Positions 1-36,946 are shown, numbered from the stretch's first letter. The stretch: 36,946 nucleotides of DNA from Marinitoga sp. 1197 (GCF_001021165.1 NZ_AZAY01000013.1:1-36946); one strand, 5' to 3'. Notes: a model not told the origin generated them from the letters alone. Translations and numbers: made by a program.

Positions 1-9
1 CCTTGACCT
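1..9 (+). rRNA. 3' end of 23S rRNA (partial)
   Basis: The window opens with CTTGACC, the usual last bases of bacterial 23S rRNA, which pair with GGTCAAG at the 23S 5' end. A 5S gene follows about 33 bases later on the same strand, as expected in a 16S-23S-5S operon. The rest of the gene lies outside the window, so the exact boundary is inferred. Confidence 0.55.
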
Positions 10-41
10 TATTAAGTAACTATGCACATGTGAATGAGTTT

Positions 42-158
42 TGAGGGGTGCAGATACTGGATATGGAAACACGCGGAACCATGCCGAACCCGACCGTTAA
101 GCATATCCAGGCCGATGGTAGTATGGGAAATCCATGCGAGAGTAGGTAGCGCCCCTCT
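42..158 (+). rRNA. rrf: 5S ribosomal RNA
   Basis: This is a complete 5S rRNA of about 117 nt. The terminal helix is visible as GAGGGGTGC at the 5' end pairing with GCGCCCCTC at the 3' end. The conserved core CCGAACCCGACCGTTAAGC and the GCCGATGGTAGTATGGG block (loops C and E) are present, as is GAGAGTAGGTAGC near the 3' end. It follows the 23S tail and is followed by a strong intrinsic terminator, so it is the last gene of the rRNA operon. Ends are uncertain by one or two bases. Confidence 0.96.
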
Positions 159-167
159 TTTTATTTT

Positions 168-200
168 ACCCCCTGTTAAATAATCAGGGGGTTTTTTTTT
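168..200 (+). terminator. Intrinsic terminator of the rRNA operon
   Basis: A 7-bp stem (CCCCCTG at 169-175 with CAGGGGG at 185-191) has a 9-nt loop and is followed by nine T. It lies ten bases after the 5S 3' end and closes the rRNA transcript. Confidence 0.92.
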
Positions 201-211
201 ATAATATATAC

Positions 212-241
212 TTGACAAAATATTAATAAAAGTGATATAAT
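212..241 (+). promoter_or_regulatory. Consensus promoter for the 248-362 RNA
   Basis: A perfect -35 (TTGACA, 212-217) and a perfect -10 (TATAAT, 236-241) are separated by 18 bp. No other promoter in the window matches the consensus so closely. It points to the structured RNA that follows and possibly, by read-through, to the operon starting at 537. The predicted start of transcription is near 248. Confidence 0.85.
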
Positions 242-247
242 AGACAT

Positions 248-362
248 GATGAGATATCTATGCCAACTGTAATCATATGGGAACTCCAAGCTTTATAGCT
301 TAGTCTGAAACTATCTTTCTCCATATGATATTTTTAAAGCAGCCTTCAACGGCTGCTTTTTT
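248..362 (+). ncRNA. Candidate structured small RNA or attenuator leader
   Basis: About 115 nt lie between a consensus promoter and an intrinsic terminator, with no convincing reading frame inside. A 9-bp outer helix (272-280 with 321-329) encloses a 5-bp hairpin (288-292/297-301) and a short 3-bp hairpin (302-304/310-312), giving a multi-branch fold. The terminator stem AAAGCAGCC/GGCTGCTTT (336-344/351-359) ends in a T run. I do not recognise the family. There is no T-box GGTGG motif, and it is shorter than a typical 6S RNA. It may be an independent small RNA or a riboswitch-like leader controlling the PqqD-like/ABC operon, for which I see no other good promoter. Boundaries are inferred. Confidence 0.55.
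336..362 (+). terminator. Intrinsic terminator of the 248-362 RNA
   Basis: A 9-bp stem (336-344/351-359) with loop TTCAAC is followed by a T run reaching 362. It lies about 175 bp upstream of the PqqD-like gene, so transcription of that operon must read through it or start downstream. Confidence 0.88.
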
Positions 363-368
363 GTTTAA

Positions 369-500
369 AGAAAAATTATAAATTCACAGAAAGAAGTAAA
401 AGATAACGTTTTATTTTGTCCAGCGATAAATTATTCCGAAAACAGGAATTTTTCAAAAATACCAAAATATATAGAAGATGTTTTTAATTTATTAAAATAA
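369..500 (+). pseudogene. Open frame without a start codon, possible gene remnant
   Basis: A 43-codon open frame runs from the stop at 366-368 to TAA at 498-500, with no ATG, GTG or TTG start near its 5' end. Its translation ends with the segment KYIEDVFNLLK and contains LFCPAINYSENR. In such AT-rich DNA an open frame of this size is only mildly unusual. It could be the 3' end of a gene whose front was lost when the small-RNA/rRNA region was joined here, a precursor peptide with an unusual start, or chance. Besides this frame I see nothing in 363-509. I do not recognise the protein. Confidence 0.22.
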
Positions 501-536
501 AGAGGAATAATGTTAGTTATATCGAGGAGTGAAATT

Positions 537-776
537 ATGATAAAATATTATAGCAATAATTACGGTGAAAGTTATTTGTTTATTGATATTAATAATAATA
601 TATTATTATTAAAAAATGACTGGGCAGACATTGGAAAACTTTTATTAGATGGATATACAATAAATGAATTACTTTCGCTATTTAATGATTTTATTGATGA
701 CAAAGAAAAATTTAATATAAGCTGCAAAACTTTAATAGAAAAATTTAAGTCTATAGAGGTGGGTAATTTTGATTGA
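537..776 (+). CDS. PqqD-like small protein (putative RiPP recognition element)
   Basis: A 79-residue protein starting at the ATG at 537, chosen because GAGGAG (524-529) sits seven bases upstream. An ATG at 510 would add nine residues but has a poorly spaced ribosome site. The pattern is that of PqqD-type winged-helix domains: a beta-rich front (LFIDINNNILLL), then a small residue and the helix DIGKLLLDGYTINELL, then a last helix. In known systems these domains bind leader peptides of ribosomally made peptides, or act as small partners of modification or export machinery. Its stop overlaps the start of the ABC ATPase gene, implying translational coupling. No radical SAM enzyme or evident precursor gene is present. 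The assignment rests on pattern only; an unrelated small protein is possible. Confidence 0.5.
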   Translation: MIKYYSNNYGESYLFIDINNNILLLKNDWADIGKLLLDGYTINELLSLFNDFIDDKEKFNISCKTLIEKFKSIEVGNFD

Positions 777-1593
777 ACTTTCTGAAATTAATTTGAAAAT
801 TAAAAATAAAATTATTTTAGAAGACATAAATTTATCCTTTCCTGATAAAAAAACAATTGGCGTAGTAGGGAAAAATGGTTCTGGCAAAAGTACACTTTTA
901 AAAATAATGGCTGGAATTATAAAACCCACGAATGGTAAGATTAGTGTCCTGAACTATGTTCCGTATAAAAGAAGCAAAGATTTTTTGAAAAAAATTTCTT
1001 TTGTTAATCCTCAAAAAGGGTTTCTTGATTATTCGTTACCTGCTATTGACTTTTATAAATTTTTATCTAAAGTTTACAAAATAAATAAGGAAGAATTTGA
1101 AAATAAAATTAATTATCTTGGAAAGATATTAGATATAGAAAAAAAGATTTATCAACCTGTTAGGTTATTATCTTTTGGTGAAAGAGTAAAGTGTGAAATT
1201 TTAGCTAAATTATTACATTCTCCAAAACTAATTTTTTTGGATGAACCATTTATAGGATTAGATATTGATACGAAAAAAAAATTAATTGAGTTTTTAAAAA
1301 TTCAAAAAAAAGAAGATCGCACTATTTTTATTGTCACACATGAAATTAACGTTCTATCTGAAATTGTTGATGAACTAATAATATTGGATAAAGGAAGAGT
1401 GTTAAGAAAAATTGATGAAAAAGAAATCGAAAAATTCAAGAAATTAAAAAAAATTATTTATGTATTTTCTGACGATTCGACAAAAAGTGAAATCATACAT
1501 GAATCAAAAATTCAGCATATTTCTCTAAAAAATATTAACTCAATTCAAATAAATGATATTACAATTGAAGATATATTGAAGGAGTTAATATAA
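769..1593 (+). CDS. ABC exporter ATP-binding protein, COG4586-like
   Basis: A 274-residue cytoplasmic ATPase that would drive export through the two permeases encoded next. Walker A is GKNGSGKST (34-42). The signature is the variant LSFGER, Walker B is LIFLDEP followed by the D-loop GLD, and the switch histidine is in VTHE. The LSFGER form and the stretch before GLD resemble ATPases that pair with ABC-2 family 6 permeases. About 70 residues after the H-loop form an accessory C-terminal region. The start is TTG at 769, supported by GAGGTGGG seven bases upstream, and it lies inside the end of the PqqD-like gene. The stop overlaps the next ATG by one base. Substrate unknown. Confidence 0.88.
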   Translation: MIELSEINLKIKNKIILEDINLSFPDKKTIGVVGKNGSGKSTLLKIMAGIIKPTNGKISVLNYVPYKRSKDFLKKISFVNPQKGFLDYSLPAIDFYKFLSKVYKINKEEFENKINYLGKILDIEKKIYQPVRLLSFGERVKCEILAKLLHSPKLIFLDEPFIGLDIDTKKKLIEFLKIQKKEDRTIFIVTHEINVLSEIVDELIILDKGRVLRKIDEKEIEKFKKLKKIIYVFSDDSTKSEIIHESKIQHISLKNINSIQINDITIEDILKELI

Positions 1594-2333
1594 TGGAATA
1601 TTTAGAATACAGCAAATTTTTATTAAAAAGATTAAAAATTTATAAAATAAATTGGTACTTGTATATTTTTCAAAATACTATTAATTTTTTCTTTTTATAC
1701 CTTTTTTTACAATTAGGTATAGGAGAAAAAAATGAAATAATACATTATTATTTTGCACTTTCTTTTTTTCTATCTCATATCATTCCCGTAATAAAACCGG
1801 GTTTTTTTAATTTAGTAAGAAACGGAGAATTAGATAATTTGATACTATTACCTATAAATAAAATTTTGTATTTTTCTGTTGTAGAAATTGTATATCCTTT
1901 GTATAATATTTTTTTAACTTTACCAATCATTTTTGTTTTTTCATTTATCTTCAATATTCGTTTTACTAATTTAATTATTTTGATAATTATTTTTCCTTTT
2001 GCATTGTTGTTATCTTCTCTAATTTCAATATTATTTAGTTTAAGCGCTTTTTGGTTAAAAAAAGGAGATTCACTTTCGTTTTGGTCATATAGTTTATTTA
2101 AAATTATTTCTGGTGGATTAATTCCGCTTAAATATTTCCCTCAAAAAATCCGAGCAATTTTTGAATTTTTGCCGTTTAATTATATAATAAATTTTCCTGG
2201 AGAATCGTTTGCTAAGGGCACACTTGATATTCAGGAGTTTTTAAAATTAGTGTTCTGGATTTTTATAATATTTTTAATTTCTCAATTGTTTTATAAATTT
2301 GCAATATCTAAATACGAAACTGCAGGTGGTTAA
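1593..2333 (+). CDS. ABC-2 type permease, first of a pair (PF06182-like)
   Basis: A 246-residue integral membrane protein with about six hydrophobic segments, for example around residues 25-42, 50-66, 105-125, 128-150 and 217-240. The cytoplasmic motif NGELDNLILLPIN and the C-terminus YETAGG are typical of ABC-2 family 6 permeases, which work as heteromeric pairs with one ATPase. The gene overlaps the ATPase stop by one base (TAATG) and ends two bases before the second permease, so the operon is tightly coupled. The cargo cannot be deduced from the sequence. Confidence 0.85.
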   Translation: MEYLEYSKFLLKRLKIYKINWYLYIFQNTINFFFLYLFLQLGIGEKNEIIHYYFALSFFLSHIIPVIKPGFFNLVRNGELDNLILLPINKILYFSVVEIVYPLYNIFLTLPIIFVFSFIFNIRFTNLIILIIIFPFALLLSSLISILFSLSAFWLKKGDSLSFWSYSLFKIISGGLIPLKYFPQKIRAIFEFLPFNYIINFPGESFAKGTLDIQEFLKLVFWIFIIFLISQLFYKFAISKYETAGG

Positions 2334-2334
2334 T

Positions 2335-3072
2335 ATGCTCATACAGAGTTTTTTAAATGGTATAAAAGTTAGAATATTGTTTTTAAAAGATACAATTTTA
2401 ATGATTTTTTGGGGAATTTTTGAATTATTAATGACAATTATATTTTTTTCAGTAATAAAAATCAATTTCAAAATGGAAATTTCTGATGAAAAAATGTTTT
2501 TGCTAATCGGAACGGCGTTTATTGTAGAAACTATCTATTATGCATTTTTTGGTTCTTCTCTTCTTAATTTATCAAACCTTGTTGTGGAAGGAAAATTAGA
2601 TAATTATATTTTACTACCTCGGAATATCAGCTGGATATTATCAATAATAAATATAGATTCCTTATATTTAATTACATTATTGCCGAATTTATATCTAATA
2701 TTAGTTTCTTATAACTGGAATATTGAAGACTTTTTTAAATATATTATTAATGTTTTTATTATGGTGCTAATAAGGTATTCTTTTCAATTAATAATTTCTT
2801 CTTTTAATTTTATCTTTATTAATGTAAAGTTGCTTGAAGATACTATTAATAACCTTTTTTCTTATTCATATTTGCCTAGAAATATTTATACATCTTTTTG
2901 GAAATATATTTTTATCATAATTCCTGTAAGCCTTTTTGCAAATATTCCTGTAGAAAGTCTTTTAGAAAAGAAATATATGATAGAATATCTTATATTTGGT
3001 ATTTTGTTACTTTTTATATCAAATATATTTTTTAAAAAAACATTAGAAAAATATATAAGTGCTGGTGGATAA
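2335..3072 (+). CDS. ABC-2 type permease, second of a pair (PF06182-like)
   Basis: A 245-residue membrane protein with about six hydrophobic segments, homologous in layout to the preceding permease. It carries VEGKLDNYILLPRN in the same place and ends in YISAGG. The ATG at 2335 is chosen over an in-frame start at 2299 because AGGTGG lies just upstream and an overlap with the previous gene is avoided. Its last 58 or so codons and the following terminator are repeated almost exactly at 11599-11802. A bidirectional terminator follows, facing the convergent lipoprotein operon. Confidence 0.85.
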   Translation: MLIQSFLNGIKVRILFLKDTILMIFWGIFELLMTIIFFSVIKINFKMEISDEKMFLLIGTAFIVETIYYAFFGSSLLNLSNLVVEGKLDNYILLPRNISWILSIINIDSLYLITLLPNLYLILVSYNWNIEDFFKYIINVFIMVLIRYSFQLIISSFNFIFINVKLLEDTINNLFSYSYLPRNIYTSFWKYIFIIIPVSLFANIPVESLLEKKYMIEYLIFGILLLFISNIFFKKTLEKYISAGG

Positions 3073-3101
3073 AAAACAGGTCTCAAAGAGAGACCTGTTT
3101 T
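2898..3101 (+). repeat. Direct repeat, copy 1 (permease 3' end plus terminator)
   Basis: These 204 bp recur at 11599-11802 with a constant offset of 8701 bp and no gaps. The only differences I find are GG at 2998-2999 versus AA in the copy. The repeat begins inside the second permease gene and ends at the T run of its terminator. Sequences outside are unrelated, except for a 12-bp block (TTATTTCATTAT) at the ends of both flanking minus-strand genes. Confidence 0.95.
3073..3101. terminator. Bidirectional terminator, copy 1
   Basis: A 9-bp stem (ACAGGTCTC/GAGACCTGT, 3076-3084/3090-3098) has an A run on the left and a T run on the right, so it can stop the plus-strand ABC operon and the minus-strand lipoprotein operon. 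The same hairpin recurs at 11774-11802. Confidence 0.9.
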
Positions 3102-3121
3102 CATTATTTCTAAAAAAACAT

Positions 3122-3460
3122 TTATTTCATTATTTCGGATATTTTTATTGTTATATTGGATTTTACTTCATAATTTTTTTCATATTTTTTTTCATTATAA
3201 TCTATTATAAACTTATATATTCCCGAATTTAACTCTATTTCTTTATATTTGCCACTTTTTAAATTTTTTATCTCTTGAATTTTTTCATTATCTTTATATA
3301 TAAAAAGATTTATATTTACCTCTTCACCTGTATTATAATATATATCATTAATCAATGTAACTTTAACTTTTGTTTGAAATATTGTGTTAAAATCAAAACT
3401 CATACAAGAAGAAAATATTAAAATGATTGTTATTAATAATATATAATATATTCTTTTCAT
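3122..3460 (-). CDS. Small predicted lipoprotein
   Basis: A 112-residue protein, the last gene of the lipoprotein operon. It has a basic N-terminus, a hydrophobic stretch and a lipobox-like IFSSC with Cys19, then about 90 beta-prone residues resembling a single Ig or transthyretin-like fold (KVKVTLINDIYYNTGEEVNI, then SGKYKEIELNSGIYKF). I choose ATG at 3460 over GTG at 3469 because GAGG, overlapping the previous stop, is then about eight bases away. It probably sits in the outer membrane facing the periplasm or the exterior. Family not recognised. Confidence 0.7.
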   Translation of the reverse strand: MKRIYYILLITIILIFSSCMSFDFNTIFQTKVKVTLINDIYYNTGEEVNINLFIYKDNEKIQEIKNLKSGKYKEIELNSGIYKFIIDYNEKKYEKNYEVKSNITIKISEIMK

Positions 3461-3470
3461 CCTATTCACC

Positions 3471-5096
3471 TCACTTAGAATTCCTTACTATTTCTTCAAA
3501 TACTTGAGTGAATTCTTCAACAGTCATGTTTTTATTTAATTTTATTTCTGTATTCGGTTTATTTAAATATATGTTATCTTTCAAAAGATCGTATATTGCT
3601 ATATTATTTTCTCCATATTCTATATATGCAAAACGGGCATAATTATCATAAAAATTTATTTTTGATATATTTGTTATATTAGATAAAGATAATTTATTAG
3701 ATGTTAAATTTACTATGTTTAACTTATATGCTCTTAAATATGGTAACTTTACATTGTATTTTAAATTCCCTGAAATATAGGATATAATAAAATCCGCTGG
3801 AATACTTGATCTCAAATCTATTTTATACAAATTTATCCCATTTTTCATAATTATATAATTTTCAGGTGATATATAAATATCTGTATTGTCATTAACTAAA
3901 GTACTGTCTCCCAAAAAATGAATTTTCATTTCACCATTTCCTGTAAATGTTTGTTCATTAGAATATGGAAATTCTAAAACTACAAGCGGAATCGTATAAT
4001 TTGCACTTACAACATTTGTAGCTCCTTGAGTTAAATCACTTATTACTAAGGTAGATTCTAAAGAAAAATCTTTAAGTATAATAAATGTTGAATTTTCATA
4101 TATATAGCCATCAATTATATCTCCATATGTTACTGTTGAAACATACGACTCCGAATTATCAATATCTGCATTTGTTACACCAACTAATTGAAAATCATTT
4201 GTCGTTCTATTTTCAAATAATGAAAATGCTGTTGCATTTGAAGATGTTTCAATATTTTTTGTTATTTTTAATTTTATAATTTTATTATCTTCTTTTTCTC
4301 CATACAATAATTTATCATTATTAAGAACAAAAGGCCCTTTTATATTTGACATATCTGAAATAATTGTTGTTGATGATAATGTGTCTCCATTTATTAAATT
4401 ATAATCTGATATTATAAGTTCTGTTTTATTAGTTGTTGTATTTTTTTGTTTATATAACACTTTATTTCCACTTAAAATCTTATAATACAAATTAGAAACA
4501 TCTAGAGAAATGTTTAAATCTGTTGGTTCTTTGCTCATATCTATTGTATTATCAAAAACTAAAAGTTTAGAGCTTTCATCTGAAACTGCAAACAAATTAT
4601 TTTTTTCATCAAATTGCAATGAATTCCATGTTTTTCCATTTTCTAAAATAATTTTGTTATATAATTGTTTTGTATATATGGATTGTGGCAAATCTTTCCC
4701 TTTGGGATACAATAATACTGTTCTATTATTATTATCAAATTTGAAACTTCCATTTAAATATACATTTCCTTCTTCACTATCACAAAAAACTGTTTTTAAA
4801 TTTTGATTATCAAATTTTTTTAGAATATCTGTATACCACAATGTTTTTTCCATTGAAGATACCCTTAAATAAGTTAAACTTGCATCACTATCTATCGTAA
4901 CTAATCCTGATACTACTTGTTTTCCTGACGAATCATAACTCACATACAAATGATTTTGATCAAGATTTATTAGATTTTTTTCTTCTGGTTTTTCTATAAA
5001 TGTTGGAGTTATAATTTCTGTTTTTGATTGATCAACACATCCAAATAAAATTAACAATAAAACAAAAAAAATTATAACGAATATACCTTTTTTCAC
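3471..5096 (-). CDS. Predicted lipoprotein, beta-propeller-like
   Basis: A 541-residue exported protein with a type II signal: MKKG, a hydrophobic run and lipobox LFGC with Cys20. The remainder is rich in short beta strands with recurring hydrophobic-turn-hydrophobic units (KLLVFDNT, KVLYKQKN, KLLYGEKE, NLYKIDLR), which suggests a beta-propeller, but I recognise no named family. The start is GTG at 5096: the motif TGAGGTGAAT supplies both the previous gene's stop and the ribosome site. The frame could open at TTG 5117, but that would put polar residues before the signal peptide. It is the third gene of a four-gene lipoprotein operon. Confidence 0.72.
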   Translation of the reverse strand: MKKGIFVIIFFVLLLILFGCVDQSKTEIITPTFIEKPEEKNLINLDQNHLYVSYDSSGKQVVSGLVTIDSDASLTYLRVSSMEKTLWYTDILKKFDNQNLKTVFCDSEEGNVYLNGSFKFDNNNRTVLLYPKGKDLPQSIYTKQLYNKIILENGKTWNSLQFDEKNNLFAVSDESSKLLVFDNTIDMSKEPTDLNISLDVSNLYYKILSGNKVLYKQKNTTTNKTELIISDYNLINGDTLSSTTIISDMSNIKGPFVLNNDKLLYGEKEDNKIIKLKITKNIETSSNATAFSLFENRTTNDFQLVGVTNADIDNSESYVSTVTYGDIIDGYIYENSTFIILKDFSLESTLVISDLTQGATNVVSANYTIPLVVLEFPYSNEQTFTGNGEMKIHFLGDSTLVNDNTDIYISPENYIIMKNGINLYKIDLRSSIPADFIISYISGNLKYNVKLPYLRAYKLNIVNLTSNKLSLSNITNISKINFYDNYARFAYIEYGENNIAIYDLLKDNIYLNKPNTEIKLNKNMTVEEFTQVFEEIVRNSK

Positions 5097-5106
5097 TTCA
5101 TTCACC

Positions 5107-6864
5107 TCACTTTTCAATTAACATTTTTATTGCCTGTCGTTTTAGCGTTTCTTTTTCATTTGAATTTAACAATCTTATAACAACCATTTTTTCACTATTT
5201 ACATTTGTTAAATCAATAATTCCATACAAAGGTTTATTTTCTATATCAAGACCTGAAAAGTACATATAAACACCAAAATCATCTGAAAATTTAGAATCTA
5301 TTTCTTTAAATTTATATGGAATTTTATTCATAACTGCTATATTTTTTACTTTTTCAAAATTAAGATTAATAGGCGTCATAAGCTTTGTTTTCATCATATT
5401 ACCTTCAATTCTAAGATTAATATCAGCAGCATCCTTAACTTCGCTTTCTTGAACTTTTTTAAATTCTATTGAATAATCTCTAGAAGTATTTAAATCAAAT
5501 CTTTTAATATATGAACCGTCCATCAAAACATTATTATCCTTGAAAGGCATTAATGCAAAATAATGTTTATTTAAAATCATTTTGACTTCTTCTTTTTCGT
5601 TTTCATTTTTTTCAAACAAAAATAATTCTTTTTTTGTAAACAAAGGTAAACCGTCGCTGTTATGTGGAATCACCAAAACTGCATAATATTTCACACTATT
5701 TTGATCAATTAAAGGTATTTGTACTTTATAATCAAGGATAATCTTTACATCATATTTAATACTCAATTCTGAAAACAAAATATAAGTTTTATTCTCACTA
5801 TATATTACACTATTAATAGCAGGTATATTTATACTTATATTTTTTTTAGATAAAGTTAACGTTCCACCTAACGAAACCTCTGAAGTTTTTGATATTTTTA
5901 TACCCTCTGAAGTGAACAACTTTAATTCTGTAAAATCTTTGCTATTTGGATCATTTAAATTAATATATTTCAATTTTGAAATATTTTTAGAATTATCAAG
6001 ATATACTAAATAACCAGATTTTGATAAAGAAATAGGATAAGAAACTTTTTCGCTTAAAGTATATAATTCTTTTATATTATTTATATTTTTAATCTTTTCT
6101 CCACTTTCTAATGATCCTGTTTCTCCCAATTTTCCAACATATATTTTATTATTAGCACTATATATTATTAAATTATTTATTATTACATAATAATCATTTA
6201 CATCAAAACTTCTTAATGTATTTTTTTCTGAATCATACAATCTATAATACTCCCCTTGCTCATAATCAAAAGCATATAACCCTTTATTTTCAGTATTTAT
6301 AAAATATAGCCATCCTGTAGAATCCATTTGTATAGGTTGCCATGAACTTGGAAATTTATTATTTCTTACAGTTAACACATTTACTTTTAAGTCTTCTGTT
6401 TCAGCTTCAGCATCTGGTATTTTTAATTTTGGATTTTTAGAAGCATTTTCCAAGAGCACTATTTTCCATACTCTACCACTGCTTTTTCCTATTGAAATTG
6501 CGAAATTACCAATTAAATAATAATTATCTGGATTAATTCTTAAGACATAATCTATAGAAAACTTTGTAAAAACAGAAGGTATATCTATCTCCACAGCTTT
6601 GCGGGATACTGATTCATCGTATATTGTTAATTCCTTTTTACCTTCAATTCCTGGAACAACCGAAACCTTTAAAAGTTGTTCTGTTGAATTATCAACAAAA
6701 ATTTTTTGATCTTTCCAAAAACTTTCAGCTTTGGACAAATTTTGTTGATTTTTAGAATGATCCTGATTTCCTGCAAATGGATTTAGAAAGGCTAATGAAC
6801 CACAACTTGAGAGCAAAAGTATTAACATAATAGCCAGAGAAATGTGTTTTAATAACTTTTTCAT
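5107..6864 (-). CDS. Predicted lipoprotein, beta-propeller-like
   Basis: A 585-residue lipoprotein whose N-terminus MKKLLKHISL is followed by a hydrophobic core and lipobox LLSSC with Cys21. A disordered linker (asparagine- and glutamine-rich, 30-45) precedes a long beta-rich body with strand-turn units such as GWLYFINTENKGLYAFDYE and NKIYVGKL, similar in style to the neighbouring proteins. The ATG at 6864 has a strong AGGAGGGG upstream. The gene lies 14 bases after the giant propeller gene and its stop lies just upstream of the next gene's start, so the genes are co-transcribed. Function unknown; a scaffold or ligand-binding role in the outer envelope is inference. Confidence 0.72.
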   Translation of the reverse strand: MKKLLKHISLAIMLILLLSSCGSLAFLNPFAGNQDHSKNQQNLSKAESFWKDQKIFVDNSTEQLLKVSVVPGIEGKKELTIYDESVSRKAVEIDIPSVFTKFSIDYVLRINPDNYYLIGNFAISIGKSSGRVWKIVLLENASKNPKLKIPDAEAETEDLKVNVLTVRNNKFPSSWQPIQMDSTGWLYFINTENKGLYAFDYEQGEYYRLYDSEKNTLRSFDVNDYYVIINNLIIYSANNKIYVGKLGETGSLESGEKIKNINNIKELYTLSEKVSYPISLSKSGYLVYLDNSKNISKLKYINLNDPNSKDFTELKLFTSEGIKISKTSEVSLGGTLTLSKKNISINIPAINSVIYSENKTYILFSELSIKYDVKIILDYKVQIPLIDQNSVKYYAVLVIPHNSDGLPLFTKKELFLFEKNENEKEEVKMILNKHYFALMPFKDNNVLMDGSYIKRFDLNTSRDYSIEFKKVQESEVKDAADINLRIEGNMMKTKLMTPINLNFEKVKNIAVMNKIPYKFKEIDSKFSDDFGVYMYFSGLDIENKPLYGIIDLTNVNSEKMVVIRLLNSNEKETLKRQAIKMLIEK

Positions 6865-6878
6865 TTAATAATCCCCTC

Positions 6879-9800
6879 CTATTTATTAAAATAATTTTTT
6901 ATTATATAATCTTCAGGTGTGTTTTTTCCTTCAATTTTAAGTGCATATAGATATCCATCTTTGCTACATATATATAACAAACCATCTTTAATAATTGGAC
7001 TTGATGAAATACCATAACCACTTTCAAATTTCCAGTCTATTTTTAAACTTTTATCTAATGCATACACAGTCGAATCTAAGCTTCCAAAATATATATTTCC
7101 ATTATCATCAAAAGTGGGGGTTGATATTATTCCACCATCTACTTTATAAATTTCAATTATTTTTCCATCTTTATCTAAAACATAAAAATTATGATCTAAA
7201 CTTCCAAAATATATATTTCCATTTTTATCTATACTTACCTTGGATTGAACAGCACTTTTAGTTTTAAATTTCCAAATTAAAGTGCCTTTATCTGAAATTT
7301 TATACAAATAATTATCATCACTTCCTATATAAATATTTCCATCTTTATCTACTGAAGGTGAAGATCTAATTGCTCCATTAGTTTTAAATTTCCAAATTAA
7401 AGTACCTTCTTTAGTTATATTATATAAATATGAATCTGCACTGGCAAATAGTATATTACCATTATTATAAAATGGAATTCCTGTAATATAATCATTCGCA
7501 AAAAATTTCCATTTTATTTTTCCATCTAACGTAAAACAATAAAAATTACCTTGATTATCCCCAAAATATATATTATTATCAATTACCAAAGGTGTGGATG
7601 TAATTTTATTATTTATTTTATATTTCCACAATATCTTTCCTTCTTTTGATACTGAAAAAAAGGTCCCAGCAGTGTTCCCAAAATATACATTTCCATTTTC
7701 ATCTACTCCTGCAGATCCTACTATTTCTCCATCTGTCAAGATTTTCCAATTTAGTTTCCCGGATATACTTAATGAATAAAAATGTTTATCATAACTACCA
7801 AAATATATATTATTATTAATTATCAAAGGCACGCTTTCAATCCAACCTTTTGTCTTGAAATTCCATTTTATTTTTCCATATGGATTTATTGTTCTAAATG
7901 TCCATAATGGACCTTCTTTTATACCATTTCTATTATCTCTAACTATTATTTTCCAATAATATTGTGTTTTGGGTTTTAATATTTCTTCAGGTTTATATTC
8001 TGAACTTTTTAGATTTTTAGCTACGAGAGTTAAATGTTCTGGTGTAGTTCCTAAATATATATCAAACCTTATTGGATCCCCATCCATATCGTATGATTGC
8101 CAAGAAAATTTTGTATATAAAGATACATCTTGTTGATTATTAAAAGGATATGGGTTATCCGGGCCTAACGGTAATGAATTTCTTACATTTTCTACTTTCC
8201 CTGTGTTATAATTATCTTTTTTAAATGCCGGCCATTCTGCTCTATCATTTATAGATTCATCTTCTACCATTAATGAATATAAATTTCCATTTATATCAGC
8301 TAATATTAATGCATTATTTTCTAATAAAAGATTAGTTCCCAAAATATTTCCAAGTTCTTTTCTCCACTTCAAATTCCCTTGATAATCTAAACAATATACA
8401 TTATAATCATAACTTGCAAAATATATTGTTTCATGATTTCCTATAATAGGTGTAGAAGTTATTATATATTCTGATTTAAATTTCCATTTTAATGTTCCAT
8501 CCGGATTTATTGCATATAAATATTGATCCCAACTTCCTATATAAACATTTCCATTTTCATCAATTATTGGCGAAGACTTAATATAACTTTTTGTTTTAAA
8601 GCTCCATTTTAAATTTCCTTGGTAATCAATTGCATATAAATACCCATCTTCCGACCCAAAATATATTATTTCTTTTTTATCTATTGCCGGTGCCTTTGAT
8701 ATCCTATTTTCTGATTTAAACTTCCACTTTAATGTTCCGTCTGGATTTATTGCATACAAATATCCATCCCAACTTCCTACATATATAGTACCATCTCTCC
8801 CCATAACAGGACTTCCACTAATTGAATTGTTCGTTTTAAATTTCCACTTTAATGTTCCATCTGGATTTATTGCATACAAATACCCATCCCAACTTCCTAC
8901 ATATACTATATTATCTTTATCAATAATAGGTGAAGAGGTTATTATATCACCTGTTTTGAATTTCCATTTTATTTCTCCATCAGAATTTATAGTATATAAA
9001 TACCCTTCATTATCTCCAAAATATATGTTCCCATTATAGTAAGAAGGTGAAGACCAAATCTTTTTATTTACTTTTATTTTCCAAATTAATATACCATCAG
9101 GGTTAAATTTATACAAATTTCCTCCATTATCTCCTATTATTATATTTCCATTCTCATCTAAAACTGGGCTTGTTTCAACCTTATTATTTAATTTATTAAT
9201 CCATTTTACAATAGGAGAAAATTTGATTTTTAAATCATATAAAACACTTTCAGAAATATTCCCTTTTTTATCTTTAGCTACAATTTTAATCTTATATTTT
9301 TTCCCCGGTCTTACTAATGGCAATACAGCTTTATTATTAGAATAATCTGAAAATATCTTTTTTAATGTTTTTTCATTAATCCCGATATATACATCATAAA
9401 CTAATTTGTCATTATCAATATCAGTAGCAATCCAACTAATTGTTGCATCATAACTTAACTCTGTATTTTTAGTTAATAAAATTGGCTTAGTTGGCAAATG
9501 TGATGTTTCAAAAGATTTAATTTCACTTATGTTTTTATTTCCATCTTCATCAAAAACCTCAACTTTCCAATAATATTTTTTACCTGGTAATAATGTTTTT
9601 TTCAACTGGTATTCGTTTTTATATAATCCCTTTTCTAATAAAGCTAAATTTTTCTTATCTTCACCAAAATAAATATTAAATACTAAATTTGTGCTATCTT
9701 TATCTTTTACTTCCCATTTTAAAATAGGATTTAACTCTATATTTTTAGCTTCATTCTGAGGATATATAACCTTCGGTTTTGAAGGTTTATATATAATTTT

Positions 9801-11243
9801 AAATTTATATATTGAACTTTCACTTTTAAACATTCCATCACTTGCCACAATTTTAATATAATAATCCTTTTTTCCTATTAAGTTATTAATATTAACCTCC
9901 TTTTTTAATAAATTTTTTTTAAATACTAATAAATCATTCTCATTATATCCATAATATACATCAAATGTAATCTGATCGTTATTTGGATCTGATCCATTCC
10001 ATTTTAGATTTAAATCACTTTCTATAACTGCAAAATTTTTATCTTCTGGATAAATAATTGTTGGTTTATTTGGGGGTAAGTTTAGATATTCTCTATTTAA
10101 ATAACCTTTTTCATATGGCCAAGTTAAACTATTATATTCACTTTTTAACGGAATTTCTATTATTTTATTATCCTTTGAAAGGCAATAAAGATTTCCGTCT
10201 GTATAATAGAGTTCATTGTTTAAGTCATCATTTAAAACATATTCTAATATTTTTTTATCACCAAAATTATAAATATTTATTGATTTATTTTTTCCTGTAA
10301 AAGACACATTATTCCCTAAAAGTAATATTTTTGTATTAATGTTTTTCGCTGGAATCTTACTCAATTCATTTCCATTTTTATCATATATATATATATTCTT
10401 ATTTGACGAAATATAAATTTTTTCATTTCTATCAATTAAAATATTAGATAAAAATGATACATTATCATAAATTTTATTCCAGATAATTTTACCGCTATTA
10501 TCTATTGAATATAAAATATTATTGCTACTTAATACATAAATATTACCTCGTAAATCTGTTGCAAAATTCCCTTTTGCACTTCCACTTATTTTGGAAACCC
10601 ATAATTTTTCACCATTACTATCAAAAGAATAAATATTACCATTTGCATCTCCAAAAATTATGTTTTTATTGTATGTTATTATTAAATTAGATGTTATTGT
10701 TGTATTAAGCTTTTTCTTCCAAAAAATTTTATACTCTTTTAATTTATATATTGTTCCTATATCCGTCAATATATATAAATCATTTGAAGGGTGAATCGCT
10801 AAAGAGTAAATATTCTCAAAAAAATCTTTAGAAAATATCTTTTTTCCTTTTAAATCATATACATACAACATTGTTCCATTAGAAAAAACTATGTTTCCGT
10901 TATAATCAATCAAAAAAGAACTGAATATTGTGGATTTATATCTATTAGAAAATATTATATTTTTATTTTTTAATGAATAAAAATATACACTATTCATATC
11001 ATGGAAAATCAAAATATTATTATAAACTAAAAAATTTCCATTTATATCTTTTTTTAAATCATATTTATTTACTTTAAATTCTTTAATTAACTCAATATCA
11101 AATTTGACATTTTTAAGAGTTTTAGACGAGTTGTTTTGAATATTTATTTGAGATTTATTTGCTTTAAAAGGTATCAAAGAACATCCATTAAAAAAAATCA
11201 AAAAAGTTACAAATAATAAAATATACAAATATTTGTTTTTCAT
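6879..11243 (-). CDS. Giant lipoprotein with three PQQ-type propellers and four FnIII-like modules
   Basis: This 1454-residue protein has lipobox FFNGC (Cys21). A diverged propeller spans about 60-370. Three fibronectin-III-like modules follow at about 390-485, 486-582 and 583-675, with hallmarks such as PNKPTIIYP, LKWNGSDPNNDQITFDVYYG and GKKYYWKV. A regular propeller covers about 680-995. The closing motif WPAFKKDNYNTGK, typical of PQQ-propeller proteins, is at 1004-1016. A fourth FnIII-like module (about 1024-1120) and a third propeller (about 1126-1437) end the protein. Propeller repeats are about 40 residues, as in GSWDGYLYAINPDGTLKWKF. The architecture suggests an extracellular or periplasmic binding or adhesive protein; BamB-like folds share the repeat, but length and FnIII modules argue against BamB. 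A strong AAAGGGGGA precedes the ATG. First gene of its operon. Confidence 0.88.
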   Translation of the reverse strand: MKNKYLYILLFVTFLIFFNGCSLIPFKANKSQINIQNNSSKTLKNVKFDIELIKEFKVNKYDLKKDINGNFLVYNNILIFHDMNSVYFYSLKNKNIIFSNRYKSTIFSSFLIDYNGNIVFSNGTMLYVYDLKGKKIFSKDFFENIYSLAIHPSNDLYILTDIGTIYKLKEYKIFWKKKLNTTITSNLIITYNKNIIFGDANGNIYSFDSNGEKLWVSKISGSAKGNFATDLRGNIYVLSSNNILYSIDNSGKIIWNKIYDNVSFLSNILIDRNEKIYISSNKNIYIYDKNGNELSKIPAKNINTKILLLGNNVSFTGKNKSINIYNFGDKKILEYVLNDDLNNELYYTDGNLYCLSKDNKIIEIPLKSEYNSLTWPYEKGYLNREYLNLPPNKPTIIYPEDKNFAVIESDLNLKWNGSDPNNDQITFDVYYGYNENDLLVFKKNLLKKEVNINNLIGKKDYYIKIVASDGMFKSESSIYKFKIIYKPSKPKVIYPQNEAKNIELNPILKWEVKDKDSTNLVFNIYFGEDKKNLALLEKGLYKNEYQLKKTLLPGKKYYWKVEVFDEDGNKNISEIKSFETSHLPTKPILLTKNTELSYDATISWIATDIDNDKLVYDVYIGINEKTLKKIFSDYSNNKAVLPLVRPGKKYKIKIVAKDKKGNISESVLYDLKIKFSPIVKWINKLNNKVETSPVLDENGNIIIGDNGGNLYKFNPDGILIWKIKVNKKIWSSPSYYNGNIYFGDNEGYLYTINSDGEIKWKFKTGDIITSSPIIDKDNIVYVGSWDGYLYAINPDGTLKWKFKTNNSISGSPVMGRDGTIYVGSWDGYLYAINPDGTLKWKFKSENRISKAPAIDKKEIIYFGSEDGYLYAIDYQGNLKWSFKTKSYIKSSPIIDENGNVYIGSWDQYLYAINPDGTLKWKFKSEYIITSTPIIGNHETIYFASYDYNVYCLDYQGNLKWRKELGNILGTNLLLENNALILADINGNLYSLMVEDESINDRAEWPAFKKDNYNTGKVENVRNSLPLGPDNPYPFNNQQDVSLYTKFSWQSYDMDGDPIRFDIYLGTTPEHLTLVAKNLKSSEYKPEEILKPKTQYYWKIIVRDNRNGIKEGPLWTFRTINPYGKIKWNFKTKGWIESVPLIINNNIYFGSYDKHFYSLSISGKLNWKILTDGEIVGSAGVDENGNVYFGNTAGTFFSVSKEGKILWKYKINNKITSTPLVIDNNIYFGDNQGNFYCFTLDGKIKWKFFANDYITGIPFYNNGNILFASADSYLYNITKEGTLIWKFKTNGAIRSSPSVDKDGNIYIGSDDNYLYKISDKGTLIWKFKTKSAVQSKVSIDKNGNIYFGSLDHNFYVLDKDGKIIEIYKVDGGIISTPTFDDNGNIYFGSLDSTVYALDKSLKIDWKFESGYGISSSPIIKDGLLYICSKDGYLYALKIEGKNTPEDYIIKNYFNK
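8715..8903 (-). repeat. Near-identical 120-bp coding repeats in the giant propeller gene
   Basis: Residues 781-803 and 821-843 are identical at protein level (YVGSWDGYLYAINPDGTLKW and onwards) and nearly identical in DNA, spaced exactly 120 bp. A third close copy lies at residues 901-923. These are the least diverged propeller blades, suggesting recent duplication or gene conversion within the repeat array. Confidence 0.8.
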
Positions 11244-11296
11244 TTGATATCCCCCTTTATAATAATTAATTTTATTTTAGTTATTTATTTAAATAT

Positions 11297-11342
11297 CGAA
11301 TAATTAAAAATATTACTTAAATTGTCATATATTTTTAATTCG
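11297..11342 (-). promoter_or_regulatory. Inverted repeat in the leader of the lipoprotein operon
   Basis: A 10-bp perfect inverted repeat (11304-11313 with 11329-11338) is extended by an outer CGAA/TTCG pair (11297-11300/11339-11342). It lies between the predicted promoter and the giant lipoprotein gene. It may be an operator or a leader hairpin; no T run follows on the minus strand that would make it a clear terminator. Confidence 0.4.
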
Positions 11343-11380
11343 AACTTTTGATCGTTTAGAGAATATATCTATTTATTTTT

Positions 11381-11409
11381 ATTATACCAAAAAATAACCT
11401 AAAAGTTAA
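11381..11409 (-). promoter_or_regulatory. Predicted promoter of the lipoprotein operon
   Basis: Reading the minus strand, -35 TTAACT (11409-11404) and -10 TATAAT (11386-11381) are 17 bp apart, with an extended -10 TGG directly before the hexamer. The transcript would start near 11374, giving a leader of about 130 nt before the ATG at 11243. Confidence 0.65.
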
Positions 11410-11492
11410 CTCGATTTAATTTTTTTGCAAATGGTGAAATAAAAATGCAGAAAAAGAGGAAAATAGAAGGATACCAAAAATGAAGAAAGTAA

Positions 11493-11598
11493 AACATAAC
11501 AATAACTAGGAATAATAAGGATGGTGGGATAAAACCAAATTTTTCTGAATTAGAAAGAATATGAAGAAAAACCAAAAAAAGAAATAAGAAAAAATAAA
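11493..11598 (+). pseudogene. Possible transposase remnant (IS21 IstA-like N-terminus)
   Basis: A short degenerate frame encodes KDGGIKPNFSELERI before a stop (11562-11564). One base out of frame it continues as YEEKPKKEIRKNKLE up to the edge of the direct repeat. The pattern IKPNFSEL followed by a KP-rich basic stretch recalls the start of IS21-type transposases, with the helix-turn-helix between them deleted. The match is short, from memory, and the AT-rich DNA is permissive, so this is a suggestion only. In the rest of 11410-11492 I see only purine-rich DNA without signals. Confidence 0.25.
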
Positions 11599-11802
11599 TT
11601 GGAAATATATTTTTATCATAATTCCTGTAAGCCTTTTTGCAAATATTCCTGTAGAAAGTCTTTTAGAAAAGAAATATATGATAGAATATCTTATATTTAA
11701 TATTTTGTTACTTTTTATATCAAATATATTTTTTAAAAAAACATTAGAAAAATATATAAGTGCTGGTGGATAAAAAACAGGTCTCAAAGAGAGACCTGTT
11801 TT
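11599..11802 (+). repeat. Direct repeat, copy 2 (truncated permease 3' end plus terminator)
   Basis: This is an almost exact copy of 2898-3101. It keeps the last 58 or so codons and stop of the second ABC permease (to about 11773) and the following hairpin terminator, but has no gene front, start or promoter. It is therefore a 5'-truncated pseudogene copy. It abuts the convergent gene ending at 11805. With copy 1 it brackets about 8.5 kb holding the lipoprotein operon. Confidence 0.95.
11774..11802. terminator. Bidirectional terminator, copy 2
   Basis: The same 9-bp hairpin as at 3073-3101 with A and T runs on either side. Here its working direction is probably the minus strand, where it lies two bases beyond the stop of the 11805-13097 gene. 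Confidence 0.88.
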
Positions 11803-11804
11803 TG

Positions 11805-13097
11805 TTATTTCATTATAAAATTGAATTCAATTATATTTTTTCCATCAGGTGTTTTTGAAGCAATAGCGCTTCCTAATCCTCCAAATTCACCATCAAGGCC
11901 TTCAACACCAAAAAAATCTTTTAAAAATGAAATTAAAGGTTTTAAATCAAGAAAAAATGCTCCAATATTAGCCTCTGGTATTTTGGACTTTAATTCTTTA
12001 TACAATATATTATTGGATAATTTTTGAGAAGAATTTTCATATTTTTTTAATTCAATTTTGTTTAAATTTGATATGTATAAAAAATCATCTTTTTTCCATA
12101 TATACATAATCATGCTTTTTTCATTTACAGTTTTACTTATTTTTATATAATCTTTATCTAATTTTTCTTTTGTAATATCTTCAGGTATTATTTTTTCAAT
12201 TTCATCAAAAGAACTATTGGTTTTAACCTTAATTTTCATAGCAAAATTTGATTCAATATCTCCTGTTTCATCATTCATTGATAAATTTATAGTTCCTGTT
12301 TGTTCAGCCCAATCTGATTTCGATAAAATCGAGTTGATTAAGTCTTCTGGAAGATTTATGCCAAATTTATTTAAATTCAGAGACGATCCATCAGGTATAT
12401 ATGTTGTTTTTGAATAATATAAACCAAAAAATTCTGAGCTGTCAATGTTAACATTTTTGGGTGTGATTTGTGAATCAGTTAATAGGTTAAATTTACTATA
12501 TAGGTAATTATCTTTTATATATGAAAAACCATATCCATTAAGTGTAGAAGTATTAATTTCTTCATAAATACCTGTTTCATTATATCTTTTTTTTGGTATA
12601 AAGTTTAATTTTGAGTTTTCGTAAGCATTTTTATTTGTAGTTATTATTAAATAATCCTGTAATTCACTTTGTTTTACAATATAATAAAAATTTATACCTG
12701 TATCTTCGGGCATTAAAGCATCTATGACTTTACTGAAAACTTCTATATATTTTTTTCCATCGTCTAAAGGTCCCAATACAATTCCAAATTCATAATTATT
12801 ATTCTGTGGTTCAATAACAAATATTCCAACGTTTTTTTCAAATCCCGAATAGACTTCATCACTATTTAAATCAAGGGATTGGATATATGCATCTATCATT
12901 CCGGTTATCAGCGTTTCAGCATAAGTTGGATCATCCAGTATCTTTCCAAATATAGGAACGGTTTTTAAATCGTCGTATACGGTTTTTGCATTATTTAATA
13001 CGATAACTGCTTTTGAATCTTGAGGAATAACTTCGTAAATGTTGGAAAAAACGGTTAATGATAATATCATAATTAAAAATAATAAAATTTTCTTCAT
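11805..13097 (-). CDS. Exported protein of unknown function (DUF3352-like pattern)
   Basis: A 430-residue protein with a cleavable signal peptide (MKKILL, hydrophobic core, VFS before N19). The mature start IPQDSKAVIVLNNAK and the later GAFFLDLKPL recall the duplicated alpha/beta layout of bacterial DUF3352-type exported proteins; this is a pattern match without a search. It has no lipobox, so it is probably periplasmic. The ATG has GGAGGTGG upstream. It has its own predicted promoter in the gap after flgJ and ends at the bidirectional terminator inside the duplicated segment. Confidence 0.65.
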   Translation of the reverse strand: MKKILLFLIMILSLTVFSNIYEVIPQDSKAVIVLNNAKTVYDDLKTVPIFGKILDDPTYAETLITGMIDAYIQSLDLNSDEVYSGFEKNVGIFVIEPQNNNYEFGIVLGPLDDGKKYIEVFSKVIDALMPEDTGINFYYIVKQSELQDYLIITTNKNAYENSKLNFIPKKRYNETGIYEEINTSTLNGYGFSYIKDNYLYSKFNLLTDSQITPKNVNIDSSEFFGLYYSKTTYIPDGSSLNLNKFGINLPEDLINSILSKSDWAEQTGTINLSMNDETGDIESNFAMKIKVKTNSSFDEIEKIIPEDITKEKLDKDYIKISKTVNEKSMIMYIWKKDDFLYISNLNKIELKKYENSSQKLSNNILYKELKSKIPEANIGAFFLDLKPLISFLKDFFGVEGLDGEFGGLGSAIASKTPDGKNIIEFNFIMK

Positions 13098-13130
13098 AAT
13101 CCACCTCCATAGATTTCTTATTCATGTTTA

Positions 13131-13139
13131 ATTATACCA
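13131..13139 (-). promoter_or_regulatory. Extended -10 promoter of the 11805-13097 gene
   Basis: On the minus strand TGGTATAAT (13139-13131) lies about 34 bases before the ATG. A possible weak -35 (TTGGAG) is 16 bp upstream, inside the flgJ terminator stem. The gene therefore appears to be transcribed separately from the flagellar genes. Confidence 0.6.
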
Positions 13140-13145
13140 TATAAA

Positions 13146-13169
13146 ATAAAAGCTCCAAAATAGGAGCTT
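13146..13169 (-). terminator. Terminator of the flagellar ring operon
   Basis: A 7-bp hairpin (AAGCTCC 13150-13156/GGAGCTT 13163-13169) is followed on the minus strand by a T-rich run. The stop codon of the FlgJ-like gene (13168-13170) overlaps the hairpin stem. Confidence 0.75.
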
Positions 13170-13434
13170 AAGGTTTTTGATAAGCTTTTAAAATTTCATT
13201 TATTAGAGGTTTCATATTATTTTTTGCTATAGAAATAGAATATTGGTCTATCAGCATTTCTTTGAACCATTTTTCAGTATTCGATTTTGGAAGTAAATCA
13301 CTTTTAAATATTTCAGAATTATACATATCTTTAAATACTTTTGAGAAAACAGATCCAACCAGTTCTGCAGCAGCATCTTCTTTTTTTATGTTGTTATAAT
13401 TAGTTGGTCTTGAAAAGGTTACAGATGAAACCAT
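13168..13434 (-). CDS. flgJ: FlgJ-type rod-binding protein (N-terminal domain only)
   Basis: An 88-residue protein with the rod-binding pattern of the FlgJ N-terminal domain: AAAELVGSVFSKVFKDMYNS, then WFKEMLIDQYSISIA and a C-terminal helix. In enterobacteria FlgJ also carries a muramidase domain; here that half is absent, as in many other phyla. It caps or helps assemble the flagellar rod in the periplasm. The ATG overlaps the flgI stop by one base (TAATG), which implies coupled translation. Identity rests on the pattern plus its place after flgI. Confidence 0.78.
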   Translation of the reverse strand: MVSSVTFSRPTNYNNIKKEDAAAELVGSVFSKVFKDMYNSEIFKSDLLPKSNTEKWFKEMLIDQYSISIAKNNMKPLINEILKAYQKP

Positions 13435-14420
13435 TACATCACCACCAATTCAGCATATAGATAGCCAGCAGCCGAAAGATTTTGTATAATTGCGATAATA
13501 TCTTGTGGAGTCGCTCCAGCAGCTTTTAAAGCGTTGACAAGATTATATATAGTGGCATCATTATCCCCTACTTTGCCATTATCAACAGAAATAACGAAAT
13601 TTCCATAATTTATGGTAAAATCAGCAACTTTAACCTTTCCACCAAAAACTATAGTTCCTGTTTTTTCGTTTATTACAATCTTGGCTTTTGAATCAGGATC
13701 AATTTCAACCTCTTCAATTAAAGCGAGGAATGAAATTAAATCATCAGAAAAAACATCCGGGATTTTAACTTTAACAGAAGAAGGATCAACAGCTTTTGCT
13801 AATTTTTGTCCAAATTGTGCATTGATAGATAATGCAGTTCTTGCCGCTGTAGTAATATCAGGATTTCTAAGCAGAACAGTAACAGTATTGTCTGAAACTA
13901 TAGAAGCTGGTATTTCATTTTCTACAATAGCGCCATGAGGAATAAAACCAACTACTTTATTTCTTTTTTGTAAATTTGCTGTTGTACTAACTTCTACTCC
14001 GCCGGTTAAAACACTTCCCTGAGCTACAGCATATACCTGCCCATCAGCACCATACAGTGGAGTTTGAATCAAATAACCACCTTCCAGACTTTTTGAATTG
14101 CCAGCAGCTGTTACTACAATATCTAATTTCATACCCTCTTTATAGAAAGCAGGTATATCAGCAAAGACGAATACAACAGCAGAATTCTTTGTAGTAAAAG
14201 CATTTTGCAGATTTATATTTAAATTTTTCATCATGTTTGTAAGTAATTCTGAAGTAACTTTTCCCGAATCGCCAGTGCCATTTAAGCCGGTAACAACACC
14301 TATTCCAAATAACTGATTATCTCTGGCTCCTCTGAAATATGCGATATCTTTAAGTCTTATTGCAGAAAATGCAGATAGGGAAAATATAATTAGTAATAAT
14401 ATTAGTATCGTTTTTTTCAT
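13434..14420 (-). CDS. flgI: Flagellar P-ring protein FlgI
   Basis: A 328-residue periplasmic protein that polymerises into the P ring around the flagellar rod in the peptidoglycan layer. The signal peptide ends near FSA (residue 20). The conserved start IRLKDIAYFRGARDNQLFGI, the motif VTGLNGTGDSG and the segment GGYLIQTPLYGADGQVYAVA are characteristic. The length fits the family. AAAGGAG lies upstream of the ATG at 14420. It follows flgH by 36 bases, and its stop overlaps the flgJ-like start. Confidence 0.97.
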   Translation of the reverse strand: MKKTILILLLIIFSLSAFSAIRLKDIAYFRGARDNQLFGIGVVTGLNGTGDSGKVTSELLTNMMKNLNINLQNAFTTKNSAVVFVFADIPAFYKEGMKLDIVVTAAGNSKSLEGGYLIQTPLYGADGQVYAVAQGSVLTGGVEVSTTANLQKRNKVVGFIPHGAIVENEIPASIVSDNTVTVLLRNPDITTAARTALSINAQFGQKLAKAVDPSSVKVKIPDVFSDDLISFLALIEEVEIDPDSKAKIVINEKTGTIVFGGKVKVADFTINYGNFVISVDNGKVGDNDATIYNLVNALKAAGATPQDIIAIIQNLSAAGYLYAELVVM

Positions 14421-14456
14421 ATTTCCACTCCTTTATTATATTTAGATATATAAATA

Positions 14457-15068
14457 TTAGAAAAACAGATTTGATATTCCTGAAAGTAACCAGGCAAGCC
14501 ATGTTTTGTTATTTGGATCTTTTTGCAAATCAGTATCTCCCTGATACCATATTTTTGCTTCGGATAAATTTTTCGAATCAATTATTCCATCTTTTATGGA
14601 AGATGGATTGGCATAACCTTCTATTATCATTATTTTTTTCTGTGAATCAACCTTAAATTCCTTTTTTCCTCGTATTTTTATAATATTCTTATCAAGAACC
14701 TCAATAACCTTTGCTGATATGTATAAATTTACAGTGGCTTTGCTTTGAGACGAGGATTTTTTATTTGAAACTTTAATATTTTCTGGTTTATTTGCACCTA
14801 AAGGAAAAAATTTCATCAGATCTATATTTCCAATTGTATTAAAAATGGCACCAACTGTCCCCATTACACCTGAAAATGGATCTGGATTATTATCAGATAG
14901 ACTCAAAGATGGACTTTCAGAAACAGCCACAGTTATAATATCACCAATTTCATAACTTTTTTCTGGTTTTGAAATTAAATTGCTGATTTTAGACTTTTTC
15001 CACAATGAGTCACTAAAATTAATTGTAAAAATCAGTATTATAACTATCAAAAACGAAATCCTTTTCAT
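14457..15068 (-). CDS. flgH: Flagellar L-ring protein FlgH
   Basis: A 203-residue protein forming the outer-membrane L ring. Visible family traits are SLWKKSKISNLISKP near the start, YEIGDIITVAVSES, and the C-terminal half with INLY-like strands, IKIRGKKEFKVDSQKK, GYANPSSI and the closing GDTDL block followed by WLAWLLSGI. FlgH is usually a lipoprotein, but this copy has no cysteine after the hydrophobic signal (IFTINFSDSLW), so it may be anchored differently. The start ATG overlaps the flgA stop (ATGA). Confidence 0.93.
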   Translation of the reverse strand: MKRISFLIVIILIFTINFSDSLWKKSKISNLISKPEKSYEIGDIITVAVSESPSLSLSDNNPDPFSGVMGTVGAIFNTIGNIDLMKFFPLGANKPENIKVSNKKSSSQSKATVNLYISAKVIEVLDKNIIKIRGKKEFKVDSQKKIMIIEGYANPSSIKDGIIDSKNLSEAKIWYQGDTDLQKDPNNKTWLAWLLSGISNLFF

Positions 15069-15985
15069 TTTTTAGAGCCTCCTATATTGATTATTATTTT
15101 CGGTCCAGAATATAATTTTCCATTTATTAATACATTTGTTTTTTCATTTCTTGCCATTACAATGTCGCCGATTATAGCGTCGTTTAAAACTTTTGCCCAT
15201 GATAGAATTTTCACACCGTCAAAATATACTTCTATTGGTATAACCTGTCCTGCTTTAACATCTGGAATTTTTTTTACCGCATTTTCATAGATTATTTCAC
15301 CTTTTCTTAAATTCCTATTTGCCATGAATTTTGTTAAGTTATTTTCAGTGGTTTTTAATGGTGATATGGGTAATGAATATATATCTATGATTTTTTTTTT
15401 CAATAAATTTAAGTTTAGTGGAGTTTTATAGGGAATATTTTCTTTGGCTACATATACATAACCATAATTTGAAACATTGGCTTTAAATGATATGTATTTT
15501 TTTAGATTTAAATCATCCAGTATTAAAAAGTTACCATATATGTTATTTAATGAACGACGATATGTTGTATCAAGAACAGTAGATATTTTTGTATCTTTCA
15601 TATATTTGCTAATTTCAAAATTATTTATTGTAGCTTTAGGAGTATTGGTTAAAAATAATTCTTCGAAATATGTTTTTAAATATAATTCAGTATTTGATGA
15701 GTTGAAAATTTTAACTTCAGGAGAATATTTTATTGTAATTATTGATGATTCAAATGTAATATTTGTAAAGTTTGTTGTAGACAGTAATAAATTTTTAAGT
15801 TTTGATGCTTCATAAGTAATGGAGTTTCCCGAGAAAAAGGCCAATGTTCTATCAAATTTTAAATCAGGGAAAATGTCTTTTAAAGAAAAAACCCTATCAT
15901 ATGATGTAATTGTTGCCGGAATTGTGACATTTGAAAATATGTATATATTAACAGTAATAAATATTAAAAACAATATTTTTTTCAT
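15065..15985 (-). CDS. flgA: Flagellar P-ring assembly chaperone FlgA
   Basis: A 306-residue exported protein that helps FlgI assemble in the periplasm. The signal peptide ends near FSN (19). A diverged N-terminal region (20-170) is followed by an SAF domain (about 175-237, with MANRNLRKGEII). The FlgA C-terminal domain has VKAGQVIPIEVYFDGVKIL and AIIGDIVMARN, ending with NVLINGK and a glycine-rich tail. It is the first gene of flgA-flgH-flgI-flgJ and is divergent from rqcH. I see no convincing promoter for this operon in the 100-bp gap. Confidence 0.92.
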   Translation of the reverse strand: MKKILFLIFITVNIYIFSNVTIPATITSYDRVFSLKDIFPDLKFDRTLAFFSGNSITYEASKLKNLLLSTTNFTNITFESSIITIKYSPEVKIFNSSNTELYLKTYFEELFLTNTPKATINNFEISKYMKDTKISTVLDTTYRRSLNNIYGNFLILDDLNLKKYISFKANVSNYGYVYVAKENIPYKTPLNLNLLKKKIIDIYSLPISPLKTTENNLTKFMANRNLRKGEIIYENAVKKIPDVKAGQVIPIEVYFDGVKILSWAKVLNDAIIGDIVMARNEKTNVLINGKLYSGPKIIINIGGSKK

Positions 15986-16046
15986 TTAATCACCACACAT
16001 ATCAGTCTATTTTATTTTTCAATATTAGAAGATAAAAATCCTTATA

Positions 16047-16055
16047 TGGTATAAT
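16047..16055 (+). promoter_or_regulatory. Extended -10 promoter of rqcH
   Basis: TGGTATAAT lies 32 bases before the ATG; the upstream -35 is poor. The ribosome site GGAGG is at 16076-16080. Confidence 0.65.
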
Positions 16056-16087
16056 AATTTAGATAATCAATTAATGGAGGTTATTAT

Positions 16088-17659
16088 ATGCCGATAGATG
16101 GTTTGTTGTTAAATAAATTAATAAGAGAGGCACAAATTTTTGAAGGAGAAAAGATTAGAAATATATATCAGCCAGTTAATGATGAAGTATTATTACAACT
16201 TCAAAGTGGATTTTTGTTATTTGTATTAAAAAATCCATCATACTTAATTAAATTGGAATCAAAACCAAATATGCCAGATACTCCGCAAAATTTTTCTATG
16301 TTTTTAAGAAAGAGAATAAAAAATGCAAAAATTATAAAAATAGAGCAATTGGGACTCGATAGAATTGGTTATATTGAATTATCTGTTATTGATGAAACAT
16401 TTGAATTGAGAAACTATAAGCTGTATTTTGAACTTATGGGTAGAAATTCAAATATACTGCTTATTGATGAGGAAAATAAGATTATGGATGCATTAAAGAA
16501 AGGAGTATCTCCAAAAAGAAGTATTATGCCAGGGGCAAAATATATTCCTTTTTATAAAAGAGAATATATTAATATATTGGAAAATGAAAATCTTTATGAT
16601 TTAAATCAACCATTTATGGGATTTTCAAAAATAAGTAAAAATTTATTTTATGAGTATATTGAAAAATATGATTATATTTCATTTGTTTCAGAATTTCTTG
16701 ATAATTTAAATGTTTACACTTTTGAATACAACGGTAAAAAAGAAATACTAGCATTTAAACCGGTAAATTTCAAATATGATGAATTCCAAAATCCATCAGA
16801 AGGATTATTGAATTTTTTTGAATTGCAAAGTATGAATTCTCGTTTTTTAGAATTAAAAAAGCGTCTTGAAAAAACAGTTATAAAAGAGATAGAAAAATAT
16901 GAAAGATTATATAAAAAATTAAAAAACGAGGAGAAAGAGATAAGAGAAATTCCAGATTTAGAAAAAAAGGGGAGACTTCTTCAAGCATATCTTTATCAAT
17001 TTAAAGAAAAGACGGATTTTGTAGTGGTTGAAGATTGGGAAACTGGTGAAAAAATAAAGATAAACTTAAATCCTTTAAAAACACCGAATGAAAATTTACA
17101 GGTGATTTTTAAAAAGGTCCATAAATTAAAGTCAAAGGAAATACATCTTAAAGAAAGGATAAAGATAACAAAAAAGATGATAGATTATTTATATCAATTA
17201 TGGCAGAGCATTGACTTTGTAGAAGATATAGAGACTTTGATGGAAATAAAAGAAGAAATGATTCAGGAAAAAATTTTACAGGATAAAACTAAAAATAAAA
17301 GAAGGAAAAGATCGAATTCAAAACCATATGAATTTGAATTTAATGGATTTAAAATTTTTGTTGGAAAAAATAATATTCAAAATGATAAAATAACGAGAGA
17401 AGCGGATAGGGAAGATATATGGATGCATGCTCAGGGGATTCCCGGAGCTCATGTGATAATAAAAACAAATAAAAAGGAAGTGCCTATGGAAGTTTTATTA
17501 TTTGGAGCAAAATTGGCTGCAAAATATTCTAAAGGTAGGTATTCATCAAAAGTATCTGTTGATTATACTATGAAAAAACATGTCTGGAAACCTAAAGGTT
17601 CAAAACCAGGAATGGTATTATACAATAATTTTAAGACATTATATGTAGAACCAATATAA
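16088..17659 (+). CDS. rqcH: RqcH-type ribosome quality control protein (NFACT family)
   Basis: A 523-residue protein of the NFACT/RqcH family (older name fibronectin-binding protein A-like). In Bacillus, RqcH binds stalled 50S subunits and recruits tRNA-Ala to add alanine tails to incomplete chains. The NFACT-N domain starts MPIDGLLLNKLI. The Asp-Arg pair required for tailing in Bacillus is present as LDR (Asp91-Arg92). A helical coiled-coil region spans about 275-395, and the NFACT-R domain near the C-terminus has the signature DIWMHAQGIPGAHVII. It is slightly shorter than Bacillus RqcH. The gene stands alone between divergent flgA and a convergent M32 peptidase. Confidence 0.93.
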   Translation: MPIDGLLLNKLIREAQIFEGEKIRNIYQPVNDEVLLQLQSGFLLFVLKNPSYLIKLESKPNMPDTPQNFSMFLRKRIKNAKIIKIEQLGLDRIGYIELSVIDETFELRNYKLYFELMGRNSNILLIDEENKIMDALKKGVSPKRSIMPGAKYIPFYKREYINILENENLYDLNQPFMGFSKISKNLFYEYIEKYDYISFVSEFLDNLNVYTFEYNGKKEILAFKPVNFKYDEFQNPSEGLLNFFELQSMNSRFLELKKRLEKTVIKEIEKYERLYKKLKNEEKEIREIPDLEKKGRLLQAYLYQFKEKTDFVVVEDWETGEKIKINLNPLKTPNENLQVIFKKVHKLKSKEIHLKERIKITKKMIDYLYQLWQSIDFVEDIETLMEIKEEMIQEKILQDKTKNKRRKRSNSKPYEFEFNGFKIFVGKNNIQNDKITREADREDIWMHAQGIPGAHVIIKTNKKEVPMEVLLFGAKLAAKYSKGRYSSKVSVDYTMKKHVWKPKGSKPGMVLYNNFKTLYVEPI

Positions 17660-17690
17660 AACATAAGGGCTGAACAGCCCTTATGTTTCT
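17659..17690. terminator. Terminator between rqcH and the M32 peptidase gene
   Basis: An 11-bp stem (17661-17671/17676-17686, ACATAAGGGCT with AGCCCTTATGT) has a 4-base loop. Weak T-rich runs lie on both sides, so it may serve both convergent genes. Confidence 0.8.
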
Positions 17691-17707
17691 GTTCTTATAA
17701 ATAAATC

Positions 17708-19186
17708 TTATAATTCATACACCATATTATATTTATTTTCAATATAATTTATAAAATATTCCGGATTAAGCGATTCACCAGTTACTATTTTAACTAATTC
17801 GACAGGTTCATATATTTTTCCTTTTGAATGTATATTTTCTCTTAACCATATTAATGCAGGATGTAAATTGCCATGTGATATTTTGGTATTGAGATCTGGA
17901 ATATCTTTTTTCATTTTATAATAAAATTGTGCAGAATACAGATTTCCCAGCATATAAGATGGGAAATATCCAAATGATCCATGAGCCCAATGAACATCCT
18001 GTAATACGCCTTCACTATCGTTTTCTGGAATAATACCAAGATATTCTTTCATTTTTTTGTTCCAGATTTCAGGTAAATCTTTAACTTCTATATTATCATT
18101 AATCAAAGCCTCTTCAATTTCAAATCTCAGCATTATATGCAGATTATAAGTCACTTCATCTGCTTCTGTTCTAATAAAAGACCTTTCTACTAAGTTTACT
18201 GCTTTAAATATATCTTCAGGTGTATATTCCTTAAATTCCGGAAAAATTTCTATTAAATCATTATAAAAATATTTCCAGAATTCAAGGCTTCTTCCTATAA
18301 TGTTTTCCCAGAATCTGGATTGGCTTTCATGAATAGCCATTGAAGCACCATCGCCAATTGGAAGACCATAAAATTCTTCAGGTATTCCCTGTTCGTATAA
18401 TGCGTGCCCACCTTCATGTATAGTGCTATATAATGAATCATTTAAATCATTTTCATTGTATCGAGTTGTAATTCTTACATCGTTAAAGCCTATAGTTGTT
18501 GTAAATGGATGCATTGAAATATCCATTCTTCCAGCATCAAAATCATATTTCATAAGTTTTAAAGCTTTTAATGACAATTCTTTTTGTTTTTCTACAGGGA
18601 AATATCCTTTCATAATAGATGTAGGTTTTTTCCCATTATCCAATTTTTTTAAATAGTCAACCAAAAAATTTTTTAAGGGATTAATAATTTTTTTTAATTC
18701 GGCTGTTGTTAATCCTGGTTCATATAAATCAAGCAAGGCATCATATCTATTTTCTTTATAGTTTAAATAATCAGCCATTTTTTTGGTTAATTCTACAACT
18801 TTTTCAAGATGAGGTTTGAATATGTTGAAATCATTTTTGTTTTTAGCTTCTTCCCATGAGGATTGCGCTTTAGCTGTTTCTATATTAAACTCTTTAAATA
18901 GTTCAGGCGGTATTTTTTTAAATTTTTCGTATTCTTTTTTTCCAACTTTTATAATAGCTTTTTCAATTTCATTCAAATTTTCTTTTTCAGCTTCTTTAAT
19001 TAATTCTCCAATTTCATCAGAAACAGATAATTCAAAAGCTTTTGTTGAAATTTCACCTATTACGTCGGCTCTTTTATCTGCAGCTTTTTTGGGCATATGA
19101 GTTTCAAAATCCCACTGTAATAATGCCGCTGCGGTGTTATATTTTGATATAAGTAGATATCTGTTTTTTAATTTTTCAATTGACAT
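17708..19186 (-). CDS. Carboxypeptidase Taq, M32 family metallopeptidase
   Basis: A 492-residue metal-dependent carboxypeptidase that removes C-terminal residues from peptides in the cytoplasm. The zinc motif is HEGGH (257-261). The third ligand is supplied by Glu287 in HESQSR. Other M32 signatures are HPFTTTIGFNDVRITTR before the zinc site and RTEADEVTYNLHI after it. Length matches the family. The ATG at 19186 has AGGAGGAAT upstream. It lies 32 bases after the LacI-family gene on the same strand, so the two are probably co-transcribed and the peptidase may be under that regulator. Confidence 0.96.
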   Translation of the reverse strand: MSIEKLKNRYLLISKYNTAAALLQWDFETHMPKKAADKRADVIGEISTKAFELSVSDEIGELIKEAEKENLNEIEKAIIKVGKKEYEKFKKIPPELFKEFNIETAKAQSSWEEAKNKNDFNIFKPHLEKVVELTKKMADYLNYKENRYDALLDLYEPGLTTAELKKIINPLKNFLVDYLKKLDNGKKPTSIMKGYFPVEKQKELSLKALKLMKYDFDAGRMDISMHPFTTTIGFNDVRITTRYNENDLNDSLYSTIHEGGHALYEQGIPEEFYGLPIGDGASMAIHESQSRFWENIIGRSLEFWKYFYNDLIEIFPEFKEYTPEDIFKAVNLVERSFIRTEADEVTYNLHIMLRFEIEEALINDNIEVKDLPEIWNKKMKEYLGIIPENDSEGVLQDVHWAHGSFGYFPSYMLGNLYSAQFYYKMKKDIPDLNTKISHGNLHPALIWLRENIHSKGKIYEPVELVKIVTGESLNPEYFINYIENKYNMVYEL

Positions 19187-19218
19187 AACAATTCCTCCTT
19201 ATTTTAGAATTTTAAAAG

Positions 19219-20208
19219 TTAAGCTGATTGTCTTATAATAAGTTTAGGTTCAATAAATTTTCTAACCTTAAAACTTTTTTCCATCAATTCTATTAATTTT
19301 TTAATTCCTATCTTTGCTAATTTATCTATAGGTTGTTCTATTGTTGTTAATCTAGGTTTAAAATATGTACCAATTTGAATATTATCAAACCCAATAACTG
19401 CAAGATCTTTTGGTACATTAATATGCAACTCATTGAGTGCTTCTATGACACCCAAAGCCATTAAATCAGTTTGTGCAAAAATAGCATCTACCTTTTTTAA
19501 TAATGGTTTATTTTTTTTGATAGTTTTTTTTGCAGATTCAAAGGTTACGTCAATATCCAGAATATATTCATTTTTTATATCAAAATCTTTTAAAGCTTTT
19601 TTATAACCATTAGTTCTTTCGATAAATTCGTGATTTATACTTAATCCGGATAAGGTTAAAATATCTTTGTAACCCTTTTCTATTAAATACTTTGTTGCAA
19701 TATAACCACCTTTCTGTTGATCTGTTCTAACAAAGTTAATATCTTTGTTAATGTAATTTTCTGAAAGATAATGTAAAAATATATAAGGTATATTTTTTTC
19801 AAGTATAAATTCAACATCTTCTTTAGATATGTCAGGATTCATAAGCAATAATCCATCAACACTTCTACTTTGAATCATTTTCTTTATATAATTTTTTTCA
19901 ATTTCATATTCAATTCTAACATGATATCCTCTTAATTGGGCCTCTTTGATTAACTTTCCTAAAAAATTAGCAAAAAATATTTCGCCTCTCATATCATCAA
20001 AAAATTGAGGTATAATTACTCCTATTGTATTTGTCTTTTTTTTATTTAAACTTCGAGCGGCTTCATTAAATTCAAAACCTAATTCTTCGGCTATTTTCTT
20101 AATCTTTTCTTTTGTTTTTTTTGATATATTAGGATAATCGTTTAAACTTCTTGAGACCGTTGATGGATTAACCCCAGCAATTTTTGCAATATCTTTTATT
20201 GTTACCAT
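19219..20208 (-). CDS. LacI-family transcriptional regulator
   Basis: A 329-residue DNA-binding repressor-type protein. The N-terminal helix-turn-helix TIKDIAKIAGVNPSTVSRSL (3-22) and hinge (47-58, with EAARSLNKKKTNTIGVI following) precede a periplasmic-binding-protein-like effector domain. Features of that domain include NPSTVSR, DAIFAQTDLMALGVIEAL and AVIGFDNIQIGTYFKPRLTT, and the protein ends in IEPKLIIRQS. The ATG at 20208 is preferred over GTG 20217 since AGAGGGG is then eight bases upstream. The effector is not predictable; most relatives sense sugars. It precedes the M32 carboxypeptidase gene and is divergent from glmM. Confidence 0.93.
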   Translation of the reverse strand: MVTIKDIAKIAGVNPSTVSRSLNDYPNISKKTKEKIKKIAEELGFEFNEAARSLNKKKTNTIGVIIPQFFDDMRGEIFFANFLGKLIKEAQLRGYHVRIEYEIEKNYIKKMIQSRSVDGLLLMNPDISKEDVEFILEKNIPYIFLHYLSENYINKDINFVRTDQQKGGYIATKYLIEKGYKDILTLSGLSINHEFIERTNGYKKALKDFDIKNEYILDIDVTFESAKKTIKKNKPLLKKVDAIFAQTDLMALGVIEALNELHINVPKDLAVIGFDNIQIGTYFKPRLTTIEQPIDKLAKIGIKKLIELMEKSFKVRKFIEPKLIIRQSA

Positions 20209-20231
20209 ATTTCTCACCCCTCTATGTTATA

Positions 20232-20260
20232 ATAATACTACAACTTTTAATTTATGTCAA
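20232..20260 (-). promoter_or_regulatory. Predicted promoter of the LacI-M32 transcript
   Basis: On the minus strand, TTGACA (20260-20255) and TATTAT (20237-20232) are 17 bp apart. An inverted pair TAATACTA (20233-20240)/TAGTATTA (20273-20280) flanks the -35 side and could be an operator for autoregulation; that part is inference. Confidence 0.7.
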
Positions 20261-20267
20261 TTTGAGT

Positions 20268-20273
20268 TATAAT
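20268..20273 (+). promoter_or_regulatory. Possible -10 of the glmM promoter
   Basis: TATAAT lies on the plus strand upstream of the inverted-repeat element, with no good -35. If used, the transcript leader would include the whole 182-bp element before glmM. Confidence 0.4.
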
Positions 20274-20288
20274 AGTATTAAATAGAAT

Positions 20289-20470
20289 GTCTAAAAAGTC
20301 AAATTCACTCAGACAGCGATTATCCTTAAAATTATTCATTCTCAGCCGTCGCTCAAACAATACATCGTGTATTGTTTCGCTCAAAATCACATCCGTGTAA
20401 TTTTGACGGCTTACATTCATAATTTTAAGGGCAATCTTCGAGTCTTCGTTTTATTTGAGACTTTTTAGAC
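20289..20470. repeat. MITE-like imperfect palindrome upstream of glmM
   Basis: A 182-bp element fills the gap between the LacI promoter and glmM. Its terminal inverted repeats are GTCTAAAAAGTC-AAAT (20289-20304) and ATTTGAGACTTTTTAGAC (20453-20470). Inner arms also pair: CCTTAAAATTAT and GCCGTC on the left match GACGGC and ATAATTTTAAGG on the right. At the centre is a perfect 10-bp hairpin with a 3-base loop (20355-20364/20368-20377). There is no reading frame for a transposase. The left end resembles a second copy at 33339-33368. This structure fits a miniature inverted-repeat element; clear target duplications are not visible. Confidence 0.65.
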
Positions 20471-20507
20471 GGTCTAAGTATTAAAGAAAAACATGGAGGT
20501 GTTAAAG

Positions 20508-21824
20508 TTGAAAAGGCTTTTTGGTACCGATGGTATTAGAGGACTTGTGAATGAAGAATTAACTGTTGATTTGGTATATAAAATAGGTAATGCTTTAGGA
20601 AGAATGTATGCAGGGAAATATGAAAAGCTGTTAATAGCAAGAGATACAAGGAATTCTGGCGAAATGATTGAAGCAGCATTATCTGCTGGGGCATTATCTG
20701 CAGGACTTGATGTTGAATTTTGTGGAATAATAACAACACCAGCGTTAGCCTATTTAACTAAAAGTGAAAAAACTCTTGGAGTTATGATATCGGCTTCACA
20801 TAATCCATCTAATTATAATGGAATAAAAGTTTTAGCAGAAGGATTTAAAATTTCAGATGATGATGAAATAGATATAGAAAATTTAATTTTAGAAAAACAA
20901 CCTGAATATGTTCCATATGGAGAAATTGGCAAAATGAATTCTTCTCATTTAAAGGATAAATATATAGGATATATACTATCCTCTTACGATATGGATAATG
21001 TTCCGTATAAAATAGCAATAGATGTAGGAAATGGCGCTACAGGAGCATTAATTGATAAAATTTTCGGGGCTTTTGATTTAAATTATGATGTGTATTTTAA
21101 TAGCCCTGATGGATTAAATATAAATGAAAAATGCGGGTCTACACATCCAGAAGTTTTATCGAATATAATTAAAAATGATGGTTATGATTTAGGGATACTT
21201 TTTGATGGAGATGGAGATAGATGCTTATTTATAGATAAAAATGGAAATTTGATTGATGGGGATAAATTAATGGCTATTAATGCATTGAAATTAAAAGAAC
21301 AAAATAGATTAAATAATGATCTTGTTATTGTAACTATTATGAGTAATCTCGGTCTGGAAAAATTTTTGGAAAAGCATAATATTAATCTTGTTAGAACTGC
21401 TGTGGGAGATAAATATGTATTAGAAAAAATGCTGGAGTCAGATGCGGAATTGGGTGGAGAACAATCAGGGCATATTATATTTCTTGATAAAGCAACAACT
21501 GGAGACGGTATTATAACAGCCTTGGAAACGTTGGAAACATTAACTTTTTTTGGTAAAAATATAAATGAATTAATAAATGAAATTCCGCAGTATCCTCAGT
21601 TATTAAAAAATATTTCTGTGAAGGATAAAAAGTCTGTTATGGAAAGTAAAAAATTAAAGGAGAAAATTAAAGAATATACATCTCTTCCTGATTTTAGATT
21701 AGTCGTAAGGCCATCAGGGACAGAACATAAAGTTAGAATAATGGCAGAAGGGAAAGATGAAGGTCTGGTATATTCGGTTGTAAATGAATTGTATGAAATT
21801 ATAGAAGAAATAGATAAATATTAA
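20508..21824 (+). CDS. glmM: Phosphoglucosamine mutase GlmM
   Basis: A 438-residue enzyme that interconverts glucosamine-6-phosphate and glucosamine-1-phosphate on the way to UDP-GlcNAc for peptidoglycan. The family start KRLFGTDGIRG argues for TTG at 20508, with GGAGGT eight bases upstream; an ATG at 20493 has no ribosome site. The phosphoserine loop is ISASHNP (Ser97), the metal loop is DGDGDR, the sugar loop is GGEQSGHI and the phosphate-binding loop is RPSGTEHKVRIM. The gene is monocistronic and ends at a strong terminator. Confidence 0.97.
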   Translation: MKRLFGTDGIRGLVNEELTVDLVYKIGNALGRMYAGKYEKLLIARDTRNSGEMIEAALSAGALSAGLDVEFCGIITTPALAYLTKSEKTLGVMISASHNPSNYNGIKVLAEGFKISDDDEIDIENLILEKQPEYVPYGEIGKMNSSHLKDKYIGYILSSYDMDNVPYKIAIDVGNGATGALIDKIFGAFDLNYDVYFNSPDGLNINEKCGSTHPEVLSNIIKNDGYDLGILFDGDGDRCLFIDKNGNLIDGDKLMAINALKLKEQNRLNNDLVIVTIMSNLGLEKFLEKHNINLVRTAVGDKYVLEKMLESDAELGGEQSGHIIFLDKATTGDGIITALETLETLTFFGKNINELINEIPQYPQLLKNISVKDKKSVMESKKLKEKIKEYTSLPDFRLVVRPSGTEHKVRIMAEGKDEGLVYSVVNELYEIIEEIDKY

Positions 21825-21857
21825 AAACAAGCAGGCAATATCCTGCTTGTTTTTTTA
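21825..21857. terminator. Terminator after glmM
   Basis: An 11-bp stem (21825-21835/21842-21852) of AAACAAGCAGG with CCTGCTTGTTT is followed by a long T run. It has an A run on the left, so it can also end the convergent response-regulator transcript. Confidence 0.92.
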
Positions 21858-21888
21858 TAAAGCATTATTGTACAGGTCAATATGAACT

Positions 21889-22248
21889 TTATTTATTTAA
21901 TACTTTTAGTATGGACTCAATGACTTTCTCCTTATCAAAAGGTTTTACTATATAATATGAAGCACCTTTTTCAATAGCTTCAAGGACTCGCATTTTATGT
22001 CCTAAAGCTGTAACCATTATAATTTTAGCATTGGGATCATATTTTATTATTTCAGATAAAGCTTTGATTCCATCCATTACAGGCATTGAAATATCCATAG
22101 TTACAATATCTGGTTTGTGTTTTTTATATACAGAAATAGCTTCTTTCCCATCAGAAGCTTCAATAATATTAAAATTCAATGGTTTTAATATTAATTTAAG
22201 CTGATTTCTAATAAATGGAGCATCGTCAACTATCAAAATTTTAGTCAT
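21889..22248 (-). CDS. CheY-like single-domain response regulator
   Basis: A 119-residue stand-alone receiver domain. Acidic pocket residues are Asp8/Asp9 (VDDAPF), the phosphoacceptor is Asp52 in MDISMPVMDG, Thr80 lies in VTALG, and the conserved Lys102 is in VKPF. There is no output domain, so it probably signals by protein contact, as CheY does, or as a relay step. Its ATG overlaps the stop of the upstream CheA-like kinase (TAATG), which makes that kinase the likely phosphate donor. Confidence 0.95.
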   Translation of the reverse strand: MTKILIVDDAPFIRNQLKLILKPLNFNIIEASDGKEAISVYKKHKPDIVTMDISMPVMDGIKALSEIIKYDPNAKIIMVTALGHKMRVLEAIEKGASYYIVKPFDKEKVIESILKVLNK

Positions 22249-24755
22249 TATATCACTTCCGGGATTATAATATGGAATGAAGTACCTTTATTGTATTCGC
22301 TTTTAACATAAATTTTCCCTCCGAGTTTTTCTACCTCTTTTTTTACAATTGATAAACCAATACCTCTGCCAGAAATCTCTGTTGTTTTTTCTGAAGTAGT
22401 TAAAAATTCCATAAAAATAAGATTCAATAGATCTTCTTTATTGTTATATTTAATATTTTTGGATTTTGCAATAACTTTTAATTTATCTAAATCTATACCT
22501 GCTCCGTCGTCTTTTATAATTATATTTATATTATTATTTTCTTTATATAAATGTATTTCAATATTGCCAAAATCATCTTTTCCTTTTTCAATACGCATTT
22601 CAGGAGTTTCGATTCCATGAGATATGATATTTCTAAAAATATTAATCAAGGATTTTATCAAAGAAAAATATTTTTCTGGATCAACCAGTATTATATCCCT
22701 TTCAATTAATTTTGGTTCATTAATAGTTTTTCCTTCTTTTTTAGCCAGTTCTTTTGTGTATAGGAGATACGGTTTGATCAATTGAGATAAATTTTTATAT
22801 CTCAATTCTTCGATTTCTTTTATAATGTGATGATTTTTATCAAAATGTTGTTTTAACTCTTTTTCAATTTCAAGTATTTTTATTTTAGGTATTTTTAAAA
22901 TATCTTCATCAATTTTATGTCCTAATTCTTTTTGAATATTTGAAATTTCTGTATTTAATAGTTTTTCCAGCTTTTTAATAGCATCTTTTTGCAAAGTATT
23001 ATTTAAAATTTTACTTTCAATTTCATGAAGTTGATGGGCGATATTTTTTAAATAAAATTGAGAGAAAATACCTTTATAATTGTGAATTTCACCAAAAAAA
23101 GTTTTATAGTGTTTTATATCCATGTTTAATAGTGATTTGATTAATTTTTTAATTCCAGTTATATTTAATACGAAAGTATCATAATTTTTAATTATTTCTA
23201 CTATTTTAGCCAGATTTTCTTTTTCCTCATTGATTTTTAATTGTAAATTCTTTTCAGTTGTGATATCTTTGAGCTTTACCATGATTATTTCTTCATGATC
23301 TATGAATTTGAAGAAAACTTCATAATATCCATTATTTATTTTTAATTCTGAAGGTAAAAAAGATAGATAAACCTCTTTCTTAAATTTATCTTTTTCATTA
23401 AAAACATCGTCAAATACTCTTTTTACAAAATCTTTATCTTTTGTGTCAAATAATAAATCTATAGCATTTATACCTTCAATATTTCTTGCAAAAATTCTGA
23501 TACACTCTTTGCTATATTCATTTTTTACAATGAAGTTTTTGTCAAAACTGAAAAAACCTTCTCCTGAATTATCAAGTAAAATTTTTATATCTTTTGTTCT
23601 TTTTGATATGATCTCTTCGAGATCTTTGTTCCAACTTTCTAATATTTTATTTTTTACAGACAATTCTAAATTTAACTCTTTTATGTTTTTTAAAATGAGT
23701 AAAATCATTGAATTTATCAAGAAAAATATTGACCATTGAATAAGAGGCCTTTGCCACTTAATTATTCTTAAATCACCCATTATTTCATATATAGCAAAAA
23801 AAGAAACCAATATTATAGCTCCAGAAAAAATGTAAGCTTTAAAATCTTTAAGTTTATAACCGATATATATATTGTATATCATTATAATAATATCCAATAA
23901 CATTGCAAAATATAATATAGTTGAAAAATCAACATAATAATTATACTCAAAGCCATTTGCAATCTGTATTATGCTGATAGTAGAAAAATAAATTATATGA
24001 AAATATAATAAAATTTTTATAATTTTTTTTGTAGAATAGTCAAATATATTATAAAAAAAACCCATTAAACCTATTGGAGAAAGATATTTTCCAACATCCA
24101 TCATGTATGCCCAGAATATGTAATTTGAAAAAAAGTATTTAAATGTCTGAGTTTGACCAGAAATAAATATTCCAATACCCGAAGAAAAAATTCCTAGATA
24201 AATTAGGGCTTTTCTTATTTCTGAAGACCTTTGAAAAATAAGAAAATATAGATATAAAATAAATGAAATTATCAAAATAAAAAAACTAAAAACAACCAAT
24301 AGTATTTTATCTAATTCCACAAAAATCTGATGTCTTAATAATTCTATTTCATTTCCAAGCAAAAATTCTCCAAAAAAACCAACATCTCTTCTTTTTGAAG
24401 ATACTTTTATGATTAAATATTTATTCTGAAAATCTTCAGGTATTTTAAAAATACTTTTTGGGCTAAAAAAACTTTTTGCAAATGTGTTATATATAAGTGT
24501 ATCTTCCACTTTCATACTGGAATTATCAAATATGCCTGTTAAATATATTGCAGGTGTATCTAGTTTTACATCTGGTAGTTTATATCTTAAATAGAGCATT
24601 TTATTTTTATTTTCTATTGGAACACCAGGAGTTTTATATTCATGCCACGCGCTTTCATCCTCCCATCTATACTCCCATCCATTATATAATTTTACATATG
24701 AAAAAGCTGATATATATAATATTATAAAAAATAATATAAGCATTTTATTTTTCAT
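22248..24755 (-). CDS. Membrane CheA-like histidine kinase: 7TMR-DISM-like sensor, PAS, HPt, HATPase
   Basis: An 835-residue sensor kinase. A signal-like start and an exported beta-rich domain (about 20-140, resembling a 7TMR-DISM extracellular domain) are followed by about seven hydrophobic helices (about 149-357). A coiled stretch (360-390) leads to a PAS-like domain (385-500). An HPt-like helical domain has EIHNYKG with candidate phospho-His558 and AHQLHEIE. The ATPase is CheA-type, with NIFRNIISHGIETPEMR (N box, 705-721), DDGAGID (749-755) and GRGIGLSIV (796-804). There is no HisKA dimerisation helix and no CheW-like P5 domain. It probably senses an envelope ligand and phosphorylates the overlapping CheY-like protein. 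The ATG at 24755 has GAGGTGATG upstream. Confidence 0.85.
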   Translation of the reverse strand: MKNKMLILFFIILYISAFSYVKLYNGWEYRWEDESAWHEYKTPGVPIENKNKMLYLRYKLPDVKLDTPAIYLTGIFDNSSMKVEDTLIYNTFAKSFFSPKSIFKIPEDFQNKYLIIKVSSKRRDVGFFGEFLLGNEIELLRHQIFVELDKILLVVFSFFILIISFILYLYFLIFQRSSEIRKALIYLGIFSSGIGIFISGQTQTFKYFFSNYIFWAYMMDVGKYLSPIGLMGFFYNIFDYSTKKIIKILLYFHIIYFSTISIIQIANGFEYNYYVDFSTILYFAMLLDIIIMIYNIYIGYKLKDFKAYIFSGAIILVSFFAIYEIMGDLRIIKWQRPLIQWSIFFLINSMILLILKNIKELNLELSVKNKILESWNKDLEEIISKRTKDIKILLDNSGEGFFSFDKNFIVKNEYSKECIRIFARNIEGINAIDLLFDTKDKDFVKRVFDDVFNEKDKFKKEVYLSFLPSELKINNGYYEVFFKFIDHEEIIMVKLKDITTEKNLQLKINEEKENLAKIVEIIKNYDTFVLNITGIKKLIKSLLNMDIKHYKTFFGEIHNYKGIFSQFYLKNIAHQLHEIESKILNNTLQKDAIKKLEKLLNTEISNIQKELGHKIDEDILKIPKIKILEIEKELKQHFDKNHHIIKEIEELRYKNLSQLIKPYLLYTKELAKKEGKTINEPKLIERDIILVDPEKYFSLIKSLINIFRNIISHGIETPEMRIEKGKDDFGNIEIHLYKENNNINIIIKDDGAGIDLDKLKVIAKSKNIKYNNKEDLLNLIFMEFLTTSEKTTEISGRGIGLSIVKKEVEKLGGKIYVKSEYNKGTSFHIIIPEVI

Positions 24756-24776
24756 AGTAGCATCACCTCAAATATA

Positions 24777-24785
24777 ATTATAACA
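24777..24785 (-). promoter_or_regulatory. Extended -10 promoter of the kinase-regulator operon
   Basis: TGTTATAAT on the minus strand (24785-24777), with a weak -35 TTAAAA 17 bp upstream (24805-24800). It is back to back with the plus-strand promoter at 24813-24821, so the two -35 regions overlap. Confidence 0.6.
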
Positions 24786-24812
24786 TATAGATTTAATTTT
24801 TTTAACTTTTTA

Positions 24813-24821
24813 TGGTATAAT
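24813..24821 (+). promoter_or_regulatory. Extended -10 promoter of the giant lipoprotein pair
   Basis: TGGTATAAT on the plus strand with no good -35. The leader to the ATG at 24942 would be about 115 nt. Confidence 0.55.
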
Positions 24822-24941
24822 TGTAATGAATATAAAAGTTTAATTATTATTAACTTTAGAACAAAAATGCTATTATATTCGTCTAAATATTTTAATGAAA
24901 ATATATTGAAAAAAATTATTATAAAAAGTTGAGGTGGGATT

Positions 24942-27900
24942 ATGAAGAAAATTATTATTATTGGTTTGGTAGTTATTCTGCTTTTATCGTTATCTTCATG
25001 TGTTAAAAGTATAAGGGTTAAAGCAAAACCGAAAATAGGAGTTCCCGTAGCAGCTACAAGCATTACATTAAATGACTTTATCAAAGATGAAGATATAACA
25101 AAAATATTATCAGGTGCTATAGTTAGTCCTAATGATGATGGTGTAAAAACCATAAAATATGCAACGGGATTAAATGTTGATATGAGTCAGTCTTTTGAAA
25201 AAATTGATGCATTTAGTACTTCAATAACACAGAAAATTTCTGTACCGGAAATAGGGGATATTTCTCCTGTTGAAATCAATGTTCCAAATATTGATTCTTT
25301 AAATGGTATAGATGTAGATGTTCCAGATTTTGATTTTACTCCACAAAATATAGATGTAAATGTTCCAGATTTAAATCCTGCAGCTTCGAATCCAGATATA
25401 ACAGTTGGGGAAATTGATGTGAATGATGCTGGTGTTCAATTGCCAAATATTTCATTATCAATCCCTGTTCATGGCAGTACTAATGATGGTACCTCAACAT
25501 CAGACAAAATAAGTTCTAATGGTTCATTTTCAAAACTTGTTTTTTCAACAGGAAGTTTAACTTTAGATGTAACAAATAATGATGATTCTGCAAGTGTTAA
25601 GGTTGATGGAATTATAACAAATCCAGATAATTCTGTAATAACAAGTGATACATTATCATTATCTACTAATGACTCTGGGGAATTAACCTTTAATCTTTCA
25701 AATAATTCTATTTCAGATGGTGCAACTATTACGCTAAGAGCTACTATAACCTCAGGTAGTGGAAATAACGGAACCCTTACAGCTGATAATTTAAGCTTTT
25801 CTGCTGGTACAAAAATAAAAGCAGCAGAGGGCATTGAGTTTTCTGCAACAAAAAATATTTCTCAAACTATTGATCCAAATATGGGAACAACGTCATTCTC
25901 TACAATTACAATTGATGGGATTTTTAACATTAATATAGAATTACCTGCTGAATGGCAAAATGTAAAAACAGAATTTGAAGCTACTGTATTATATAAATAT
26001 GATACAACAAAAAGCATCGAATTAACCCATGGAATATTTAACGCAAGTTCCAAATTAACATTTCAGGATAAATCTCTTCCACCAAATGGATCATTTGAAT
26101 TTACTATTGATTCTACATTTACAAACAATGATAATGAAAAATCAAATATTGATTTCACAAAATCTCCTAATATTACCATCACTCCAGAAATTACTGTAAA
26201 AAAAATAAAAGGAGTCGTTGTTAACAATACACAAAATATCAATTTACCTGATGATATTGAAATCGTATCTCTTTCTGGAGGAAATATTTCTTTAAACATA
26301 ACAGATACAATCGTCAGTTCAATTGTTGCAAAAATGGTATACAATGATGGTACATCAGATAATGAAAAACAATTTGAATTAAATAACAATGGCGCTATAT
26401 TAAATATGGATAATTTAGTTCTTACTGGAAAAGAAACAAAAGATGCAACAATAATTGTTGAAAAGCTGGATTTAGATTTTGGAGAAATCGGGTTAAATAC
26501 AAATACATTAACTGCTAATATTTCTCTAGAAAAACCCGCTATAACAAGTGTGACCTTAAATAAATCCATAAAACAAAGAATAGATTTACCTAACGATATT
26601 AAAAGTGTTAAATTCAAAACAGGAGCTCTTAATGCTGCGCTGAATACAGGGAGTTTTACAAGTATTACAGGTGTTTTAGAAACTAAAAATGAGGATATTA
26701 ATCTTTTAACATCTGCAGGAAAAATAACCGTAGATTTAAGCAATAAGATATTAACAGGAACAGATGATGCTACATTAAATATTACTCAAATGACTATAGA
26801 TTTTTCATCAAATCCGTTAGATTTTGGAAACATTTTATCTGTTTCACCAACACTTGATAATCTATCTATATCAGAAGCAACTATTACATCAAATATTACA
26901 CAAGATATAAATCTTCCTTCAAATATTAAAAAAGTAATATTTGGTGATGGAGATATTGAAATTACTCTTGATAATGCAAAATTCACAAGTATTAGTGGAA
27001 CTCTAACATATGATACAACTAATACTTCTATGAATGTTTCACCAGAAGGCTCAGCTTTAATTGATTTAATAAACTTAGAATTAGGAGAACCTTCTGCAAC
27101 AATATCTATTGACAAAATAGGAATATCATCAAGTGATGGCATAGCATTGGGAACAACATTAACTGCAAATATTGAGTTAAAAAATCCAAAAATACGCTAT
27201 GCTAAAATTCAAACAGATGAAAATTTAAATACTAACAATACTCAAACAATTGAATTCCCTTCTGAGGCAAAGGATTTATTGAATTCCATAACTTTTACAG
27301 GAACTTCCGCTATTAATATTGAATGGAATAATGAATTACCTGTAGGTATAAACGTCTCTATAAAAATTCCAGAATTTGATATTGATGATACTTTTGTAAT
27401 GGAAAATAGCAATACTCATGAAGTTTCATTAACCGATAAAACAATAGATTTAGACAAGCCTTTAAATTTTGAGTTTGAAGCATCACCTGCAAATTATGAT
27501 GATACTAATAATATTGTTACTATAAACATATCTGATCCGACTAACTATTTAACTTTGGGTAGTACTTATACATTATCAGCAACTATTAATCTTGATTATA
27601 AACTTGATGCATCTGTGAAACCAATAAGCAAGGATATTATACCTGAATCAGATCCTTTGAACTTTGAAATACCTATTTCTAAAGATACAACACTAACCTT
27701 AAATGATATTGATATTAATGGTTTTGATGCAAAAATTATAGGAACTATACCTGATAGTTTAGTGAATGAAAATAATTATATTACATTAATTGCAACCTAT
27801 ACTGTTAATAATACTATAGAAACCACAACAACAGATGTAGTATTTGATGAGACCTCAATAAACAAAGATATTACAGAATTTTTAAAAACTGTGTTTAAAG

Positions 27901-28445
27901 GCGAAAATGTATATATGGCAATAAAATCAAGTGATCTCAATGTATCTTTAGAGGATTTAAGCAATTTTGTATTTGATTTCAATATAGAGCTTACAATACC
28001 TCTTTCATTTACATCTACAAAAGATATTAATTTAGTAACAATAAATGGAGAAAAAGACATTTTAGGAAGAAAACCTGGAGAAAATAAATCTGAAATACCT
28101 ATAGAGCCTTTAATAGGGGGAAATGGAAAATTGATTTTGCATCTCAATTATAATAATACAACAGGATTAACACCAGGGTTAAAACTAATTGGTAAAAATG
28201 AAAATAATCAAGAATTATATGAAAAAATCATACAATTAAAATCAGGAGAAAATAGCATATCCATTGAATTTACAAAAACAGATATTGATAAAATTTTAAA
28301 TAATAATCCTTATTATATTGATTTTACAGGTTATATTCCCGCAAACAAATTACAGCAATTTATGGATAGTGGAATTTTAGATATAAATGCCTGGGTAGAA
28401 GTTCAAACAGATGTAAATGCTGATTTATTAAAAGGTGGTGAATAA
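24942..28445 (+). CDS. Giant repetitive predicted lipoprotein (1167 aa)
   Basis: A very large exported protein with type II signal MKKIIIIGLV, hydrophobic core and lipobox LSSC (Cys20). Residues 100-175 carry short repeats around VP/DV and PNI motifs (VPEIGDI, VDVPDFDF, NVPDLNP). From about 430 a unit of roughly 112 residues repeats: QNINLPDDIEIVSL (431), QRIDLPNDIKSVKF (545), QDINLPSNIKKVIF (654) and a diverged QTIEFPSEAKDLL (768). The body is acidic, beta-rich and cysteine-poor, as expected for a surface fibre or stacked beta-solenoid. I recognise no family. GAGGTGGG precedes the ATG. It is coupled to the following outer-membrane-like protein and divergent from the CheA-like kinase. Confidence 0.75.
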   Translation: MKKIIIIGLVVILLLSLSSCVKSIRVKAKPKIGVPVAATSITLNDFIKDEDITKILSGAIVSPNDDGVKTIKYATGLNVDMSQSFEKIDAFSTSITQKISVPEIGDISPVEINVPNIDSLNGIDVDVPDFDFTPQNIDVNVPDLNPAASNPDITVGEIDVNDAGVQLPNISLSIPVHGSTNDGTSTSDKISSNGSFSKLVFSTGSLTLDVTNNDDSASVKVDGIITNPDNSVITSDTLSLSTNDSGELTFNLSNNSISDGATITLRATITSGSGNNGTLTADNLSFSAGTKIKAAEGIEFSATKNISQTIDPNMGTTSFSTITIDGIFNINIELPAEWQNVKTEFEATVLYKYDTTKSIELTHGIFNASSKLTFQDKSLPPNGSFEFTIDSTFTNNDNEKSNIDFTKSPNITITPEITVKKIKGVVVNNTQNINLPDDIEIVSLSGGNISLNITDTIVSSIVAKMVYNDGTSDNEKQFELNNNGAILNMDNLVLTGKETKDATIIVEKLDLDFGEIGLNTNTLTANISLEKPAITSVTLNKSIKQRIDLPNDIKSVKFKTGALNAALNTGSFTSITGVLETKNEDINLLTSAGKITVDLSNKILTGTDDATLNITQMTIDFSSNPLDFGNILSVSPTLDNLSISEATITSNITQDINLPSNIKKVIFGDGDIEITLDNAKFTSISGTLTYDTTNTSMNVSPEGSALIDLINLELGEPSATISIDKIGISSSDGIALGTTLTANIELKNPKIRYAKIQTDENLNTNNTQTIEFPSEAKDLLNSITFTGTSAINIEWNNELPVGINVSIKIPEFDIDDTFVMENSNTHEVSLTDKTIDLDKPLNFEFEASPANYDDTNNIVTINISDPTNYLTLGSTYTLSATINLDYKLDASVKPISKDIIPESDPLNFEIPISKDTTLTLNDIDINGFDAKIIGTIPDSLVNENNYITLIATYTVNNTIETTTTDVVFDETSINKDITEFLKTVFKGENVYMAIKSSDLNVSLEDLSNFVFDFNIELTIPLSFTSTKDINLVTINGEKDILGRKPGENKSEIPIEPLIGGNGKLILHLNYNNTTGLTPGLKLIGKNENNQELYEKIIQLKSGENSISIEFTKTDIDKILNNNPYYIDFTGYIPANKLQQFMDSGILDINAWVEVQTDVNADLLKGGE

Positions 28446-28446
28446 T

Positions 28447-29688
28447 ATGAAAAAATTACTTATTTTTACAATTATTATTCTCAGTGTATTATCTTTCGCA
28501 AACCCGAATATCAATAAACCATGGAATTATTCTTTTAATCCAGCATTGGTTGATTATGGTACGAGAAACCTTATAGATATTGGGGTATCTGGTGACGTTA
28601 ATTTTATTCAGCCATTTATTAATTTTGGAGATTTGTTCAAGGATGAAATTATTATTGATTTTAATGATATTTATGATAATTTGAATGAAGAACCATTACC
28701 AATAAATTTAAATGCAGATGCTTCAGCTTTTGGGAAGATACATTTATGGTTTTTATCTTATGCAAAAATCTTTGATTTGAAAACAAATACTAAAGTTGCT
28801 TTGCCAAATGATTTAATGAAATTATTGTCATATGGAAATGTCGAAAATGGAGAAATTGTTGATTTAAATGGAGAAGGAATATTAAATTCAAATATTATAT
28901 TTACTGATACAAATTATTTATCCATTGTTAGCAAAAATTCTATTTTTGGTTTATCATTTTCCAATTTTTTACCCATTGCTATTATAAAAAGTAATGTTGA
29001 TTTTAATCAAACTTCAAATATTGAAGATGCTACTTTAAAGATAAACTATAATATAAATGGTGATGTTTACAGTTCTTTAAAATCCTTGGAATCTTTAATC
29101 TCTGATAATTATTATGGACCAAAAATTGATGAAGATATTTCAAACACTCTTGGGGAAAATTCAGGATTAAAGATGAGTTTCGGTTATATAAATAAATATA
29201 ACAAATGGGGAATATCTATAAATGATATCGTTATAAAAAATGCAGAAATGAAATATACATATACCTTAAGTGCCACTGGTAATATATTAGTTGACAATAT
29301 GAATGTTGAAACTAATCAAGGAACACCAACATTAGAAATGGTTGATGAATTATCTTCTAAGGTTTTTCCTGATGTTTCTTTAGATTTACCTATGAATATT
29401 TCTTTCTTTTATACATTTAATATGATTTTTGATATAACTCCACATTTGCAATATTATTTTGGTAAAGGTTTAGATTGGGGAATTAATTTTGATGGTAACT
29501 TATTATTTATCCCATTTTGGTTAGATATAAGTAATAAGATTGATTATTGGTCACTAAATACCGGTTTTGGAATCAACTTGCATATATTGGATTTAAGTGT
29601 TTCTGTTAAAAGTAATACAGCAGATTTTGGAGATGTTTTTGATTTTAATAATTTATCTTTTGAATTGAATGTAGCAGCTGGTATATAA
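28447..29688 (+). CDS. Predicted outer-membrane beta-barrel-like protein
   Basis: A 413-residue exported protein. The signal peptide MKKLLIFTII ends near SFA (18), with no lipobox. The mature start NPNINKPWNYSFNPALVDYG recalls barrel proteins with an N-terminal plug-like turn. The body shows alternating amphipathic strands with aromatic girdles (IHLWFLSYAKIF, FFYTFNMIFDI, HLQYYFGKGLDWGINF). It ends in LSFELNVAAGI without the classic C-terminal phenylalanine. The ATG at 28447 is preferred to an upstream in-frame GTG (28435), as GGTGGTG then serves as ribosome site overlapping the previous stop. Translational coupling suggests it works with the giant lipoprotein, for example as its membrane anchor or partner; that is inference. 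Confidence 0.65.
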   Translation: MKKLLIFTIIILSVLSFANPNINKPWNYSFNPALVDYGTRNLIDIGVSGDVNFIQPFINFGDLFKDEIIIDFNDIYDNLNEEPLPINLNADASAFGKIHLWFLSYAKIFDLKTNTKVALPNDLMKLLSYGNVENGEIVDLNGEGILNSNIIFTDTNYLSIVSKNSIFGLSFSNFLPIAIIKSNVDFNQTSNIEDATLKINYNINGDVYSSLKSLESLISDNYYGPKIDEDISNTLGENSGLKMSFGYINKYNKWGISINDIVIKNAEMKYTYTLSATGNILVDNMNVETNQGTPTLEMVDELSSKVFPDVSLDLPMNISFFYTFNMIFDITPHLQYYFGKGLDWGINFDGNLLFIPFWLDISNKIDYWSLNTGFGINLHILDLSVSVKSNTADFGDVFDFNNLSFELNVAAGI

Positions 29689-29697
29689 CTGGTATAT

Positions 29698-29725
29698 AAA
29701 AAGCTCCCGTTAAGGGAGCTTTTTT
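29698..29725. terminator. Bidirectional terminator with a stop codon in its loop
   Basis: An 11-bp stem (AAAAAGCTCCC 29698-29708/GGGAGCTTTTT 29714-29724) has a 5-base loop GTTAA. It ends the outer-membrane protein gene on the plus strand. On the minus strand the loop contains the TAA of the Nudix gene (29712-29710), so the hairpin's first arm encodes the protein's last residues. Confidence 0.92.
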
Positions 29726-30318
29726 ATGAAATTATAAATAATTTTTGCTGTTAATCCCCATATGATTTTATCTTTATATATATAAAAATAGGTTTTATAA
29801 AAACCCTTTCTCCAATTATAATTTTTTCCGTTCGGAATTAAATGATAGGGATAATTTTCAGGAGGAACCATTTTTACATCAACTTTATATTTTAAAGGAG
29901 AATAATTTATAAAAAAATCCAATGGGACAAAGAAAATTTCAGAAACTTCATCATAATTAAGTTTTAGATCGGAGTTTTTAAAATCTTTAATATATACTAA
30001 AAATGGATAAATGATAAAATTAAATGGTGTTGAAAAATAATTTAACTGGGCGATTTTTTCAACTTTTTCATGTGTGATTCCAACCTCTTCTTCTAATTCT
30101 CTAATTCCTGCACTATAGAGAGCTTCATTTTTTTCAACTGCTCCACCAGGTAAACTAACTTCTCCGGGCTGACTTAATTTATCTGATCTTATTTCAAATA
30201 GAATGTGAAGTTTATTATTTATTTTAAGCAATGGAACCATTACAGAAAAAATTTTCAAATCCTCTGTGAAGTGTGCATTTTCTCCCCTAAATAAAATTTT
30301 AATATCGTTTATATCCAT
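29710..30318 (-). CDS. Nudix hydrolase, CoA pyrophosphatase type
   Basis: A 202-residue enzyme predicted to cleave coenzyme A or its derivatives to 3',5'-ADP and phosphopantetheine. The Nudix box is complete at residues 59-81 (GGA at its start, Glu66, then RELEEEVGI). The stretch just before it, RSDKLSQPGEVSLPGG, matches the NudL/NUDT7 subgroup motif. The ATG at 30318 has GGAGG upstream. It lies downstream of glutamate dehydrogenase, separated by a terminator. Subtype confidence is lower than family confidence. Confidence 0.88.
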   Translation of the reverse strand: MDINDIKILFRGENAHFTEDLKIFSVMVPLLKINNKLHILFEIRSDKLSQPGEVSLPGGAVEKNEALYSAGIRELEEEVGITHEKVEKIAQLNYFSTPFNFIIYPFLVYIKDFKNSDLKLNYDEVSEIFFVPLDFFINYSPLKYKVDVKMVPPENYPYHLIPNGKNYNWRKGFYKTYFYIYKDKIIWGLTAKIIYNFIKKLP

Positions 30319-30350
30319 GATATTCCTCCAGAAAATAATATTTATTATAT

Positions 30351-30359
30351 ATTATATCA
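30351..30359 (-). promoter_or_regulatory. Possible extended -10 promoter of the Nudix gene
   Basis: On the minus strand TGATATAAT lies about 33 bases before the ATG and just beyond the gdh terminator, which would allow separate transcription. No -35 is evident. Confidence 0.45.
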
Positions 30360-30365
30360 TAATAA

Positions 30366-30391
30366 TAAAAAATGCCCCTTTTGGGGCATTT
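30366..30391 (-). terminator. Terminator after glutamate dehydrogenase
   Basis: A 9-bp stem (AAATGCCCC 30370-30378/GGGGCATTT 30383-30391) with a 4-base loop is followed on the minus strand by a T run, two bases beyond the stop codon. Confidence 0.9.
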
Positions 30392-30393
30392 AA

Positions 30394-31674
30394 TCATGGA
30401 TATATTCCTCTTAATCTTGTAGCAGTTGCAACTCTTTCAATTGCAATAACATATGCTGCAGATCTCATATCTGTTTTATATTTTTCCATAGTTTTAATAG
30501 TTGACCAGAAAGCATCTTTCATTTTTCTGTGTAATGCATTTCTAACATCTTCTAATTCCCAGAAGTAATATTGTAAGCCTTGTACCCATTCAAAATAAGA
30601 TACTGTAACTCCGCCTGAGTTTGCAAGGAAATCAGGAACAATTAAAACACCTTTTTCATTTAATATTTCATCAGCTTCAGGAGTAATAGGACCATTAGCA
30701 CCCTCAACTATTAATTTAGCTCTAACATCCTTAGCATTCTTTTCTGTTATAACGTTTTCAATAGCAGCTGGAATTAAAATATCAACATCTAAAGTTAATA
30801 ATTCATCATTTGTAATTTTTTTGAAATTAACTTCTCCATCGTAATCGTTTAATCTGGTTTTTCTTGCAGAGATATAATCCATAATATCTCTTATTTCATC
30901 TGGTGTGAATCCATCTTCTTTATAAACGCCTGTTGAACTATCACTGAATGCTACAACCTTCATACCTAATTCTTCTGCTGTCAATAATGCAGCATAAGTA
31001 CCAACATTACCAAAACCATGGACAGCAACTGTTAATTGCTCATTTTGTTTTGTAAATACACCTTTGTCTCTTAAGTAGTTAGTAGCTTCTTCAACACATA
31101 CTCTAACCCCTCTACCTGTAGCTTCAGTTCTTCCTTTAGAACCACCTATATCTAAAGGTTTACCTGTAACAATACCGAGTACAGAATGTCCAACATTCAT
31201 TGAATAAGTATCCATATACCATGCCATTACCTGTGGGTTGGTATTTACATCTGGTGCAGGAATATCCCTATCTTCACCTATAATTACCTGTATTTCTGAG
31301 AAAAATCTTCTTGATAGTCTTTCCAATTCTCCGTCAGATAATTCTTTTGGATTTACTGTAACTCCACCTTTACCTCCACCATATGGGATATCAACAACAG
31401 CAGATTTCCAAGTCATCCAGAAAGCTAAAGCTCTAACTTCGTCTAAAGTTACATCCTGATGATATCTAATTCCACCTTTAGCAGGTCCTCTAGCAATATT
31501 GTGTTGAACTCTGTGTCCAGTGAATACCCTTATTGAACCATCATCCATTTTTACAGGAAAATTAACTGTTAGTTCTCTTTTTGGTTTTGAAAGTACTGCT
31601 TGTAAATTTGGGTCTAAATCCATTACTTTACATGCTTTATCAAACTGTTTCAATGCATTTTCAAATAAGCTCAT
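30394..31674 (-). CDS. gdhA: Glutamate dehydrogenase
   Basis: A 426-residue enzyme of the hexameric family I-II type that links 2-oxoglutarate and ammonia to glutamate. The catalytic lysine is Lys102 in PYGGGKGGV, substrate residues lie in KGGIRYH and MTWK (Lys90), and PAPDV (139-143) holds the conserved aspartate. The Rossmann motif is GFGNVG (220-225). Length and the ending ATRLRGIYP are typical. GAGGAGGG is seven bases before the ATG. Divergent from ackA and followed by its own terminator. Coenzyme preference cannot be settled from the sequence by eye. Confidence 0.97.
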   Translation of the reverse strand: MSLFENALKQFDKACKVMDLDPNLQAVLSKPKRELTVNFPVKMDDGSIRVFTGHRVQHNIARGPAKGGIRYHQDVTLDEVRALAFWMTWKSAVVDIPYGGGKGGVTVNPKELSDGELERLSRRFFSEIQVIIGEDRDIPAPDVNTNPQVMAWYMDTYSMNVGHSVLGIVTGKPLDIGGSKGRTEATGRGVRVCVEEATNYLRDKGVFTKQNEQLTVAVHGFGNVGTYAALLTAEELGMKVVAFSDSSTGVYKEDGFTPDEIRDIMDYISARKTRLNDYDGEVNFKKITNDELLTLDVDILIPAAIENVITEKNAKDVRAKLIVEGANGPITPEADEILNEKGVLIVPDFLANSGGVTVSYFEWVQGLQYYFWELEDVRNALHRKMKDAFWSTIKTMEKYKTDMRSAAYVIAIERVATATRLRGIYP

Positions 31675-31738
31675 GCCAGCACCCTCCTCAGATAAAATAA
31701 CTTCATTTTAATTTTAAAATTTTTTACCAAATAAAACA

Positions 31739-31773
31739 AGCCGTATATGAGTGATTTCCAGCCATATATGCGT
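31739..31773. promoter_or_regulatory. Direct repeats in the gdhA-ackA gap
   Basis: AGCCGTATATGAGT (31739-31752) and AGCCATATATGCGT (31760-31773) match at 12 of 14 positions and are spaced 21 bp, two helical turns. They lie upstream of gdhA, between that gene and a possible minus-strand -10 (TATAAT, 31813-31808). They may bind a regulator. The remainder of the 331-bp gap is AT-rich and otherwise featureless, apart from the ackA promoter. Confidence 0.4.
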
Positions 31774-31942
31774 ATTTATTTTAGATTAGGTATAAAAATC
31801 TCTCTTGATTATATAATATGAAAAATTTTTCACGAAAAAAATTTCTTATTGATAATGGTTGTTTTTATTAACTTAATATTTAATTTTTTACTCTAATGCT
31901 TTTCATTTACTTATGAGTTAATCTAAACAAAAATAACTTGTT

Positions 31943-31971
31943 TTGTATTTTAAAAATTTATTTGATATAAT
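31943..31971 (+). promoter_or_regulatory. Predicted promoter of ackA
   Basis: -35 TTGTAT (31943-31948) and -10 TATAAT (31966-31971) are 17 bp apart. It lies inside an upstream in-frame extension of the ackA reading frame, which supports the later ATG as the true start. Confidence 0.6.
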
Positions 31972-32005
31972 GAATATGATAAAAATTCCAAAAGGAGGAA
32001 GGAAA

Positions 32006-33226
32006 ATGAAAGTACTCGTTATCAACTCAGGCAGTTCTTCTATAAAATATCAATTATTGGACATGACAACAGAAAAAGATTTATCAAAAGGTTTAGTTGA
32101 AAGAATAGGTATAAATGGATCAAGAATTGTTCATAAAGTAAATGGCGAAAAACATATTTTAGAACATGAAATTCCAAATCATGAAGTAGGATTAAAACTT
32201 GTTTTAGACTTATTAACAGATGAAAAATATGGTGTATTGAAAGATTTAAAAGAAATAGATGCAGTAGGTCACAGAGTTGTCCATGGTGGGGAACGATTTG
32301 CATCTTCAGTTAAAATTACTGATGAAGTGTTAAAAACCATAGAAGCACTATCTTTCCTTGCGCCTTTACATAATCCTGCAAATATAATGGGAATTAAATC
32401 TGCAATGAAATTATTACCAGGCGTACCACAGGTTGGAGTTTTCGATACAGCATTTCATCAAAAAATGCCATCAAAAGCATATTTATATGCAATACCTTAT
32501 GAATATTATGAAAAATACAAAATTAGAAGATATGGTTTTCACGGAACAAGTCATAGATATGTAGCTAAGAGAGCTTCAGATATTTTAGGAAAACCATATG
32601 ATGAATTGAAAATTATAACTGTACATGTTGGTAATGGAGCTTCTGTTGCTGCTGTTAAAAATGGAGTTTCTGTAGATACATCGATGGGGTTCACTCCGCT
32701 TGAAGGATTGGTAATGGGTACAAGAAGTGGTGATATTGATCCTGCAATTGTTGAATTTTTGGAAAAAGAAGAAGGTTTATCCGCAAAAGAAGTTGTTAAT
32801 ATTTTAAATAAAAAGAGTGGGGTATTGGGGTTAACCAAAGGATTTAGTAGTGATATGAGGGATATTGAAGATAATGCAATTGAAGGTGATCCAGTATGTA
32901 GATTGGCATTTGATATATATGAATATAGAATTGCAAAGTATATTGGAGCATATGTTGCTGCAATGAACGGTGTTGATGCAATAGTATTTACTGCTGGTGT
33001 TGGTGAAAATTCACCTATAATGAGAGAAGAAATAATTGAAAACTATCTTGGATATTTAGGAATAGAAGTTGATAAAGAGGCAAATAAAATAAGAGGTGAA
33101 GAAAAGATTATTTCCACAAAAGATTCAAAGGTAACAGTTATGGTAGTGCCGACGAATGAGGAATTAATGATAGCCAGAGATACAAAGGAAATAATCGAAA
33201 AAGGATTGGATGAATTAAAAATATAA
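32006..33226 (+). CDS. ackA: Acetate kinase
   Basis: A 406-residue enzyme making ATP and acetate from acetyl phosphate, the energy-yielding last step of acetate fermentation. Family motifs are VLVINSGSSSIKYQLLD (Asn7, with Ser10-12), GHRVVHGGE (Arg90), VFDTAFH (Asp147) and YGFHGTSHRYV (His179). HVGNGAS and the ending VVPTNEELMIARD are also present. The ATG at 32006 follows AAAGGAGG at the right distance; an in-frame TTG at 31943 lies in the promoter. No pta gene is next to it. It ends at a strong terminator. Confidence 0.98.
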   Translation: MKVLVINSGSSSIKYQLLDMTTEKDLSKGLVERIGINGSRIVHKVNGEKHILEHEIPNHEVGLKLVLDLLTDEKYGVLKDLKEIDAVGHRVVHGGERFASSVKITDEVLKTIEALSFLAPLHNPANIMGIKSAMKLLPGVPQVGVFDTAFHQKMPSKAYLYAIPYEYYEKYKIRRYGFHGTSHRYVAKRASDILGKPYDELKIITVHVGNGASVAAVKNGVSVDTSMGFTPLEGLVMGTRSGDIDPAIVEFLEKEEGLSAKEVVNILNKKSGVLGLTKGFSSDMRDIEDNAIEGDPVCRLAFDIYEYRIAKYIGAYVAAMNGVDAIVFTAGVGENSPIMREEIIENYLGYLGIEVDKEANKIRGEEKIISTKDSKVTVMVVPTNEELMIARDTKEIIEKGLDELKI

Positions 33227-33230
33227 TATA

Positions 33231-33266
33231 AAAAAATGAGAAGGCAAAAGCCTTCTCATTTTTTTG
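33231..33266 (+). terminator. Terminator after ackA
   Basis: A 12-bp stem (33234-33245/33250-33261, AAATGAGAAGGC with GCCTTCTCATTT) has an AAAA loop and a T run. Confidence 0.93.
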
Positions 33267-33271
33267 TTATG

Positions 33272-33301
33272 TTAAATTTTTTATTATAAAAGTGTTATAA
33301 T
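33272..33301 (+). promoter_or_regulatory. Predicted promoter of the MacB/LolD-like operon
   Basis: Extended -10 TGTTATAAT (33293-33301) with a weak -35 TTAAAT (33272-33277) 18 bp upstream of the hexamer. The leader of about 135 nt contains the partial inverted-repeat element. Confidence 0.5.
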
Positions 33302-33338
33302 TATATTAGAGAATATGTAATGTATTAGTTTATAGGCT

Positions 33339-33368
33339 GTCTAAAAAGTCTCAAATTCACTCAGGCAG
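33339..33368. repeat. Second, partial copy of the MITE-like end
   Basis: GTCTAAAAAGTCTCAAATTC and the following CACTCAGGCAG match the left end of the 20289-20470 element, with a 2-bp insertion and one substitution; the 18-base tip is the exact complement of that element's right end. The matching right end is missing here. The following 33369-33430 is unrelated, apart from the short shared ATCCGTG. Confidence 0.7.
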
Positions 33369-33444
33369 TTTGACTACATATCATCAAATATCCGTGGTAG
33401 CGTGTAACACCGCAGATGTGCACTTATAGCAGGAGGTAAAAATT

Positions 33445-34110
33445 ATGATAAAAACAATTAATTTAAAAAAAATTTATAAAAATGAAGGTGCAGAGGTTCA
33501 TGCTTTGAAAGGAATAAATCTGGAAATTAAAAATGGTGAGATGGTTTCTATCTTAGGGCCATCTGGTTCTGGTAAATCTACACTTTTAAATTGTTTATCT
33601 GGAATAGATAAGCCAACAGAAGGAAAGGTTATTATAAACGATGTTGATATAACCTCTTTAAAGGATGATGAATTAACAACTTTTAGAGCAAAAAATATGG
33701 GATTTATATTTCAATTTTTTAATTTAATACCTGTATTAAATGCTGTGGAAAATGTTGAATTGCCTTTATTAATACTTGGTTATAATGAAAAAGAGGCCAG
33801 AGAGAAATCAGAACAAATGTTAATAGAAGTGGGATTAAAAGATAGGATGAAAAATTTTCCCAATATGTTAAGTGGTGGAGAAGCACAAAGGGTAGCAATT
33901 GCCCGAGCTCTTGTTGCGGAACCAAAGATTATATGGGCTGATGAACCAACAGGAGCTCTTGATACAAAAACAGGAATAACAATTATGAATTTAATAAAAG
34001 AATTAAATGAAAAAAATAAACAAACATTTGTTATTGTTACCCATGATCCTAGAATTACAGAATATACTCAAAGAATTCTGAAAATGGATAGTGGATGGTT
34101 ATCTGAATGA
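33445..34110 (+). CDS. ABC transporter ATP-binding protein, MacB/LolD type
   Basis: A 221-residue ATPase with Walker [10 protein letters not shown] (38-46), Q-loop FQFFNLIP, signature LSGGEAQR (142-149), Walker B IIWADEP (162-168), TGALD after it and H-loop VTHDP. The sequence [20 protein letters not shown] is typical of the type VII ABC (MacB/LolD/FtsE) family, which uses ATP to work on membrane or periplasmic substrates without transporting through the membrane core. AGGAGG precedes the ATG. The partner permease begins 14 bases downstream. Confidence 0.95.
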
Positions 34111-34124
34111 AATGAGGTGATCTC

Positions 34125-36878
34125 ATGGTTATTATATTGTTATTAATAATAGTAGTAATTTTAGTATTCTTTTTTGTAAAAGCATCTTTTAGTCCCCATA
34201 TTTTGAAAATATCCTTTAGAAATATATTTAGAATAAAAAGAGAATCATTTTTAATGATTTTAGGGTCAATGATAGGTACTGCATTCATTATAGGGTCATT
34301 AGGTATGAATGATTCCTTTAAAAATTATATATATAAAAGCGTTGATTTGTATTTTGGTGAAATTGATGAAGTTATAAATTCAAAGGTTAGTATAAATTAT
34401 GATGATATTAAACCATTTATAGAAAAATTAGAAAAAGAAGATTTGATAGATGGTGTTATTCCTATTTATTTTAAGTTGTTTCCTGTAACAAAAAAAGGAA
34501 ATATTAGAGGGTTGAAAATTTCTGAATTATCTCAGGCAAGTATAGTTGGGATGAATTATTCTTTAATAGAAAATTTTGGAGAAAATAAAATTAAAGTCCC
34601 ACCCGAATTTTTAAATTTAAAAGATACTGAAGCTATAATTACTAAAAAATTAGCTGAAAGACTTAAAGTTTCAGAAGGAGAATATATAGAAATAATTACA
34701 GGAGCATCACCGATAAATCTATTATTTCCCAGGAGTTTTAAAGTTATAAAAATTATAGATTTAAAGAGTATATTAAATTATAGGGGTTTGGATGCGAATA
34801 ATGGTATAGGAACGGTGTTCGTTACGTTAAATGCAGGGAGAAAAATTTCAAGGATTCCGGAAAATCATTATTTTCAGATTTTAATTTCAAATAAAGGTGA
34901 TTTTATTGAAGGAAATAAATTAACAGATAAAGTAAAAAAAATATATGAACAAATGAATATAAAAGCTGAATTTATACCGGTAAAGTCAAATCAAATAAAA
35001 GCTGTTGATCGTGGAGGGGTATCTTATATCTTTTTGGCTTTAAGTCTATTTTCAATAATTTCTGGTGGACTATTGATAACAAATATGTATTCAATGCTTA
35101 TAAGTGAAAGAAAAAGAGAGCTAGGAGTATTAAGAGCGATAGGATTTAAAAGAAGAGATATACGAAATGTAATATTCTATGAAAGTATATTTTATACATT
35201 ATTTTCTATACCATTAGGTATAGTGACTGGATTGTTGATTTCCAGATTAACTTTTTCAAAAGTAACCTCGTTATTTAAGGAATTATCATCTTTTGAAAAT
35301 ATAATAGGAGAAATTCCTTTAATTAATGCATACTATATATCTTTAAACTCTATATTAATTGGAGTTGTAGTGGGAGTATTTCTTCCTTTGACAATAACAT
35401 TCTGGTATTCATATTCAATAGGTAAATTGAATATCGTAAATGCTATTAAAGATTTAGAAGAAAAAAAGAAAAAGGGTAAATTTGGAAAATATAAGATAGT
35501 TATTGAAAATATATTATCTATTTTAATATTTTTAATTTCCTTAGTATTAAAAATAGATAGTTTTATTATGTTGGGAATAAAAAGTTTTTTAATACTTCTT
35601 TCTGCGATTATGATTGTCACATTTAACTTAAAATTTATAGAAATATTTTTATTGAAATTAATAAAATTGAAAGGAAAATTTGTGCCCATATTGAAAATAG
35701 CTTTTTCATATCCTATGAGGAATAGAAAAAGAACAGGAGCAATTATTACTTTATATAGTATGGTTATATTTATAATAGTAGTTTTAACGATACTTCCATA
35801 CATCCAACAAAAGCATTTAAAGAGTTCTAGAGATTCTTTGTTTGCAGGATTTGACGGAGTTGTTGTTGAAATGCCTACAACACTTTTGCCTATTAAAATA
35901 TCAAAGAAAGATTTAAAAAGTATAAAAGGTATTAAAGATGTTGGAGAATTTTACTTTATAGTAGTCCATGAAAACAATAATGATTATGGAATAGTATTTG
36001 GTTCAAAAGAATTTTTTACAAAAAATAAGATAAAAATAAAAAAAAGTATATTTGAAGGGCTTTCAGAAGATGAAATATGGTTAGAAATTTATAATAATCC
36101 AGATTATGCTATAATGCCTGAAAGATTAACTGATCCAAAATATGGTTACAATTTTGAACTTGGTAAGACTTATACTGCATATATACCAGCTCAAACATTT
36201 GGCCCTAATAAAAGTGAAACATTAAATTCATCAGAAAGCACTATAACCTATAAAATAGTAGCAATAACTTCAAAAATAAGTGAAACACTTGCAATGGGAC
36301 CTGTAATAAGTTTAAAGAACCCAGAGTTGGAAAAGTATAAAAAAAATGCAGTTCATGGTTTCTTTTTTTCAATTTATCCTGAATATAAATTGCAGGTAGA
36401 GGAATATCTTAAAAAGAAAAATCAGTTTTACATTTTTGTAGACGATTTACTTAATTTAGGATTAAAAGCATCTCAAGGAATGGTTAGTATATTTAATTCA
36501 TTTTTATATTTTGGACTTATGATAGGAATTATTGGAATTGCAATTACAATGATGAAAGCTGTCAATGAAAGAAGAAGAGTTATAGGAATGCTAAAGGCAA
36601 TAGGCTTTACAAAAAATATGGTATTTTTATCTTTTTTTATAGAATCATCTATTATTATAATTCTCGGGCTTATTATTGGAAATTCAGCAGGAATTTTTAC
36701 AAGTTATTTGATTTTTCAAAAGTTATTTGAAGATAGTGGAGCAACTTTTCAAATTCCTTATTTAAAATTATTTATAACTTCGCTATCTTTTTACATGATT
36801 TCAGTCTTATTTATATATTTACCATCAAAATCAGCATCAAAGCTTTCTCCAAATGAAGCCATGAGAGCTTTGGATTAA
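34125..36878 (+). CDS. FtsX-family ABC permease with two FtsX modules (917 aa)
   Basis: A large integral membrane protein. An extra N-terminal helix (1-19) precedes a second helix (about 41-60) and an extracytoplasmic MacB-like domain (about 65-295). A first FtsX module follows (about 300-430, with SERKRELGVLRAIGFKRRDI). Two or three central helices (about 455-505) and a helix near 545-565 precede a second extracytoplasmic domain (about 570-785). The second FtsX module (about 790-910) contains NERRRVIGMLKAIGFTKNMV and ends SKLSPNEAMRALD. This two-module, roughly ten-helix layout is that of long lipoprotein or peptide export permeases rather than MacB. GAGGTGATC precedes the ATG. Substrate unknown; lipoprotein trafficking is plausible given the lipoproteins nearby, but not shown. 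Confidence 0.92.
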   Translation: MVIILLLIIVVILVFFFVKASFSPHILKISFRNIFRIKRESFLMILGSMIGTAFIIGSLGMNDSFKNYIYKSVDLYFGEIDEVINSKVSINYDDIKPFIEKLEKEDLIDGVIPIYFKLFPVTKKGNIRGLKISELSQASIVGMNYSLIENFGENKIKVPPEFLNLKDTEAIITKKLAERLKVSEGEYIEIITGASPINLLFPRSFKVIKIIDLKSILNYRGLDANNGIGTVFVTLNAGRKISRIPENHYFQILISNKGDFIEGNKLTDKVKKIYEQMNIKAEFIPVKSNQIKAVDRGGVSYIFLALSLFSIISGGLLITNMYSMLISERKRELGVLRAIGFKRRDIRNVIFYESIFYTLFSIPLGIVTGLLISRLTFSKVTSLFKELSSFENIIGEIPLINAYYISLNSILIGVVVGVFLPLTITFWYSYSIGKLNIVNAIKDLEEKKKKGKFGKYKIVIENILSILIFLISLVLKIDSFIMLGIKSFLILLSAIMIVTFNLKFIEIFLLKLIKLKGKFVPILKIAFSYPMRNRKRTGAIITLYSMVIFIIVVLTILPYIQQKHLKSSRDSLFAGFDGVVVEMPTTLLPIKISKKDLKSIKGIKDVGEFYFIVVHENNNDYGIVFGSKEFFTKNKIKIKKSIFEGLSEDEIWLEIYNNPDYAIMPERLTDPKYGYNFELGKTYTAYIPAQTFGPNKSETLNSSESTITYKIVAITSKISETLAMGPVISLKNPELEKYKKNAVHGFFFSIYPEYKLQVEEYLKKKNQFYIFVDDLLNLGLKASQGMVSIFNSFLYFGLMIGIIGIAITMMKAVNERRRVIGMLKAIGFTKNMVFLSFFIESSIIIILGLIIGNSAGIFTSYLIFQKLFEDSGATFQIPYLKLFITSLSFYMISVLFIYLPSKSASKLSPNEAMRALD

Positions 36879-36900
36879 AAAAAGGGGCAAAAGCCCCTTT
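36877..36900 (+). terminator. Hairpin terminator after the FtsX-family permease
   Basis: An 8-bp stem (AAAGGGGC 36881-36888/GCCCCTTT 36893-36900) with an AAAA loop immediately follows the stop codon. The T run is short. Confidence 0.75.
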
Positions 36901-36907
36901 CAGACTG

Positions 36908-36937
36908 TCGACAAAGTCCAAGTAATCCTGGTATAAT
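36908..36937 (+). promoter_or_regulatory. Predicted promoter for a gene beyond the window
   Basis: -35 TCGACA (36908-36913) and -10 TATAAT (36932-36937) are 18 bp apart, with the extended element TGG directly before the -10. No gene follows within the window. Confidence 0.65.
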
Positions 36938-36946
36938 AAAAATAGG

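Follow-up and report, generated by a model that had tools for sequence, protein, structure and literature searches.

The window analysed here is the whole of contig C13 (36,946 nt) of the Marinitoga sp. 1197 draft genome (2.27 Mb, 51 contigs). It opens with the last part of an rRNA operon and presents an ABC-2 export operon and, convergent with it, a single minus-strand operon encoding four proteins with lipobox-like N-termini. The latter operon is the cargo enclosed by two direct repeat copies, R1 and R2. The features are as follows:

44–157 (+): 5S rRNA, end of the rRNA operon at the contig start
510–776 (+): small ORF ahead of the ABC ATPase
769–3072 (+): ABC-2 export operon, by Pfam
769–1593 (+): ABC ATPase (PF00005)
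1593–2333 (+): ABC permease 1 (PF06182)
2335–3072 (+): ABC permease 2 (PF06182)
2898–3110 (+): repeat copy 1 (R1), with permease 3′ end, terminator and 7 bp of the X end (TTATTTC)
3073–3101 (+): bidirectional terminator, copy 1, now common to the ABC and lipoprotein operons
3111–11598 (no strand): putatively inserted segment of 8,488 bp between R1 and R2
3122–3469 (−): 115-aa lipoprotein, lipobox-like FSSC, no Pfam match
3471–5117 (−): 548-aa lipoprotein, LFGC, no Pfam match
5107–6864 (−): 585-aa lipoprotein, LSSC, no Pfam match
6879–11243 (−): 1454-aa lipoprotein, largest of the four, with PQQ/BamB-type beta-propeller repeats and fn3 domains
11381–11409 (−): promoter-like site TTAACT-17-TATAAT of the lipoprotein operon, from sequence
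about 11426–11598 (+): IS21-family remnant comprising the left end and a degraded start of istA, truncated at 11598
11599–11811 (+): repeat copy 2 (R2), with permease 3′ end lacking the gene front, terminator and X end
11773–11803 (+): bidirectional terminator, copy 2, serving X and homologous to the X terminator of congener G005
11805–13097 (−): gene X, 430-aa exported protein, conserved genus-wide beside flgI/flgH/flgA

Directly after the 5S gene, positions 212–359 (+) hold a perfect TTGACA-18-TATAAT promoter, about 100 nt of sequence and a GCAGCC terminator. This candidate small RNA contains a 9-bp inverted repeat (ATCATATGG/CCATATGAT) and matched no Rfam family at threshold; terminators resembling its own are also found near 5S in congeners G003, G004 and G005.

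Positions 2898–3101 recur at 11599–11802 (204 bp, offset 8701 bp) with only two adjacent mismatches, GG/AA at 2998–2999, just as the initial annotation had reported, and the match can be carried on to 213 bp across two further mismatches (3102–3103) and a final TTATTTC, for 4 mismatches and 98.1% identity. Both length and identity are far above chance and the repeat has no further copy in the genome. The same annotation took the second copy for a duplicated end rather than a paralog, which is borne out: R2 has no gene front, and its permease 3′ end is the sole second permease copy in the genome. What had been listed between the copies, one four-lipoprotein minus-strand operon with its promoter and a possible transposase remnant, is likewise recovered as the operon, the promoter-like site and the IS21 remnant.

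Within R2, TTATTTC corresponds to the X stop codon plus four bases of X's last codons, and since R1 ends in the same letters it keeps a trace of X. This extension is short, seven matches having a chance probability of about 2.5e-4, and G005 reads ATTATTTC at the same position. M. lauensis has G as the first letter of the GG/AA site, as in R1, which indicates that the gene-less R2 is the altered copy. At the left border of R2, TTGGA is common to the istA-like sequence and the permease. In a crossover model, recombination between R1 and R2 would take out 8701 bp without damage to permease or X, and homologous deletion of the island across the 213-bp repeats is possible.

Gene X adjoins 5S in five of six congeners (G001, G003, G004, G005 and G006, G003 being M. 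lauensis) and the island is missing at the X junction in all six. The terminator between 5S and X varies by genome; the G005 terminator shows homology to the duplicated one, with an alignment that continues into X and a shuffle p of 0.001 for the terminator only. Among 103 genomes of the class, the ABC permease has clear matches only in Marinitoga sp. 1197 and M. lauensis, and in M. lauensis the ABC operon lies at another location and ends in an unrelated terminator. A terminator homologous to that of X in G005 and unlike that of the M. lauensis ABC operon would have belonged to X, the ABC operon having come to use it. The repeated end had been assigned in full to the ABC operon, an attribution that holds for the permease 3′ end and fails for the terminator, which is ancestrally X's. 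Together with the X trace in R1, this origin suggests that both repeat copies descend from an ABC–terminator–X junction. From these comparisons we infer that ABC–terminator–X is the older order and that the lipoprotein operon is a later arrival.

Direct repeats of at least 60 bp were sought in 811 kb (36%) of the Marinitoga sp. 1197 genome. After removal of dispersed families, among them repeats of about 20 copies, exactly three two-copy pairs were left: the window locus and two loci on contig C48.

G000:C48:102163–105662 (L158 7163–10662): xseB locus, 255-bp repeat of the xseB 3′ end, 98.4% identity
G000:C48:52387–54035 (L155 14387–16035): ArsR locus, 123-bp repeat (core about 104) of the ArsR gene 3′ end and terminator

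The xseB-locus cargo encodes a PqqD-domain radical SAM-SPASM protein, an ABC exporter and short precursor-like ORFs that end in Cys-rich motifs, and is likely a ribosomal-peptide cluster. The ArsR locus holds three small ORFs, of which one has weak Gly-zipper matches, and no transposase. Each of the three cargoes runs antisense to the gene that supplied the duplicated end. For both C48 loci M. lauensis presents contiguous empty sites, the joined flanks scoring 331 and 312, against no more than 300 and 234 for alignments that retain the insert, and the same next gene follows about 85 bp after xseB and about 46 bp after arsR.

An empty site of the kind that the initial annotation proposed looking for in relatives thus exists at each of the two sister loci; the exact ABC–terminator–X site is not seen among the six congeners, where those with X in place are without the ABC operon there. 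The proposal of an insertion by which the target's end was rebuilt is well supported by the absence of the island at this junction in all six congeners, the terminator traced to X, the X end in R1 and the two sister insertions with M. lauensis empty sites.

A dispersed repeat (TGTCTAAAAAGTCAAATTCACTCAG...) of about 20 copies in the sample (G000:C48:22998–23133, L154 3998–4133; C48:86096; C10:33788; C2:35184) is apparently a small non-coding repeat family. Candidate repeats in G004 were set aside as a GC-rich pair, presumably a cobalamin riboswitch. In M. lauensis, a GGDEF gene is flanked on either side by a 356-bp copy of a tRNA cluster, the tRNAs having been recognised by eye; no IS is involved in this case.

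The IS21-type remnant has degraded relatives elsewhere in the genome, one of them beside an istB gene (PF01695, 8.5e-76). It resembles the IS21 family in its left end and degraded istA start at the cargo edge and differs in being a single-sided fragment, the other edge having no IS21 sequence. Target duplications of IS21 are short, so this fragment is not the maker of the 213-bp duplication. A composite transposon or composite IS21 was rejected given one fragment in place of two flanking IS copies. Searches of all island proteins against Pfam and NCBIfam returned no active recombinase or transposase other than the IS21 fragment, and no plasmid or phage genes are found among the cargo proteins. 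An integrase-type genomic island was also discarded: the cargo proteins include no integrase, in agreement with the earlier remark that none is seen, and the junction presents no att site and no tRNA. Terminal inverted repeats or common ends sought across the three cargoes of the genome gave none above shuffles.

In the class of 103 genomes, a full-length relative of the 585-aa lipoprotein is found only in congener G002, which carries the whole operon directly 3′ of a 5S gene, in the opposite orientation relative to rRNA compared with Marinitoga sp. 1197; repeats flanking this copy were sought and none found. The earlier suggestion of a mobile or excisable module is not supported: the island has no integrase, transposase, attachment site, terminal inverted repeat or shared ends, and G002 holds the operon elsewhere, in the other orientation and without flanking repeats. 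The operon is missing from the other five of the six congeners examined, which are closer to Marinitoga sp. 1197 than G002 is in their flg and X proteins. A seven-genome phylogeny, sampled and with few informative branches, does not group Marinitoga sp. 1197 with G002. No earlier site of the operon was found in these comparisons. A foreign composition was considered and dismissed: GC3 of the lipoprotein genes (0.12–0.15) resembles that of the neighbours (0.13–0.21) and GC is ordinary, with no sign of recent foreign origin. The AlphaFold model of the 585-aa lipoprotein (pLDDT 41) is too low for use.

Insertion with long target duplication (Nobusato et al. 2000, Gene 259:99) is known with restriction-modification genes, which are often its cargo in Helicobacter pylori (PMC1643837; PMC3031569). 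The Marinitoga loci share with this class a recombinase-less gene block between long direct target repeats, no short fixed duplication and, at the two sister loci, a single-copy empty allele. They differ from it in carrying lipoproteins, a peptide-maturation operon and small ORFs instead of restriction-modification genes, and at the window locus the empty site is inferred. By Pfam the cargo of the window locus consists of lipoproteins only, restriction-modification genes being a frequent and non-defining trait of the class, and a long variable target repeat surrounds it (213 bp, 98.1%, with permease 3′ end, terminator and X end). Read from its sequence, the window locus matches the pattern of insertion with long target duplication.

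In this genus, long duplications also accompany an IS1634-family element (NF033559, 1e-112), of which M. lauensis has copies at several sites (G003:C7:140001–540000, L173–L192) with target duplications of 91–416 bp. One M. lauensis IS of this family (G003:C9, L079 6846–9104) lies between 167-bp perfect copies of the X 3′ end and terminator, which indicates that the same spot was hit independently by a long-duplication insertion in two species. At this IS1634-flanked site, M. lauensis X reads as two overlapping frames. Direct repeats of IS1634 and IS1549 are long and variable, 8–514 bp (PMC2266710; Vilei 1999; Plikaytis 1998), and no mechanistic model has been proposed for them (PMC2266710). 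The likeness lies in duplications of tens to hundreds of bases and in the IS copy at the same X terminator; the difference is that the three cargoes of Marinitoga sp. 1197 have neither transposase nor IS ends. A tblastn search for an IS1634-type transposase across 811 kb of the genome was negative and IS ends of the CCTGAGTTTGACA type are absent from the borders of the three cargoes, and therefore the link of these three insertions to IS1634 is only suggestive.

We consider it probable that an 8.5-kb operon (four lipoproteins, promoter and dead IS21 fragment) was inserted at the 3′ junction of ABC and X, duplicating 213 bp of target. This history would start from 5S next to X with X's own terminator, an arrangement shown in relatives; the ABC operon would then have arrived upstream and adopted that terminator, as terminator homology suggests. 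The lipoprotein operon may next have been taken up where the DNA was broken twice or with a wide stagger, and copying of the gap on each side would leave the permease 3′ end, the terminator and the X stop on both sides of the cargo, with R2 drifting afterwards as a non-coding remnant. ABC, X and the terminators all come through the duplication intact, so that such insertions can survive. The long duplication could stem from a captured break, from template switching or from transposition of the IS1634 kind directed at the cargo; among these mechanisms our first choice, held with slightly less than even confidence, is capture at a broken end. Both the order of events and break-and-copy are reconstructions, and the latter leaves no diagnostic mark in the sequence.

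Other origins of the R1–cargo–R2 arrangement were weighed. An IS1634-type element, or its transposase acting on non-IS DNA, may have made the 213-bp duplication, with the IS subsequently lost or exchanged for the lipoprotein operon. The size fits the 91–416 bp range of M. lauensis, where a perfect 167-bp case sits at the same X terminator, and the 8–514 bp repeats of IS1549/IS1634, for which no model exists (PMC2266710); with no CCTGAGTTTGACA-type ends or terminal inverted repeat at the three cargoes and no such transposase in 811 kb, we regard this origin as unlikely. Single-crossover (Campbell-type) integration of a circle bearing the R segment and the lipoprotein operon would require homologous recombination only and would yield exactly R–cargo–R; however, the circle must already have held the ABC–X junction, so that the IS21/permease junction was formed earlier, and the cargo has no plasmid or phage genes, which makes such an integration distinctly unlikely.

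Less probable still is a history in which the ABC region was duplicated in tandem and the second ABC front then lost, R2 being what remained. R2 does adjoin the IS21 remnant, and IS elements are a frequent cause of deletions next to them, but more steps are required, the sister loci show simple empty sites, and an R1 ending inside the X end is not expected from duplicating ABC and cargo. We give very little credence to an assembly artefact, even for a 51-contig draft in which the window is a whole contig: four positions distinguish the copies, whose flanks also differ, repeat collapse breaks contigs and does not invent a second copy, and the pattern recurs at two independent loci for which natural empty sites exist.

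Integrases, transposases and homologous recombination receive the credit for most gene gain. Three unrelated operons in one genome bear the signature of a different route, that of long target duplication, and two of them have natural empty sites. At least three transposase-less insertions of this kind in Marinitoga sp. 1197 would point to a recurring, unexplained route of gene gain. Host genes and terminators being spared by the duplication, such insertions are nearly cost-free and easily overlooked. With considerable doubt, we speculate that the genus has an undescribed process that pastes non-mobile operons into gene 3′ ends with duplications of 100–255 bp, perhaps by IS1634-like chemistry. 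If true, its cargoes would comprise lipoproteins, a radical-SAM peptide cluster and small Gly-zipper ORFs, with no transposase of their own. Since IS1634 elements occur in the same genus, both long-duplication questions are testable in one group of organisms.

The genus has three rRNA operons whose 3′ neighbours are mostly conserved (mfd; MCP..coaX; X-flg). In G002, two large beta-propeller lipoproteins (6094–10479 in L076 and 5913–10301 in L074) each lie directly 3′ of an rRNA operon. A module of binding protein, hybrid histidine kinase and HD-domain regulator (G000:C2, L135 7942–12246) is found in the genus only in Marinitoga sp. 1197 and G002; it adjoins the lipoprotein operon in G002 and is unlinked to it in Marinitoga sp. 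1197.
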